From contig SYIK01000005.1 in assembly GCA_005798905.1 (NCBI GenBank), forward strand, positions 124,001 through 188,000: DNA of 64,000 bases, written 5' to 3'. Source of the stretch: Bacteroidota bacterium (GTDB lineage: Bacteria > Bacteroidota > Bacteroidia > Chitinophagales > Chitinophagaceae). This document shows positions 1 to 64,000 of this stretch, in pieces. The notes below the pieces were generated by a model. It saw nothing but the letters and a program-made list of their open reading frames with translations, had not been told where the DNA came from and made no database searches. Position numbers and translations under genes: made by a program. Numbering within the stretch: position 1 is the stretch's first letter; each line of letters begins with the position of its first letter.

Positions 1-270
1 AAAATAAGCAAGAGTTATAACGAGTGCCAATGTAATCCATTCCAATACTCTAAAAATATTTTTTTGTTTTCGCATCCAACTTATTGCAACTAGTGATAAT
101 TGTACATACCCCAACTCTACTATTAAAGCTCCAACCGCAAATAAAATAGCTTGAAAAATCCCATTGTTAACTGAAATTTGCATTGCTGCAACATTTAATG
201 TGCCAAACGGAAGCGAACTTAAAAGGCTAATCAACAACCCGATAAAAAATATTTTCACCAAAGAATTCAT
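1..270 (-). CDS. LysE-family translocator, partial (runs off left edge)
   Basis: Reverse-strand ORF from ATG at 268-270: MNSLVKIFFIGLLISLLSSLPFGTLNVAAMQISVNNGIFQAILFAVGALIVELGQYVQLS; hydrophobic, LysE-like N-terminus (G-x-x-N-x-A). Confidence 0.55.
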   Translation of the reverse strand, partial: MNSLVKIFFIGLLISLLSSLPFGTLNVAAMQISVNNGIFQAILFAVGALIVELGYVQLSLVAISWMRKQKNIFRVLEWITLALVITLAYF

Positions 271-434
271 CTTCAAAATTAAGTATTAGCAAATGAAAAA
301 ATAGAAAAAGCCAATGCTAATTAGTTGTACTTTACTCACAAATTTGAAACGCAGTTTCCGTTTATGGATTTTATTTCATTTTTTTTCAATTTCTAATTCA
401 AACAAATTATTTTTGACAACATAAAATTTTTAGA

Positions 435-944
435 ATGAAAAAAATATTTACAATTTTTACTTTTTTTATCTTATTAAGCACGAATTCAAAGGCAAATTTT
501 CTTTCAATTCCAGTTACCAAAAAAATGAATGAAAAAAGTATAGCAACTCTTATCAAAAATATTCCTGCTGATCAACTAGAAAAAATGACTTGGAATGACT
601 TTCAGAAAGTAACTGGTCAAAAGTTAACAATTCAGGAAAAAATTTCATTTAAATATTATAAAAATCAACTTAAAAAAGTATCCGTTAGCAATGGGGAAAA
701 AAGTAAGACAGCATTAACTTTAAGTATTGTTAGCTTGGCGACAATTTTTATTCCAATTATCTCTATTCCATTAGCAATTGCAGGAATTGTTACAGCTACT
801 AAAGCATTAAAAACAGACGAAGAAGACACGAAAGCAAAAACAGCAATGGGGCTTTCAATTCTTTCTTTGGGGATAGTTGTTGTTGCTACATTAATTTATG
901 CTATTTTCATATCGAATTCTCCATTTAGTATTTTCATTTTTTAA
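435..944 (+). CDS. Hypothetical protein with signal peptide and two C-terminal TM helices (DUF4190-like arrangement)
   Basis: ORF; MKKIFTIFTFFILLSTNSKA signal, paired hydrophobic helices. Confidence 0.6.
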   Translation: MKKIFTIFTFFILLSTNSKANFLSIPVTKKMNEKSIATLIKNIPADQLEKMTWNDFQKVTGQKLTIQEKISFKYYKNQLKKVSVSNGEKSKTALTLSIVSLATIFIPIISIPLAIAGIVTATKALKTDEEDTKAKTAMGLSILSLGIVVVATLIYAIFISNSPFSIFIF

Positions 945-953
945 CCACCTTGC

Positions 954-1733
954 ATGAAAGTGCCTGTCTTAGCGGATTTAATCGCATCTGGTCAAACTCC
1001 AGAAATATTATTTTGGGTAGGATGTGCCGGCAGTTTTGATCAACGAGCGCAGAAAATAACACGTGCATTTGTTGAAATACTAAAGCATGCAAAAATTAAT
1101 TACGCTATTTTAGGAAAAGAGGAAATGTGTACAGGCGATCCTGTTCGACGAGCTGGGAACGAATTTGTTTTTCAGATGATGGCTCACCAAAACATTCAAT
1201 TACTCAATAGTTATTCCATAAAAAAAATTGTAACCGCTTGCCCTCATTGTTTTAATACTTTTAAAAATGAATACCCTGCGTTGGGCGGAACTTTTGAAGT
1301 TATTCATCACAGTGTTTTTTTACAACAAATGATTGACGAAGGAAAAATTAGATTAAAAGAAGGAGGAAGTTTTTCAGGAAAAAAAATCACTTATCACGAT
1401 AGTTGTTATTTGGGAAGAGCAAATAATATTTACGAAGCGCCACGAAAATTACTTGAAGAATTAGATGCCGATTTAGTAGAAATGAAACGCTGTCGTAGCA
1501 ATGGACTTTGCTGCGGAGCTGGAGGGGCTCAAATGTTTAAAGAAGAAGAAAAAGGTTTTTCTCGGATTAATATTGAAAGAACAAATGAAGCTATTTCCAC
1601 TGAAGCGAATATAATTGCTTCCGCTTGTCCTTTTTGCAACACAATGCTTACCGATGGTGTAAAACTTGCCGAAAAAGAAGAAAAAATACAAGTATTGGAT
1701 ATCGCAGAAATTATTGCCAGCTCTCTTACTTAA
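954..1733 (+). CDS. (Fe-S)-binding protein, CCG-domain / heterodisulfide reductase subunit B-like
   Basis: Motifs HDSCYLGR, CCGAGG, ACPFCNTM; CPHCFNTFKNEYP. Confidence 0.85.
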   Translation: MKVPVLADLIASGQTPEILFWVGCAGSFDQRAQKITRAFVEILKHAKINYAILGKEEMCTGDPVRRAGNEFVFQMMAHQNIQLLNSYSIKKIVTACPHCFNTFKNEYPALGGTFEVIHHSVFLQQMIDEGKIRLKEGGSFSGKKITYHDSCYLGRANNIYEAPRKLLEELDADLVEMKRCRSNGLCCGAGGAQMFKEEEKGFSRINIERTNEAISTEANIIASACPFCNTMLTDGVKLAEKEEKIQVLDIAEIIASSLT

Positions 1734-1762
1734 ATTTCGAAATTGCAAAGTATTTTCGCACA

Positions 1763-2284
1763 ATGAATTTCTCCTACGTACATCTTTTAAATGAAAATTT
1801 TTCACCCAATTCTAGAGTTTGGGTTTATCAATGCAACCGCCAATTCTCAATTGATGAAGCATTAGATATTGAAGTATTATTAGAAAATTTTACATCCAAT
1901 TGGGAAAACCATGGTGCTCCTGTTTGTGGGAGAGGATATTTATTATTTGGCCAATTTATTATTTTGATTGTTGATGAAAAAAATAATCCAATTGGTGGAT
2001 GTAGTACGGACAGTTCGATACGGCTAATTAAAGAAATACAACAAAAATTTTCTGTCAATTTATTTGATAGAACCAGTTTGGCTTTCATTAGAAAAGAAAA
2101 AATAGAACTATTACCACTTAGCCAATTTCAATATGCTGTAAATAACCAATTTATTACTGAAGAAACTTTGTACTTCAATAATACAATTCAAACTAAAAAA
2201 GAGTTGGAAGAAAATTGGATAATCTCAGTTAAAAATTCTTGGCTAAATAAAAAGACAAATTTCAAAAACACTTCTACTTCTTAA
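1763..2284 (+). CDS. Conserved Bacteroidota protein (often labelled 'ABC transporter ATPase')
   Basis: Internal start MNFSYVHLLNENFSPNSRVWVYQCNR of ORF 1625-2284 fits better than the track start, which overlaps the upstream CDS. Confidence 0.6.
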   Translation: MNFSYVHLLNENFSPNSRVWVYQCNRQFSIDEALDIEVLLENFTSNWENHGAPVCGRGYLLFGQFIILIVDEKNNPIGGCSTDSSIRLIKEIQQKFSVNLFDRTSLAFIRKEKIELLPLSQFQYAVNNQFITEETLYFNNTIQTKKELEENWIISVKNSWLNKKTNFKNTSTS

Positions 2285-4700
2285 TTTTTGACAATGGATT
2301 TCTCTGCTTTTTGATAAAATTATAAGCAACAGTTAATCGATAATTTGATGTCTTTGTAGTTTGAAAAGAATTCAACTCGAAATGTTTTCCGTAAGTAAAA
2401 TTTTCAATTTTTTGGTTTCTGAAAGGATCAAGAAAATTCAATGTTAAAATCAACCTTTTATCTAAAATTTTTCTTTGAATTCCTGTATTCATACTTAAAT
2501 TCCAATTAACAGAACCTTGTGGATTCGCAAAACGATTTAACGTAAAATTTGCTGTCAAATTCCAAATATCTTTTTTAGAATAATTTCCATTTAAGTTTGA
2601 AGTAAGCGAAGCACCATTTCTGAATTTTCGTACTGTTTTATCAAATACGCTATAAGCATTATAAGTGTAACTGGCGCTCATATTGACTTTTAAAGCAGGG
2701 GTAATTGAAATTCCATTCCAAGTACTTAGTTCAAATTCTTTTCGCGTACTGATATTTTCCCAAGTTATTTGCGTTCGTCCATCTGGCAACAATGTTCGAA
2801 CATGACTAAAAATATTTTCAACACTATTAAATCCAACACCAAAATTTACGAAATAAAGTGGTTTGGTTTTACCAATTACCAAATCGAAATTATGTGCTAA
2901 AGAAGGTTTCAATTGATAGTTTCCAAATCGTAGATTGTAGGGATCTGCAAAATCAATTGTTGGATTTAATTCTTGAATTCCCGGACGGCGAATAGTGCGT
3001 CGATAGGAAAAAGTAAGGTTTAATTTATCGTTCCAACTTTTATTGAAATTTGCAAATGGTAAAAAATTCCAATAAGCATTTTCTTTTCTCGAATTTTCTT
3101 TTATTAAATCAAATAAAATAGAAGTTACTTCTACGTTCATTCCTAGCAACAAGCTTAAATTTTCTGCAAGTCTTTGTTTTACAGAGGCTCGGAATCCAAT
3201 TTGCTTTTGACTGAATTGAAACTGATTGCTTAATAAAGGATGGTAAATAAACACATTTTCCGGTTTTTTCTTGTATTCAACATTTACATCCACGTCATTA
3301 TTTGAAAAATGATAATTATTCCCCAATGAAATATTTGTCTTTTTGTTAGCTAATGTTTTGTCATAACTAATACGCAAATTGTAGCCGACATTTTGATTTT
3401 CTATAAATTGATTTTGCGAAGAATCAAGCCCATTCGGAGTATAATTTGGATTGAAATATTGTTGGTAAAAATTTCTGTCGTTTTTATTTACAGAAAAATT
3501 AACTCCAGAAATAATGCGCAATTGATCATTATGTTTTTTGCCGCGAAGTGTATAAGTAAAATTCAAATTCGAATTTGAATTTTTTCCAAAACTAAGAATT
3601 GATCTTTCACTTAAACCATAAATTCCGGTTAACAGATTTAGTTGCGTGTAGGTTGTAAAATTGTGATTGTCAAAATTATTTTGATTGTATTGGAAAACAA
3701 AATTCAGCGTTTGATTTTTTGCAATTTCATAATCCATGTTTATTCTTAAACTTGGTCGATTATTTTCATTTTGATAATTGTTTTTTGTATTAAAAAAATT
3801 AGAGGAATCGTATAATAAAATTCTTCGAACAGAATTTCCATTACCTTCAAATCTATTAAAACCGGTTCCCACATTTACATTAAATGCAATCTTGTTTTTT
3901 CGATAATTGAAATTGCTATTTAATGTTGCCTCTCCTCTACTACCCGCAGAAACACTCACTCTTCCGCCAATTCCCAATTTTCCTTTTCGGGTTACAATAT
4001 TGATAACGCCTCCTTGTTCATTGGCATATTCCGGTGGAGGATTGGTCATAATTTCAATTTTTTCTATCGAACTTCCCGGCAACGATTCCAACATATCTTG
4101 TAATTGCTGAAGATTTAATTCAACTGGTTTTGAATCAATCAAAATTTTTGGCTCTTTGCCACGAAGTAGAATTTTCCCGTTCGGATCTTTCGTAACCAAT
4201 GGAACATTATTTAGCAATTCGCTGGCATTACTTCCGGATGCTAAAGCCGATTCAGCTGCATTGAAAACAATATTACCTTCTTTACTTTCAATCAATGGTT
4301 TTTCGGCATAAATAATTATTTCATTCAAATTTTGATTGGATTTTGGTTTTAACGCTAAATCATTCAAACTAAAATCAAACCGCTCTGATCTAAAATGAAT
4401 ACTGTCTATTTTTAAATTGTTGAAGTTAACATGTGAAATAATAAGTTGATAATATCCAAAATCAATTTTAGAAAAACTAAAAAAACCATTTTTATCCGAA
4501 ATAGCAGAAAATGAAAGTGAAGAATCCTTATAGCTTTTTAGTTGAATAGTTGCTTGTTCAATTCCATTTTTTTGTTCATCAACAACATTTCCAATCAAAA
4601 CACCAATTTGTTTATTTTGGGTTATTCCTTGAAAACCAAGAAACAAAAAAAGAAATAAAATATTTATTTTGGCTTTTATTCTCATTTTAAGATTGAACAA
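2274..4700 (-). CDS. Outer membrane beta-barrel / TonB-dependent receptor-like protein with carboxypeptidase-regulatory-like N-terminal domain
   Basis: 808 aa; GNVVDEQKNGIEQATIQLK, plug-like VPLVTKDPNGKILLRGKEPKILIDSKPV, barrel C-terminus. Confidence 0.85.
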   Translation of the reverse strand: MFNLKMRIKAKINILFLFLFLGFQGITQNKQIGVLIGNVVDEQKNGIEQATIQLKSYKDSSLSFSAISDKNGFFSFSKIDFGYYQLIISHVNFNNLKIDSIHFRSERFDFSLNDLALKPKSNQNLNEIIIYAEKPLIESKEGNIVFNAAESALASGSNASELLNNVPLVTKDPNGKILLRGKEPKILIDSKPVELNLQQLQDMLESLPGSSIEKIEIMTNPPPEYANEQGGVINIVTRKGKLGIGGRVSVSAGSRGEATLNSNFNYRKNKIAFNVNVGTGFNRFEGNGNSVRRILLYDSSNFFNTKNNYQNENNRPSLRINMDYEIAKNQTLNFVFQYNQNNFDNHNFTTYTQLNLLTGIYGLSERSILSFGKNSNSNLNFTYTLRGKKHNDQLRIISGVNFSVNKNDRNFYQQYFNPNYTPNGLDSSQNQFIENQNVGYNLRISYDKTLANKKTNISLGNNYHFSNNDVDVNVEYKKKPENVFIYHPLLSNQFQFSQKQIGFRASVKQRLAENLSLLLGMNVEVTSILFDLIKENSRKENAYWNFLPFANFNKSWNDKLNLTFSYRRTIRRPGIQELNPTIDFADPYNLRFGNYQLKPSLAHNFDLVIGKTKPLYFVNFGVGFNSVENIFSHVRTLLPDGRTQITWENISTRKEFELSTWNGISITPALKVNMSASYTYNAYSVFDKTVRKFRNGASLTSNLNGNYSKKDIWNLTANFTLNRFANPQGSVNWNLSMNTGIQRKILDKRLILTLNFLDPFRNQKIENFTYGKHFELNSFQTTKTSNYRLTVAYNFIKKQRNPLSKIKK

Positions 4701-4794
4701 AACTAATTGTAAAGCTTCGCTTTTTAATCAAAAAAGTATGGACGGTTTAATTCTACTTTGTATGCCATCCTGACATAATTAATTTGAAAAAGTT

Positions 4795-4802
4795 TATATT
4801 TG
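4795..4802 (+). promoter_or_regulatory. Bacteroidota-type -7 box TATATTTG upstream of miaB
   Basis: Matches TANNTTTG 20 nt before the ATG; no clear -33 TTG at ideal spacing. Confidence 0.4.
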
Positions 4803-4821
4803 CACTTTAAAAAATTATTTA

Positions 4822-6246
4822 ATGCTTGACTACGTGTCAGAAAAGGTTCAGAATGAAAAGCGTCAAGGCGAAGCATTTGCTCCTAGTTTTGGAGAGGTAG
4901 AAACTTGTGGTAAGCGATTTTATATTGAAAGTTATGGCTGCGCCATGAATTTTGCTGATAGCGAAATTGTTGCCTCCATTTTAAATAAAGAAGGATTTGG
5001 CGCAACCCGAAATATTGAAGAAGCAGATTTGATTTTGGTAAACACTTGTTCCATTCGAGAAAAAGCCGAACAAACTATTCGTAAAAGAATTACGGAATTT
5101 AGAAAACTCAAAAAAGCAAAACCTGGAACTTTAGTTGGCATATTGGGTTGTATGGCGGAAAGGTTAAAATCTCAACTTTTAGAGGAAGAAAAATTGGTTG
5201 ATATTGTAGTAGGGCCCGATGCTTATCGTTACTTACCAAATCTAATTGATGAAGCTGAATCAGGACAAAAAGCTGTCAATGTACTTTTAAGCCGAGAAGA
5301 AACTTATGCTGATATTTCGCCAATTCGATTGAATAGTAATGGCGTAACTGCTTTTGTAAGCATCATGCGCGGTTGTAATAATATGTGCACATTTTGTGTT
5401 GTACCGTTTACAAGAGGCCGCGAAAGAAGTAGAAATGCAACAAGCATTGTAAATGAAGCCAAAGAACTTTTTGAAAATGGATACCGAGAAGTTACTTTGT
5501 TAGGACAAAATGTGGATAGCTACAATTATTTTGATTCTGCAAAAAATGAAACGATAAGTTTTGCAAACTTGTTGAAAAACGTTGCATCAATATCGCCATT
5601 GCTTCGTGTGCGGTTTTCTACTTCGCATCCAAAGGACATTACAGACGATGTTTTATTTGCAATAAAAGAATACGAAAACATCTGCCGATATATTCATTTA
5701 CCGGTTCAAAGTGGAAGTACAAGAATTCTGCAATTGATGAATCGCACTTACACAAAAGAATGGTATAAAGCAAAAATTGATCGTATCAGAGAATTAATTC
5801 CTGAATGTGGAATATCCTCCGATGTAATTGCCGGATTTTGTACGGAAGAAGAAATAGATCATCAGGAAACTTTACAAATAATGGAGTACAGTAAATACGA
5901 TTTGAGTTACATGTATTTTTATAGTGAACGCCCCGGAACCCTTGCTGAAAAAAGATATGAAGATGATGTTCCAGAAGAAATTAAGAAAAAAAGATTACAA
6001 GAAATTGTAGCACTTCAATACAAATTATCGTTAGAAAGTAATCAAAAAGATGTCGGAAAAACTTTTACCGTTTTGATAGAAAACGATAGTAAAAAAAGTG
6101 ATGCAGATTGGATGGGAAGAAGTTCACAAAACAAAGCAATTATTTTTCCGAAAGAGAACTTTAAATTCAAAAAAGGAGATTATGTGGATGTGAAAGTTAA
6201 TGCTTGTACAAAAGCAACTTTATTTGGAAAAATAAAATTATTATAA
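4822..6246 (+). CDS. miaB: tRNA-2-methylthio-N6-dimethylallyladenosine synthase MiaB
   Basis: [13 protein letters not shown], radical [31 protein letters not shown]-terminus. Confidence 0.95.
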
Positions 6247-6260
6247 GCAAAGAACAACAA

Positions 6261-7508
6261 ATGGATATTCAAAGTGTAAAAAATAGATTTGGTATAATTG
6301 GAAACTCGGCATTGCTCAATTATGCACTTCAAGTTACAGAGCAGGTTGCAGCAACAGATCTAACCGTGTTAATCATGGGAGAAAGTGGAGTGGGTAAAGA
6401 AATTTTTTCTCAAATTATTCACTCACTCAGCACTAGAAAACACAATTCATTTATTGCGGTAAACTGTGGTGCTATTCCCGAAGGAACAATAGATTCCGAA
6501 TTGTTTGGTCACGAGAAAGGGGCTTTCACCGGTGCAATTGATGCAAGAAAAGGATATTTTGAAACAGCAAATGGTGGCAGTATTTTTTTAGATGAAATCG
6601 GCGAACTTCCTTTAGGAACGCAAGCAAGATTGCTTCGTGTTTTGGAAGCCGGAGAATATATTCGAGTGGGATCTTCAAAAGTTCAAAAAACAGATGTACG
6701 CGTAATTGCTGCGAGTAATAAAGATTTATTGCAACAAGTTCAACATGCAAAATTTCGAGAAGATTTGTATTATCGTTTAAGCACGGTTCCAATTCGTGTA
6801 CCTGCTTTGCACGACAGAAAAGAAGACATTCATTTATTATTTAGAAAATTTGCAGTTGATTTTGCTGAAAAATATAAAACCTCTCCAGTTCAACTTTCTG
6901 AAGACGCAATTTCACTTTTAATAAATTATCCTTGGCCTGGAAATGTGCGTGAATTAAAAAATATTGCAGAACAGATTTCTGTCCTTTCAAAAGAAAAACA
7001 AATTGAAGAAAAAGATTTAAGTAAATTTCTTCAACCGCAAAACAGTAATCGTTTACCAGCTTTATTACATTCACATGGAGCAAGCGAAAATTTTTCTAAC
7101 GAAAGAGAAATTTTGTACAAACTTTTTTTCGACATGAAAAAGGATGTAAACGAATTGAAAAAAATGTTTTTGGAGATACTTCAAAATCCAAGTATCACAC
7201 AAAACCAAGAAATATTGAATGAATTGAAAGAAGTAAAAGCGCATGATTTGACGCAAACTGCACCGATGACGATTGGAGTTCATTCAAATCCTACTCACCA
7301 TTCAATGCCGATTCCTTTTTCTTCGCATAATGTTTTTCAAGAAAATGTAGTTGTGGAAGAAAGTCTTAATATTATGGAGAAAGAAAAAGAATTAATTATT
7401 AAATCTTTGAAAAAACATAAAGGAAAAAGAAAAGATGCATCACTCGAATTAGGAATAAGTGAGCGCACACTTTATCGCAAATTAAAAGAATATGATATTG
7501 AAGAATAA
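6261..7508 (+). CDS. Sigma-54-interacting transcriptional regulator (AAA+, Fis-type HTH)
   Basis: GESGVGKE, GAFTGA, ELFGHEKGAFTGA, NYPWPGNVRELKN, C-terminal ASLELGISERTLYRKLKEY; start reassigned to MDIQSVKNRFG. Confidence 0.92.
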   Translation: MDIQSVKNRFGIIGNSALLNYALQVTEQVAATDLTVLIMGESGVGKEIFSQIIHSLSTRKHNSFIAVNCGAIPEGTIDSELFGHEKGAFTGAIDARKGYFETANGGSIFLDEIGELPLGTQARLLRVLEAGEYIRVGSSKVQKTDVRVIAASNKDLLQQVQHAKFREDLYYRLSTVPIRVPALHDRKEDIHLLFRKFAVDFAEKYKTSPVQLSEDAISLLINYPWPGNVRELKNIAEQISVLSKEKQIEEKDLSKFLQPQNSNRLPALLHSHGASENFSNEREILYKLFFDMKKDVNELKKMFLEILQNPSITQNQEILNELKEVKAHDLTQTAPMTIGVHSNPTHHSMPIPFSSHNVFQENVVVEESLNIMEKEKELIIKSLKKHKGKRKDASLELGISERTLYRKLKEYDIEE

Positions 7509-8010
7509 TTCATTGTTGATAAGAATTTTTATTTTCAGTTGCATTTTATTAGCAACTACTGCTTGTGGTGTTTATAAATTAATGGATGTTTCAATTGCAG
7601 ACAATGTAAAAACATTTCGTGTAAACTTTATTGAAAATAAAGCCCGTTATATTAATCCGCAGTTAAGCCAACAACTTACAGATAAACTTCGTCAAAAAAT
7701 AATTGGTCAAACGCGGCTATCACAAGTAAACACAGGTGATTCGCATTATGAAATTTCCGGAACTATTACCGATTATTCAATTTCAACTTCCGCAATTTCT
7801 GCGCAGCAAACAACTGCAAATCGATTAAGTGTAACCGTTCACATTATTCTTTTCAAACGCAATGAAAATAAAACAGAAGAATTTGATGTAAGCAGAAATT
7901 ATGAATTTGATGCACGCCAAAGTTTGACTCAAGCTGAAGCTGCTTTGAAAGATGAAATGGTTCGTACGTTGGTTGATGAAATTTTTACCAAAATTTTTTC
8001 TAACTGGTAA
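7492..8010 (+). CDS. lptE: LptE family LPS-assembly lipoprotein
   Basis: Lipobox LLATTACGVY; LptE-like length and context (sigma-54 regulator - lptE - ORF - secG). Confidence 0.75.
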   Translation: MILKNNSLLIRIFIFSCILLATTACGVYKLMDVSIADNVKTFRVNFIENKARYINPQLSQQLTDKLRQKIIGQTRLSQVNTGDSHYEISGTITDYSISTSAISAQQTTANRLSVTVHIILFKRNENKTEEFDVSRNYEFDARQSLTQAEAALKDEMVRTLVDEIFTKIFSNW

Positions 8011-8030
8011 CTTTACTTTTTAAAATACCC

Positions 8031-8705
8031 ATGTTTACAAATCAAATAGTAGAATCTGTCTTCCAGAAAAACAATATTTCGGAATTTTCCGTTGAAGAAT
8101 TAAGTCAATTAAATAATCAATTTCCTTTTTTTGCAACAACTCATTTCTTATTGGCTAAAAAATTAAAAGAAACAGAAAGCAATGCATTTGAAAATCAATT
8201 GCAAAAAACTTCTCTTTTTTTTCAAAATACTGAATGGTTACACTTTTTACTTTCAACCAAAACTGAAACACAAGTAGAAACGAAAACTTCAACACCTTTT
8301 ATAAAAATAGCCGAACAAGAAATAAATGAATCTGATTTAATTTTTGAACCCTATCACAGCATTGATTATTTTGCTTCGCAAGGAATAAAATATCAACCGG
8401 AAAACAAACCGACTGATCGCTTTTCACAACAATTGAAAAGTTTCACCGGCTGGTTAAAAAGTTTGAAAGAGAACCCAATTCAAAATATTCCTCAAGCAAC
8501 AGAATCCGAATCGGAAAAAAATGTAATTCAATTAGCTGGGCAATCAATTTTTAATAGCAATGTAACAACAGAAGCAATGGCTGAAGTTTGGATAAAACAA
8601 AATGATCCTGAAAAAGCAATCGCTGTTTACAAGAAATTAAGTTTGCTCGATCCCGCTAAAAGCACTTATTTTGCAAACCTTATAGACAATTTAAAGCGCA
8701 ATTGA
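8031..8705 (+). CDS. Hypothetical protein with C-terminal TPR-like segment
   Basis: ORF; TEAMAEVWIKQNDPEKAIAVYKKLSLLDPAKSTYFANLI. Confidence 0.6.
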   Translation: MFTNQIVESVFQKNNISEFSVEELSQLNNQFPFFATTHFLLAKKLKETESNAFENQLQKTSLFFQNTEWLHFLLSTKTETQVETKTSTPFIKIAEQEINESDLIFEPYHSIDYFASQGIKYQPENKPTDRFSQQLKSFTGWLKSLKENPIQNIPQATESESEKNVIQLAGQSIFNSNVTTEAMAEVWIKQNDPEKAIAVYKKLSLLDPAKSTYFANLIDNLKRN

Positions 8706-8706
8706 T

Positions 8707-9054
8707 ATGACTATTTTATTTCTTATTTTAATCATTTTGGCAAGTGTAGTTTTAGGACTAATTGTTTTAGTTCAAAACCCGAAAGGTGGCGGATTAGCCG
8801 GTAATGTAGCAGGATTTAGCAACCAACTAATGGGCGTAAAACAAACCACGGATGTATTGGAAAAAGGCACGTGGATTTTCGCTGCCGTTATTGGTATACT
8901 TTGTCTTTTATCAACTTTTTTTATTTCAACAAATAGTGCAAGCAATACCGATAAATTGGATAATATCAGTACAGCACCGGTTCAAACTGCTCCAGCAAAC
9001 ACTGGAATTGCACCTCAAAACAATACGACTCCTCCCCCAGCATTGACTAAATAA
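8707..9054 (+). CDS. secG: Preprotein translocase subunit SecG
   Basis: VLVQNPKGGGLAGNVAGFSNQLMGVKQTTDVLEKGTW. Confidence 0.93.
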   Translation: MTILFLILIILASVVLGLIVLVQNPKGGGLAGNVAGFSNQLMGVKQTTDVLEKGTWIFAAVIGILCLLSTFFISTNSASNTDKLDNISTAPVQTAPANTGIAPQNNTTPPPALTK

Positions 9055-9074
9055 TTTTTTAAAAATATATTTTT

Positions 9075-9102
9075 AAACCCTGTCCAAACGACAGGGTTTT
9101 TT
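9075..9102 (+). terminator. Rho-independent terminator after secG
   Basis: AAACCCTGT-CCAAACG-ACAGGGTTT followed by T-run. Confidence 0.85.
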
Positions 9103-9127
9103 ATTTATTTTGAGTTATTATTTATTT

Positions 9128-10144
9128 ATGAAAAAAATCTTCTATTTAATTCTTCTGCTTTTAATAGTTTTTTCAACTGTTGTTTTATGGAGAATTTTTG
9201 GACCGACAATTTCCAATCCAACGGAAAAATATTTATATATAAAAACGGAAAGTGATTTTAATTCTTTGACACAAAAATTGGCTGACGAAGAATTTACAAA
9301 TAATATTTTCGGATTTAAACAAGTAAGCAAACATTTCAAATTCACAACAGTAAAGCCAGGCAAGTATTTGATAAAAAATGGAACCAGCATTTTCAATTTA
9401 GTTAGAATGTTGAAAAATGGAACACAAGATCCTGTAAGATTGGTTATTCCCAAACTAAGAACAAAAGAAGCATTGGCTCAATTAATCAGCAAACATTTTG
9501 AAATAGATTCAATTGCAATGATTCAATTTTTAATTGACGAATCGAATGCACAAACAAACTATGGAACGAAGCAGGAACTATTGCTTACCTATGTTTTACC
9601 AAATACTTATTTTGTTTATTGGAATGAATCACCAAAAATTATTTTCGATAAATTTTATGCCCACTCACAAAAATTTTGGAATGAAGAACGAAGAAACAAA
9701 GCTGCTGCAATCAATCTCAGCCAGCAGCAGGTCTATATTTTAGCATCTATAATTGATGAAGAAAGTAATTTTGAAAAAGAAAAAGGAATGATTGCAAGTG
9801 TTTACTTAAATCGATTAAAATTAAAAATGCCTTTGCAAGCAGACCCAACAATAAAATACGCTTTGAACAATTTTTTATTAAAAAGAATTATGCAAAAACA
9901 TTTAACGGTTAATTCTCCATACAATACTTATAAAAACAAAGGACTTCCACCGGGACCAATTTGTATCGCACAAGCAAGCACAATTAATGCTATTTTGAAT
10001 GCCCCAAAAACCAACTATCTTTATTTTGTTGCCAATGTTGATTTTTCACAAACACATTTATTTTCGTCTAACTATCAAGCTCATATTGTTAAAGCAAAAA
10101 AATACCAGCAAGCTTTAAATAAGTTAATGAATAATGACAAATAA
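9128..10144 (+). CDS. mltG: Endolytic transglycosylase MltG
   Basis: YceG-like: ILASIIDEESNFEKEKGMIASVYLNRLKLKMPLQADPTIKYAL, YNTYKNKGLPPGPICIA. Confidence 0.95.
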   Translation: MKKIFYLILLLLIVFSTVVLWRIFGPTISNPTEKYLYIKTESDFNSLTQKLADEEFTNNIFGFKQVSKHFKFTTVKPGKYLIKNGTSIFNLVRMLKNGTQDPVRLVIPKLRTKEALAQLISKHFEIDSIAMIQFLIDESNAQTNYGTKQELLLTYVLPNTYFVYWNESPKIIFDKFYAHSQKFWNEERRNKAAAINLSQQQVYILASIIDEESNFEKEKGMIASVYLNRLKLKMPLQADPTIKYALNNFLLKRIMQKHLTVNSPYNTYKNKGLPPGPICIAQASTINAILNAPKTNYLYFVANVDFSQTHLFSSNYQAHIVKAKKYQQALNKLMNNDK

Positions 10145-10153
10145 TTTTAAGAA

Positions 10154-11086
10154 TTGAAACAAAAATTAACAAACATAAAGAGAAAGTTTTTAGTTTCAAC
10201 CCCTATAAGTTTACTAATTCGAAAAAGTAAAAAAATCTCCATTTTTGGATTTAACGGAGTCTCTGTATTTGATGTTGTTAGTTTTTTTATACAGCAACTT
10301 CAAAAGAGCAGTTTAAATGAAAGAGCTGCTGCTATTGCCTTTAACATGTTGATGGCAATTCCTCCTGCTTGTATTTTTCTTTTTACATTGATCCCGTTTC
10401 TTCCCGTTGAAGGATTTATGAATCAACTGTATGAACTAATTAAAAATGTAATTCCTGAAGAAAAAATACACACCCCACTTATTTCTTTTTTCAATGATTT
10501 TACAACTCATCAAAGAAACGAACTTCTTTCATTTGGTTTTATTCTTGCATTGTTTTTTTCTTCCAATGCGATGCTTGGTATATCTAGATCTTTTAATAAA
10601 AATTATGAAGGATTTGTAAAACGAACCGCATTGCACCAAAGATGGGTGGCCATTAAACTTACCCTTCTACTTTATATCTTAATTATTCTTTCAATAACTG
10701 CTTTACTTACAAGAGAAGTTGTTTTAAATTGGTTTGGAATTAAAAATGAAATTCTTGTTTCAGCAATTATCAACGCAAGATGGGTAGTTGTTGTTTTGTT
10801 GTACTTTTTCACCATTTCATTTATTTATAGATACGCTCCTGCTGTACAAAAGAAATGGAAACTAATAAATGCTGGTTCGATTTTAGCAACATTTGTTATG
10901 CTATTATTTACTTTAATTTTTACTTGGTGGACGGTTCAATTCGGCAACTACAATAAATTATACGGCTCCATTGGAACAGTATTAATTTCAATGTTATTAC
11001 TATTCTTCAATTCACTTGTTTTACTAATCGGATTTGAATTAAATGTCAGTATAAATAGTTTGCAAAAAATAAACCCTACTAAATAA
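10154..11086 (+). CDS. YihY/virulence factor BrkB family membrane protein (TTG start)
   Basis: ERAAAIAFNMLMAIPPACIFLFTLIPF..., YGSIGTVLISMLLLFFNSLVLLIGFELN. Confidence 0.88.
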   Translation: MKQKLTNIKRKFLVSTPISLLIRKSKKISIFGFNGVSVFDVVSFFIQQLQKSSLNERAAAIAFNMLMAIPPACIFLFTLIPFLPVEGFMNQLYELIKNVIPEEKIHTPLISFFNDFTTHQRNELLSFGFILALFFSSNAMLGISRSFNKNYEGFVKRTALHQRWVAIKLTLLLYILIILSITALLTREVVLNWFGIKNEILVSAIINARWVVVVLLYFFTISFIYRYAPAVQKKWKLINAGSILATFVMLLFTLIFTWWTVQFGNYNKLYGSIGTVLISMLLLFFNSLVLLIGFELNVSINSLQKINPTK

Positions 11087-11100
11087 TTAGCAGGGTTTAC
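11069..11100 (+). terminator. Hairpin AAACCCTACTAAATAATTAGCAGGGTTT after the BrkB-family gene
   Basis: Inverted repeat AAACCCT(A/G)CT...AGCAGGGTTT overlapping the stop codon. Confidence 0.55.
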
Positions 11101-11122
11101 TTGTGAAATTTAATTTAACCAG

Positions 11123-11193
11123 AGGTCCCGAGCGGATTCGAACCGCTGTAAGAGCTTTTGCAGAGCTCGGCCTAGCCACTCGGCCACAGGACC
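11123..11193 (-). tRNA. tRNA-Cys (anticodon GCA)
   Basis: Acceptor GGTCCTG/CGGGACC, anticodon stem-loop GAGCT-CTGCAAA-AGCTC, T-arm GCGGTTCGAATCCGC, U73. Confidence 0.95.
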
Positions 11194-11263
11194 AATTTGA
11201 TTTTTTAGCGCAGCGAAAATAAGATATTTTTGTTTATCATTTTTCTAATTAAGCATTTAAAAT

Positions 11264-12139
11264 ATGAATCGAATTGCAGAATCAGAATTAATTTTTAATG
11301 AAAGAGGTGCTATTTATCATCTCAATTTATTACCGGAGGAAATCGCAGAAACCGTGTTGCTTGTTGGGGATCCAGACCGTGTGCAACAAATAAGTAAACA
11401 TTTTGATTCCATAGAATTTCAATTGCAACACCGTGAATTCATTACCCATACTGGCTATTTAGGTAAAAAAAGAATTTCTGTAACTTCTACAGGAATTGGA
11501 ACCGACAATATTGACATTACTTTAAACGAGTTGGATGCGTTGGTAAATATTGATTTCGAATCAAGAGAAATTAAATCAAATCTTAAGTCGTTGAATTTAA
11601 TTCGAGTAGGAACTTCTGGCGCTTTGCAAGATGATATTCCTGTTGATAGTTTTGTCGCTTCTACGCACGGACTTGGAATTGACAACTTGCTTAATTTTTA
11701 TAGGTTAAATCAAAATGAAGAAGAAAAACAATTGTTGCACTCCTTCGTTACGTTCGCTCAGTTGCAGGGCAGCATTGGTTATCCTTATATCTCCGGCGCA
11801 AGTTCTTCTTTACTAAAATATTTTGTGAATGATTTTCATCAAGGTATAACCGCTACCTGTCCTGGATTTTATGGACCGCAAGGTAGAATTTTACGTATGG
11901 GAATTAGTAATCCGGAGTTAATAAATCGACTTTCTCATTTTCGTTTTGGCCCGCACCGAATTACAAATTTTGAAATGGAAACTTCTGCAATTTACGGCCT
12001 CAGCAAATTGCTTGGGCATAATTGTCTTTCCTTAAATGCTGTAATTGCAAATCGAGTTAGAAAAGAATTTTCGAAAAATGGAAAAGAAACTGTTGAAAAA
12101 CTAATTCAAAAAGTTTTGGAAACAATTTCTAATATTTAA
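11264..12139 (+). CDS. Nucleoside phosphorylase (uridine phosphorylase-like)
   Basis: VLLVGDPDRVQQISKHFD, VTSTGIGTDNIDITLNEL, RVGTSGALQ, NFEMETSAIYGLSKLLGH. Confidence 0.85.
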   Translation: MNRIAESELIFNERGAIYHLNLLPEEIAETVLLVGDPDRVQQISKHFDSIEFQLQHREFITHTGYLGKKRISVTSTGIGTDNIDITLNELDALVNIDFESREIKSNLKSLNLIRVGTSGALQDDIPVDSFVASTHGLGIDNLLNFYRLNQNEEEKQLLHSFVTFAQLQGSIGYPYISGASSSLLKYFVNDFHQGITATCPGFYGPQGRILRMGISNPELINRLSHFRFGPHRITNFEMETSAIYGLSKLLGHNCLSLNAVIANRVRKEFSKNGKETVEKLIQKVLETISNI

Positions 12140-12144
12140 ATAAA

Positions 12145-12930
12145 ATGGAAATCAGTTTTAATAAATATCAAGCAACAGGTAACGATTTTGTTATTCTTGA
12201 TAACAGAAAAAACAGTTACGATGCACTTACACAAGCCGATATAAAAAAATTGTGCAATCGCAAATTTGGAATTGGTGCAGATGGGTTAATGCTGTTAAAT
12301 GAAAAACCGGATTTCGATTTTGAAATGATTTATTTTAATGCTGATGGAAATAAAGGAAGTTTGTGTGGAAACGGAAGCAGGTGTATTGTTCGCTTTTTTC
12401 ATTCATTGGGCTTTTATAAAGATTCTTTTAAATTTTTAGCATCCGATGGAACGCATTATGCGGAAATAAATAGTGACGGTTCCATTTCTTTAAAAATGAA
12501 CGACATCGACCGCATTGATTCTTACCGAAACGATTTTTTAGTCAATACAGGTTCTCCGCATTATATAAAAATTGTATCCAATCTCGAAAAATTAGATGTT
12601 TATAATGCAGGTCGTGAAATTCGCTACAGTAAAACCTTTGAAAAGGAAGGTGTGAATGTAAATTTTGTTGAACAATTATTTAATCCCGAACAAATTGCAG
12701 TGCGCACTTATGAAAGAGGTGTAGAAAATGAAACACTAAGTTGCGGTACGGGTGTTACTGCTGCGGCGCTTGTTTGTTATCACAATGAAACAGGTTTCAA
12801 TGAAGTTAAAGTAAAAACTTCCGGAGGAATTCTCAAAGTAGAATTTGATCGTGTTGCTGAGGGAATTTATAAAAATATTTGGCTTTGTGGAAATGCAGAA
12901 AAAGTGTTTAATGGAATTTTTATTCTTTAA
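12145..12930 (+). CDS. dapF: Diaminopimelate epimerase
   Basis: KYQATGNDFVILDNR, LCGNGSRCIVRF, ERGVENETLSCGTGVTAAAL. Confidence 0.96.
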   Translation: MEISFNKYQATGNDFVILDNRKNSYDALTQADIKKLCNRKFGIGADGLMLLNEKPDFDFEMIYFNADGNKGSLCGNGSRCIVRFFHSLGFYKDSFKFLASDGTHYAEINSDGSISLKMNDIDRIDSYRNDFLVNTGSPHYIKIVSNLEKLDVYNAGREIRYSKTFEKEGVNVNFVEQLFNPEQIAVRTYERGVENETLSCGTGVTAAALVCYHNETGFNEVKVKTSGGILKVEFDRVAEGIYKNIWLCGNAEKVFNGIFIL

Positions 12931-12933
12931 TTA

Positions 12934-13737
12934 CTATAGTTTTTTTTCTTCCATTGCTGCTTTTTTCATCTCCATTGCCATTGCAACTCCTAAATAATTT
13001 TCAATTTTTTTATGAACCCAATATAAAAACGGAGTTAATAAAATTGCTACTAAAAACTTGTAACAATAATTCACAATCCCAATTGCAATAACTTGACTAA
13101 ACGGCCAAGCTGCTCCTTGGTTTGGAAATATTTTAGGAAAAAAATAAAAAGCAAATACCAAAACAATAAAACTATCAACAAGCTGAGAAACAAGTGTAGA
13201 GCCGGTTGCACGCAACCATATTGATTTTTCTCCTGTCTTTTTTTTGATGCGATGAAATACAAACACATCTACAAACTGTCCAACTAAAAAAGCAACCATA
13301 GATGCAATAATTATTCCTAATCCTTGTCCAAAAACGGCATTAAAAGCAACATTCATATTTTCAACCCCTGCCGATTTTTTACTTGTAATCCACCAAGAAT
13401 TAGGCGCAGTTTGCATTGCTCCAAACAACATTACAAATGCGTAAATAATTACAATTACGGAAAACAAACTAATAAATTTCACTCCTTTTTTTCCGTAATA
13501 TTCATTGATGATATCCGTCATCACAAAAACTATAGGCCATAATAAGACACCACAAGTAAGATTGAATCCATACGCCTCTCCAAACAAATTAAGATTGATT
13601 GGTTTCCAACCAAAAGTTTCTTCCAATGAAAATATTTTCACGCCAATAAATTCTGCCGTTAATGCATTTACAATAAAAAAACTACAGAGAATTATAAATA
13701 ATCTGGCTGGCTTATTTGAAAGAATATTTTTCAACAT
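12934..13737 (-). CDS. yhhQ: Queuosine precursor transporter (YhhQ/VUT family)
   Basis: FVMTDIINEYYGKKG, FLVGQFVDVFVFHRIKKKTGEKSIWLRATGSTLVSQLVDSFIV. Confidence 0.88.
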   Translation of the reverse strand: MLKNILSNKPARLFIILCSFFIVNALTAEFIGVKIFSLEETFGWKPINLNLFGEAYGFNLTCGVLLWPIVFVMTDIINEYYGKKGVKFISLFSVIVIIYAFVMLFGAMQTAPNSWWITSKKSAGVENMNVAFNAVFGQGLGIIIASMVAFLVGQFVDVFVFHRIKKKTGEKSIWLRATGSTLVSQLVDSFIVLVFAFYFFPKIFPNQGAAWPFSQVIAIGIVNYCYKFLVAILLTPFLYWVHKKIENYLGVAMAMEMKKAAMEEKKL

Positions 13738-13852
13738 AAATAAGTTTTATACTTTTTATTAAACTAATTCCAAGAAGAAATAAAATAATGATAATCTCCA
13801 CTATGAAATTGGTGTAAAATAGCATTATTTTGTTGTTTACAATTTTACCCAC

Positions 13853-16363
13853 ATGAATACATTGATAAAAAAACTAATTCCGCACTTTGCCGCAGTTGCA
13901 ATTTTTCTACTTATAGCAGTCATTTATTGCCAACCAGCATTAGAAGGAAAAGTAGTTGCACAGCAAGATATCACTCATTGGAAAGGATCGGTGCAACAGT
14001 CGGTGAATTTTAATAAAACTTATGGCCACTACCCACTTTGGACAAATAGCGTGTTTAGTGGAATGCCGACTTTTCAAATTGGCTATCCCGCAAATAATAT
14101 TGTACCATGGAATGCTCATCAAATTTTTACAATTGGTTTGCCTAAACCAATTCAATTTTTCTTTTTGGCATCTATTTGTTTTTATTTTTTAAGTGTTGTA
14201 TTAGGAATGCGAACACTTATTGGCATTATCGGTTCGTTAGCTTTTGCTTATGCAACTTATAATCCTGTAATCATTGCTGCAGGCCACGACACCAAAATGC
14301 TTTCCATTGCATACATGCCGGCTTTACTCGCATCTATTTTATTAATTTATAATAAAAAATATATTGTAGGTGCAGGAGCTACCGCACTTTTTAGTTCGGT
14401 ATTAATTTCAATGAATCACCCGCAGATAGCTTATTATTTTTTTATTACCGCAGCAATTTTAACTATCTTCTTTTCCATTGACTGCATTATAAAAAAAGAG
14501 TTTCGACATTTAATTATTGCTTTATCTATTGTACTGGCAGCGGGTTCTATTGGTTTGTTGACGAATGCAGTTAGTATTCTTTCCAATTTTGAATACCAAA
14601 AAGAAACCATTCGAGGTGGTGCAACTTTAATAAAAGATGCGGACAAAGAAAATAAATCTACAAAAGGATTAAGTAAAGATTATGCGTTCAATTACAGTAT
14701 GGGTATCACAGAACCTCTTGTAATGCTGGTACCTCGTATGTTTGGTGGTAGCAACGACCATTTGCAAATTGAGGAAGAAAAATCAAAAGCTATTGAAACA
14801 GTTCGTGCAATGCCGCAAGAAGCACAACAATTTCTATTTCAAAATCTTCCTTACTTTTTCGGACAAACCGAATCAAGTGAATTATACGCAAGAACTTATT
14901 GGGGTGGACTTGGCGGTACTTCCGGGCCTCCGTACTTAGGTGCTGTAATTTTCTTTTTAGCACTTTTCGTTTTTTTTATAATAGACAAAAAACACAAATG
15001 GTGGATGCTGACAACACTTGGACTAACCATCACCATGTCGTGGGGGGGATATTTTGTGCAATTCAACGGATTACTTTACGAACATCTTCCACTCTACAAT
15101 AAATTTAGAGCCCCATCAATGATTTTAGTAATTCCGCAATTATTGATTCCAATATTGGCAATGCTTGGATTGGAAAAAATTATAAACTATGCTGATAAAA
15201 CAGAATTACTCAAACAATACAAAAAAACATTATTTGTACTTTTCGGATTTTTTGTTTTATTAATTGCACTTTATTTCAGTTTTGATTTTAGTACTGCTGA
15301 AACGAATGAATTATTAAAAAATGAACAATTAACCAGTCAACCACAAGCATTTGAAATTGTAAAACAGTTTGTTAATTCATTGAAAGAAGATAGACGAGCC
15401 ATGATGCTAAACGACATATTTCGTTCATTTGCTTTTATATCAATTGCTGCAATTTTTATTTTATTATTTATTAAAAAATTAATTACCCCAGTTTTTTTAA
15501 CAATAGGAATTGGGTTGTTGGTTTTAATTGATTTGATGCCAATCGATCGAATTTATTTGAACCAATCAAACTTTAAAGACAAATTGGAAAACGATGAAAT
15601 TTTTCAATTGACTGAAGTTGATAAAACAATTCTTGCCGACACTTCTTTTTACAGAGTTTACAATATGAGTGGTGATCAATTTACCGAAAACATTACATCG
15701 TATAATTACAATTCCATTGGCGGTTATCATGCAGCAAAACTCAGCATCTACATGGATTTGATTGAAAATCAATTGGCGAAAGGAAATGAAAAAGTGTTGG
15801 ACATGTTGAATGCAAAATACTTTATTCGTAAAAATGAAAAAGGACAAACAGATGCTTATCAACAACGAGCAACTGCACTTGGGAATTGTTGGTTTGTCAA
15901 TGAGGTTAAATTTGTTAAAGATGCAAATGAAGAAATGCTTGCATTGGATAATTTCAACCCTAAAGAAACAGCAATTGTTCAGGAATCATTTAGTAATTTA
16001 ATACAACTTCCTTTTAAAGTTGATTCAAATGCAAGCATTCAACTTTTAAAAAATGAAACTGATTTAATAACTTATAAGTCAAATTCTAATGAAATGCAAT
16101 TCGCTGTTTTTAGTGAAATATATTATAACGGAGGTTGGAAAGCTTTTATTGACGGGATAGAAACGAAAATTGTAAAAACAAATTATGTGTTAAGAGGAGT
16201 TTCAATTCCCGCAGGTGCACACACTATTGAATTTAAGTTTGAACCTCAGGGCTATCAAAAAGGGAAAAAAATTACCCGTATATTTTCAATTGTTTTATTA
16301 ATTCTTTTGGTTGGGGGAATAGCTTTTGAAATAAAAAAAAGACCAAAAATGAAAGCAAATTAA
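13853..16363 (+). CDS. YfhO family multi-pass membrane protein
   Basis: 836 aa; N-terminal GT-C-like TM region, YYNGGWKAFIDGIETKIVKTNYVLRGVSIPAGAHTIEFKFEP C-terminus. Confidence 0.82.
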   Translation: MNTLIKKLIPHFAAVAIFLLIAVIYCQPALEGKVVAQQDITHWKGSVQQSVNFNKTYGHYPLWTNSVFSGMPTFQIGYPANNIVPWNAHQIFTIGLPKPIQFFFLASICFYFLSVVLGMRTLIGIIGSLAFAYATYNPVIIAAGHDTKMLSIAYMPALLASILLIYNKKYIVGAGATALFSSVLISMNHPQIAYYFFITAAILTIFFSIDCIIKKEFRHLIIALSIVLAAGSIGLLTNAVSILSNFEYQKETIRGGATLIKDADKENKSTKGLSKDYAFNYSMGITEPLVMLVPRMFGGSNDHLQIEEEKSKAIETVRAMPQEAQQFLFQNLPYFFGQTESSELYARTYWGGLGGTSGPPYLGAVIFFLALFVFFIIDKKHKWWMLTTLGLTITMSWGGYFVQFNGLLYEHLPLYNKFRAPSMILVIPQLLIPILAMLGLEKIINYADKTELLKQYKKTLFVLFGFFVLLIALYFSFDFSTAETNELLKNEQLTSQPQAFEIVKQFVNSLKEDRRAMMLNDIFRSFAFISIAAIFILLFIKKLITPVFLTIGIGLLVLIDLMPIDRIYLNQSNFKDKLENDEIFQLTEVDKTILADTSFYRVYNMSGDQFTENITSYNYNSIGGYHAAKLSIYMDLIENQLAKGNEKVLDMLNAKYFIRKNEKGQTDAYQQRATALGNCWFVNEVKFVKDANEEMLALDNFNPKETAIVQESFSNLIQLPFKVDSNASIQLLKNETDLITYKSNSNEMQFAVFSEIYYNGGWKAFIDGIETKIVKTNYVLRGVSIPAGAHTIEFKFEPQGYQKGKKITRIFSIVLLILLVGGIAFEIKKRPKMKAN

Positions 16364-16390
16364 TTGTTGAATTAAATTGAAATTCTATTC

Positions 16391-17215
16391 ATGAACAGTC
16401 CCACAATTAGTGTTTTGCTGCCAATTTATAATAGCGCCGCCTATTTAAAAACTGCTTTACAATCTTTGACAGATCAGCATTTCAGCGATTTTGAATTAAT
16501 AATTATTAACGATGGAAGCACAGATAATTGCGAACAAATCATAAACTCATTTAATGATTCGAGAATTGTTTATCATAAAAATAAAACAAACAAAGGCTTA
16601 ATTTTTTCTTTGAATTTTGGCATTAATATAGCCAAAGGAAAATACATTGCTCGAATGGATGCAGATGACATTTGTCATCCTGAAAGGTTTTTAAAACAAG
16701 TTCAATTTTTAAGCGCAAATGAAAATATTGCAGTCGTTGCCACAACTGTAAATTTTATAAATAAAAATGGTGAAATAGCAGAAAATTGGGAGCTCGATTT
16801 AAAAACTATTTTGCCAACTGACATAAAAAATACAATGCCATTTCAAAACTGTATTGCGCATCCTTCAATTATGATTCGAACAGAAATTGCAAAAGAAAAT
16901 CTTTATAATTACAATTGTAAAAACCGGGAAGATTACGATTTATGGTTACGTTTATTAAATAAAAATTATTCTATTGCAAAATTGAATGAAAAACTCTTGT
17001 ATTACCGCGTACATAATCATTCCATCACAAATCTTTATATAAAAAATTCATCTCTTTTCTTATCCCATTTTCGAATGAAAATTGAATTTTTGCGAACTGA
17101 ATTTTATTCCAGAAGAATTAATTATTTTACCACAATGGTTCTTGTGGGAGCAATCATAGATCTTACAAAAGGTTGTTTTAAATGGATTAAATCTTTATTT
17201 TCAAAGCATGTATAA
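16391..17215 (+). CDS. Glycosyltransferase family 2
   Basis: ISVLLPIYNSAAYLKTALQSLTDQHFSDFELIIINDGSTDN, GKYIARMDADDICHPERF. Confidence 0.93.
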   Translation: MNSPTISVLLPIYNSAAYLKTALQSLTDQHFSDFELIIINDGSTDNCEQIINSFNDSRIVYHKNKTNKGLIFSLNFGINIAKGKYIARMDADDICHPERFLKQVQFLSANENIAVVATTVNFINKNGEIAENWELDLKTILPTDIKNTMPFQNCIAHPSIMIRTEIAKENLYNYNCKNREDYDLWLRLLNKNYSIAKLNEKLLYYRVHNHSITNLYIKNSSLFLSHFRMKIEFLRTEFYSRRINYFTTMVLVGAIIDLTKGCFKWIKSLFSKHV

Positions 17216-18398
17216 TTTTCTAATCATAAAAAGAATTGTTGAAAATGTTTTCATTTTCCCATTTATTTTATTGGGAAAAATTATTGCATATTTTAATCCT
17301 TTAGAAAAAGAATATCGAATTTTCTTTTGTTTTCCTTTTTACCATACTGGTGGAGCTGAAAATGTACATGCACAAATAACACAAACAACCGGCAGTTCGG
17401 ATTGTATCATTTTTTTTACAAGAAAATCTATTGACAAACGTTTCCTATTTCAATTCCAAAATTCAAATTGTAAAATTTTAGATATTTCTAAATTCACCGA
17501 CCATAAAGAATTTTATTTTCTAAACTTGATTTTTAGAGGGATTGTTTCCGGTTATATAAATAAACAAAAAGAAAAGCCAATTGTTTTTAACGGTCAATGC
17601 AATTTTGGTTATAAAATAAGTCCGTGGATAAAAAAAAATATCGCTCAAATAGAACTTATTCATTCGTTGAATAGTTTTTCTTTTATTCGAATTCCGTTTT
17701 TACCTTTTATTACAAAGACAATAATGATTAGTAAAAAAAGGATTGAAGATCACCAACAATTATATTTTGAAAAAGGAATTCCTGCAAAATTTTTTGAAAG
17801 AATAATTTATATTCCAAATGGAATTTCCATTTCAGAAACTGAAAAAACAAAATCTTCCAATTCTTTTACTGTCCTCTATTCTGGAAGAGGAAGTAAAGAA
17901 AAAAGAATTTATTTATTAGGTCAGATTGCTAAAGAATTACAAAAAACAAACAAAGATATTCAATTTGTGTTCATGGGTGACGTTTCTGAATTTATTGCCG
18001 AAGTTGAATTTCCATTTATTAAATTTCTGGGCAATTTGAATGACGAAAAATCAATAAATGAACAATATGTAAATGCAGCTATTTTGCTATTGACTTCAGA
18101 CACAGAAGGTTTTCCAATGGTAGTGATGGAGGCCATGGCAAAAGGTTGCGCAATCGTTGCAACACCAGTTGGCGATGTACAACTTCATATCATAAATTCA
18201 GAAAATGGTTTTTTGTTTACTTCAATTAAAGATGAAAAACAAATTGTAAAAGAAGCGGTTCTGTTTATTGAAAAATTATACAATGAACGTAATTTATTAC
18301 ATCAAATTTCAATCAACAATATTAAATATGCAAATACTAATTTCGGTTTAGAAAAATTTCAAAATAGTTATAGAACTTTGTTTGCAAGTTTAAAATAA
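17208..18398 (+). CDS. Glycosyltransferase family 4 / GT1-like
   Basis: LYSGRGSKEKRIYLLGQIAKEL, LLTSDTEGFPMVVMEAMAKGCAIVATPVGDV. Confidence 0.9.
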   Translation: MYNFLIIKRIVENVFIFPFILLGKIIAYFNPLEKEYRIFFCFPFYHTGGAENVHAQITQTTGSSDCIIFFTRKSIDKRFLFQFQNSNCKILDISKFTDHKEFYFLNLIFRGIVSGYINKQKEKPIVFNGQCNFGYKISPWIKKNIAQIELIHSLNSFSFIRIPFLPFITKTIMISKKRIEDHQQLYFEKGIPAKFFERIIYIPNGISISETEKTKSSNSFTVLYSGRGSKEKRIYLLGQIAKELQKTNKDIQFVFMGDVSEFIAEVEFPFIKFLGNLNDEKSINEQYVNAAILLLTSDTEGFPMVVMEAMAKGCAIVATPVGDVQLHIINSENGFLFTSIKDEKQIVKEAVLFIEKLYNERNLLHQISINNIKYANTNFGLEKFQNSYRTLFASLK

Positions 18399-18405
18399 AT
18401 TACCA

Positions 18406-19320
18406 ATGAAACTTTTTGGATTTATAATCATAACCTATAATAGGCCGGCTGAATTATTAGATTTGCTTACCTCCATTTGTGCATTAGAAAAAAAAGAAGA
18501 ATTTTTAGAAGAAGTAATCATTGTCAACAATAAATCAACCGTTGATTATTCATCGGTTCAAGAATTAATCGACAAAAATTTACAAGTTCCAATTAAATAC
18601 ATTGTTGCGAATGAAAATTTGGGAGTTTCGAAAGGAAGAAATTTTGCAATCCAACAATCCACTGCCCCGATTTTATTAGTTGTTGACGATGACACTACAA
18701 TTCAAACAAAAGATTGTTTTGAAAAATTGGAACAATTTTTCTATGCTAAAAATTCTGATCGAGAAACAGCAATTGTGTCGTTCAAAGTTTTATACGAAGA
18801 AACAAAGTTGATTCAGAAAAATGCTTTTCCACATAAATGTTTTCACGCATATAAAAATAAATCTTTCTTTGAAACCTACTACTACCCTGGCTGTGCGCAT
18901 GCAATTAAAAAAGAGGTTTTAAATAAAACAGGTTTTTACCCAGATGATTTTTTTTATGGAATGGAAGAATACGATCTCTCCTATCGCATTTTGAATGAAG
19001 GTTATTCGATCAGTTACACCAATTCAATTGTACTTCATCACAAAGAATCTCCATTGGGAAGAAGTCCCAAAAAAGAAAAATTGCAAATGCTTTGGGTGAA
19101 CAAATCAAAAGTTGCTTGGCGATATTTGCCAAAAATTTATTTTTATTCAACATCTTTTTTATGGTCACTTTATTTTTTAAGAAAAACTAATTTTGATTTT
19201 ATCAGCTTTATAAAAATTTGGAAAACCATTTTAAAAATTCCACAAACTGAAAATCGAAAATTAATAAACGAAGATTCTTTAGCATATTTAAAAAAAGTAA
19301 ATGCCCGACTTTCATACTAA
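18406..19320 (+). CDS. Glycosyltransferase family 2
   Basis: FIIITYNRPAELLDLLTSI, ENLGVSKGRNFAIQQSTAPILLVVDDDT, FYGMEEYDLSYRILNEGY. Confidence 0.92.
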   Translation: MKLFGFIIITYNRPAELLDLLTSICALEKKEEFLEEVIIVNNKSTVDYSSVQELIDKNLQVPIKYIVANENLGVSKGRNFAIQQSTAPILLVVDDDTTIQTKDCFEKLEQFFYAKNSDRETAIVSFKVLYEETKLIQKNAFPHKCFHAYKNKSFFETYYYPGCAHAIKKEVLNKTGFYPDDFFYGMEEYDLSYRILNEGYSISYTNSIVLHHKESPLGRSPKKEKLQMLWVNKSKVAWRYLPKIYFYSTSFLWSLYFLRKTNFDFISFIKIWKTILKIPQTENRKLINEDSLAYLKKVNARLSY

Positions 19321-19332
19321 ACCATAAATACA

Positions 19333-20088
19333 ATGTTTCTTAAAGATAAATGCATTCAACTAGCGAAAGATATGCTCATTCGTTTTCCCAAAAAAATATT
19401 TCATCTTTTTTATTTTTATGTTGATTTACAAAAATTTAAAAACAAAAATGATGGAAGATTTTCTGTAACTATGAAAGATATTCATCCCTGCATTACAGAT
19501 AAAATAAAATCAACGCCTTTTGACCAACACTATATTTATCACCCGGCTTGGGCGGCTCGAATTTTAGCCAAAACTAAGCCAGTAGTGCATGTTGACATCT
19601 CTTCCATCTTAAGTTTTAGCACTATTGTATCGGCATTTATTCCTGTAAAATTTTACGATTACCGTCCGGCTTCTTTGCAATTAAATAATTTGGAATCTCA
19701 TTTTGAAGATTTGAAAACACTTTCTTTCCTAAATGATTCAATCGCATCTCTTTCTTGCATGCACACAATTGAACATATCGGGTTGGGTCGTTATGGCGAT
19801 GCACTTGATCCGCTTGGAGATATCAAAGCAATGAAAGAATTAATACGAGTTTTAAAACCAGGTGGCGATTTATTAATTGTTGTTCCTGTTGGTAAACCAA
19901 GAATTGAATTTAATGCACACAGAATTTATAGTTTCGAACAAATTAAAGATTACTTTTCTTCATTAAGTTTATTTGAATTTTCTTTGATCCCTGATTCCGG
20001 TGGATTAATTTCAAACGCAAATAGTGAATTAGTAAAAAAACAAAATTATGGTTGTGGTTGTTTTTGGTTTAAAAAAAATAGAGAATAA
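19333..20088 (+). CDS. DUF268-like / methyltransferase-fold glycan-cluster protein
   Basis: DYRPASLQLNNLESHFEDLKTLSFLNDSIASLSCMHTIEHIGLGRYGDALDPLGDIKAMKELIRVLKPGGDLLIVVPVGKPRIEFNAHRIY. Confidence 0.8.
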   Translation: MFLKDKCIQLAKDMLIRFPKKIFHLFYFYVDLQKFKNKNDGRFSVTMKDIHPCITDKIKSTPFDQHYIYHPAWAARILAKTKPVVHVDISSILSFSTIVSAFIPVKFYDYRPASLQLNNLESHFEDLKTLSFLNDSIASLSCMHTIEHIGLGRYGDALDPLGDIKAMKELIRVLKPGGDLLIVVPVGKPRIEFNAHRIYSFEQIKDYFSSLSLFEFSLIPDSGGLISNANSELVKKQNYGCGCFWFKKNRE

Positions 20089-20783
20089 TGTTTACAGTAG
20101 GAACCCAAAACGAAGAAGTAAGAATCAAATGGATTGAATCCAGCTTATTAAAAATACCAAAAGGATTAACCGTACTGGATGCAGGTGCTGGTGAAAGTCA
20201 GTTTAAAAAATATTGTAGTCATCTCAACTATATTGCACAAGATTTTGGTCAATACCAAGGCGATGGCGAAGTGGGTTTGCAAACCGGCAAATGGGATAAT
20301 TCAAAATTGGATATTGTTTCCGACATTACTGCTATTCCACTTACTGACAATTCTGTAGATGCAATTCTTTGTACAGAAGTGTTGGAACATATTCCGGATC
20401 CTGTTGCTGCCATTAAAGAATTTGGAAGATTAATAAAGCCGGGTGGATATTTACTAATAACTGCGCCATTCACCAGTCTTACACATTTTGCTCCATATCA
20501 TTTTTCATCAGGGCTTAGTCGATTTTTTTACGAAAAACATTTACCCAATAACAATTTTGAAATCGCAGAAATGCAATTCAATGGAAATTTTTTTGAATTT
20601 ATTGCACAAGAAAACAGACGAATAAAGTCGGTTGCTAAAAAATATGCAAATCAAAACTTAACTATTTTTAAACGATTAGTAATTCATTTAAACCTTTGGC
20701 TTTTGCAAAAACTTTCAACAAAAGATAATGGATCTTCCGAACTTGTTTGTTTTGGAATTCATGTATTCGCAAGAAAAAAATGA
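20088..20783 (+). CDS. Class I SAM-dependent methyltransferase
   Basis: VLDAGAGESQFKKY, VDAILCTEVLEHIPDPVAAIKEFGRLIKPGGYLLITAPF. Confidence 0.9.
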   Translation: MFTVGTQNEEVRIKWIESSLLKIPKGLTVLDAGAGESQFKKYCSHLNYIAQDFGQYQGDGEVGLQTGKWDNSKLDIVSDITAIPLTDNSVDAILCTEVLEHIPDPVAAIKEFGRLIKPGGYLLITAPFTSLTHFAPYHFSSGLSRFFYEKHLPNNNFEIAEMQFNGNFFEFIAQENRRIKSVAKKYANQNLTIFKRLVIHLNLWLLQKLSTKDNGSSELVCFGIHVFARKK

Positions 20784-20990
20784 TAATTGTAAAACTCACA
20801 GGAGGACTTGGTAATTAACTTTTCCAATATGCAACTGGAAAAGCAATTGCTGTTAAAAATAACACAACAATAAAGTTTGACACTTCGGATTATACAAAAA
20901 CTAATTTGCGACAAATTGATTTGGATAATTTTAATTTGGAAATAAACAGTGAGACCCGAAGAAAGAAATATAAGAATCAAATCTTTGCTT
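20780..20990 (+). pseudogene. 5' fragment of a GT11 alpha-1,2-fucosyltransferase with in-frame TAA
   Basis: Frame from ATG 20780: MIIVKLTGGLGN*LFQYATGKAIAVKNNTTIKFDTSDYTKTNLRQIDLDNFNLEINSE...; TAA at 20816-20818 sits where GT11 proteins have Gln (GGxGNQxFQYA); intact homolog at 23601. Confidence 0.85.
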
Positions 20991-21341
20991 AATAATTTTA
21001 AGAAAGAAAATGCTGCTATCCGTAAGATTGGTCTCCCTACAGCAGATGGTTTTCAATTTGAAGATATTAATAACATCATGCATATACAAGCAGAGGGAAG
21101 CTATACAAATGTATTTATTGAAGGGAAAAAGAAAGAACTGGTCTCAAAAAGTTTGAAAGAATTTGAAGATATATTACCTACGATCATTTTTTGTCGAATT
21201 CATCACTCGCATATTGTCAATATTAATTTTATTAAAAAATATTATAAAGGTCGAGGAGGATATGTAGAGATGGTTGATAAAACTACTATTGAAGTGTCAA
21301 TACGAAAGAAAAATGATTTCTTTGAAAAATTTAGACATTAA
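20949..21341 (+). CDS. LytTR DNA-binding domain protein lacking a receiver domain (probable truncated response regulator)
   Basis: LPTADGFQFEDINNIMHIQAEGSYTNVFIEGKKKELVSKSLKEFEDILP...FCRIHHSHIVNINFIKKYYKGRGGYVEM; GTG start lies inside the GT11 fragment. Confidence 0.75.
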   Translation: MRPEERNIRIKSLLNNFKKENAAIRKIGLPTADGFQFEDINNIMHIQAEGSYTNVFIEGKKKELVSKSLKEFEDILPTIIFCRIHHSHIVNINFIKKYYKGRGGYVEMVDKTTIEVSIRKKNDFFEKFRH

Positions 21342-21473
21342 CAATACGCAGTTAAAGTCATTATTGTTCATCAATAATTATTATAGCACAGATATAAACC
21401 TGATATTGATATGAAATAGCAAGAAACTTAGTTTTAATTAAAATTCTAATTTTAACAATAAAACTATTTTTTT

Positions 21474-22757
21474 ATGGCTAAGTCTAACTACATCATTTGG
21501 TGTTTGGGATTATTTTTGTTTGTCAACGTACAAACTTTTTCACAAGGATGGGTAGGTAACAGCGGTAATAACCTTAATGCAGTTAACTCTTCACTAACTC
21601 CAACTCCAATAAATATTGGTATAGGTACTAATTTACCAACAGCGCAATTACACACAAATGGTACATTACGACACGAAAACCTTACAAACGCAAACCTACT
21701 AACCCAAATTTTAGTAACTGATCCTTCAGGAAATGTATTTTGGAGAGATGCCTCTACTTTTGGTACGTCTAATACATGGTTAATTAATGGCAATAATAAT
21801 ATTGTTGATGGTACAAATTTCATAGGTACTACAAATAATCAATCTGTCATATTTAAAGTTAATAACAAAAGAAGGTTTTCAATTAGTAAAGAGTTCACTC
21901 CAGTTGGTTTTACAAGAAATGTAAGCCCTGTAGAAGTTGGCGTATCTTCTGACACAACAAATTTGACCAATTTTTTTGTTTGGAGCAGAGATGTAGTGGG
22001 GCTTTCTCTACCAGTCTTCATTAACAGCGATATTTCTGGTATGATTTTTTCCAATAATTCAGGTAATAATAATACACTGGGAAGGCTTATAAGGTTAAAC
22101 CAAGGAAACACAAATTCGGATGGAGGAAACAATTTTTATGACATAGGAATTTCCAACACTCAGTCTCTGTTTATCACTCCACGTCTGATTCCTAAAAATA
22201 TTGGTTTCCCAATGAAAATGTTTACAATATCAACCGCTGATAGAGTAGGTTTTCGTTTAGCTTGGGGGGAAGAGCCTACTGCTGATTTTCATACAGTTGG
22301 ATCAGTAAGGCATGAAAATCTCCCTGGTGGAAAGGGTTCTCTTCTTGTAATTGATGCAGCAGGAAACATTTTTAGAGACAATTCATTCTTTGTACAAAAT
22401 AAAGTATTAGATAAAGAAATTGAAAATTTGAAAAAAGAATTGGAAATCTTAAAAAAAATGATTTACCGCCAGGATATTGGATTAAAAAAAACTGAGCAAG
22501 CAATCCTTTATCAAAACATCCCAAACCCTTTCAATGTAAATACAGAAATAAAATTTTACTTGCCAAAAGAAGTTAAGTCTGCGACTATACAAATTACTGA
22601 TGTTTCAGGAAGATCAATAAAAGAAATTCCGATCCCATCTAATGGGAAAGGATCAGTCATTGTCCAAAAAGGTATTTTATCTGCCGGCACATATATTTAT
22701 TCACTTCTTATTGATCATGAAGTCATTGAATCAAAGAAAATGGTATTATTAAGATAA
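21474..22757 (+). CDS. T9SS type A sorting-domain surface protein with tail-fibre-like repeats
   Basis: Signal peptide; C-terminal NIPNPFNVNTEIKFYLPKEVKSATIQITDVSGRSIKEIPI...GILSAGTYIYSLLIDHEVIESKKMVLLR. Confidence 0.85.
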   Translation: MAKSNYIIWCLGLFLFVNVQTFSQGWVGNSGNNLNAVNSSLTPTPINIGIGTNLPTAQLHTNGTLRHENLTNANLLTQILVTDPSGNVFWRDASTFGTSNTWLINGNNNIVDGTNFIGTTNNQSVIFKVNNKRRFSISKEFTPVGFTRNVSPVEVGVSSDTTNLTNFFVWSRDVVGLSLPVFINSDISGMIFSNNSGNNNTLGRLIRLNQGNTNSDGGNNFYDIGISNTQSLFITPRLIPKNIGFPMKMFTISTADRVGFRLAWGEEPTADFHTVGSVRHENLPGGKGSLLVIDAAGNIFRDNSFFVQNKVLDKEIENLKKELEILKKMIYRQDIGLKKTEQAILYQNIPNPFNVNTEIKFYLPKEVKSATIQITDVSGRSIKEIPIPSNGKGSVIVQKGILSAGTYIYSLLIDHEVIESKKMVLLR

Positions 22758-22803
22758 AATGCACGTATCAACTGAAATTCAATATACCTGAGTGAGTTAA
22801 TTA

Positions 22804-23550
22804 TCAATTTCCCCACACAACATATTTCTCACTTGAATCAGTAAGCACTGTGCCAAGTTTTTCTTTTGATTCACTTAGTTTTTTAAGATTTGAAACCCAT
22901 GAATAATTTTTCAAAAAAATTTCATCATTCAATTCTATTGGCTCTGTTGTTGTTTTTGAATGATAATGTACATGCATCCGAAACCTGCCATCGGATTTAA
23001 GAATTCGTTTTATTTCTTGTGCTGTTTTTTCAAAATCATCAACATGGTCAATTGCGTTTGCTGAGATAACCGTGTCAAAAAATGAATCCTCAAAAGGAAC
23101 ATTTTCTGCTTTTGCTTGTACAAATCTTGCTCTATTTTCATAGCAATGAAGCGGAAATCCTGCAGCAATATATCTGTCAAATAAAGGATCAAGACAATAC
23201 ACATCACAATTTTCAAAACACAGTGCACTTGGAAAAGGCCCGGATCCAATATCTATAACTTTTTGACCGGAAAATTCATTTCTTTCAAGACAAAGATCCC
23301 CTAAATATTTTTGCTTTTGATGGACTTCAAAAAAAGTTAATATAGCCGACAACTCCGGTGTATATGCTTTTGTTTTGTTAACAGTTGGTGAAATATGGTT
23401 GTACAATTCTTTAATTTCTCCATTGTACCATTTCAAATATTTATGAATCTCTTTTTGCCAAAACCTAACTTCTGCATTTTGTTTTTCTTTCCCGGTAAGC
23501 AATCCGGTAAGTTTTTCAAGTTTCTCAACTATTCCATTTTTTATTCCCAT
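22804..23550 (-). CDS. Class I SAM-dependent methyltransferase
   Basis: GQKVIDIGSGPFPSALCFENCDVYCLDPL, FFDTVISANAIDHVDDFEKTAQEIKRILKSDGRF. Confidence 0.88.
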   Translation of the reverse strand: MGIKNGIVEKLEKLTGLLTGKEKQNAEVRFWQKEIHKYLKWYNGEIKELYNHISPTVNKTKAYTPELSAILTFFEVHQKQKYLGDLCLERNEFSGQKVIDIGSGPFPSALCFENCDVYCLDPLFDRYIAAGFPLHCYENRARFVQAKAENVPFEDSFFDTVISANAIDHVDDFEKTAQEIKRILKSDGRFRMHVHYHSKTTTEPIELNDEIFLKNYSWVSNLKKLSESKEKLGTVLTDSSEKYVVWGN

Positions 23551-23600
23551 GACTTTTACAGGATATAATATTTTTGTACTTAATCAATAAGCACGAAGAT

Positions 23601-24473
23601 ATGATTCTGGTTGAATTGAATGGCGGAATTGGCAATCAAATGTTTCAATATGCAGCTGCAAAAAGTTTATCGCTTTACCATAAAGTAGAACTAAAACTTG
23701 ATATTACTTCTGCAGAAAATAAATCTTTACCAACAGAATTAAACAAAAGACCATTTGATTTACATTATTTCAATATATCGGATAAAACCGCAGAAGAATA
23801 TTTAATTAATTCCTACACAAAAATTTCTATATTTTCAAAAATAATTAATAGAGTTAAGTCCAATTATAAACGAAAAATTTATAGAGAACCTTTTTTCCAT
23901 TACGACCCCAACTTTTTTAAAGCTGGACCAAATAATTATCTGAAAGGTTTATGGCAATCAGAAAAATATTTTAACTTATATCGAAAAGAAATTCGTAATG
24001 GTTTTTCAATTGACAAAAATTTTGAAATAAAATTTTCCGCTTTTCTTTCAGAATTAAAGAAACAAAATTCTATTTCAATCCACATAAGAAGAGGTGACTA
24101 CCTTGCTAAAGTTTCACTTGACGTTTTAGGTGTTTTGCCCATAACCTACTACCACCAAGCAATCGAACTCATCAAATCAAAAACTCAAAACCCTAAATTC
24201 TATTTTTTCTCAGACGATATTAATTGGATAAAAGAAAATCTAATTTTACCGGAAGCTACTTATGTTTCCGATGAAATTACGAATCATCAATTTGAAGATT
24301 TGTACTTAATGAGTTGTTGTCAACACAATATAATTGCAAACAGTAGTTTTAGCTGGTGGGGCGCTTGGTTAAATAACAACCCAAATAAAATTATAATCGC
24401 GCCAAAAAAATGGTTTAATAAAGGGCCGAAGGATACGCAAGATCTTATTCCAGAAAGTTGGATAACAATTTAA
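23601..24473 (+). CDS. Alpha-1,2-fucosyltransferase (GT11)
   Basis: MILVELNGGIGNQMFQYAAAKSLSL, SIHIRRGDYLA, IIANSSFSWWGAWLNNNPNKIIIAPKKWF; start reassigned to internal Met. Confidence 0.92.
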   Translation: MILVELNGGIGNQMFQYAAAKSLSLYHKVELKLDITSAENKSLPTELNKRPFDLHYFNISDKTAEEYLINSYTKISIFSKIINRVKSNYKRKIYREPFFHYDPNFFKAGPNNYLKGLWQSEKYFNLYRKEIRNGFSIDKNFEIKFSAFLSELKKQNSISIHIRRGDYLAKVSLDVLGVLPITYYHQAIELIKSKTQNPKFYFFSDDINWIKENLILPEATYVSDEITNHQFEDLYLMSCCQHNIIANSSFSWWGAWLNNNPNKIIIAPKKWFNKGPKDTQDLIPESWITI

Positions 24474-24480
24474 AATATTT

Positions 24481-25257
24481 TTATTTTTCAATTTCACTTA
24501 AAAAATAATTCATCGCTTTTCGTTTTTCTTCATCCAAATTATAGCAAATGTTTTCTGTAAAATATTTTTTCAAATCATACAATTCATACGGATTGTTGGC
24601 AACAATTTCATCCAATTGGTTCAAACCAAATGCATTTGCCGTATCAAATTCTTTAATAAATTCAGGCGACAAATTATTCTTGCTAACCCAAACAGCAAAT
24701 ACAAAAGAAAAGCCGGTTGCTTTTTTCCATTCACTTCCTAAATCGAAAGTGTATTTTGAAATTTTTCGTTGTTCAAAAGCCCTGTCTCCAATAATTAATC
24801 CGGCTGTTGTTCCGTTTATTTTCTCACGAAAAGAATCATCGGTAGCAGCAATTAATTTTGGATTTATTTTCCAATAATTTTTCAAAAGCCATTTCAACAA
24901 TTCAACAGATGTTCTACTTTGATAATCGAGATAAATGGTTGTTATATCTTCTAAATTTACATCACTAAATAAACAAACCGTTCCAACAGTTCCATCAGTA
25001 GCTATGCAATAATTCCCAACTAAATGATACGTTTCCAAATCTTTTAAAGCCGCTACAGGCAACAATCCAAGTTCAATTTCATTATTTTTAAAAAGTTCAA
25101 CTAATTGCTTTGGAAAACTTTCTATCAATTCTATTTTTTTATTTATTGAAAGTTTTTGCAACCCATAAATTAATGGCAACGTATTGAGGTAACTTACAAT
25201 TCCTACTTTAATCTTGTTCAATTGAGTTATTTTTGTTGGTAAAGATAATTGCAGCAA
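24481..25257 (-). CDS. mqnA: Chorismate dehydratase MqnA (futalosine menaquinone pathway)
   Basis: KVGIVSYLNTLPLIYGL, IELGLLPVAALKDLETYHLVGNYCIATDGTVGTVCLFSDV, YLDYQSRTSVELLKWLL, GLIIGDRAF. Confidence 0.88.
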   Translation of the reverse strand: MLQLSLPTKITQLNKIKVGIVSYLNTLPLIYGLQKLSINKKIELIESFPKQLVELFKNNEIELGLLPVAALKDLETYHLVGNYCIATDGTVGTVCLFSDVNLEDITTIYLDYQSRTSVELLKWLLKNYWKINPKLIAATDDSFREKINGTTAGLIIGDRAFEQRKISKYTFDLGSEWKKATGFSFVFAVWVSKNNLSPEFIKEFDTANAFGLNQLDEIVANNPYELYDLKKYFTENICYNLDEEKRKAMNYFLSEIEK

Positions 25258-25273
25258 AACGCAAAATCAAAAT

Positions 25274-26620
25274 ATGAAATTAAATTCTCTGACAGCTATT
25301 TCACCGATTGATGGCCGCTACAGGCAGCAAGTAAATCAATTGGAAGAATATTTTTCCGAATATGCTTTAATTAAGTATAGAGTTCATGTTGAAATTCAAT
25401 ACCTTTTGTTTTTGCATGAAAGTAAAATTTTTAACCTAACAACAAAAGCAAAAAAAACACTTCTAAAAATTGATTCGGAATTCGACAATAGCAAAGCGCA
25501 AATAATTAAAGACCTTGAAGCAACTACAAATCACGATGTAAAAGCTGTTGAGTATTTTATAAAAGATGAATTGAAAAAATCAGGCGATAGCGCAATTGCT
25601 GAATGGGTACATTTTGCGCTCACTTCGCAAGACATTAACAACACAGCTATCCCACTTTCTTGGAAACATGCAATTGAATTTAATTATTTACCTGCGGTTC
25701 TAAATCTTTCTACGCAATTATTATTATTAGCTAAACGATGGGGAAATATTCCTGTATTAGCGCATACACACGGCCAGCCTGCTTCTCCAACTCGTTTGGG
25801 GAAAGAAATGATGGTTTTTGTTGAACGCATCCAAAATCAAATTGACCTTTTAGTAACGATTCCTTTCACTGCAAAATTTGGTGGCGCAACAGGAAATTTC
25901 AATGCACATCATGTTTCATTTCCAAAAACAAACTGGATAAAATTTGCCAATAATTTTGTAAATAAAAAATTAGGATTATCTCGAATTCAATATTCTACTC
26001 AAATAGAACATTACGATAATTTGGCTGCGCATTTTGACGGAATGAAAAGAATCAACACGGTTTTAATTGATTTATGTAGAGATTTTTGGACCTACATCTC
26101 CATGAATTATTTTAACCAAAAAATCAACGAAAAAGAAGTTGGTTCATCGGCAATGCCGCATAAAGTAAATCCAATTGATTTTGAAAATGCCGAAGGAAAT
26201 TTAGGAATTGCAAATGCACTGTTTGAACATTTTTCAGCAAAACTTCCGGTATCGCGGCTTCAGCGCGATTTAACGGATTCCACCGTGTTGCGCAATATTG
26301 GCGTTCCTTTTGCACACACCGTTCTCGCCATTCGATCCATTGAAAAAGGTATTGGAAAATTAGTTGTAAACGATTCAGCAATTTATGAAGATTTGGAAAA
26401 TAATTGGGCTGTTGTTTCCGAAGCCATTCAAACTATTCTAAGAAGAGAAAAATTTCCTAATCCGTATGAAGCCTTAAAAAAATTAACAAGAGGAAATAAA
26501 AAAATAGACAAACAATTGCTTCACAATTTTATTGATTCACTTTCTATTAGTAATAAAATAAAACAAGAATTGAAAAAAATTACACCGCATAATTACACAG
26601 GTATTACGCCAAAGTATTGA
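25274..26620 (+). CDS. purB: Adenylosuccinate lyase
   Basis: LTAISPIDGRYRQQVNQLEEYFSEYALIKYRV, TSQDINNTA, HTHGQPASPTRLGKE, GSSAMPHKVNPIDFENAEGN. Confidence 0.96.
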   Translation: MKLNSLTAISPIDGRYRQQVNQLEEYFSEYALIKYRVHVEIQYLLFLHESKIFNLTTKAKKTLLKIDSEFDNSKAQIIKDLEATTNHDVKAVEYFIKDELKKSGDSAIAEWVHFALTSQDINNTAIPLSWKHAIEFNYLPAVLNLSTQLLLLAKRWGNIPVLAHTHGQPASPTRLGKEMMVFVERIQNQIDLLVTIPFTAKFGGATGNFNAHHVSFPKTNWIKFANNFVNKKLGLSRIQYSTQIEHYDNLAAHFDGMKRINTVLIDLCRDFWTYISMNYFNQKINEKEVGSSAMPHKVNPIDFENAEGNLGIANALFEHFSAKLPVSRLQRDLTDSTVLRNIGVPFAHTVLAIRSIEKGIGKLVVNDSAIYEDLENNWAVVSEAIQTILRREKFPNPYEALKKLTRGNKKIDKQLLHNFIDSLSISNKIKQELKKITPHNYTGITPKY

Positions 26621-27122
26621 TGAAATTTTCGTTTGTGATTTTTAAAAGCAATACTTCTTTTTCATCTTCCCTATAAAGTTTTTCTTTTACAAACCCTGTT
26701 TTTTGCAACACTTTTAAGGAAGCTGAATTTTCAACTTCACAAGTTGCAAATAATGTTGAAAGTTTGACTACATTAAAAGCATGTTTTATTCCAAGATTGG
26801 CTATTTCAGTAGCATAACCCCTTCCCCAATATTTTGGAATCAATGAATAACCCAATTGAATATTTGTAGATTTTTCAATTGGAAAAACGGCCATCATTCC
26901 AATAAAAATATCTGTTGATTTTAATTCCACTGCCCATCCGCCAAGCAACGGAGTTTTATCGTAAGTTTCTATAATTTCCTGTAATCGCTGATTGCTTTCA
27001 TCAAAAGTTTTAACTGGTCTAATATAGCGAACTACCTGCTCATCCCCATTTAATTGAAAAAAATTATTTTGATCGTTCGTAGTAAATTGCCTTATTAATA
27101 ATCGCTCCGTTTCGTAAATCAT
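26604..27122 (-). CDS. GNAT family N-acetyltransferase (RimJ/RimL-like)
   Basis: ETERLLIRQFTTNDQNNFFQLNGDEQVVRYI, IPKYWGRGYATEIANLGIKHAF, NSASLKVLQKTGFVKE. Confidence 0.9.
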   Translation of the reverse strand: MIYETERLLIRQFTTNDQNNFFQLNGDEQVVRYIRPVKTFDESNQRLQEIIETYDKTPLLGGWAVELKSTDIFIGMMAVFPIEKSTNIQLGYSLIPKYWGRGYATEIANLGIKHAFNVVKLSTLFATCEVENSASLKVLQKTGFVKEKLYREDEKEVLLLKITNENFINTLA

Positions 27123-28717
27123 TATTTTGAATTTTTATGCACTTCATTCGTAAAATTAAATTCAATATCAGGATTATTATTTCTTTCTGTATTTAAAAAC
27201 CATTCGCTGTTTGCCAAATAAACCAAATAACCATCTTTATCAACACCAACATGGCCGGGCTTGAAGCGAATGAACTCGTTTAATTTATTTGCATCTTTAC
27301 TCGAAATCCAACAAGCTTTGTAAAATGGTAAACTATTAAATTGCACGGATGCACCGTATTCGTGCAAAAGACGGTATTGAATTACTTCAAATTGAAGTTC
27401 GCCAACGCAACCAATTATTTTTTTATTCCCACCATGTTGTGTAAACAATTGGGCAACTCCTTCATCCGTTAATTGCAATAACCCTTTTTCCAATTGTTTT
27501 GTTTTCATTGGATCTTTATTGACAACTTCTTTAAATATTTCGGGAGAAAAAGTTGGAATTCCGGTAAAGAAAAAACTTTCCCCTTCGGTAAGTGTATCTC
27601 CAATTTTGAAATTTCCGGTATCAAACAAACCCACCACATCGCCGGGGAAAGCGTCTTCCAACATACTTTTTTCTCTTGCCATAAAAGAATACGGATTGCT
27701 AAATCGAATATCTTTATCTAATCGAACATGATGATAATATTTATTTCTTTCAAACTTTCCACTGCAAACACGCATAAAAGCAATTCGATCTCTGTGTTTC
27801 GGATCTAAGTTGGCATGAATTTTAAAAACAAAACCACTAAATTTTTCTTCGTGAACATTTATTTCTCTTACAGAAGTTTCTCTATTACTTGGAGTTGGCG
27901 CAATCCGAATAAATGTATCCAACATTTCTTTTACACCAAAATTGTTAATTGCGCTTCCAAAGAAAACCGGCGCCACATTTGCCGCTAAATATTCTTTATT
28001 ATTTAATTCGCCGTGAACCGTATCCACCAATTCAATATCTTCTTTTAAAGTAGCAGCATCTTTTTCTCCTAATTTTTCTGTTAGAATTTTATCGCCGCTA
28101 TTTTCAACAGAAATCAATTCTTCTTCAACTCCTTTCGTATTTGCAGCAAATAATCTTAAATTTTTATCGTGTAAATTATAAACGCCTTTAAATTCTTTTC
28201 CACTATTTATTGGCCAAGTCATCGGATGTAATTGAATTGCTAATTCCTTTTCAATTTCTTCGAGCAAATCAAATCGGTTCTTTCCATCTCTATCCATTTT
28301 ATTAATAAAAACAATAACAGGAGTTGCACGCATTCTACATACTTGCATCAATCTTTTGGTTTGCGCTTCTACACCGTTTACACTATCAATTACTAAAATA
28401 ACACTATCAACCGCAGTCAATGTTCGGTAAGTATCTTCTGCAAAATCTTTGTGACCAGGAGTATCTAAAAGATTAATGAAAATATCTTGATACATAAATG
28501 TCATTACGGAAGTAGCTACAGAAATTCCACGCTGTCTTTCTATTTCCATAAAATCGCTGGTAGCAAACTTTTTAATTTTGTTGCTTTTCACCGCACCGGC
28601 AACTTGAATAGCTCCTCCGAACAAAAGCAGTTTCTCCGTTAAAGTTGTTTTTCCCGCATCCGGGTGACTAATAATGGCAAAAGTTCTTCGTTTGCGAATT
28701 TCTTTCTGGTATTTCAT
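27122..28717 (-). CDS. prfC: Peptide chain release factor 3
   Basis: [65 protein letters not shown]. Confidence 0.96.
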
Positions 28718-28835
28718 AAAGTTCGCAAAGGTAGGTTAGGATTTTTTATTTCTTTGACTGATAATTCTACCGTTTAGCTTTTTAAGTTACCATTGACATA
28801 AATAAGTTTCTTAAAAAAGCGCACAGTAATTAAAT

Positions 28836-30098
28836 TTGCTTATGCTTCTTCGAAACATTGAAATCATTACCAGTAGTTTAAAAATGGCTTTGCAGGAATT
28901 GTGGAAAAATAAACTCCGCACCTTCCTTTCACTATTCGGAATAACAATTGGAATTTTTTGCATTATCAGCGTAATGGCAACGCTAAATAGTCTTGAACAA
29001 AATATTCAAAACGAAATCAAATCCTTTGGCACCAATACGATTTATGTTGACAAATGGGATTATAGCCAAGGCGGTGGAGGCGAATTCCCTTGGTGGAAAT
29101 ATATAAAGCGACCTGCCATAAAACATGCAGAAGTTGAAGCAATATTAGAAAGAACTCATTCTGCTAAAAATGCTGCATTCAAAATAAACATTCAAGCGGA
29201 TGCAGAATTTCAAGGTAGTATTTTGAAATCAGTTTTGATGTATGGCTTTACAAAAGATTTCAATAAAATACAAGCAGTGGATATTCAATTAGGTAGGTAT
29301 TTTTCTGATGTAGAATTTCAAGAAGGGAATAATTCTTTTGTAATTGGAAACGAAGTTGCCGAAGAACTTTTTTTAACAATAGAAAGAGCATTGGGAAAAT
29401 TAATAGAAGTAAAAGGGAAAAAAGGAATTGTAATTGGAGTAATTAAAAAACAGGGAAATCAACTTTTAGGAGGTTGGCAATTTGATAAATGTATCATTAT
29501 GCCATACCGATTTGCTAGAACAATTATGGATGAAAGAGGTGCCGACCCACTTATTCTTGTTCAAGGTAAAGATGGATTTGCAAGTGCTGCTTTAAAAGAT
29601 GATTTAAAAGGGACAATGCGTGCAGTAAGAAAATTGAGCCCTAGACAGGAAGATGATTTTACATTAAACGATGTAAATGATTGGAGTGCAGCTTTTAGCG
29701 ATGCTTTTGCTGGTATAAATATGGGAGGAGCAATCATTGGAGGAATTAGCTTGATCGTTGGTTTATTTGGCGTCGCAAATATTATGTTTGTAAGTGTAAA
29801 AGAAAGAACAGGTCAAATTGGTTTAAAAAAAGCTATCGGCGCAAAGAGTCGTATAATCCTCACTGAATTTCTAATTGAAGCAGCTTTTCTTTGTTTAATT
29901 GGTGGGATTATTGGAATACTACTCGTTTTTATATTGACAAAAATATTATCAAATGTTTTCGATTTTCCCATTTTTATTTCGATAAGTAATCTTATTTCTG
30001 CAGTTAGCATTTGTTTTGCTGTTGGAATTTTAGCAGGAATCATTCCCGCTTCAATGGCAGCAAGAATGAACCCTGTAGTAGCTATTAGAAGTAAATAA
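28836..30098 (+). CDS. MacB/FtsX-type ABC transporter permease
   Basis: ALQELWKNKLRTFLSLFGITIGIFCIISVMATLNSLEQNIQ; C-terminal FtsX domain GQIGLKKAIGAKSRIILTEFLIEA. Confidence 0.92.
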   Translation: MLMLLRNIEIITSSLKMALQELWKNKLRTFLSLFGITIGIFCIISVMATLNSLEQNIQNEIKSFGTNTIYVDKWDYSQGGGGEFPWWKYIKRPAIKHAEVEAILERTHSAKNAAFKINIQADAEFQGSILKSVLMYGFTKDFNKIQAVDIQLGRYFSDVEFQEGNNSFVIGNEVAEELFLTIERALGKLIEVKGKKGIVIGVIKKQGNQLLGGWQFDKCIIMPYRFARTIMDERGADPLILVQGKDGFASAALKDDLKGTMRAVRKLSPRQEDDFTLNDVNDWSAAFSDAFAGINMGGAIIGGISLIVGLFGVANIMFVSVKERTGQIGLKKAIGAKSRIILTEFLIEAAFLCLIGGIIGILLVFILTKILSNVFDFPIFISISNLISAVSICFAVGILAGIIPASMAARMNPVVAIRSK

Positions 30099-30142
30099 AA
30101 AATTGAAATTGCATCTTTCCTACCTTTGAAAAAAATTGATAA

Positions 30143-31186
30143 ATGCCGCTAACCATCCTTGCAATCGAATCGAGTTGTGATGAAACTTCCGTTTCTATTT
30201 GTAAAGACGGTCAGATCCTTTCAAACATTATTGCCACCCAAAAAGTGCATGAAAAATACGGAGGCGTAGTTCCTGAACTTGCAAGCAGAGCACATATTCA
30301 AAATATTGTTCCAGTAATGAGCGAAGCAATGAAAGTTGCAGATTGCGAATTACATCAGATCGATGGTATTGCTTATACCGCTTCTCCCGGATTAATTGGA
30401 TCTTTATTAATTGGTTCTCAATTTGCAAAATCATTAGCGCTTTCACTCAACAAACCTTTAATTGCAGTTAATCATTTAGAAGCACATGTTTTAGCAAATT
30501 TAATTCCGGAAAAAAAACCATCGTTTCCTTTTTTATGTTTGATTGTAAGTGGCGGACATACACAAATTGTACTTTGCGAATCACCCATTTCAATGAAAGT
30601 AATTGGCGAAACGATTGATGATGCTGCCGGTGAAGCATATGATAAATCGGCAAAACTTTTGGGACTTCCCTACCCCGGTGGACCATTAATTGATAAATAT
30701 GCGCAACTTGGAAATGCAAATCGATTTTTATTTCCTGAACCGCAAATTCCGGAATTAAACTTTAGTTTTAGTGGTGTAAAAACTTCCATTCTTTATTTTC
30801 TTCAAAATGCTGGAAAGAGTACAATTTATAAAAAAGAATTTTTAGCAACAGAAGAGGAGAAAAAACAATTTATCGAAGAAAATAGAAATGATATTTGTGC
30901 TTCTATTCAAAATAGAATTGTTACTATTTTATTGAACAAATTAAATAAAGCTGCTTCAATTACTAATTGTAAAAATATTTGCATTGCTGGCGGAGTAGCT
31001 GCCAATAGTGGACTTCGAAAGAATTTTGAAGAAATGGGAATTGCCAAAAACTGGAATACTTTTATCCCTCCAATGGAATTTTGTACAGATAATGCTGGCA
31101 TGATTGCCATTACAGGTTATTATAAATTTCTTCACAAACAATTCAATGAACTTTCTTTTCCCACAAATGCAAAAACAGTTGCTTGA
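30143..31186 (+). CDS. tsaD: tRNA N6-threonylcarbamoyladenosine biosynthesis protein TsaD
   Basis: ILAIESSCDETSVSI, NHLEAHVLANL, VSGGHTQIV, DDAAGEAYDKSAKLLGLPYPGGPLID. Confidence 0.97.
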   Translation: MPLTILAIESSCDETSVSICKDGQILSNIIATQKVHEKYGGVVPELASRAHIQNIVPVMSEAMKVADCELHQIDGIAYTASPGLIGSLLIGSQFAKSLALSLNKPLIAVNHLEAHVLANLIPEKKPSFPFLCLIVSGGHTQIVLCESPISMKVIGETIDDAAGEAYDKSAKLLGLPYPGGPLIDKYAQLGNANRFLFPEPQIPELNFSFSGVKTSILYFLQNAGKSTIYKKEFLATEEEKKQFIEENRNDICASIQNRIVTILLNKLNKAASITNCKNICIAGGVAANSGLRKNFEEMGIAKNWNTFIPPMEFCTDNAGMIAITGYYKFLHKQFNELSFPTNAKTVA

Positions 31187-31219
31187 AATTATTTACTAGT
31201 AAAAGCATAAGTCTGTTTA

Positions 31220-31957
31220 ATGTCAAACTCTTTTTTTAGATTCAAACAATTCACTGTGCATCAGCAAAACTGTGCAATGAAAATAACAACAGATGCTTGT
31301 TTGTTCGGAGCTTGGACTGCAATGCAATTAAAGCAATTGCCAGAAAAAACTAAGACTATTTTAGATATTGGAACAGGAACAGGTTTGTTGAGCCTAATGT
31401 TGATTCAAAAAAATCAAACACATTCAATCAATGCAATTGAAATTGATAAAAATGCTGCAATGCAAGCTGCTACAAATTTTGCAGCAACTCCATGGAAAGA
31501 AAAATTGAATGTAATAAATGAAAATGTTATAAATTTTTCATTCCCGAAATTATTTGATTTTATCATTTGCAATCCACCATTTTATGAAAATGATTTAAAA
31601 TCGAACAACATAAAAAAAAATATAGCACACCATGACGAAGGATTGAATTTGAAAAATTTGTTTCAAATTATAAAAACTAATCTATCTAATGATGGAACTT
31701 TTTGTATGTTACTTCCTTACAAAAGGGATATAGAAATTCATCCAATTTTTCATCAGTATCATTTCAAAATCATTACGAAAACATATGTTCGCCAATCAAC
31801 AAAACACGATTTTTTCAGAATACTAATTCACGGTAAAATTGAGAATGATGCCGACAACAGAGAACCTATAATTAATGAAATTTCAATTTGTGATGAAGAA
31901 AAACTATACACAAGAGAATTCATTTCTTTATTGAAAGATTATTACCTGAAATTATAA
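31220..31957 (+). CDS. tRNA1(Val) (adenine-N6)-methyltransferase-like (TrmN6/YfiC)
   Basis: FRFKQFTVHQQNCAMKITTDACLFGAW, ILDIGTGTGLLSLML, FDFIICNPPFYEN. Confidence 0.9.
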   Translation: MSNSFFRFKQFTVHQQNCAMKITTDACLFGAWTAMQLKQLPEKTKTILDIGTGTGLLSLMLIQKNQTHSINAIEIDKNAAMQAATNFAATPWKEKLNVINENVINFSFPKLFDFIICNPPFYENDLKSNNIKKNIAHHDEGLNLKNLFQIIKTNLSNDGTFCMLLPYKRDIEIHPIFHQYHFKIITKTYVRQSTKHDFFRILIHGKIENDADNREPIINEISICDEEKLYTREFISLLKDYYLKL

Positions 31958-33157
31958 TTTGCCTGCAGCAAAATTGCTCAGATATTGAAAGTGTGGCGTT
32001 AGCTTTCCATTCTTTGTAATCGTTGCTCTATCGAGGATTGGCGATCCATTCGTAACTAAATCTTCCAAAATATATTTAATAAACTGCTCACCAAAATATC
32101 GGCTTGCATCTCGCGGCAATTCATTAGGCAAATTGCCCACCGCCATAATATCGACTGATGAATTGAGATAAGGATTAGTCTTTTCAAAACTTATTTTATC
32201 TACACCGTAAATAGGATTTTCAATTGTTTGATCGCCTAAATTTATTGGCACTGAACCACCAGCATCATCCGTAATATCTGCAATTGTTTGAATTGCAAAA
32301 TCGTTCGAAGCAACGATGTCCTTTTCAAAAAGACGCGGAACATTTTTATCCCAATAAATTCCATTGAGTAAAATATCTGTTTGTTTTATGTAGGGCATAA
32401 ATTTACATCGATACAGTTCTGGTTTTTCGTGAAATTCCTGCCGATTGTATTTTTTAGAGATGGAATTCTCATACAAATCAGCACCTTTCAATTGTGTATA
32501 AATGGGATAAGTAAATGTTTTACTTAAATAATCATATGGTTCAACTTCTGTAATTCCCATTAAATTCATAATCTCTAAAATCCCATGTGCCACTCTTCCC
32601 GATCCGGTTACAGCAATTTTTACATTCGGAATTTTCAACCCAAAATAAGTGTGTATTAATTCCTGTAAATTTTTCTGTTTGTAAACTCTATCCAACTTAA
32701 ACTTTTCAGTTCTGTTTCCGTAAGCCATCATTGCATTGTGTGCGCCTACGACTCCTGCAAAAAAACCAAACCCAATTACTCGCTGACCATCTTCGTGTTC
32801 AAAACATTCATAGTCAATTAAAGAAATATTTTTTTCAAGTACTGTTTGTAGTAATTTTTGATTACTCTTCTGCTGCTTTTTAGTATGTGAAAAAAATAAG
32901 TAAGTTTTTTTCGGTAATAATAGATTTACAGGAACTTCTTTAATCCCCAATAGAATATCACAATCACTTAAATCTTCTCTAAGTTCCACTCCCGCTGCTT
33001 TGTATTCCTTATCTGAAAAACATCTATTTTCTGAAGGCTGTGCAATAATTTGTACATCATCTCTGTTTTTATGAACCCATTTGCATTGATCCGGCGTTAA
33101 TGCAACACGATTATCTGCTGGAATTTTTCCTTCTTTTATAAGCCCTATTTTTTTCAT
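31952..33157 (-). CDS. NAD(P)-dependent oxidoreductase of the saccharopine dehydrogenase / LOR-SDH, AlaDH-PNT N-domain type
   Basis: MKKIGLIKEGKIPADNRVALTPDQCKWV, GVVGAHNAMMAYGNRT, KIAVTGSGRVAHGILEIMNLMGI, IADITDDAGGSVP; start reassigned to internal Met. Confidence 0.82.
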   Translation of the reverse strand: MKKIGLIKEGKIPADNRVALTPDQCKWVHKNRDDVQIIAQPSENRCFSDKEYKAAGVELREDLSDCDILLGIKEVPVNLLLPKKTYLFFSHTKKQQKSNQKLLQTVLEKNISLIDYECFEHEDGQRVIGFGFFAGVVGAHNAMMAYGNRTEKFKLDRVYKQKNLQELIHTYFGLKIPNVKIAVTGSGRVAHGILEIMNLMGITEVEPYDYLSKTFTYPIYTQLKGADLYENSISKKYNRQEFHEKPELYRCKFMPYIKQTDILLNGIYWDKNVPRLFEKDIVASNDFAIQTIADITDDAGGSVPINLGDQTIENPIYGVDKISFEKTNPYLNSSVDIMAVGNLPNELPRDASRYFGEQFIKYILEDLVTNGSPILDRATITKNGKLTPHFQYLSNFAAGKL

Positions 33158-33178
33158 AAGCGTACATTTGCAGACAGA

Positions 33179-33186
33179 CAAATATA
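33179..33186 (-). promoter_or_regulatory. -7 box TATATTTG for the oxidoreductase gene
   Basis: CAAATATA on plus strand, 22 nt upstream of the reassigned start. Confidence 0.35.
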
Positions 33187-33213
33187 ATTTTAAAAAAATC
33201 TATAAAGTATAAA

Positions 33214-33717
33214 ATGAATTATTTTGAACTTTTCGAAATTCCTATTCAATTACAAATAGAGCAAAAATTTCTTCCACATAAATATTTTGAATTAAGTAAA
33301 AAATTTCATCCTGATTACTTTATCAATCAATCATCAGAAATCCAAGAATCTATTTTAGAAAAATCAGCCGCTTTAAATAAAGGATTTAATATTTTCAAAA
33401 ACCCATTAGAAACCATTAAATATCTCTTACAACTGAAAGGGTTATTGGTTGAAGAAGAAAAATATGAACTCCCTCCTATTTTTTTATTGCAAGTAATGGA
33501 CATAAATGAACAAATTGAAATAGCAGCCAATGAGGATAATAATTGGCAAATAGCACTCCATAATTTAGAAAATGAAATTTATAACCCTGTTAAAGAAATT
33601 ATAGAAAATTATAAAGATGGTATTTCTACCGAAAAAGAATTGTTGCAAGTGAAAGATTATTATTTCAAAAAAAAATACTTACAACGAATTCAACAACAAT
33701 TAAACAGATTGCTGTAA
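33214..33717 (+). CDS. hscB: Fe-S cluster co-chaperone HscB
   Basis: J-domain YFELSKKFHPDYF plus C-terminal HSCB helical bundle. Confidence 0.88.
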   Translation: MNYFELFEIPIQLQIEQKFLPHKYFELSKKFHPDYFINQSSEIQESILEKSAALNKGFNIFKNPLETIKYLLQLKGLLVEEEKYELPPIFLLQVMDINEQIEIAANEDNNWQIALHNLENEIYNPVKEIIENYKDGISTEKELLQVKDYYFKKKYLQRIQQQLNRLL

Positions 33718-33732
33718 TATTGCACCCCTTTA

Positions 33733-33816
33733 GCCCGGGTGGCGGAATTGGTAGACGCAGCAGACTCAAAATCTGCCGTTCGCAAGGATGTGCTGGTTCG
33801 ATTCCAGTCTCGGGCA
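33733..33816 (+). tRNA. tRNA-Leu (anticodon CAA)
   Basis: GCCCGGG...CTCGGGC acceptor, anticodon arm GCAGA-CTCAAAA-TCTGC, long variable arm, T-arm GGTTCGATTCC. Confidence 0.95.
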
Positions 33817-33830
33817 CTTTGTAATATTTT

Positions 33831-33860
33831 AGACAATTCTTCGAAGAATTGTCTTTTTTA
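33831..33860 (+). terminator. Terminator after tRNA-Leu
   Basis: Perfect palindrome AGACAATTCTTCGAAGAATTGTCT then TTTTATTTT. Confidence 0.85.
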
Positions 33861-33967
33861 TTTTCCGTTGAAGTACTTATCAGTAAAGGGATTGCAGAGA
33901 AAATATATTAACATCTTGTTTCATCCAACAATTTCATCTCTCTCAGTTGTAGCTGTCGCATCGTATT

Positions 33968-34411
33968 TTATTCTTTTTTTGAGGATAATACAATCCCTTC
34001 TTTTGCTGTTTCCTTTACCAAATCAGCGATAGTCCTGTTTTCAAACATGGAAATTAATTTTGGTTTTATATGCTTGTATTGTGAATGCAAAGGGCATGGC
34101 CTCTTTTCCGAACAATCACTTAATCCTAAAATGCAAGTATTTAACCACTCGCATCCTCCAATTGCATTGAGAATGCTGCTAATTGGAAACATCTTAGCTT
34201 CATCTGTTATATAAAAGCCTCCATTAGGCCCCCTGACTGATTGAACAATACCGACTCCCGTAGTAAGTTGTTGAAGAATTTTTGCTGTATAGGCTTGAGG
34301 AGACCCTATTGCTTTTGCAATTTCTTTTAAACTCATTTTCTTTTTCTCAGTACTTTTTTGTGCAATTAACATTACTGCCCTCAAAGCATATTCTGCAGAT
34401 TTAGATAACAT
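33968..34411 (-). CDS. Rrf2-family Fe-S transcriptional regulator (NsrR/IscR-like)
   Basis: MLSKSAEYALRAVMLIAQKS, GIVQSVRGPNGGF, cysteines in CEWLNTCILGLSDCSEKRPCPLH. Confidence 0.92.
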   Translation of the reverse strand: MLSKSAEYALRAVMLIAQKSTEKKKMSLKEIAKAIGSPQAYTAKILQQLTTGVGIVQSVRGPNGGFYITDEAKMFPISSILNAIGGCEWLNTCILGLSDCSEKRPCPLHSQYKHIKPKLISMFENRTIADLVKETAKEGIVLSSKKE

Positions 34412-34416
34412 ATACT

Positions 34417-34436
34417 ACTTATATTTTTATACAAGT
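34417..34436. promoter_or_regulatory. Imperfect inverted repeat ACTTATATTTTTATACAAGT directly upstream of the Rrf2 start; possible operator
   Basis: ACTT...AAGT arms with AT-rich core in the queD-rrf2 gap. Confidence 0.3.
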
Positions 34437-34876
34437 TAAACCAAAGAATTGGAATACCACTCTGCATATGAATCGTGTGTTTCGAAAATTTTTAGGTTTT
34501 CTAATTTAATATACTCAGGTAGCGTAGCTATCAGTTTATTTTTTATAAAAATTAAAATATTTTCTGCAGTTGGTTCTATTTCCCAAATTATCAGGTTTTC
34601 TATTGTTTGTATTTCTGAATGTTCGGAAAGAAAACGAGATGATAAAATTATTTTATGATCAAGCAATTCTGTTATAGAAGCGTAAATCAGCTTCTTTAAT
34701 TCTTTGAAGTCTACCTCAAAGCCTGGATAAAGAAGAAAGTCATCGACAGTTACATTTCGACCTGTTACTGTAACATGTAATTCATAGGAATGCCCATGAA
34801 TGTTTCTGCAGTCCCCTGGATAATCAGCAATAGCATGAGCCATTTCAAATCGAACAACTTTAGTTATATGAATCAT
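34436..34876 (-). CDS. queD: 6-carboxytetrahydropterin synthase / 6-pyruvoyl-tetrahydropterin synthase family (QueD-like)
   Basis: RFEMAHAIADYPGDCRNIHGHSYELHVTVTG (CxxxHGH Zn/catalytic motif), ENLKIFETHDSYAEWY. Confidence 0.9.
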   Translation of the reverse strand: MIHITKVVRFEMAHAIADYPGDCRNIHGHSYELHVTVTGRNVTVDDFLLYPGFEVDFKELKKLIYASITELLDHKIILSSRFLSEHSEIQTIENLIIWEIEPTAENILIFIKNKLIATLPEYIKLENLKIFETHDSYAEWYSNSLV

Positions 34877-34903
34877 TTTTTTCTGTTAATTTGCAAAAAA
34901 AGA

Positions 34904-34934
34904 CAAATATATCCACAATCTATTACCTTCACAA
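34904..34934 (-). promoter_or_regulatory. Predicted promoter for queD-rrf2: TTG-N20-TATATTTG
   Basis: Reverse-strand -7 TATATTTG (34904-34911) and -33 TTG (34932-34934), overlapping the 5' UTR of the divergent nod-like gene. Confidence 0.45.
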
Positions 34935-34950
34935 AAAACAATTCCACACT

Positions 34951-37233
34951 ATGTCTACACACAATGTACTTAGCTATCTTCTTAATCCAAAAAAATGGTG
35001 GCTTCCTCTGCTAATAATATTTTTGATTAGCTTATTTGGTGTATCTATGATAGGAATTCATACATATACAGAGGCTCCACCCATTGCAACATTTGTAGAC
35101 AATAAAAACAAAATTGTATTTTCTAAAGAAGATATTTTAAAAGGGCAAGCAACATTCCAACAATCTGCATTAATGGAGTATGGCAGTTTCTTTGGCGATG
35201 GTGCCTATCGTGGCCCAGATTTTACAGCCGAAGCATTACACCAAGTTGCATTATATATGAATTCTTTTTATGAACAAGGAATAGTAACGAGCGATAGTGA
35301 GAAAGATTTGAAACAAAAAGGTGTTGCAGAAAAAGTAAAAAATGAACTCAAAAGAAATCTTTATAACAAAAAAAACAATCAGGTTTTATTAAGTGAGGGT
35401 CAGTCCTATGCAGCAAATTCATTGATACACTACTACAATACTAAGTTTACACAAAGCGACTCCGCTTCTTCTTACCAATCAATTAGATACATCAAGGATA
35501 GTGCTCAAATTAGAGCACTATCCGCTTTTTTTTTCTGGGGAGCTTGGGTTTGCGGCGTGGAAAGACCAGGAGAAAGCTACAGCTATACGCATAACTGGCC
35601 CTTTGATCCGCAAGCTGGTAATACCCCAACTTCTGCTATTATTTTATGGAGTATTTTGGGAATGTTTGGTTTAATATTAGGGCTCGGACTCGTGCTTTAC
35701 TATCACGGTAAATTAGAAAAGCTGAATAATGAAACTTACACAAGTAATGCACAGTCCTTTATGACAACCGAAGAGGTCTCCAATTTTACACCCTCTGCTA
35801 TACAAAAAGCAACATTTAAATATTTTTTTACTGCCATTTGGCTTTTTGCACTTCAAGTATTGTCAGGCATTTTGACGGTACATGATTTTGTTGGAATTGT
35901 TAATTGGTTTGGATATGACCTATCGGAATTATTACCCATTACCATCACTAGAAGCTGGCATGTGCAACTTTCCATTATCTGGATTTCGGCTTGTTGGATT
36001 GGAGGCTCTTTTTTCATGATGTCCTTAGTTTCTCCGAAACAGTCAGCAGCTCAATTAAAATTAGTAAACACTATCTATTGGCTAACCGTTTTATTGGTGG
36101 CAGGCTCCTTAGCTGGAATTCTATTAGGCCCCCTTGGCTATTTAGGTAAATATTGGTATTGGGCCGGGCATCAAGGTTGGGAATTTGTTGAGCCTGGTAA
36201 AATTTGGCAGATTTTGCTTGGCTTTATTTTCATTTTATGGGCGATTACTCTATACAGAGGAGTGAAACCAATTTTGAAACTTAACCAACCATGGGCTTTG
36301 CCTAACTGGCTTATCTATTCTACTTTTAGCATCATCCTATTACTTTCCTCGGGATTTGCTTTTACACCAACTACAAACTTTGTCATTGCCGATTTTTGGA
36401 GATGGATGGTAGTTCATATGTGGGCAGAAGCATTTTTTGAAGTCTTTACTACTGTGCTTATTGGATTCTTCATGGTGATGATGGGATTGGTAAATAAACA
36501 GGCGGCTATTCGAGTAATTTATTTGGCAACATTATTGTTTTTAGGATCTGGATTATTGGGTATTTCGCATAATTTTTATTGGAATGCAAAACCTGTTTTT
36601 ACCATGGCATTAGGAAGCGTCTTTTCTACCTTGCAGGTTGTTCCCTTAGTGTTGCTCACTTTGGAAGCTTGGAGATTCAGTAAATTACCTAAAGCATTGG
36701 AATCTGCAAATGAGCATGTAACTCCCAAAAGTAAATTTGGATTTAAAGAGGTTTTCCTTTTTTTAATTGCAGTCAATTTTTGGAATTTCTTTGGTGCGGG
36801 AGTGCTGGGCTTTATTATTAACCTCCCTATTGCAAACTATTTTGAACATGGCACTTATTTAACAGTTAACCATGGACATGCTGCATTGATGGGTGTATAC
36901 GGAAATCTTGCAATTGCAGCAGCTTTATTTTGTAGTCAACTACTAATCAAGAAAGCATGGTGGCATTCGCAAGTTGTCAAAATTGTATTTTGGTCTATTA
37001 ATTTAGGTTTATTGCTTATGATATTTCTTGACCTTTTCCCTGTCGGAGTATATCAATTTCAACAAACAGCTGAAAAGGGACTGTGGTATTCTAGAAGCAG
37101 CGCATTTACTGACAGTATTGAATTTCAATCTTTGACTTGGCTTAGAATAATTGGAGGTTCAATTTTTACCATTGGAGGAGTAGTTCTTCTTACTTGGTTT
37201 TTTACAAGTAGGGCCAACAAATTAAAAAACTAA
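34951..37233 (+). CDS. nod: Putative nitric oxide dismutase (Nod), qNOR/NorZ-family heme-copper oxidase with Nod-diagnostic substitutions
   Basis: qNOR architecture (degenerate N-terminal cytochrome-like domain plus about 12-14 TM NorB domain, NHGHAALMGVYGN heme ligands), but SHNFYW instead of xHHxYW, FSTLQVVPL instead of FSALEVVPL, LTVHDFVGIVNW and WLRIIGG in place of quinol-site residues. Confidence 0.82.
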   Translation: MSTHNVLSYLLNPKKWWLPLLIIFLISLFGVSMIGIHTYTEAPPIATFVDNKNKIVFSKEDILKGQATFQQSALMEYGSFFGDGAYRGPDFTAEALHQVALYMNSFYEQGIVTSDSEKDLKQKGVAEKVKNELKRNLYNKKNNQVLLSEGQSYAANSLIHYYNTKFTQSDSASSYQSIRYIKDSAQIRALSAFFFWGAWVCGVERPGESYSYTHNWPFDPQAGNTPTSAIILWSILGMFGLILGLGLVLYYHGKLEKLNNETYTSNAQSFMTTEEVSNFTPSAIQKATFKYFFTAIWLFALQVLSGILTVHDFVGIVNWFGYDLSELLPITITRSWHVQLSIIWISACWIGGSFFMMSLVSPKQSAAQLKLVNTIYWLTVLLVAGSLAGILLGPLGYLGKYWYWAGHQGWEFVEPGKIWQILLGFIFILWAITLYRGVKPILKLNQPWALPNWLIYSTFSIILLLSSGFAFTPTTNFVIADFWRWMVVHMWAEAFFEVFTTVLIGFFMVMMGLVNKQAAIRVIYLATLLFLGSGLLGISHNFYWNAKPVFTMALGSVFSTLQVVPLVLLTLEAWRFSKLPKALESANEHVTPKSKFGFKEVFLFLIAVNFWNFFGAGVLGFIINLPIANYFEHGTYLTVNHGHAALMGVYGNLAIAAALFCSQLLIKKAWWHSQVVKIVFWSINLGLLLMIFLDLFPVGVYQFQQTAEKGLWYSRSSAFTDSIEFQSLTWLRIIGGSIFTIGGVVLLTWFFTSRANKLKN

Positions 37234-37367
37234 TATTATTCTCAAAATTGATGATTTTTAAAAATTACTACAGCTATTTAGGGATCTATGACAATTTTTC
37301 CCAACAATAATTTAGTCAAAAAAGTATAGTTGAAAAATCTATTTTTGCGAGAGTAATTAAATACGCA

Positions 37368-38960
37368 ATGAAAAATTTGATAGTAATTCGTCAACAACGA
37401 CTCGAAAAAATATTTGAAGGTGGCGGTAAAAAAGCAGCAACAAAACAAAAAGAAAAAAACAAACTAACTCCAAGAGAAAGAATTGCTTATTTAATTGACA
37501 AAAACAAACCCTTCGTTGAAATTGGCGCATTCGCTGGCTTTGAAATGTATGCAGAAGAAGGTGGTTGCCCGGCCGGAGGAACCGTGGGTGGTATTGGTTA
37601 TATTTCTGACAGGCAATGCATGATTGTTGCAAACGACCAAACCGTAAAAGCAGGTGCTTGGTTTCCTATAACCGGAAAGAAAAATTTACGGCTACAAGAA
37701 ATTGCAATGGAAAATAATTTACCAGTAATTTATTTAGTTGACAGTGCCGGCGTTTATCTTCCACTGCAAGATGAAATTTTTCCAGATAAAGAACATTTTG
37801 GTCGTGTGTTTCGCAACAATGCAAAAATGAGTGCCATGGGAATTACGCAAATTGCAGCGGTGATGGGCCCCTGTGTTGCAGGTGGAGCATACTTACCAAT
37901 AATGAGCGACGAAACATTAATGGTTGAAGGAAATGGATCTATTTTTTTAGCCGGTCCCTATCTTGTAAAAGCTGCAATTGGCGAAGATGCAACTATTGAA
38001 ACATTGGGTGGTGCAGAAACACACACTGAAATTTCTGGCATTGCCGATTATAAATTTAAGACCGAACAAGAATGTATGGATCATATTAAAAAAATGATTT
38101 CTTTGTTAGGAAAAAATGAAAAAGCAGGATTTAATCGGATTGATTCAATTGCTCCAAAAAAAGAGGAGAAAGATCTACTTCATCTTTTACCGCAAGATGG
38201 AAAACCTTACGATGTAATGGAAATTATTGAACGCATTGTAGACAATTCTGAATTTGAAGAATTTAAAAAAGAGTATGGCAAAACTATTGTTTGCGGCTAC
38301 GGACGAATTGATGGTTGGGCAGTTGGGATTGTTGCCAATCAACGAAAATTGGTAAAATCGAAAAAAGGGGAATTACAAATGGGCGGCGTCATTTATAATG
38401 ACAGTGCTGATAAATCTGCTCGCTTTATATTAAACTGTAATCAGAAAAAAATTCCTTTGATTTTTTTACAAGATGTAACAGGCTTTATGGTTGGCAGTAG
38501 AAGTGAACATTCGGGAATTATTAAAGATGGCGCAAAAATGGTAAATGCAGTTGCTAACTCAATCGTTCCAAAGATTACAATTATTTTGGGTAATTCCTAT
38601 GGTGCAGGCAATTATGCTATGTGTGGTAAAGCATACGACCCTCGATTTATTTATGCTTGGCCCACAGCAAAAATTGCTGTAATGGGTGGCGATCAAGCGG
38701 CAAAAACACTTTTGCAAATTCAAGTAAGTTCAATGAAAAATAAAGGACAAGAACTAAATAAAGAAGAAGAAAAAAAATTATTGAAATCAATTCAGGACAA
38801 ATATAATTCGCAATCATCACCCTACTATGCAGCCGCTCGTTTATGGATTGATGACATCATAAATCCTTTAAAAACTCGAACATTAATTAGTGAAGCAATT
38901 GCAGCTTCAGACAATAATCCATTTTTCAAAAAAATGCAAGTAGGTGTCTTTCAAGTTTAA
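37368..38960 (+). CDS. Acyl-CoA carboxylase carboxyltransferase (beta) subunit
   Basis: KNKLTPRERIAYLIDKNKPFVEIGAFA, GGTVGGIGYI, DSAGVYLPLQDEIFPDKEHFGRVFRN, FLQDVTGFMVGSRSEHSGIIKDGAKMVNAV. Confidence 0.94.
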   Translation: MKNLIVIRQQRLEKIFEGGGKKAATKQKEKNKLTPRERIAYLIDKNKPFVEIGAFAGFEMYAEEGGCPAGGTVGGIGYISDRQCMIVANDQTVKAGAWFPITGKKNLRLQEIAMENNLPVIYLVDSAGVYLPLQDEIFPDKEHFGRVFRNNAKMSAMGITQIAAVMGPCVAGGAYLPIMSDETLMVEGNGSIFLAGPYLVKAAIGEDATIETLGGAETHTEISGIADYKFKTEQECMDHIKKMISLLGKNEKAGFNRIDSIAPKKEEKDLLHLLPQDGKPYDVMEIIERIVDNSEFEEFKKEYGKTIVCGYGRIDGWAVGIVANQRKLVKSKKGELQMGGVIYNDSADKSARFILNCNQKKIPLIFLQDVTGFMVGSRSEHSGIIKDGAKMVNAVANSIVPKITIILGNSYGAGNYAMCGKAYDPRFIYAWPTAKIAVMGGDQAAKTLLQIQVSSMKNKGQELNKEEEKKLLKSIQDKYNSQSSPYYAAARLWIDDIINPLKTRTLISEAIAASDNNPFFKKMQVGVFQV

Positions 38961-39044
38961 TCAAAAAAAATGTTTAAAAAAAATATACGCTGATTAAAAA
39001 AAAATACTTATTTTCACTTTGTAATCAACACTATCTAAAAGCTT

Positions 39045-39779
39045 ATGAAAAAATACACGTTTTTTAATTTTATTTTAGTTGCTTTTTGTTCGTTTATATT
39101 GCTTCAATCTTGTAAAGATGATAGCTACTTACTAACACCTGCACCTATTCCCGATCAATCATTTGCAGAAGAATTTGACACTGCAACTTCTGCTTATAGT
39201 AGAGGATGGAGATGGATAAACAGAAGCGATGTTATTGGACGTCGTAATTGGCAAAACCCAACTACAATTCCTTTTGCTCCTTATTCTGGTGTAACGGGTA
39301 ATGGTTACCTTTATGCAGACTATCAATCTACTGCATCTGGAGCTGGTGTTATTAGTAATTGGGCAGTGTCTCCTTCTTTGATTTTGCAAAATGGAGATAA
39401 AATTATTTTTTACACTCGTTCTCAATTAGACGGGAATACCGATTGGGTAAATCGTATGCAAGTAAGAATAAATAAATACAATACCCTTAATTGCGGTGAT
39501 GGTGTAGATCCTGGAGATTTTACAATACCTCTTTTGGATATAAACCCTTTCTATTATGAATTCTTATTGAATGTATTTAATAACCCTGCAAGTCCACAAT
39601 ATGCACAAGTGCGTCAAGCATATCCGCATGTTTGGACAAGATTTGAGGCAACGGTTCAAGGGTTAACAGAACCAACCCGTGGTCGTTTTGCATTCCGTTA
39701 TTTTGTAGAAGAAGCTGGAAACAACGGCAGAGCAAATGCAATTGCAATTGACCAAGTAGTTTATGCAGGTAAAAAATAA
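39045..39779 (+). CDS. Choice-of-anchor J domain lipoprotein
   Basis: Lipobox ILLQSCKDD; EEFDTATSAYSRGWRWINRSDVIGRRNWQ..., ISNWAVSPSLILQNGDKIIFYTRS. Confidence 0.82.
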   Translation: MKKYTFFNFILVAFCSFILLQSCKDDSYLLTPAPIPDQSFAEEFDTATSAYSRGWRWINRSDVIGRRNWQNPTTIPFAPYSGVTGNGYLYADYQSTASGAGVISNWAVSPSLILQNGDKIIFYTRSQLDGNTDWVNRMQVRINKYNTLNCGDGVDPGDFTIPLLDINPFYYEFLLNVFNNPASPQYAQVRQAYPHVWTRFEATVQGLTEPTRGRFAFRYFVEEAGNNGRANAIAIDQVVYAGKK

Positions 39780-39826
39780 TTGAGAACTGAAAAATTAAAA
39801 ATTTTTGTTTATAATAAAAAGGCCTT

Positions 39827-40549
39827 ATGAAAAATAAAACTTTACTTTCTTCGAGTTTTGTACTTTTTTTAACTTCTCTTTTTCTATTACAATCTTGTAA
39901 AGAAGAAAAATTAGCAGAAGCACCACAGCAGCCAGCAAGCTTATCTTACCACACAGAGTTCGATTCAATTGGTAAAGTAATTGCTGATGGTTGGAGAGCA
40001 GTAAACAAAAGTCAACCTGCAAGTGGAGATTCTTGGCAACAAGGATCTTATATTGCTGATAATATAAAAGGAGGACCATTTCGATCGGCAATACCTGCCC
40101 ATTCTTATGTTGCAAGTGCAAACGAATATGCACTTTGCCCTTACACTGTAGGACGTAATTTATCTTTTATTAATTGTTGGTTGCTAACACCAGCATTGTC
40201 TATGAAAAATGGAGATCGATTTTCTTTTTGGACAAGAACAAAAACTTCTGTTTCTTACCCCGATCGGATGCAAGTTTGGATGAACACAACAAATGACGGT
40301 ACAAATGTGGGAGAAAATCAAAATGAAACAGGCGATTTTACAAAATTAATTGTTGATATAAATCCTTCTCAATCTAGAACTGGCTATCCAACAGCTTGGA
40401 CAAAATATGAATTTGTAGTTTCTGGTTTACCTTATAGTGTACCTAAAAAATTGCGCATTGGATTCCGCTATTATGTTCAAGCTGGCGGTCCAAGTGGTGC
40501 AAATTCCGACGAAATTGGAATTGACGATTTTGAATTTATTAGCAATTAA
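39827..40549 (+). CDS. Choice-of-anchor J domain lipoprotein (tandem paralog)
   Basis: Lipobox FLLQSCKEE; HTEFDSIGKVIADGWRAVNKSQPASGDSWQQG, CWLLTPALSMKNGDRFSFWTRT. Confidence 0.82.
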   Translation: MKNKTLLSSSFVLFLTSLFLLQSCKEEKLAEAPQQPASLSYHTEFDSIGKVIADGWRAVNKSQPASGDSWQQGSYIADNIKGGPFRSAIPAHSYVASANEYALCPYTVGRNLSFINCWLLTPALSMKNGDRFSFWTRTKTSVSYPDRMQVWMNTTNDGTNVGENQNETGDFTKLIVDINPSQSRTGYPTAWTKYEFVVSGLPYSVPKKLRIGFRYYVQAGGPSGANSDEIGIDDFEFISN

Positions 40550-40618
40550 TTAATAGCAACAAATCTTTTAATCCAGCTTTGATAACTTCATCGCTGGATT
40601 TTTTATTTTTACATTTTT

Positions 40619-41374
40619 ATGAAACAAACACCTCTTTTCATTTTCCTACTTGTATTTTTTTCTTCTTGTTTTAACTTCGACAAAGAATATAAAAAAACAA
40701 TTGTAAACAATTCTACAATAAATGATCGGTGGAAAATTATTACTCCTGTAATAGATTCTATCCAAGATGGCGACTTGATACTACGCTGTGGAGACGACAA
40801 CACAAGTTACACTTTAAAAGATTTCAGCCATACTGAAAAACTATACTCTCACAGTGGAATTGCTTTAAAAACAGACAGTGGAATTTATGTTTATCACAAT
40901 ATGGCCGGAGATTTTAATCCCGATGAAATAATGCGCCACGACAGAATTGATTCTTTTCTAACTCCTGCAACTAATATTGCTTTTGGGATTTATCGTTACA
41001 ATCTTTCTGATAATGAAAAGGGGAAATTAAAAGAAATAATTTTCGCACACTATAAAAACAAATTACCTTTTGACATGAACTTTGACTTGCGTGAAGATGA
41101 AAAAATGTATTGTGCCGAAATGATTTATAAATCAATTGAAAAAGCAACGAATAGTAGAATTGTTTTTGATAAAAGTGGAGTAACTAATGAACTAAAAAGA
41201 AAATATATTAAACTTGCCTTGGCTAATAAAGTTATCTACTCTACAAAAGGAGTTGATCAGCGTGAATTTGTTGCAATTGATAATCTTTATTTGAACGCAA
41301 ATTGTAAACAAGTATTCAAACATATTTTCAAAGAAAATACAGGAACTGTAAAAATCCCAGAACCTGAAAAATAA
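40619..41374 (+). CDS. YiiX/YebB-like NlpC/P60-type cysteine hydrolase lipoprotein
   Basis: DLILRCGDDNTSYTLKDFSHTEKLYSHSGIAL, EDEKMYCAEMIYKSIEKAT. Confidence 0.78.
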   Translation: MKQTPLFIFLLVFFSSCFNFDKEYKKTIVNNSTINDRWKIITPVIDSIQDGDLILRCGDDNTSYTLKDFSHTEKLYSHSGIALKTDSGIYVYHNMAGDFNPDEIMRHDRIDSFLTPATNIAFGIYRYNLSDNEKGKLKEIIFAHYKNKLPFDMNFDLREDEKMYCAEMIYKSIEKATNSRIVFDKSGVTNELKRKYIKLALANKVIYSTKGVDQREFVAIDNLYLNANCKQVFKHIFKENTGTVKIPEPEK

Positions 41375-41379
41375 ATTCA

Positions 41380-41853
41380 TTGACAAGTCCTGAAATTTTA
41401 ATTTATACAGATGGTTCTTCTCGTGGAAACCCAGGCCCGGGTGGCTATGGAGCAATACTGATTTACGATCATCGACAAAAAGAATTATCAAAAGGATTTC
41501 GATTTACAACCAACAATCGAATGGAATTAATGGCTGTAATTGCAGGACTTGAAGCCTTGAAAAAAAACAATTTACATATTGCCGTTTATTCCGATAGCAA
41601 ATATGTTGTAGATGCGGTAGAAAAAGGATGGTTAAAAAAATGGATCGCTACTGATTTTAAAGGAGGAAAAAAAAACAAAGATCTCTGGTTTTACTTTTAC
41701 GAACTTTCTCAAAAAAATAAAATTCGATTTGTTTGGGTAAAAGGACATTCAACGAATGTACTAAATAATCGTTGCGATGAATTGGCAACCTCTGCAGCTG
41801 ATGGGAAAAATTTATACCACGATACAGCTTATGAAAAATTAAGCGGAATGTAA
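41380..41853 (+). CDS. rnhA: Ribonuclease HI (TTG start)
   Basis: IYTDGSSRGNPGPGGYGAIL, TTNNRMELMAVIAGLEAL, VYSDSKYVVDAVEKGWL, WVKGHSTNVLNNRCDELA. Confidence 0.96.
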   Translation: MTSPEILIYTDGSSRGNPGPGGYGAILIYDHRQKELSKGFRFTTNNRMELMAVIAGLEALKKNNLHIAVYSDSKYVVDAVEKGWLKKWIATDFKGGKKNKDLWFYFYELSQKNKIRFVWVKGHSTNVLNNRCDELATSAADGKNLYHDTAYEKLSGM

Positions 41854-42414
41854 CTCTACACTGAAAATTTTATTTTTCAATAAATAAAACCCTCCAAAAA
41901 ATATTCCAGAAAATAGTAAAGTTGAAATCAAACTCCATTTTAGAAATGGAATTGCGGCAACATAGCAAGCAATAAATCCAGTTAAATTTTTTGGATAAGG
42001 AACATTATTAATATCAAGACCACTAAGCCAAACTGAAAAATTAGATAAAATGAAATAGCCAATCGTTCCGATCAACGAACCAACAACAACCGGTTTGATT
42101 TTGTTTGTCTTAATAAAAAATCCTACGATAGAAATTGCAGCTATTATTAAATAATTCACCAATTGTCCACCATAAAATCCTTTGATTACTGTTAACCCTT
42201 GTAAATACAATATTTGATACAATGCATCGGAAACAAACATGGATAACAGTGGAAATAAAAAAGCGATTTTTTTATTCTGAATTACAGAACCTGCAAAAAT
42301 TGCCATCGCAATTTGCGGGGCAAAACCAAATGGTCTTCCGTCCCAAACTCTATAAAGTGCTGCAACAACAATTAACAATATAATAACTAACAGGTTTGAT
42401 TTCGTTGATTTCAT
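41839..42414 (-). CDS. DUF6580-like membrane protein
   Basis: ALYRVWDGRPFGFAPQIAMAIFAGSVIQNKKIAFLFPLLSMFVSDALYQILY; multi-TM. Confidence 0.7.
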   Translation of the reverse strand: MKSTKSNLLVIILLIVVAALYRVWDGRPFGFAPQIAMAIFAGSVIQNKKIAFLFPLLSMFVSDALYQILYLQGLTVIKGFYGGQLVNYLIIAAISIVGFFIKTNKIKPVVVGSLIGTIGYFILSNFSVWLSGLDINNVPYPKNLTGFIACYVAAIPFLKWSLISTLLFSGIFFGGFYLLKNKIFSVELHSA

Positions 42415-42474
42415 AAAAAATTATTTCAACACAAAGATAATAGAAAGCAAAAAATAAATTAATTAATTCATAGT

Positions 42475-43632
42475 TTAGTTTGAACCAGAAGCCTTATAAA
42501 TTTCTGCATCTTGCAATGCAGTCATTTTAACTTCATTCTCCAAAAATAAAACTGCTGATTGCCCTTGCTTCAACTCAATTTTTGAACTTTCATTTTCAAG
42601 CCGAACAGAGCCTTTTTTAACAAATAGTATTTCAGTCGTTTTTGGAAAAACAACAACTTCCTGTCCTATTTTTTGTTTAAATAAGCTTATTTGAAAATCG
42701 TTTACTTCAATTGGAAAAGTAGTTTCAAATCCTAATTGAACACCTTTTATGATTGCCGGAATTGTTGGTTCAATTTTCACAATTTTCATCAATTCCAAAA
42801 TATCAATATGCTTGGATGTAAGTCCGGCGCGAATTACATTATCTGAACTGGCCATAATTTCTATACACTGCCCTTCCAAATATGCATGCGGCAAACCTGC
42901 CAATTGAACAATTCCTTCTTCTTTTTGCAAGCAAACTAAATTAAAAAAATAGATAGAAAAAATTCCGCGATCGCAGTTTCCGTTTTTGTTAAACGACTGT
43001 GCTGCTTTTGCAGCCCAATAATTTTCATCTGATTTTTTTAACTCATTCAATTCATATATTGGAATAATTTTCGCAAGCAATGGATTTAAAATTTCGTTTA
43101 CTTTTTCTTGAGAACAGGTCATTACAAAATTGTACAATCCTTTTATTCCTTCATTTTCAAAAACAGAAAGCAAAGAAAAAAATTCCAGAACAGATTTAAG
43201 AACCTTTAAAATTTTCTCCTCCGTTTTAAATCCATGAAGCAACCAAAATTCTCCAAGCGCAATCGCCATTTCAGGTTTATGATTACAATCTTTATAGTTT
43301 CTGTTTGCGGCATCGATTGAAATATTTGCAAGTGTTTCTATTTCAAATCCAATGGCAGCCAATTCTTTGGAAGGATGCACTTGAATGGAAAGCATTTTTT
43401 GAACATCTAAAATTTTCAACAAATAAGAAATGGTTGTTTTTTGATTAAGTAAAACTGGTTCTCCATTATCATAAAAAATAGAAACAGCTTTTGGGTGAGT
43501 TCCCAACCAATATTCCGCAAAAGGAATCGCATTTTCATTTTTAATCCCCAATAAACTTGGTAAAAAAGAAGTTCCGCCCCAAGCATATTGTTGTACATTC
43601 CCTGAAAGTTGAAAAATAGTTTGTTCTTTCAT
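42475..43632 (-). CDS. manA: Mannose-6-phosphate isomerase, class I
   Basis: QYAWGGTSFLPSLLG, AEYWLGTHPKA, SIQVHPSKELA, NHKPEMAIALGEFWLLHGF, AYLEGQCIEIMASSDNVIRAGLTSKHID. Confidence 0.95.
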   Translation of the reverse strand: MKEQTIFQLSGNVQQYAWGGTSFLPSLLGIKNENAIPFAEYWLGTHPKAVSIFYDNGEPVLLNQKTTISYLLKILDVQKMLSIQVHPSKELAAIGFEIETLANISIDAANRNYKDCNHKPEMAIALGEFWLLHGFKTEEKILKVLKSVLEFFSLLSVFENEGIKGLYNFVMTCSQEKVNEILNPLLAKIIPIYELNELKKSDENYWAAKAAQSFNKNGNCDRGIFSIYFFNLVCLQKEEGIVQLAGLPHAYLEGQCIEIMASSDNVIRAGLTSKHIDILELMKIVKIEPTIPAIIKGVQLGFETTFPIEVNDFQISLFKQKIGQEVVVFPKTTEILFVKKGSVRLENESSKIELKQGQSAVLFLENEVKMTALQDAEIYKASGSN

Positions 43633-43667
43633 CCGTTCTTATTAGTAATTTGAAGTAAAGATAAAGC

Positions 43668-44024
43668 ATGGCATCACATAATCAGCTTGGTAAAAAAGCA
43701 GAAATATTGGCTTGTGATTACTTGAAAAAACAAGAATATAAAATCCTTTTTTGTAACTGGCGATTTGCACATTTGGAAATTGATATCATTTGCATAAAAA
43801 ACAATTTACTGCATTTTGTTGAAGTAAAAGCGAGAAATGAAAGCGAGCAAGTTCACCCAGAAGAAGCTGTAACGAAAAGAAAGTTTAAATTTCTGAAAAC
43901 CGCTGCTGAAGCATTTTTATATCAAAATTCCGAATACAAAAATGTACAATTCGATGTGTTGGCCATCAATTTTACAAATGAAACTGATGTAAATTATTTT
44001 TTAATTGAGGATGTTTTTCTATAA
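43668..44024 (+). CDS. YraN family protein (UPF0102, endonuclease fold)
   Basis: LGKKAEILACDYLKKQEYKILFCNWRFAHLEIDIICIKNNLLHFVEVKAR. Confidence 0.92.
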   Translation: MASHNQLGKKAEILACDYLKKQEYKILFCNWRFAHLEIDIICIKNNLLHFVEVKARNESEQVHPEEAVTKRKFKFLKTAAEAFLYQNSEYKNVQFDVLAINFTNETDVNYFLIEDVFL

Positions 44025-44027
44025 ATT

Positions 44028-44534
44028 TTATTTGCCTTCAAAGTGTATTTTCATTTTTTCAACCATCTTAAAAGTAGCCGGACAATATTCAATATTTTGT
44101 TTGTGAACATGAATATATTCAACCATTCGTTTTTTTGGCAAATGTGGGAATCCGGCACAATCTCTTGGCCGAACTTCATAAATATTACACATATTTGTTT
44201 TAAGATTCAAAAATTGACAAGGCATTTTTTTATTCATCCAATCTCCTGTCCCTCTTTCCTTTTTCAGCCATTTCTTTTTGAAAGCAGCAACCGATAAATT
44301 CAAATGATTGGCAATCCTGCGCATGTCTTTTTGTGTAAAAGTGGGCGACATGGTTTTGCAACAATTTGCACAGGCAAGACAATCCATTTCAGCCCAAACT
44401 TCTTTATCAATTTTAGCAGAAACCAAATCAAGATTGCGTGGTGTTTTTTTCTCAATCCGAGATAGAAAAAGTTTTAACCCTCTTTTTTCTTTTTTAACTT
44501 TTACTCCAAAACGTCGAATACTAAATTTTTTCAT
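44028..44534 (-). CDS. YkgJ family cysteine cluster protein
   Basis: MDCLACANCCKTMSPTFTQKDMRRIANHL, PCQFLNLKTNMCNIYEVRPRDCAGFPH. Confidence 0.88.
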   Translation of the reverse strand: MKKFSIRRFGVKVKKEKRGLKLFLSRIEKKTPRNLDLVSAKIDKEVWAEMDCLACANCCKTMSPTFTQKDMRRIANHLNLSVAAFKKKWLKKERGTGDWMNKKMPCQFLNLKTNMCNIYEVRPRDCAGFPHLPKKRMVEYIHVHKQNIEYCPATFKMVEKMKIHFEGK

Positions 44535-44542
44535 ACGGGTTG

Positions 44543-44590
44543 CAAAGCTAAAAGAAAATACTTGTTCAAATTAATCGAATCTTAAATTTG
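44543..44590. promoter_or_regulatory. Back-to-back divergent promoters with adjacent -33 elements (TTGTTCAA)
   Basis: Plus: TTG (44562-44564)-N18-TAAATTTG (44583-44590). Minus: TTG (44567-44569)-N16-TAGCTTTG (44543-44550). Confidence 0.45.
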
Positions 44591-44607
44591 CAAATAAAAA
44601 CAACCCG

Positions 44608-45246
44608 ATGACTAACCTTGTTTCGATAATTGTTCTTGTTGTATTACTGGCAAGTTGCAATGGTTCATCCGATGGCCAAAAACCGCTATGCGACACCAGT
44701 TGCCAAAATGATACTGTTGTGTTTCGTTCCAATAACATATCAGAACCTTATGTAAAAATTATTTTGGAAAACTGCGATGCAAAGCGAATTATTTGGAGCA
44801 ATTCCAACAGTACTAATCACCGAAGAATTGAAGTTTCGGATTACATAAAAAAACCGGTGCGAATTAATCCTATTGCAAGCAATTCATTTTTCAAAGATGC
44901 CGATTATTTATGGTTAACTTTTAATGATTGTATTAGTAGACGTGGTTATGCGCTAAAACTTCCATTCAACAAAAAAGATGATATACTTTGTTACAGTAGT
45001 GTTCTTAATTATTTTGATCCAAAATTTATTGTCGCCAATGGTTTGATTTGTTATTCTAATTACAGATATATTTATGTGGAAGATGTAGCAACTGGTAAAG
45101 CTGCAAAACTTGAATTAAGCAAAACACCATTGAATATTGATTTTAATTCAATGCACGAAACTTTCGATTCTGTAAACATTAGTCGCAATCGCATTTTTGT
45201 AAAAATGAATGATAAAGACCCATTGGAAAAAAATATTAGTTTATAA
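44608..45246 (+). CDS. Hypothetical lipoprotein
   Basis: VLLASCNGSSD lipobox; no recognised domain. Confidence 0.6.
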   Translation: MTNLVSIIVLVVLLASCNGSSDGQKPLCDTSCQNDTVVFRSNNISEPYVKIILENCDAKRIIWSNSNSTNHRRIEVSDYIKKPVRINPIASNSFFKDADYLWLTFNDCISRRGYALKLPFNKKDDILCYSSVLNYFDPKFIVANGLICYSNYRYIYVEDVATGKAAKLELSKTPLNIDFNSMHETFDSVNISRNRIFVKMNDKDPLEKNISL

Positions 45247-45250
45247 ACTT

Positions 45251-46156
45251 ATGTGGGAGTCGTATAAAAAAGGATTTAAGAATTATTTGGAATTGGAAAA
45301 ATCACTTTCGAATAATTCGGTACAATCCTATTTATACGATATTGAAAAATTAATCAGTTATCTGCAAGATGCAAATCAATTAAAAACACCATCGGAAATT
45401 AACTTAACAGATCTAAAATTATTTTTAAAATGGATTGCATCATTTGAAATAACAGCATCCACACAAGCACGCATCATTTCAGGAATCAAAACGTTTTACA
45501 AATATTGTTTGTTGGAAAATATTTGCATAATTGATCCGACAACATTGTTGGAAGCACCAAAATTAAAACGCAAATTACCCGACACACTTAGTTTTGAAGA
45601 AATTGAAACGATTATTGCTCAGATAGATTTGAGCAAACCCGAAGGGCAACGAAACAAAGCTGTGCTAGAACTTTTATACAGTTGCGGATTACGTGTGAGT
45701 GAATTAATAAATTTAAAAATTTCGCAACTTTATCTTGATATAGAATTTATTAAAGTAACCGGAAAAGGAAATAAACAACGTTTAATTCCCATTGGAAGTA
45801 GCGCCATCAAACAATTGAATATTTATCTCCATCAACTGCGCAATCAAATTGAAATTCGACAAGGAAATGAAGATGTTGTTTTTTTAAATCGACGTGGTAG
45901 TAAATTATCGAGAGTCATGATTTTTTTAATTATAAAAGAATTGGTAAAAAAAACAGGAATTCGTAAAAAAATATCTCCACACACTTTTCGACATTCCTTC
46001 GCAACACACTTGGTTGAAGGTGGTGCAGATCTAAGAGCCGTACAGGAAATGCTTGGTCACGAAAGCATTACAACTACAGAAATATACACCCACTTAGATC
46101 GGGAGTTTCTGCGAAAAACCTTGGAACAATTTCATCCTTCTTTTAAAAATTACTGA
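45251..46156 (+). CDS. xerD: Tyrosine recombinase XerD/XerC
   Basis: ELLYSCGLRVSELINLKISQL, VTGKGNKQRLIPI, SPHTFRHSFATHLVEGGADLRAVQEMLGHESITTTEIYTHLD. Confidence 0.95.
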   Translation: MWESYKKGFKNYLELEKSLSNNSVQSYLYDIEKLISYLQDANQLKTPSEINLTDLKLFLKWIASFEITASTQARIISGIKTFYKYCLLENICIIDPTTLLEAPKLKRKLPDTLSFEEIETIIAQIDLSKPEGQRNKAVLELLYSCGLRVSELINLKISQLYLDIEFIKVTGKGNKQRLIPIGSSAIKQLNIYLHQLRNQIEIRQGNEDVVFLNRRGSKLSRVMIFLIIKELVKKTGIRKKISPHTFRHSFATHLVEGGADLRAVQEMLGHESITTTEIYTHLDREFLRKTLEQFHPSFKNY

Positions 46157-48672
46157 CCAACAAAAAATACTGAATTGCACAACATTAATTTTCCATTTTC
46201 CCAAAAACTTCTGAAAATAATATCGTCTCCAAAAAACACAATAGCCCCCGCTCCCATATCTTGCACACCAAACACCACAGCGTCTTTTAACTTGTTGGTT
46301 AGTTTTGAACCAACAAATCCTGCAACTTGATTATCTTTTTTTATTACACCAACATTCCAACCTCCATCTTTTAAAAATTCAAATGTATTGTCATCTTGTT
46401 TCAATGTATAATAAATATTGGGATAACCGAAAGCCAACGGATGTGTATTATCTAATTCCACTTTAAAAATTGACCCTGGAATATTTCCAGCAAGAAAATC
46501 CTTTTCACGATTTTCAAAAACTTGTAATGCATCGTATGAATTTTTCTTTTCATCAGCTGCACTGTCTTTTTTAATTTTTATTCCCCATTCTAATTTTGCT
46601 AATTGAATAACTGCATTTTCAAAAGCAACTAATCTTCCTCCTTTGTTTATCCAATCTTTCAATTGATCAGCACTTGCTTTATCATTCAAAAATTTATAAT
46701 TCCCAGATGGCATGATGATAACATCCGTTTCTGAAAAATTTAATCTTCCAAAATCAGTTGCATTAACTATCGTGATTGGGTAATTAATTACTTGATCGAA
46801 AAAATGCCAAATTTCGCCAGCTCCATTTGCATTTACACCTTCGCCAGAAAGCAATACAATTTTTGGTGCCAACAATGGATGCACTTTGGAACTACCGAAA
46901 TCTGCGCCTTTGTCCACAAAACCGGTTGTGATTGTATTGGCCTTTACATTATTTTCATTACAAATTTCATTTACAACTGTATTTAATTTATTCCCGAATT
47001 TTTCATTGCCTTTTTTGATAATGATTAATGAACCTCTTTCAAATTTTTGTCCATTTAACTCAAAAGCTTGTTCGCTTACACGAACCTTAACTGTTTTATT
47101 CATCAATTGTGCCAATGCTTTTGCACTTTGAATTCCTTGCCAACGAATAACATATCCATACGCATCTTCTACATTATTTACAATTGAATTATATCTTGTT
47201 GTTCCAGCATTTTGAATTTTATTTTTTGAAGCATACGCATGTAATCCATAAACATAAGGCAAGGACCAAGCCGTAATATCATAAGTTGCTGAATCAACTA
47301 ATTTACTTTTTGGTTCAAACAAAACTTTTGCCATTGCAGATCTTGGCTGTTGAGATGGCACAATTAAATCCCCCGATTTTAACACAAAGGATTCATCTTT
47401 TCCTGTTTCATAATTATACCCACTAAAATTTCCTTTGCCATCGTTTACAGAAATTTCAAACTGAATTCCATTTTTTGTAAGTAAATCAACAAGCGAATTC
47501 AACTGCTCGCGATCTTCTTCATTGTATTTTACAACATAAGATTTGTATTCGCCAACTCCATTTGTTACCGCGTCACTAAAATATTTTTTAAACTCATTTA
47601 CTAAATCAGCAGCATGATTGGAAGAAACTTCAATTGTACTTAATGAAGTTGTGTAATGATGAATTGCACGATCGTAAAGTGAAAGCGTGTCCATTTCATC
47701 GGTTAATACTCCAAGTCCTCCAGCACCTCCACCGGCTTGTTCGTATGTCATTCCAATTGCTCCATTGTAAGTTGGATAAGTATCTCCATAACTTGGATAA
47801 AAAAGATCAAACACTTCTTTGGTAAAATACAACCAACCATTTTTATCAAAATACTTCGCATGATTTTTTCCCAATTTTACTTGAAAATCATTTTGCCACT
47901 TTGTAATCACTTCGTGATAAGGTTGTGCAGCTGGTGCAAAATAATACGGGTTGTTAATTCCTTGCTCATGAAAATCAACATGTACATGCGGCATCCATTG
48001 ATTATATTTTTTTATTCTTTGTTGACTTTCTACTTGCGATTGCCAAGCCCAGTCTCTATTCAAATCAAAATTATAATGATTCGTTCTTCCGCCCGGCCAA
48101 GGTTCACGGTGCTCACGAGCAACTAATGCAGGATTGTATTTTGTACCTACAACGGAGTTGAACCAATTTACATATCTATCTCTTCCATCAGGATTTATAC
48201 ATGGATCAATTATGACTACTGTATTTTTCAACCACTCTTTTGTTTTAGGATTTAAAGGATCAACCAATGAATATAAAGTAAGCATAGCTGCTTCCGTAGA
48301 TGATGTTTCATTTCCGTGTACATTATAACTCAACCAAACAATCGCCGTCGCATTTTGATTCGACGTTTTATCATCTGAAAGTTTTGCTAACGATAAATTA
48401 TTTTTTCGAATCGCTTCAAGCTGTTTCATATTTTCATTACTGCTGATGAAAGTCAGCAATAGCGGACGACCTTCATTGGTTTGTCCATAGCTTTCGAGTT
48501 TTACATTTTCTTTTGCCGCAGCAGCTACTGCATTAAAATAATTTACAACTTTATAATGCGGCGTGTAGCTCGTTCCTATTTTATATCCCAAAAATTCTTC
48601 GGGAGAAAGTAGCTGTGCATGAGATACAATAGTTAATAATGAAAATAGAAATAAATTGATTTTTTTGTACAT
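46150..48672 (-). CDS. M14 family zinc carboxypeptidase
   Basis: Signal peptide; WLSYNVHGNETSSTEAAM, DPCINPDGRDRYVNWFN, HVDFHEQG. Confidence 0.9.
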   Translation of the reverse strand: MYKKINLFLFSLLTIVSHAQLLSPEEFLGYKIGTSYTPHYKVVNYFNAVAAAAKENVKLESYGQTNEGRPLLLTFISSNENMKQLEAIRKNNLSLAKLSDDKTSNQNATAIVWLSYNVHGNETSSTEAAMLTLYSLVDPLNPKTKEWLKNTVVIIDPCINPDGRDRYVNWFNSVVGTKYNPALVAREHREPWPGGRTNHYNFDLNRDWAWQSQVESQQRIKKYNQWMPHVHVDFHEQGINNPYYFAPAAQPYHEVITKWQNDFQVKLGKNHAKYFDKNGWLYFTKEVFDLFYPSYGDTYPTYNGAIGMTYEQAGGGAGGLGVLTDEMDTLSLYDRAIHHYTTSLSTIEVSSNHAADLVNEFKKYFSDAVTNGVGEYKSYVVKYNEEDREQLNSLVDLLTKNGIQFEISVNDGKGNFSGYNYETGKDESFVLKSGDLIVPSQQPRSAMAKVLFEPKSKLVDSATYDITAWSLPYVYGLHAYASKNKIQNAGTTRYNSIVNNVEDAYGYVIRWQGIQSAKALAQLMNKTVKVRVSEQAFELNGQKFERGSLIIIKKGNEKFGNKLNTVVNEICNENNVKANTITTGFVDKGADFGSSKVHPLLAPKIVLLSGEGVNANGAGEIWHFFDQVINYPITIVNATDFGRLNFSETDVIIMPSGNYKFLNDKASADQLKDWINKGGRLVAFENAVIQLAKLEWGIKIKKDSAADEKKNSYDALQVFENREKDFLAGNIPGSIFKVELDNTHPLAFGYPNIYYTLKQDDNTFEFLKDGGWNVGVIKKDNQVAGFVGSKLTNKLKDAVVFGVQDMGAGAIVFFGDDIIFRSFWENGKLMLCNSVFFVGQ

Positions 48673-48735
48673 GGTTACAATAATTTAAGTAAGCAATTTA
48701 AGAAAGAGAAAAGGAATTGCAATATCGTAAAAATA

Positions 48736-48759
48736 AAAGTCCTCCAATTGGAGGACTTT
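48736..48759. terminator. Bidirectional hairpin terminator
   Basis: Perfect palindrome AAAGTCCTCCAATTGGAGGACTTT downstream of the TonB receptor. Confidence 0.75.
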
Positions 48760-48787
48760 AGAAGTTATAAAAATTAGTTTGATTTTA

Positions 48788-51541
48788 TTATTTACCAGAT
48801 TTTTTACTTTGTAAATCAAAAGTAATTGATAGATAACCATAACCACCATTAAAGCCAAATTGTGTTGCATTTCTGCTATACACAAATCGTCCGTCACTAG
48901 TATTCCCAAAATTTTTCATACGGTCTGGATAGGTGTCTCCGATATTATTACCACCAAGTGTTAATGTCGCACATTTTGAAACTTTGCAAGAAATACTTGC
49001 ATCTGTTATTATTTTAGGTGTAAACACTTCATCCAATAAAGAATTACTTGCATGTCTTGTAGCAACTTTACCAAAACGAGTTGATCTTAAATTCACAACC
49101 CAATTACCCGTTCTGTAATTTAAATTCAACGACACTTTATCTCTTGGTTGTCCTTCTTCAAATCTTCCTAATTCTGATCTATCAAAAAGAGTATTTTGAA
49201 CACTTTGGTTGTTCGGCAAATTGGCAGCTACTTTTGGTGTACTTTCTAAAGTTGATTTATTGTAATTACCAGCTAATGTTGCAGCTAAAGTACCTTTTCC
49301 CATTTGTAAAGAATAAGCAACAACTACATCAATCCCTTCTGTGCGTGTATCAATTGCATTCGAAAAGAAAACAGCCGAAGCAACATCATTTAGATTTGGA
49401 TCTGCATCTAATATTGCATCAATAACTGAGTTGGGTGTTCCATTGCTATTGTAGCGAAGGAATGATCCGCTGAGTACAATCCTATCTTTAATATTTATTA
49501 CATAGCCATCAACTGTAATTGAAAGATTTTTAATTGGCTTTGCAGTTAATCCAATACTAAAGTTTGTAGAAGTTTCCGGAGTTAATGCCGGAACTCCGAA
49601 AGCTGTAGCCACTGCGCTATTGTTTCTAAAAGTTCCTTGTTGTACGGGAATTAAAGAACCTCCAGGGCCTGCAGGAATAAATACTGTACTAATTGCACTA
49701 AAAAAACTTTGTTGCATAGAAGGTGCTCTGAACCCATTACTAAATGAACTGCGCAATGCTAATTGTTTTACAATTTGCCAATGTGCTGCCAATTTTCCTG
49801 CAATACTTGAACCATAATCGTTATTAGATTCATACCGCCCAGCAGCATTTACTAAAAATTTATCTGTAATGTCTGTTTCAATATCCAAATAACCTGCAAC
49901 TACACTTCTACTTTCATCCACTTCGTTTGCCGGTTGAAAACCTGGGAAAACTTGTGCTCCTCCCACTCTTCCAGATGTTGGTGCATAGTTATAATAAGAT
50001 GCTAATTCTCCTGCTTCAATATTATAATTATCAATCCGATATTCTCCACCAATTGCTACGTTAAAAGATTTCACTCCAATTTGCTTCCCAAAATCTTTTG
50101 ATAAATTCAAATTAGAAGTCTTTTGGTTGAATCCTAATTTACCTGCATAAAATTCAGTTTGTGCCATTTCCTTTAATGCATATTGTGATGCATTGTTCGA
50201 ATTTTTTACATCAAATTGAAAACTATTACCACCAACAGTTTGGCTCAAATCCCAATTCCAATCGCCACCTAATTTTCCTTCGAGTGCAGCAATCACATAA
50301 TTATCTTTTACGATAGAATGAATTTCTGGTAAAAATCCTTTTGGATAAAGTTCAGCAATAACTTGTGCTGTTTGTTTTGGATAACGATAAAACCCTGCTG
50401 CTTTACCATTACGATAATTTCTTCCTGCAGTTACAGTAAATTTTAAATTACTCCTTATTGGAAATCCAATGTTTACAAGCACTCCTTTATTGGTAACTTC
50501 CGAATTTCCAATATGCATATTATTTTTACGATCAAATCCGCCGTTTTCTTGAATTAATACTTGATCTAATACAGCATTACTCGAAAAAACTGTTCCGGTG
50601 AAATCTCCACAACGATTGGTTGCTTCGCGATGACGATAATCAGTAGATATATTTAAATACCCACCTTTATTTCCAAGTGCAACTCCTTTATTAAATCCAA
50701 ATTGTTTTACCATTCCATCTCCTTCGTATTGTTGTCCTAAATGTGTAGTTAAAGTAGAACCTGCCGAACTCTTTTTGGTAACCACATTTATTACACCTGC
50801 AATTGCATCCGATCCGTATTGAGAAGATGCACCATCGCGCAATACTTCAATTTTTTCAATAGCTGCTACCGGAATAGAATTCAAATCTGTTCCAACTGAA
50901 CCGCGACCTATTGTTCCATTTACATTTAACAAAGCTGTATTATAACGACGACGACCATTTACCAATACCAAAACCTGATCGGGACCAAGGCCTCGAAGTG
51001 TAGCAGGATCGATATGATCGGTACCGTCGGCAATTGTTTGACGACTTGAGTTAAATGAAGGAGCAACAAAATTGATCATTTGAGTTGGCTCTACTTGTCC
51101 GGTTGCAACAAGTTCTTTTGCACTCACAACATCAATCGGAACAGGAGTTTGCGTACTTGTACGAATCAAGTTTGAACGAGAACCTACAACAACCACCCGA
51201 TTAAGGTCGGCTGAATTTTGCATATCGAATTGTTCGGACAATATTGCACCGCTGATTACTGAAACATTTTTTTTCTGTGTTTGTACACCGACATAACTGA
51301 TAACAATAGTATAATTTCCCGATTCAACTTTTAATGAGAAAAAGCCATTGGCATCGGTAGCTGCACCTTGTTTTGTTCCTTCAATTACAACAGATGCACC
51401 TGCTAAAGGATTACCCATTGCATCTTTTACAGTACCGGAAATAGTACCAGTACTTTGTGCCATCGCATTCAAAGCAATGAATACAAAGGCTATTGCAAAG
51501 CTAAAAGCACGCAACAGAAAGTTTCGATTTGAAATAAGCAT
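48788..51541 (-). CDS. TonB-dependent receptor (SusC/CirA-like)
   Basis: GTVKDAMGNPLAGASVVIEGTKQGAATDANGFFSL, plug RGLGPDQVLVLVNGRRRYNTALLNVNG, EVLRDGASSQYGSDAIAGVINVVTKK. Confidence 0.93.
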   Translation of the reverse strand: MLISNRNFLLRAFSFAIAFVFIALNAMAQSTGTISGTVKDAMGNPLAGASVVIEGTKQGAATDANGFFSLKVESGNYTIVISYVGVQTQKKNVSVISGAILSEQFDMQNSADLNRVVVVGSRSNLIRTSTQTPVPIDVVSAKELVATGQVEPTQMINFVAPSFNSSRQTIADGTDHIDPATLRGLGPDQVLVLVNGRRRYNTALLNVNGTIGRGSVGTDLNSIPVAAIEKIEVLRDGASSQYGSDAIAGVINVVTKKSSAGSTLTTHLGQQYEGDGMVKQFGFNKGVALGNKGGYLNISTDYRHREATNRCGDFTGTVFSSNAVLDQVLIQENGGFDRKNNMHIGNSEVTNKGVLVNIGFPIRSNLKFTVTAGRNYRNGKAAGFYRYPKQTAQVIAELYPKGFLPEIHSIVKDNYVIAALEGKLGGDWNWDLSQTVGGNSFQFDVKNSNNASQYALKEMAQTEFYAGKLGFNQKTSNLNLSKDFGKQIGVKSFNVAIGGEYRIDNYNIEAGELASYYNYAPTSGRVGGAQVFPGFQPANEVDESRSVVAGYLDIETDITDKFLVNAAGRYESNNDYGSSIAGKLAAHWQIVKQLALRSSFSNGFRAPSMQQSFFSAISTVFIPAGPGGSLIPVQQGTFRNNSAVATAFGVPALTPETSTNFSIGLTAKPIKNLSITVDGYVINIKDRIVLSGSFLRYNSNGTPNSVIDAILDADPNLNDVASAVFFSNAIDTRTEGIDVVVAYSLQMGKGTLAATLAGNYNKSTLESTPKVAANLPNNQSVQNTLFDRSELGRFEEGQPRDKVSLNLNYRTGNWVVNLRSTRFGKVATRHASNSLLDEVFTPKIITDASISCKVSKCATLTLGGNNIGDTYPDRMKNFGNTSDGRFVYSRNATQFGFNGGYGYLSITFDLQSKKSGK

Positions 51542-51669
51542 ATTACTTTTTTTTTGGTTTTACAAAATTATCAGACACTAAAATAAAGGAAAATCAATCT
51601 TTATTAAAATAAATTTATTCTTTTGAAAAATTAGAACTTCTTAAATTGCCTGTTCAAATTTGAAACACC

Positions 51670-53385
51670 ATGAAAACATTTTTAAAAATTATTGGTTTTT
51701 TGTTTTTAGGAATAGTTTATACTTCCCTCAATTGTCAAGCACAATCAACAATAAATCCCTTCCAATTCGAAATAAAAAAGAAGCTGATTTGTAAAAACGG
51801 AGCTGTTGTTTCGGCTCATGCATTGGCAAGCCAAGCCGGAGTAGAAATTTTAAAAATGGGTGGAAATGCCATTGATGCTGCCATTGCAACGCAACTTGCC
51901 CTTGCTGTGGTTCACCCAAGTGCTGGCAATTTAGGCGGTGGTGGGTTTTTGGTGATGCAATTGCAAAACGGTTCTTCCAAAACAATTGACTACCGCGAAA
52001 TGGCACCAGCAAGTTCACATCGAAATATGTATTTGGATGAAAATGGAAATGCACAATTTGATAAAAGCCAAAGTGGACATCTTTCTTCCGGTGTTCCGGG
52101 AACAGTTGCCGGCTTGTTTGCATCGCATAAATATGCGCGACTTTCTTTTGAAAAATTAATTCAACCTGCAATTGAATTGGCAGAAAAAGGTTTTGTTATT
52201 TCCGAAAGGGAAGCCAGTTCGCTTAATGGATTGAAACAAGAATTTTTAAAATTCAATACCGTAACTCCTGATTTTGTAAAAGAAACAAAATGGAAAGCTG
52301 GCGATACATTGATTCAAAAAGATCTTGCAAATACATTGAAACGAATTTCGAAAAATGGCGCTGCCGGTTTTTACGAAGGAGAAACTGCGAAATTAATTGT
52401 AGAAGAAATGCAAAGAGGCGGTGGAATTATTTCATTAAATGATTTAAAAAATTATCGCGCCATAGAACGCGAACCGCACATTTTTAATTACAAAGGATTT
52501 ACAATCCTCGGCATGCCAATGCCAAGTAGCGGTGGACTTTTACTTCATCAAATGATGAAAATGATAGAAAAAAAACCAATTGCTACTTATGGGTTTCAAT
52601 CGCCACAAGCTGTACAACTAATGGTGGAAGCTGAAAGACGTGCTTTTGCCGACCGTGCAGCATTTATGGGTGATGCAGATTTTTATAAAGTTCCTGTTGC
52701 TGAAATTTCTTCTGATAAATATTTAACTAAAAGAATGGAAGATTTCGTTCCCGGCAAAGCCGGCAACAGTCAATTAATTCAGCCCGGGATTTTACCTGCA
52801 AAAGAAAGCGAAGAAACAACCCATTTGAATGTAATTGACAAAGACGGAAATGCAGTTTCTGTAACTACAACGCTCAACAATTCCTACGGAAGCAGAACAA
52901 TTGTTGGTGGAGCGGGATTTTTAATGAATGACGAAATGGACGATTTTAGTATAAAACCGGGAACGCCAAATATGTACGGAGCATTGGGTGGCGAAGCAAA
53001 TGCCATTGAACCTGGAAAAAGAATGTTGAGTTCCATGACACCAACCATTGTTTTAAAAAACAATAAACCATATTTATTAGTTGGCACACCCGGCGGAACC
53101 ACCATTCCTACTTCAGTTTTTCAAACCATTGTAAATATTCTTGATTTTGAAATGAGTACGGAAGATGCAGTATGGAAACCAAAATTTCACCATCAATGGA
53201 TGCCCGACCGCGTTGATTTGGAAAGAGGATTTTTGCCCACAACCAGAAAAGAATTGGAAACAATGGGTTATAAAATTGTAGAGCGCGGTAGCATTGGAAG
53301 AACGGAAGTAATAAAAAAATTACGCAATGGTAAATTTGAAGTGATTGCCGACAACCGTGGCGACGATGCTGCTGAAGGTTGGTAG
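51670..53385 (+). CDS. ggt: Gamma-glutamyltransferase
   Basis: NAIDAAIATQLALAVVHPSAGNLGGGGFLV, autoprocessing Thr in EETTHLNVIDKDGNAVSVTTTLNNSYGSRT. Confidence 0.95.
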   Translation: MKTFLKIIGFLFLGIVYTSLNCQAQSTINPFQFEIKKKLICKNGAVVSAHALASQAGVEILKMGGNAIDAAIATQLALAVVHPSAGNLGGGGFLVMQLQNGSSKTIDYREMAPASSHRNMYLDENGNAQFDKSQSGHLSSGVPGTVAGLFASHKYARLSFEKLIQPAIELAEKGFVISEREASSLNGLKQEFLKFNTVTPDFVKETKWKAGDTLIQKDLANTLKRISKNGAAGFYEGETAKLIVEEMQRGGGIISLNDLKNYRAIEREPHIFNYKGFTILGMPMPSSGGLLLHQMMKMIEKKPIATYGFQSPQAVQLMVEAERRAFADRAAFMGDADFYKVPVAEISSDKYLTKRMEDFVPGKAGNSQLIQPGILPAKESEETTHLNVIDKDGNAVSVTTTLNNSYGSRTIVGGAGFLMNDEMDDFSIKPGTPNMYGALGGEANAIEPGKRMLSSMTPTIVLKNNKPYLLVGTPGGTTIPTSVFQTIVNILDFEMSTEDAVWKPKFHHQWMPDRVDLERGFLPTTRKELETMGYKIVERGSIGRTEVIKKLRNGKFEVIADNRGDDAAEGW

Positions 53386-53548
53386 GAATTTTAGTATTTA
53401 TTTATTTATTTTTTCTACTTCACTTTCAAATAAAGAATAGCGACTTTATTATACTGCAGAAAATTTTCTACAAGGTAGCAGATTTTAAAAATACAAAACA
53501 ATACCAATTATCGTGGGACATAAAAACAGAAACTATTAAATTATCTTT

Positions 53549-55120
53549 CTACTTCACTTTTAGCATAGCACGAACTTGCTGAACTGCGCCATTTTGTAGT
53601 CGTGCATAATAAACCCCAGTTGCATATCTTTCGGCATTAAAAGTAATAGTATGCTGCCCGGCTGTTGCATATTCTTGATCAACCAAAGTTTGAATGACCC
53701 TACCAAGTGTATCAATTATCATAATGGAAGTATGCCCCCCTTCGGTTTTAAAAGTAATGGAAGTACTATTTACAAATGGGTTTGGAAAGTTTTTAATAAT
53801 TAAATTATCTTCCAAATCTGGATAAGCCGAATTGCAAGAATTGGATTTTACAACAGGCAAAGATTGAAAATTTCTCAACAATACGGTTTGCAAAGTTGCA
53901 TTGTCAACACAAAACCATTTTTCGAGAATGGATGCATAAATACTTCTAAAGTCGTATTGAAAAGGAACATTATCATTTACAGTTGCCGATGCAGGGATAT
54001 CTGGATTATTACCCACTACACCCGGATTTACATATTCTCCGAAAAGAATACAAGGAGCGGCTGCGCCATGATCCGTTCCAGTACTTGAATTTGATTTTAT
54101 TCTTCTACCAAATTCAGAAAATGTCATTCCTAGTACACGGCGGTGAATTCCCAAGAATTTACAATCATCCATAAATGCTTTTATTGCATCAGAAACGCGT
54201 TGCAATAAAACAGCATGCGATCCGGTTGTAGTGTCTGCTTGCACTTGTCCGGCATGGGTATCAAAACCACCAATACTCACCATGTAAACTCTTGTCTTTA
54301 ATCCTCCTTTTATAAGGCGTGCTACAATTTTCAATTGATCAGCCAAACTGTTTCCTGTTGGGTAAGTAACTTGTTGTGTAACGCGAAGTGCAGCTGCTTT
54401 AATTACATCGGCATATTGTTGTGTTTGTCTTGCAACCGTACGGATATAACTCAATTCAAAACCGGCAGGTGTGCTTGGAGCAGGATCTTGAACACCATTA
54501 ATTAAATTATAAAAATTGTTTGGATCAGTCATGCTTATCCCCATACTAACAGCAGGCCCTTGAAAAGCAAGAGAAGTTACAGATCCAATTTGAATTCCTA
54601 AAGGATCGGGCATATTGCTTGTTGGATAACCAATTGGAAATCCCGGAAATTCTTGTTCCAAATAACGACCCAACCAACCGCTATTTACGAATTGGTTTGA
54701 ATTGGAAGCACTCATCCAAATATCTGTTGCACGAAAATGTGAAAAATTTGGTTGTGGATAACCGACGGCCTGAACAACGGTTGCTTTTCCATCATTAAAA
54801 AGTTTTTGAATCCCCGTCATTGCAGGATGTAGTCCTGTTTTATTTATTCCAGTTAATGACAAAATATTGTTTTGCGGAATGGCAATATTTGATCTTGCAG
54901 CTTGGTAAGCTCCATATGTATCAATTGGAATAACCATATTCAACCCATCATTTCCTCCATTCATTTGCACCAATACCAACACGTGATCCGTGTCCGTACT
55001 CATTCCCATTAGCGCTTGTATCAATGGCGATTCCATTCCCATCGTGTTGATTGGAATACCATTTATAGCAGTTGCTGCAACCGGAGGAATCGTATTTTTA
55101 AGAAAATCTCTTCTTTTCAT
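53549..55120 (-). CDS. DUF1501 protein with twin-arginine-like signal and T9SS type A sorting domain
   Basis: MKRRDFLKNTIPPVAATAI; NGGNDGLNMVIPI; C-terminal NFPNPFVNSTSITFKTEGG...YATGVYYARLQNGAVQQVRAMLKVK. Confidence 0.88.
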   Translation of the reverse strand: MKRRDFLKNTIPPVAATAINGIPINTMGMESPLIQALMGMSTDTDHVLVLVQMNGGNDGLNMVIPIDTYGAYQAARSNIAIPQNNILSLTGINKTGLHPAMTGIQKLFNDGKATVVQAVGYPQPNFSHFRATDIWMSASNSNQFVNSGWLGRYLEQEFPGFPIGYPTSNMPDPLGIQIGSVTSLAFQGPAVSMGISMTDPNNFYNLINGVQDPAPSTPAGFELSYIRTVARQTQQYADVIKAAALRVTQQVTYPTGNSLADQLKIVARLIKGGLKTRVYMVSIGGFDTHAGQVQADTTTGSHAVLLQRVSDAIKAFMDDCKFLGIHRRVLGMTFSEFGRRIKSNSSTGTDHGAAAPCILFGEYVNPGVVGNNPDIPASATVNDNVPFQYDFRSIYASILEKWFCVDNATLQTVLLRNFQSLPVVKSNSCNSAYPDLEDNLIIKNFPNPFVNSTSITFKTEGGHTSIMIIDTLGRVIQTLVDQEYATAGQHTITFNAERYATGVYYARLQNGAVQQVRAMLKVK

Positions 55121-55135
55121 TTGAGTATTTTTTAT

Positions 55136-56812
55136 TTAGCACAAATGGAATTCGGCAAGGTTCATAAAATATTTATATAAATCCCGAAGGCGGGTGAAAA
55201 CAACCTGATAATTCGCTGCTGTTGGACTTGCCACGTAAGCATTCCAAGCGTTCGTCCAATAATAATCCTGCACTTGATTGCTTAACAAAATTTGCCTTTT
55301 GAGCATATCTTTTGTTGCTGCAGTTAAATCAATTCGGTATAAAATTTTCAATGCTTGATCAATCAATGCATTCGGATCGGAAGGGTTGTTCAACCTTCTT
55401 GTAAAAGCAACCGGATCAATTACAATTTTTACACCATTGCGTGTATAACCGGAATTGATCATTGTATCGGTAAATAAATTTCTCCGCGGATAGGTATCTG
55501 TGTTAATCCAAATTTCATGAAACTGCGGTTCTTGGTAATATGCTTTCCAACCTGCAACATCGGGTGGATCTCCAATATTTTGTTGCATTAATGCTGCATA
55601 ATTTTGTAAATAACCCCACATATTGTACGCATTTATGTAATCGCTTCCGTCTGGAATTACAATTCCAAATTCGCGGCAAGCCCCTACTACCAAGTCTATC
55701 GGTGTTTTAATAAAACATCCTTGGTTGAGCACATCAAAAAAATGTTCGCTTTTGAAAAGTGCTTCCAACACTGGTTTTATTTCCCAATTATTGGTTACTA
55801 AAATTTGAGCTAACGGCGTTATTACATTTGCCTCCGATGCGGAATCAATTTTATAGTAAACAAAATAGCGGTATAATTTTCTTACTAAAAATTTTGAAAC
55901 TTCAACATCTTTTCGAAAAATCATATTCAGCAAATCATCCAACTCCAAATCTCCTGCTGTTGCCCCCGTTCTTCCTACAATTGTGTAATTATTGTAAAAT
56001 GAAGAAAATGTTTTGTTTTGTGTATCGTGTTGTGCCGAATTGAAATAAGAAGTATTGGTAGTTGTATTTATTTTCCAACCCGTCAATACTCTTGCAGCAG
56101 TTTTTACATCTGTTTCAGAATAACTTGGACTGGTTGCGTTTCCTAAAGTGAAAAGTTCTTGTAACTCTCGTGCAAAATTTTCATCGGGCGCTGCATTAAT
56201 GTTTACATAACCATTTAAATAACGCAACATTCCAACATCAAGTGTCATCAATTTTGTAAACCTTTTGAAATTTCCCAATGCGAACTCTCTACACAATACA
56301 TTGTTTTGATAGGCATAAATTGCACGACCTAAATCAACTGATTCCGTTGCAAAATGATTGTGCCAAAACAAGGTCATTTTTTCTCGAATATTTTTTTCTT
56401 GATTAATCATCAATCCTGTCCACCAAGATTTGAAAGATCCTCTTCGTTGACTATCAGCATTCCCTGTATTCGAATTAATATTAACCCAAGTTTCACCCAT
56501 TGGAATATTAAAGTCGGCATCGGTTGTTGGAATATTTGTATTTGTATAATTTTTTACAGGCGGAGCTGGCGGTGCTGCAGGAATAGAAAGCAATTCATCA
56601 ACTGCGCTATTCATACTCATTCCTAAAAAATAATTGACATCTTCTGGTTTAGCACCAAACATTGTTCTCTTTAATAAATGGGCAGCTTCGTTGTATGTCC
56701 AAGGACCATTATAAGGATTTAAACCCGAATAAGTGCGGACGGCTATTTTTTCTTCTGTTGCCTTGCTGTTTTCTAAAATTTTAGTTTGTGTCTGTAAATC
56801 AATTCTCTCCAT
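55136..56812 (-). CDS. DUF1800 domain-containing protein
   Basis: NEAAHLLKRTMFGAKPEDV, MTLFWHNHFATES, NENFARELQELFTLG, DPPDVAGWKAY. Confidence 0.9.
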   Translation of the reverse strand: MERIDLQTQTKILENSKATEEKIAVRTYSGLNPYNGPWTYNEAAHLLKRTMFGAKPEDVNYFLGMSMNSAVDELLSIPAAPPAPPVKNYTNTNIPTTDADFNIPMGETWVNINSNTGNADSQRRGSFKSWWTGLMINQEKNIREKMTLFWHNHFATESVDLGRAIYAYQNNVLCREFALGNFKRFTKLMTLDVGMLRYLNGYVNINAAPDENFARELQELFTLGNATSPSYSETDVKTAARVLTGWKINTTTNTSYFNSAQHDTQNKTFSSFYNNYTIVGRTGATAGDLELDDLLNMIFRKDVEVSKFLVRKLYRYFVYYKIDSASEANVITPLAQILVTNNWEIKPVLEALFKSEHFFDVLNQGCFIKTPIDLVVGACREFGIVIPDGSDYINAYNMWGYLQNYAALMQQNIGDPPDVAGWKAYYQEPQFHEIWINTDTYPRRNLFTDTMINSGYTRNGVKIVIDPVAFTRRLNNPSDPNALIDQALKILYRIDLTAATKDMLKRQILLSNQVQDYYWTNAWNAYVASPTAANYQVVFTRLRDLYKYFMNLAEFHLC

Positions 56813-56929
56813 TTTATAAATTTTGGAAGTTGACAGATAATATAACAGACACCGAATATAACATATAGTTTAATTTACTAATGGAATATTCGTAAAAATT
56901 TTTAGCCAAACTTTAAGCTTGAAAACTCT

Positions 56930-58108
56930 TTATTGAATATTTTCTATAATTCCGGCTATACCTTGACCACCTCCAACACAAGCAGTCACCATACCGTATT
57001 TTTTATTCAATCGTTTTAAATCGTGTAAATTTTGAATAGTTAATTTACAACCTGTGCAACCGAGCGGATGACCAAGTGCAATTGCCCCCCCATTGATATT
57101 TACTTTTTGTGTATCTAATTCCAACTCTCTAATTACCGCTAACGCCTGCGATGCAAATGCTTCATTTAATTCAATCAAATCAATTTGAGATAGATTCATT
57201 CCTGCTTGTTTCATCACTTTTGGGATTGCCATTACAGGACCAATTCCCATAATTCGGGGATGTACGCCTGCAACTGCACAATGAACCAATCTTCCAATTG
57301 GTTTCAGTCCAAGTTCGTTAATCATTTTTTCACTCATCACTATTACAAAAGCTGCACCATCACTTGTTTGAGAGGAATTTCCTGCAGTAACAGAACCTCC
57401 AACTGCGAATGCCGGTTTTAATTTTGCCAATGCTTCAATTGAAGTATCTGCACGAGGTCCTTCATCCGTATCCACAATAAAATTTCTTTTATCTTTTTTA
57501 CCTTTTGCATTTACAAAAATTTCTTCAACAGTTATGGGAAGAATACCATCTTTAAAATATCCTTCTTTAATTGCATGAATTGCTTTTTGATGAGAATGAA
57601 AAGAAAATTCATCTTGATCTTGGCGATTAATTTTATATTCTTTTGCAACAGCTTCGGCTGTTAATCCCATACTTAAATAATAATCCGGTTCGTCTTTTGC
57701 AATTGAAAAGGAAGGAACAGTTTTCCATCCGGCAGTGGGAACCAAACTCATACTTTCTGTTCCTCCAGCAATGATACAGTCGGCCATTCCCATTCTAATT
57801 TTTGCAGTTGCCATTGCAATTGTTTCTAATCCCGATGCACAATATCTGTTTACAGTTATTCCCGGCACTTCAAATCCTAATGCTTTTGCAGAAATAATTC
57901 TACCGAATTGTAATCCTTGTTCCGCTTCGGGAACTGCATTTCCAACAATTACATCATCCACTCTTTTTCCTTCCAATTGTGGCACAGTAGCCATCAATCC
58001 TTTAATTACTTCAATTGCCAAATCATCGGATCTTGTAAATCGAAATCCTCCTTTTTTTGATTTTGTAATCGCCGTTCTAAACCCTGCTACTATAAATGCT
58101 TCTTGCAT
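56930..58108 (-). CDS. Acetyl-CoA C-acyltransferase (thiolase)
   Basis: NRYCASGLETIAMA, GGTESMSLVP, NGGAIALGHPLGCTGCKLTI, VTACVGGGQGIAGII. Confidence 0.95.
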   Translation of the reverse strand: MQEAFIVAGFRTAITKSKKGGFRFTRSDDLAIEVIKGLMATVPQLEGKRVDDVIVGNAVPEAEQGLQFGRIISAKALGFEVPGITVNRYCASGLETIAMATAKIRMGMADCIIAGGTESMSLVPTAGWKTVPSFSIAKDEPDYYLSMGLTAEAVAKEYKINRQDQDEFSFHSHQKAIHAIKEGYFKDGILPITVEEIFVNAKGKKDKRNFIVDTDEGPRADTSIEALAKLKPAFAVGGSVTAGNSSQTSDGAAFVIVMSEKMINELGLKPIGRLVHCAVAGVHPRIMGIGPVMAIPKVMKQAGMNLSQIDLIELNEAFASQALAVIRELELDTQKVNINGGAIALGHPLGCTGCKLTIQNLHDLKRLNKKYGMVTACVGGGQGIAGIIENIQ

Positions 58109-58224
58109 TTTATTATTTTTTAGTGTTTGTAAACTTCAATAGTTGTTTATGCAACTTTGTAAATCAAAGATAAAGTTTTCATTTCATCTACTCTAAATTG
58201 CCCCCTTATCTTTGCAAGAATTTT

Positions 58225-59277
58225 ATGTACAGAATATTTCGAAAAATCTTTTTTCTTTTCCCTCCAGAAAAAGTACATCATTTCTCAATGACTTTTTTGC
58301 AAATTTTATGCAGCAATTCATTTATTCGAAAATTAATTTCATGGATTTTTCAACCAAAAGAAACGAATAATTCAGACTTGTCATTCAAAAATATTTTATT
58401 TAAAAATCGAGTTGGACTTGCAGCCGGTTTCGATAAAAACGCAATTTATTTAAGAGAGTTGGAAACACTTGGTTTTGGTTTTGTAGAAATTGGAACGGTC
58501 ACCCCGCTTCCTCAAAAAGGAAATCCTGCACCTCGTATTTTTCGATTACCAAAAGACAAAGCGCTTATCAACCGAATGGGTTTTAATAATGACGGAGTGG
58601 AAGTAATAAAAAACAGGTTGAAAAAATGGAAGAAAAAAAATGAAACAAATTCGAAAAGTAAATTAATTATTGGCGGCAATATTGGGAAAAATAAAGAAAC
58701 GCCAAACGAAGATGCTTGGAAAGATTATGAAATTTGTTTTCGTCAATTACATCCTTTTGTTGATTATTTTGTTGTAAATGTGAGTAGCCCTAATACGCCA
58801 GGGTTAAGAGAATTACAAGAAAAAGATTTTTTACTAAAAATTTTAACCGGGTTACAATCAATTAATCAAACCCAAGAATTTTCCAAACCTATTTTTTTGA
58901 AAATAGCGCCAGATTTGAGTTTGCAACAAATTGACGATATCGCTGAATTAGCATTACAAATAAATTTAGATGGATTAGTTGCAACAAACACAACTTTAAG
59001 TAGAACATTTTTACAAACGCCCATTTCTCAGATTCAAAAAATTGGATTGGGCGGATTAAGTGGCGCTCCACTAAAACAAAGAAGCACGGAAATAATCAAT
59101 CATATTCATCAAAAAACAAAAGGACAAATTTTTATTATTGCTTCAGGTGGTATTTTTTCCGGAAAAGATGCAAAAGAAAAATTAGATGCCGGCGCATCGC
59201 TTGTACAAATTTGGACGGGTTTTATTTACGAAGGACCGGGAATTATTAAAAATATTTGCAAATCAATTAATGTATAA
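58225..59277 (+). CDS. pyrD: Quinone-dependent dihydroorotate dehydrogenase
   Basis: NRVGLAAGFDKNA, GFGFVEIGTVTPLPQKGNPAPRIFRL, VNVSSPNTPGLRELQ; start reassigned to MYRIFRKIFF. Confidence 0.95.
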   Translation: MYRIFRKIFFLFPPEKVHHFSMTFLQILCSNSFIRKLISWIFQPKETNNSDLSFKNILFKNRVGLAAGFDKNAIYLRELETLGFGFVEIGTVTPLPQKGNPAPRIFRLPKDKALINRMGFNNDGVEVIKNRLKKWKKKNETNSKSKLIIGGNIGKNKETPNEDAWKDYEICFRQLHPFVDYFVVNVSSPNTPGLRELQEKDFLLKILTGLQSINQTQEFSKPIFLKIAPDLSLQQIDDIAELALQINLDGLVATNTTLSRTFLQTPISQIQKIGLGGLSGAPLKQRSTEIINHIHQKTKGQIFIIASGGIFSGKDAKEKLDAGASLVQIWTGFIYEGPGIIKNICKSINV

Positions 59278-59279
59278 AT

Positions 59280-60074
59280 ATGGGACATCTTTTTACCAGC
59301 GAAAGTTTGATTAGTTTTTTAGTGCTTGTTGTACTCGAAATAGTTTTGGGAATTGACAATGTAATTTTCGTGAGCATTGTAATGAATCGTCTCAAAAAAT
59401 TAAGCGATCTAAAAAAAGCACGCCGAATTTGGATGGTTACCGGAATTTTATCGCGAAGTTTTTTATTATTGGGACTTGGATGGCTTTTAGCTCAAAAAGG
59501 GAATTACATCATTTCTGAAAATTGGTTTGGAAAAGGATTTGACCTTGCCAGTTTAGTAATGCTTGTCGGAGGATTGTTTTTGATTTATAAATCAGTCAGA
59601 GAAATTCATGAAAAATTAGAAGGAGAAAATCCAAATATTAATTCACAAAACAAAAAATCAATTCCATTTGCACAAGCAATTGCTCAAATCATGTTGATTG
59701 ACGCTGTATTTTCTTTCGACAGTATTATTACCGCCGGCGGAACTGCTAAACATGTAGAAATAATGATTGCAGCAGTAATTGTCGCTATGTTTGTGATGTT
59801 TCTTTTTAGTGCAAAAATTGCTTCGTTTATTCATTTACATCCCACATTAAAAATGTTGGCGCTTTCTTTTTTAGTGATGATTGGACTTAGTTTGGTAATT
59901 GAAGGCTGGGATGGCGAAGCAGCACATCAATTGCATTTGAAAAACTATATTTATTTTGGGATGGCTTTTTCTTTTATTGTTGAAGTGTTGAATATGATTA
60001 TGCGCAAACGAATGAACAAGCAACATTTGGTTGAATTAAATGAACCAATTTTGCCGCAAAAAGAAGCCAATTAA
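59280..60074 (+). CDS. TerC family membrane protein
   Basis: LVVLEIVLGIDNVIFVSIVMNRL, AQIMLIDAVFSFDSIITAGG. Confidence 0.92.
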   Translation: MGHLFTSESLISFLVLVVLEIVLGIDNVIFVSIVMNRLKKLSDLKKARRIWMVTGILSRSFLLLGLGWLLAQKGNYIISENWFGKGFDLASLVMLVGGLFLIYKSVREIHEKLEGENPNINSQNKKSIPFAQAIAQIMLIDAVFSFDSIITAGGTAKHVEIMIAAVIVAMFVMFLFSAKIASFIHLHPTLKMLALSFLVMIGLSLVIEGWDGEAAHQLHLKNYIYFGMAFSFIVEVLNMIMRKRMNKQHLVELNEPILPQKEAN

Positions 60075-60778
60075 ATACACAATAAAGTTGCAGCTACAAC
60101 TGCTGCAGTTTCTGTTCGCAATCTATTTTCGCCAAGCGAAACAGGAATAAATTTGTTTTGAATTGCCAACTCAATTTCATTTTTAGAAAAATCTCCTTCG
60201 GGCCCAATAAGAATAATTTGATTGGAAGATTTTGAAATTTGTTGTTGGCTCAATCGTTGCTTTTCTGTTTCAGAGCAGTACGCTATTAATTTTTGACAGT
60301 TATCAAATTTTTCAACAATCAAACTATTAAACTTTGTTGGCTCACGCAAAACAGGTAAGTAATATTGTTGTGATTGCAACATTGCACTGATGCAAATAGT
60401 TTTCATTCTTTCGTAACGAAATTTTTGCACTTCTGTTCTATCGCAAATCAATGGGATAATTTCGGAAACGCCAATCTCCGTTGCTTTTTCCAAAAACCAT
60501 TCAAAACGATTTGTATTTTTTAGCAATGAAATTGCAATGCTTACTTTTTGCGTTTTTTTATTTACCAATTTTATTTCAACTACTTCAACTTCGCAGTGTT
60601 TTTTATGAATCATCGAAATTTGACAAGAAAATAAATTTCCTCCTCCGTCAGTAAGATGTAAGCCTGAGCCGGTTTTCATTCGAAGTACTTGCACAATATG
60701 TCGCGAAGTGTTTTCATCTAACAAAACTGTTTTTTGTTTTGAATTAATCGCTGCGTTATAAAAAATTGGAATTGACAT
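60071..60778 (-). CDS. rsmE: 16S rRNA (uracil1498-N3)-methyltransferase
   Basis: HIVQVLRMKTGSGLHLTDGGG, EKATEIGVSEIIPL, LIGPEGDFSKNEIE, LGENRLRTETAAVVA. Confidence 0.95.
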   Translation of the reverse strand: MSIPIFYNAAINSKQKTVLLDENTSRHIVQVLRMKTGSGLHLTDGGGNLFSCQISMIHKKHCEVEVVEIKLVNKKTQKVSIAISLLKNTNRFEWFLEKATEIGVSEIIPLICDRTEVQKFRYERMKTICISAMLQSQQYYLPVLREPTKFNSLIVEKFDNCQKLIAYCSETEKQRLSQQQISKSSNQIILIGPEGDFSKNEIELAIQNKFIPVSLGENRLRTETAAVVAATLLCI

Positions 60779-60794
60779 GATTCGTAAAAATAAA

Positions 60795-60818
60795 AAAGTC
60801 CAATTGAAATTGGACTTT
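60795..60818. terminator. Hairpin AAAGTCCAAT-TGAA-ATTGGACTTT between rsmE and dnaB
   Basis: Perfect inverted repeat with flanking A/T runs. Confidence 0.7.
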
Positions 60819-60841
60819 AAACTAATTTTTTGTTTTATAAA

Positions 60842-62386
60842 TTAATCAACTTCTGTCGGCAGTTCATTCATTTTACTTCCTGTTTGAATGTACAATTTGG
60901 AACCACTTTCATCAGTTACGGGTTTCCAATTATCTGGTAATCCAATGCCTGTGTAACTATCGCCGCTTCCTTCAAAAAATTTCTGAATATCCAATAATGC
61001 TTTGAATTTAATTCTATCGAGTGAGCCATTTCTATGTTTAGCAATATTTAGTGTCACTTCGCCTTTGGTATCTTCTCCCATTTCATTAGTTGTTACTTCA
61101 TAATAATCGGGGCGATAAAGAAACATTACCATATCTGCATCTTGTTCAATTGCACCCGATTCGCGCAAATCGCTCAGTTGCGGCATTTTCATACCTTCTT
61201 TCGCACCTCGTTTTTCCACTTCACGACTTAATTGCGAAAGCGCAATAATTGGAATATCTAATTCTTTGGCAAGTGCTTTCAAATTTCTAGAAATAGTGCT
61301 GATATCTTGTTCGCGATTACTGTTTCTATTATCTCCTGTTCCACTCATTAATTGTAAATAGTCAAGCACAATCATTCCTATATTGTGTTTATTTCTTAAC
61401 CGTCTACATTTTGCTCTTAGCTCAAAAATATTAAGAGCTGGAGTATCGTCAATAAAAATTGGAGCTTCTGATAATCTTCTAATTCCCCGGTCATACAATT
61501 GCTTCATTTCATATTCTTCCATTTTACCACGAGCAATTTTTTCTAATTTAATCTCACTTTCTGCTGTAAGCAATCGCTGTACTAATTGACCAGCACTCAT
61601 TTCCAATGAAAAAAATCCGACCGCTGTTGGTCTTGTTGGATGCATTGCTGCATTGCGAGCTAAATTGAGTGCAAATGCAGTTTTACCAACACCCGGTCTT
61701 GCGGCAAGAATTATCAAATCTGAATTTTGCCAACCGTGGGTTATTTTATCTAAACTAGAAAATCCACTCGTCACTCCCGAAATATCGCCTTGTTGGTTAC
61801 GCAAATAATTAATTCGTTCAATTGTTTTTATTAAAATCGAATCAATGGGAGTTACATTATTGTGTAAATGTTTATTCGTAATTTCAAACAATTTAGTTTC
61901 AGCGTCGTCTAATAAATCAAAAACATCAGTTGTGTCTTCGTATGCTTCTCCAATAATTTCTCCGCTAATTTTAATTAATTCCCGTTGAATAAATTTTTGT
62001 AAAATAATTCTAGTATGTGCTGCCACATGTGCTGCAGAAACTACAGAATTGGTTAATTTAGTAATGTAATAAGCTCCCCCAACAATTTCCAGTTCTTCTG
62101 TTTTTTTCAACGCTTCCACAACAGTTAAAATATCAATTGGCTGCGTTTTGTTACTAAGAGCTTGCATTGCACTAAAAATACGTGTATGCGCATCTACATA
62201 AAAACAATTTGGCTTTAATGTTTCAGCAACAATATCGAAAGCATTTTTATCTAATAAAATAGCGCCCAAAACTGCTTCTTCCAAATCTTTTGCTTGCGGA
62301 GGCAGTTTTCCAAAAACCATTGTGCTTAAATCCAACGATGTTTTTTTTCTTTGTGTTCTTTCTTTATTAAAATTTTTAAGTTCCAT
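60842..62386 (-). CDS. dnaB: Replicative DNA helicase DnaB
   Basis: PPQAKDLEEAVLGAILLDKNAF, LAARPGVGKTAFALNLARNAA, LSQLSREVEKR; intein-free. Confidence 0.96.
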   Translation of the reverse strand: MELKNFNKERTQRKKTSLDLSTMVFGKLPPQAKDLEEAVLGAILLDKNAFDIVAETLKPNCFYVDAHTRIFSAMQALSNKTQPIDILTVVEALKKTEELEIVGGAYYITKLTNSVVSAAHVAAHTRIILQKFIQRELIKISGEIIGEAYEDTTDVFDLLDDAETKLFEITNKHLHNNVTPIDSILIKTIERINYLRNQQGDISGVTSGFSSLDKITHGWQNSDLIILAARPGVGKTAFALNLARNAAMHPTRPTAVGFFSLEMSAGQLVQRLLTAESEIKLEKIARGKMEEYEMKQLYDRGIRRLSEAPIFIDDTPALNIFELRAKCRRLRNKHNIGMIVLDYLQLMSGTGDNRNSNREQDISTISRNLKALAKELDIPIIALSQLSREVEKRGAKEGMKMPQLSDLRESGAIEQDADMVMFLYRPDYYEVTTNEMGEDTKGEVTLNIAKHRNGSLDRIKFKALLDIQKFFEGSGDSYTGIGLPDNWKPVTDESGSKLYIQTGSKMNELPTEVD

Positions 62387-62839
62387 TTTTTATTTTTCAG
62401 ATAGTTTTTTCATCCCATTGATTTTCGATCAATGACTTTCGGGTTACAAGTAAAAATAAAATTTGAAAAAATTTATTAATTCGATTCGTTCTCCTAAAGT
62501 CAGCCACGAAAATAAAGGTCAATGGCAGAAGAAAACAAATTTTTCTTTCTTCACTTCTATTCCACAAGTTTTTCCACATTTTGATTAAATACAATGTTTC
62601 TAATTTACAAAAAATGTTAAAAAAAACTTTCGCATTTTTCAGCACATTCTTTCTAACTCTATACACGGTTCTTTCAGAAGCTGGAATCTAAAAATTAGTT
62701 TTTATGTTTTTTGTCATATTTTATTTGACGAATTAAAATTAAATTTGCAGCCGTTTATTTGTTTGTCATTCAAATTATAAAAAATACAAACAAAAACAAA
62801 TACGTTTAAAGAAATCATAACCTATATTATTAAATACAA

Positions 62840-64000
62840 TTGAACACGAAATTTTGGTTGAAACTTTCCTTATTGAACTTGTGTATTGTTACTGCTATTG
62901 GCGTATTGATGCGCTTTAAAATAGGTTTTGAATTCCCTTATTTTGATCAAAAACATCTTCAACACTCGCACTCTCATTTTGCTTTTGTCGGCTGGATTAG
63001 CCACACTTTAATGGTATTGATGATTAATTATCTTCAAACAAAAATTGATGACTTTCGCGGGAACAAATACAGAAAAATAATTATAGCTAATTTAATATGT
63101 TCTTATGGGATGCTTGTTTTCTTTATTATAGAAGGGTACGGATTATATTCCATATTTTTTGAAACTGCAGCCATATTTGTAGCCTATTATTTTGGGTATC
63201 AATTCATCAAAGATTTGAAATTGTTGGACGATGATTTACTGGCAAAAAACTGGTTTAAAGCAGCTATACTTTTTAATATCATGTCGTCTGTCGGTACATT
63301 TTATTTGGCTTATTTGATGACTACTAAAAACTTTATACAGGATTTATATTTATCTTCTGTGTATTATTATTTGCATTTTCAGTACAATGGTTGGTTTTTC
63401 TTTGCTTGTATGGGTTTATTTTTTGGGCTTTTAAATCTTAGAAAATCTGAACATCCTTTTTATGAGACAACGTTTAAATTGTTTGCAATAGCTTGTATTC
63501 CTGCATATCTTTTGTCAATGCTTTGGGTAGATTTACCCTTATGGCTTTACGTAATTACAGTACTGGCCGCATTAATTCAGGTTTTTGTCTGGTTTAAATT
63601 TCTATTAGTTTTATGGAAAACCAGAAAAAAATTATTGAAAAATTATTCAAATTTGTTAAGATATATTTTACTATTTGTAGGCCTTGCTTTGAGTATAAAA
63701 TTATTACTTCAACTTGGCTCCACCATTCCCATCGTTAGCAAATTAGTTTTTGGATTTAGACCCATTGTCATTGCATATTTACACCTTATTCTACTAGCAA
63801 TAATCACCTTATTTTTATTGTTTTATATCTATACCAATCAATTATTTTTTATTTCAAAAAAAATAAAAAATGGAATACTTTTATTCTCAATTGGAGTTAT
63901 TTTAAACGAGCTAGTCTTAGCTATTCAAGGTGTTGCCTCATTTAGCTATACCATTATTCCTTATGTAAATGAAATTCTTTTTGGAGCTTCAATTATTTTA
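62840..64000 (+). CDS. Histidine-containing multi-pass membrane protein, partial at right edge (TTG start), possible heme-copper-oxidase-like fold
   Basis: Frame from TTG 62840: NTKFWLKLSLLNLCIVTAIGVLMRFKIGFEFPYFDQKHLQHSHSHFAFVGWISHTLMVLMINYLQ...YYYLHFQYNGWFFFACMGLFFGLLN...PIVIAYLHLILLAIITLFLLFYIY; open to the window end. Confidence 0.6.
   Translation, partial: MNTKFWLKLSLLNLCIVTAIGVLMRFKIGFEFPYFDQKHLQHSHSHFAFVGWISHTLMVLMINYLQTKIDDFRGNKYRKIIIANLICSYGMLVFFIIEGYGLYSIFFETAAIFVAYYFGYQFIKDLKLLDDDLLAKNWFKAAILFNIMSSVGTFYLAYLMTTKNFIQDLYLSSVYYYLHFQYNGWFFFACMGLFFGLLNLRKSEHPFYETTFKLFAIACIPAYLLSMLWVDLPLWLYVITVLAALIQVFVWFKFLLVLWKTRKKLLKNYSNLLRYILLFVGLALSIKLLLQLGSTIPIVSKLVFGFRPIVIAYLHLILLAIITLFLLFYIYTNQLFFISKKIKNGILLFSIGVILNELVLAIQGVASFSYTIIPYVNEILFGASIIL

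Follow-up and report, generated by a model that had tools for sequence, protein, structure and literature searches.

A putative nitric oxide dismutase gene and its predicted Rrf2-type regulator in a streamlined Bacteroidota genome

The 64,000-nucleotide stretch of Bacteroidota DNA analysed here (the window) carries a gene, nod, whose product is very likely a member of the putative nitric oxide dismutase (Nod) family, as judged by its residues and its place in a phylogenetic tree. Our preferred reading, to which as a whole we give a probability of about one half, is that nod encodes a putative Nod that would dismutate NO, be induced by NO and serve to scavenge NO of external origin. According to this proposal, two NO molecules would be bound at the heme b3/FeB site and, a working quinol electron input being absent, the pair would be rearranged to N2 and O2. 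Expression of nod would be induced by NO via an Rrf2-type Fe-S repressor, external NO would be removed without electron cost, and any O2 formed could supply a heme-copper oxidase. The genome to which the window belongs is 99.7% complete, and the searches detected neither a nitrite nor a nitrate reductase in it; Nod would therefore act there outside any denitrification chain.

Putative Nod proteins have been defined by an Asn in place of one FeB His, a Gln in place of a nearby Glu and a lost quinol site, with Muricauda given as an example from the Bacteroidota (PMC3413370, Ettwig et al.). Furthermore, nod has been reported in Sediminibacterium and Algoriphagus (PMC10264387), and a Bacteroidota nod clade is described from lake MAGs, for an enzyme that has never been isolated, whose activity has not been demonstrated for any purified representative and on which the evidence conflicts (PMC13386854). 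The gene described here is a new member of this family, already known in Bacteroidota including Sediminibacterium; what the present analysis adds is its stand-alone genome context and a predicted regulator and operator. The production of O2 by Nod has been unsettled since it was proposed (PMC3413370). The predicted regulation, a context devoid of nitrite reduction and growable relatives, about 70% identical, in named strains of Hydrotalea flava (described as aerobic; PMC4901231), Flavihumibacter and Daejeonella make the dismutation question experimentally approachable.

The nod product and its catalytic residues

The gene and the positions that define its assignment are as follows:

34951 to 37233, plus strand: nod, intact open reading frame for a putative nitric oxide dismutase of 760 amino acids with a qNOR fold
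35881 to 35895, plus strand: H311 to G315, aligned with the quinol site; His328 retained, Glu332 replaced by Gly
36415 to 36429, plus strand: H489 to E493, aligned with His508 and Glu512, the retained FeB ligands in HMWAE (alignment and codons)
36568 to 36573, plus strand: H540-N541, aligned with His559-His560 of Geobacillus qNOR; an FeB ligand His replaced by Asn (alignment and codons)
36634 to 36636, plus strand: Q562, aligned with Glu581 of Geobacillus qNOR; the catalytic Glu replaced by Gln (alignment and codon CAG)

The 760-residue product matches the Pfam families COX1 and NorB cytochrome-c-like domain and, in the profile search, no NCBIfam model. A sequence search matched it to the qNOR structure 3AYF from Geobacillus with E = 2.3e-148, at 36% identity. 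CXXCH is absent, so that the fused N-terminal cytochrome-c-like domain lacks a heme c motif; the cNOR layout, a short NorB without an N-terminal domain and a separate NorC, is not what is seen in this fusion protein. A longer, TTG-started frame is also present from 34891, and the translation start is nevertheless likely to be the ATG at 34951, because homologues begin at the equivalent position and the extension would overlap the operator position described below. The gene is under purifying selection (dN about 0.21, dS saturated). A structure predicted from a 42-sequence alignment (pLDDT 83; the single-sequence fold, at pLDDT 42, was unusable) superimposes on 3AYF with a TM-score of 0.91 and thus supports a qNOR fold, the chemistry lying outside the reach of such a model.

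Residue numbers were transferred by aligning nod to 3AYF, the alignment being gap-free around N541 and Q562. The first-pass annotation had placed His-Asn at the FeB ligand pair, Gln at the Glu581 position and an HxWxE motif at 36415, and all three are exact at the level of the codons: H540 is CAT (36568-36570), N541 is AAT (36571-36573), H489 is CAT (36415-36417) and E493 is GAA (36427-36429). The canonical qNOR combination of a His559-His560 pair with Glu581 is thereby lost, while five of the six heme and FeB histidines are retained (H337, H489, H540, H641 and H643). That annotation had also described the quinol site as degenerate, which holds for Glu332 and Asp746, both replaced by Gly, and does not hold for His328, so that one of the three canonical quinol contacts remains; Phe336 is replaced by Trp, the residue being Phe in most relatives. 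Because His328 is retained in its clade, Nod of this type may still bind quinol. In the NC10 and aquifer Nod clusters, Thr is common at this position (PMC10286720).

The Nod branch and its distribution

Among the more than 40 Bacteroidota rows of Nod-type homologues, a few of which are duplicates, identity to the nod product ranges from 55 to 73%, and every one of them carries the HN pair and the Gln. The 29 qNORs compared are 33-38% identical and invariably carry HH and Glu, which leaves a clear identity gap between the two types. In a scan of public genomes, 40 named loci were recovered at 63-72% identity, from Bacteroidota only, including Hydrotalea flava, three Flavihumibacter strains, Ferruginibacter, Daejeonella and Cyclobacteriaceae. 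In a maximum-likelihood tree, the 41 Nod rows are all separated from the qNORs by a branch with an SH-aLRT support of 100; the tree was built with a quick method, and long branches are flagged in its qNOR part in addition to a long Nod stem. The Sphingobacteriia MAG loci L037 and L038 fall within the Nod branch. The Nod type is rare, being found in 5 of the 398 genomes of an even sample of the phylum, the genome of the window included. No relatives were found in scans of viral contigs and phages; plasmids yielded only matches of less than 60% identity, and the ten that were listed are 34-37% identical.

The residues and the separate branch bear out the initial assignment of nod to the putative Nod proteins rather than to qNOR. 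The case that had been named as speaking against it, in which the substitutions are an isolated oddity among canonical qNORs, is excluded by the invariance of the residues and by the tree. Together with purifying selection and the intact frame, these observations also rule out a sequencing error or an ordinary qNOR in decay, and we regard this whole group of explanations as extremely improbable.

A far more serious competitor, which we nonetheless rate below dismutation, holds that the Nod clade consists of divergent NO reductases that still produce N2O, drawing electrons from another donor or through a route involving His328, with the Asn and Gln tuning the site. The qNOR fold and the retained His328 are in line with it, it has been suggested that reductase activity persists in some NOD-like proteins (PMC8115048), and the cytochrome c and heme-copper pair found near nod in about 15 relatives (see below) could donate electrons. 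It is opposed by the replacement of the equivalents of Glu581, Glu332 and Asp746, all three, in a pattern that is invariant over a deep branch, and by the coexistence of both enzyme types in one organism. On a contig of Bacteroidetes GWA2_40_15, a canonical qNOR (L023:1057-3294, minus strand) and a Nod (L023:9995-12292, plus strand) lie 6.7 kb apart and each retains its own residue type, which provides a natural internal control. A search of 41 genome entries that carry nod found no qNOR; second matches to PF22085 in these entries are cytochrome-c-like or represent fragments of a split nod.

Predicted regulation and genes linked to nod

Upstream of nod, the window contains the following features:

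33968 to 34411, minus strand: Rrf2-family regulator with a CX6CX5C motif, candidate Fe-S/NO sensor controlling nod
34436 to 34876, minus strand: gene of the QueD/6-pyruvoyl tetrahydropterin synthase family, between the Rrf2 gene and nod
34893 to 34922, no strand assigned: decayed copy of a 30-bp palindrome (weight matrix), candidate operator of nod

Of the 35 named loci for which upstream sequence is available, 26 have an Rrf2 homologue no more than four genes away from nod, and NsrR-type regulators occur near nod in other lineages (PMC13386854). The QueD-like gene recurs near nod in about a dozen relatives, in several of them in the same position; it has no obvious link to NO and is probably a bystander. 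Elsewhere in the window, at 39045-40549 on the plus strand, two adjoining choice-of-anchor J domain proteins are encoded, followed by a C92-family amidase.

A dyad search upstream of nod yielded a best exact dyad common to 10 of 32 sequences, compared with a maximum of 4 after shuffling. When scored with a weight matrix, 33 of 35 loci show a 30-bp palindrome at positions -46 to -73, roughly 55 bp ahead of nod; some of the loci are near-duplicates, and 17 of the sites served as seeds and were scored leave-one-out. The copy in the window scores 5.1 against a shuffle maximum of -1.2 and is decayed, but it occupies the expected location. One other site in the whole window scores as high, and the operator claim therefore rests on position more than on score. 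In locus L015 the palindrome is also present ahead of the Rrf2 gene, and in L051 ahead of the cytochrome c gene. Searching the whole genome of the window for operators gave noise, a control pattern producing more hits and the sole near-perfect site lying inside a coding gene. The Rrf2 protein would bind the palindrome and sense NO.

Regulation by a likely NO/Fe-S sensor would suit any NO-related role, and it is thus also compatible with a further alternative, in which Nod neither dismutates NO nor reduces it usefully and instead binds or senses NO, oxidizes it, or acts as a very slow O2/NO reductase. No purified member of the family has been characterised (PMC13386854), which leaves room for such a function; the full set of hemes and the retention of most substrate-site residues suggest catalysis, and we consider this alternative quite unlikely.

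In about 15 relatives, a cytochrome c gene and a gene for a heme-copper subunit (weakly cNOR-like) are arranged divergently from nod. These and a second linked gene are represented by:

L018:8160-9578, minus strand: heme-copper subunit, with the cytochrome c at L018:9529-9930, minus strand
L087:7504-8853, minus strand: counterpart of this subunit in the genome of the window, with its companion at L087:8837-9322, minus strand
L013:15363-17195, L016:15593-17401 and L050:7339-9159, all plus strand: conserved protein of about 606 amino acids

Relatives of the L018 pair occur in L013, L014, L016, L017, L019, L027, L028, L037, L038, L048, L049 and L051. The counterpart in the genome of the window, a COX1 protein of 449 amino acids, is 46% identical and lies away from nod. 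An ordinary cNOR was considered for this subunit and rejected, as the alignment shows altered ligands: the first FeB His is replaced by Tyr or Asn (Asn in the genome of the window) and a heme b His by Met. Of 40 nod genomes, 13 have copies that are at least 60% identical, as against none of 30 controls. The subunit and its cytochrome c may represent a NOR family of the non-canonical kind, for which nNOR is a published example, or serve as an electron partner. The protein of about 606 amino acids matches nothing in Pfam and nothing meaningful in NCBIfam, and its gene is also preceded by the palindrome in several loci. It occurs in 31 of 40 nod genomes as against 7 of 30 without nod (Fisher p about 9e-6, a value that is too small because the genomes are related), and is absent from the genome of the window.

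Genome context and comparison with known systems

The genome of the window comprises 1.86 Mb on 19 contigs and contains a single nod; most family relatives examined measure 3-8 Mb, which marks a streamlined lineage. It probably belongs to the Chitinophagaceae, judging by genomes of its family whose loci coincide with named ones (L002 with L019 and L052 with L017, among others) and by named members of the Chitinophagaceae in the Nod branch. Pathway absences in this genome rest on family searches, which detected no qNOR, canonical cNOR or bd oxidase, no NirK above the cut-off and no NirS. A weak NirK-like match was rejected, as it is a CueO-like multicopper oxidase. NarG and NapA were likewise not detected, the molybdopterin-oxidoreductase matches being confined to one frame of 1164 amino acids, which we guess to be an alternative-complex-III subunit. 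Besides nod, two COX1 proteins are encoded, the 449-residue subunit and a heme-copper oxidase of 602 amino acids that lies in a cluster resembling terminal-oxidase genes in order and size. Among related genomes, NirK accompanies nod in 10 of 41, compared with 3 of 30 (not significant).

Because a terminal oxidase is present and no enzyme generating NO from nitrite was found, this organism would be a scavenger of external NO rather than a denitrifier, which favours scavenging over an intra-aerobic lifestyle. The intra-aerobic capacity raised in the first-pass annotation is not supported by these family searches, and NO detoxification is the likelier half of its inference. A broader generalisation, which we put forward tentatively and consider rather unlikely to hold in full, is that Nod in aerobic Bacteroidota would provide an electron-free, O2-yielding detoxification of NO under an Rrf2/Fe-S repressor, retained in streamlined genomes that do not make NO and, in many relatives, acting beside the linked heme-copper enzyme with its altered metal site.

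By published description, nod resembles the Bacteroidota Nod of Muricauda ruestringensis, Sediminibacterium, Algoriphagus and Cecembia (PMC3413370, PMC10264387, PMC13386854) in phylum, qNOR fold and the His560 to Asn and Glu581 to Gln replacements; it differs in its setting, a genome of 1.86 Mb in which neither nitrate reductase nor nitrite reductase was detected. With the Nod of Ca. Methylomirabilis oxyfera (DAMO_2434/2437) and strain HdN1, likewise compared by description, it shares the defining FeB-site and Glu581 substitutions (PMC3413370), whereas it retains His328 and occurs in another genome context, in which neither a methane nor a nitrite pathway is seen near nod. With qNOR (3AYF, 6QQ5) it has in common the fold, the length and a fused cytochrome-c-like domain without heme c, and it is set apart by the replacement of His560, Glu581, Glu332 and Asp746.

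Follow-up and report, generated by a model that had tools for sequence, protein, structure and literature searches.

A putative Bacteroidota-type NO dismutase of Chitinophagaceae with an apparently re-specified quinol pocket

The nod gene, its product and its surroundings

The window, meaning the whole stretch of 64,000 nucleotides that was analysed, comes from a Chitinophagaceae genome of 1.86 Mb that is 99.7% complete. At the locus considered here, a gene for a putative NO dismutase (Nod) lies divergent from genes on the opposite strand:

33968-34411, minus strand: Rrf2-family regulator, reaching the cut-off of none of the equivalog models, that for NsrR among them; present near nod in 20 of the 28 relatives with at least 2.5 kb of upstream sequence
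34436-34876, minus strand: PTPS/QueD-family gene, divergent from nod; near nod in 12 of 36 loci
34951-37233, plus strand: nod, encoding a qNOR-like heme-copper protein with an N-terminal cytochrome-c-like domain (no CxxCH) and a COX1 domain

Both minus-strand genes (33968-34876) recur beside nod in many relatives, and the Rrf2-family protein is a probable NO- or Fe-S-responsive regulator. The longest open reading frame around nod (34891-37233, plus strand) encodes 780 aa and opens with TTG at 34891; since the alignments of many relatives begin at residues 19-21, the gene probably starts at ATG 34951 (residue 21) instead. A perfect 11-bp hairpin followed by a T run lies within the coding sequence (35496-35523) and is terminator-like (-19.9 kcal/mol); it was not found at the equivalent place in the nod genes of relatives and is thus not conserved. 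Downstream of relatives' nod genes (L013:5436-8210 and similar loci) are encoded a DGC-domain protein, a hotdog thioesterase, a U32/UbiU-like protein and a small protein without a Pfam match; in the window, this set was not seen immediately after nod. Over their last 400 residues, nod sequences in genomes scored as belonging to the same family match their counterparts in Hydrotalea flava and Flavihumibacter.

The window protein carries the domains PF22085 (N-terminal, c-like) and PF00115, and has the general build of a qNOR, with two b hemes, an N-terminal c-like domain in which no heme c motif (CxxCH) was found, and a qNOR fold. Its likeness to the qNORs (GsqNOR, 3AYF/3AYG; AxqNOR; NmqNOR) includes full-length homology (35% identity to 3AYF), both sets of b-type heme ligands (H357, H661, H663), the FeB-site residues H509, H560 and E513 (H508/H559/E512 in the qNOR comparison), Arg742 and the Trp718 of AxqNOR. 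The best fold matches of its AlphaFold model are likewise qNORs (TM 0.82 to 3AYF), the model being adequate for the fold and not for pocket geometry (mean pLDDT 67, pTM 0.70). It differs from them in carrying H560N, E581Q, E332G, D746G and Y329D. The NorB of cNORs also has a COX1 domain and no Qi-site carboxylates, but it lacks the N-terminal c-like domain and falls on a separate branch of the tree.

Quinol-site and active-site residues in Nod-type and qNOR-type proteins

The best solved relative of the window protein is the qNOR of G. stearothermophilus (GsqNOR, 3AYF; phmmer E 2e-148, query 41-770). The phmmer alignment pairs H328 with H331, E332 with G335, F336 with W339 and D746 with G756, as well as R742 with R752, H560 with N561 and E581 with Q582, and a MAFFT alignment of homologues gives the same pairing. 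These positions were compared between 44 Nod-type proteins, defined by Asn at 560, and 38 qNOR-type proteins, among them 6 carried on plasmids from other phyla as well as the Gs and Ax sequences; Nods from outside the Bacteroidota were compared through their published descriptions. The residues of interest, all on the plus strand, are the following:

35881-35883, plus strand: His331, equivalent to GsqNOR His328 (quinol hydrogen-bond residue), kept; His in 40 of 44 Nod-type proteins, Asn in 4
35884-35886, plus strand: Asp332, equivalent to GsqNOR Tyr329, a Nod-specific replacement; Asp in 44/44 Nod-type proteins, Tyr (37) or Phe (1) in 38/38 qNOR-type
35893-35895, plus strand: Gly335, equivalent to GsqNOR Glu332 in the phmmer and MAFFT alignments, the carboxylate being gone
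35905-35907, plus strand: Trp339, equivalent to GsqNOR Phe336, a conservative aromatic change that is not diagnostic
36571-36573, plus strand: Asn561, equivalent to GsqNOR His560 (FeB ligand), a Nod hallmark; 44/44 Nod-type, 0/38 qNOR-type
36634-36636, plus strand: Gln582, equivalent to GsqNOR Glu581, a Nod hallmark; 44/44 Nod-type, 0/38 qNOR-type
37138-37140, plus strand: Trp750, equivalent to AxqNOR Trp718 (proposed Qo site), kept; also conserved in cNORs and not diagnostic
37144-37146, plus strand: Arg752, aligned with GsqNOR Arg742 and AxqNOR Arg720, kept
37156-37158, plus strand: Gly756, equivalent to GsqNOR Asp746 (quinol hydrogen-bond residue), lost; it belongs to the C-terminal half of the quinol site; Asp in 38/38 qNOR-type, 0/42 Nod-type

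The in-frame codons TTG ACG GTA CAT(35881) GAT TTT GTT GGA(35893) ATT GTT AAT TGG(35905) translate to LTVHDFVGIVNW. An earlier, sequence-only reading had placed H331, G335 and W339 on His328, Glu332 and Phe336 of GsqNOR at CAT 35881, GGA 35893 and TGG 35905, and both its codons and its frame are as claimed. Its assignment of the protein to the Nods agrees with N561 and Q582, which stand where qNORs have the third His of the FeB site and Glu581, and with the position of the protein in the Nod-type clade. The retained His and the change of Glu332 to Gly were also correctly described: position 332 is Glu in 36 and Asp in 2 of the 38 qNOR-type proteins, and never Glu in the 44 Nod-type ones (Gly 40, Lys 2, Asn 1, Asp 1). 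The change of Phe336 to Trp, shared among the Nod-type proteins only with L038, is real, but does not hold as part of a quinol-site loss, because Phe is usual in Nods (Phe 34, Tyr 5, Trp 2, Ala 2, Leu 1) and Leu occurs in 10 of the 38 qNOR-type proteins (Phe 28). Y329D and D746G, which that reading missed, are the stronger evidence, position 746 being Gly in 41 Nod-type proteins and Ala in 1, with two sequences not covered. The split between the two sets of proteins at 332 and 746 does not arise by chance. We therefore regard Glu332 to Gly, Asp746 to Gly and Tyr329 to Asp as the robust quinol-site changes. Of the quinol-site residues whose substitution is characteristic of Nods (His328, Glu332, Phe336, Asp746), the window protein has replaced Glu332 and Asp746, so that the Qi site His328/Glu332/Asp746 of qNORs reads H/G/G.

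All proteins with H560N and E581Q lack Glu332 and Asp746, whereas position 332 is acidic and Asp746 is present in all those with H560 and E581; the active site and the quinol site are changed either together or not at all, and no intermediates were found among the 44 Nod-type and 38 qNOR-type proteins. In a maximum-likelihood tree of 86 proteins, a quick tree in which some qNOR branches are long and the reference Nods of M. oxyfera, HdN1 and Muricauda are absent, the 44 Nod-type sequences all group in a single clade that excludes the qNORs (SH-aLRT 100), with a single label change and a long and clear Nod branch. The window protein sits in a near clade of 40 members (SH-aLRT 99). The remainder of the Nod-type clade (L065, L066, L074, L075) is a second Bacteroidota group at 52-57% identity, in which His328 is replaced by Asn and Glu332 by Lys, Asn or Asp, and Asp329 is kept. 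In this tree, the quinol-site substitutions and the active-site ones (His560 to Asn, Glu581 to Gln) lie on one branch; as both sets share it, they are not independent evidence, contrary to the earlier suggestion that the former fit the latter "independently". No Nod homologues were found in a scan of viral contigs, and plasmid records among the matches listed reached only <37% identity, the six examined being qNOR-type.

A quinol site eroded by neutral decay in a degenerate gene could account for two pocket carboxylates turned into Gly. This we consider extremely improbable, since it is refuted by the intact 780-aa frame, by the 62-72% identity to near-clade relatives and by the invariance of the replaced residues there. 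H328, D329, G332, R742 and G746 are invariant in the 40 near-clade sequences, where 35% of all columns are invariant, and the motif T-V/I-H-D-F-V-G hardly varies. Across the Nod-type proteins, R742 is kept in 42/42 and W740 (AxqNOR Trp718) in 41/42. The claim that the quinol site is lost stands, then, for the canonical site, which is without Glu332 and Asp746, and not as a simple loss: with the substituted residues invariant in the near clade and H328, R742 and the Trp of the second site kept, "lost" is too strong a word for a pocket that looks re-specified and held, and not left to decay.

Function of the changed pocket

Cryo-EM of AxqNOR (2026) describes two quinol positions, Qi adjoining heme b and Qo at Trp718/Arg720. 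At Qi, His305 and Asp724 (GsqNOR H328 and D746) hydrogen-bond the quinol, an arrangement reported as absent in cNOR (PMC13087809). The same paper cites the qNOR of P. marina, in which mutating the equivalents of H328, R742 or D746 abolishes activity. Judged by these residues, the canonical (HQNO/Qi) site of the window protein very probably does not work the way it does in qNOR.

The reading we favour, and hold to be reasonably likely, is that the window protein is a Bacteroidota-type putative Nod of Chitinophagaceae that processes NO without drawing on quinol at the canonical site, and that its quinol pocket has been re-specified, the segment at 35881-35907 being the N-terminal half of that pocket. 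The best-supported activity, based on the residues and on published physiology, is the one that Ettwig et al. proposed in 2012, NO dismutation that needs no external donor. With Glu332 and Asp746, the carboxylates that accompany His328 in the Qi pocket, both replaced by Gly, no quinol would be oxidized at Qi, and NO turnover would therefore require no two-electron donor from outside. A pair of NO molecules would bind at heme b3/FeB, the electrons transiently needed would cycle via heme b within the protein, and the products would be N2 and O2 (2 NO -> N2 + O2). According to a 2026 study (PMC13386854), by June 2026 no Nod had been isolated and studied biochemically, and accounts of dismutation disagree with one another.

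The host genome encodes one Nod, one aa3 oxidase, a NosZ, and one NorB-like protein accompanied by a NorC-like cytochrome. Oxidases of the cbb3 and bd types were not found in it, nor was any recognised nitrate or nitrite reductase (NirK reaching 28 bits only, NirS 22.5 bits, NrfA none). Only one molybdopterin protein is encoded (1159 aa, C5); it shares a contig with the aa3 genes and may be the ActB protein of alternative complex III. Because no recognised nitrite reductase is encoded, the NO would probably be made by other cells, that is, outside the host. The role of the putative Nod in this host would probably be the removal of such NO under the Rrf2-type regulator, and any O2 formed would go to aa3, the only terminal oxidase found.

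What counts against a dismutase is that nod carriers nearly all keep NosZ (21/22 vs 11/24 non-carriers; Fisher p 0.0003, ignoring relatedness, with a non-random sample of non-carriers and one carrier counted from NosZ fragments), although a pure route from NO to N2 would not need it. The presence of NosZ would suit an NO reductase that still makes N2O and receives its electrons elsewhere, through the retooled pocket (H331 and the new D332), a Trp750/Arg752 (Qo) path or a cytochrome c, for instance the one in the NorCB-like pair. The conservation of H328 (40/44), D329 (44/44), R742 and W740 among Nods is consistent with it, as is the loss of ~85% of activity in AxqNOR W718A and R720A. However, Trp718 and Arg720 are conserved in cNORs as well (PMC13087809), so that their retention says little on quinol use, and kept Trp750/Arg752 was rejected as a sign of it. 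Moreover, the window protein has Gly in place of Asp746, which is essential in the P. marina enzyme, carries other residues instead of one FeB His and Glu581, and contains no CxxCH.

The NorC/NorB-like genes adjoin nod, divergently, in 12 of the 28 loci with enough upstream sequence, and lie elsewhere in the host genome. The pair consists of a NorC-like cytochrome c and a NorB-like protein of 449-472 aa (L109:1402-3220, which is G000:C11 of the host genome, and L018:1187-2957), and is also present in L013, L014, L015, L024, L027, L035 and L047. The FeB His/Glu helix of the NorB-like protein reads QWKSYGS or QWKVNGS, vs HLWVEG in cNOR, with one FeB His missing; the pair may belong to one of the newer NOR families or be a non-catalytic partner. 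As the NorB-like partner occurs in only 7/22 carriers vs 4/24 non-carriers, adjacency points only weakly to the pair as electron donor of Nod. Taken together, we consider an NO reductase with another electron entry unlikely.

Alternatively, the protein could bind NO for scavenging or protection and turn over little or none of it, its low-spin heme and lost donor site making it an NO sink. This would fit the Rrf2 (NsrR-like) gene adjoining nod in 20 of 28 loci, a linkage from which the authors of PMC13386854 suggested NO detoxification, and a host without recognised NO-producing reductases. Nevertheless, the entire active site is invariant over the 44 Nod-type sequences, which suggests catalysis, and Nods are among the most abundant gene products of M. 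oxyfera (PMC3413370). A mere sink seems to us quite improbable.

Returning to the favoured reading of a putative Nod with a re-specified pocket, some ligand or redox role may persist at the changed site, since it is invariant in the near clade with H328, R742 and W740 kept. Every Nod-type protein seen has Asp instead of the Tyr that follows position 328, and Glu332 and Asp746 are given up. On this basis we suggest, tentatively and with rather low confidence, that the pocket has been rebuilt for a new job, serving a different donor or ligand or acting as a proton or electrostatic gate for heme b in dismutation. Nods would then not be electron-isolated.

Relation to published Nods and significance

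Nods without a proper quinol site were described by Ettwig et al. in 2012 (PMC3413370). The putative Nods of Ca. Methylomirabilis oxyfera, strain HdN1 and Muricauda resemble the window protein in the changes of His560 to Asn and Glu581 to Gln and in having quinol-site substitutions. Many environmental and NC10-cluster nods have His328 replaced by Thr and Glu332 by Arg (PMC10286720), whereas the near clade keeps His328. Nods in Bacteroidota are already published too, from Sediminibacterium and Algoriphagus (Ruff 2023, PMC10264387) and from lake MAGs (2026, PMC13386854), again with H560N/E581Q and quinol-site substitutions. Quinol-site substitution in Nods is therefore published (PMC3413370; PMC10286720), and the present finding is sound but ordinary, the trait having been described in 2012 and being common to every relative examined. 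No mention of Y329D was found in the available parts of the published Nod descriptions; the change adds a detail to a trait already known.

The revised set of residues (E332, D746 and Y329D changed; His328, Arg742 and Trp718 kept) offers sharper targets for mutagenesis than the published His/Glu/Phe triad, since the Phe is uninformative for the clade of the window protein. Whether Nods take electrons from outside decides if they are O2 makers or odd NO reductases, a question still open as of 2026, and the quinol site is the place to test it.
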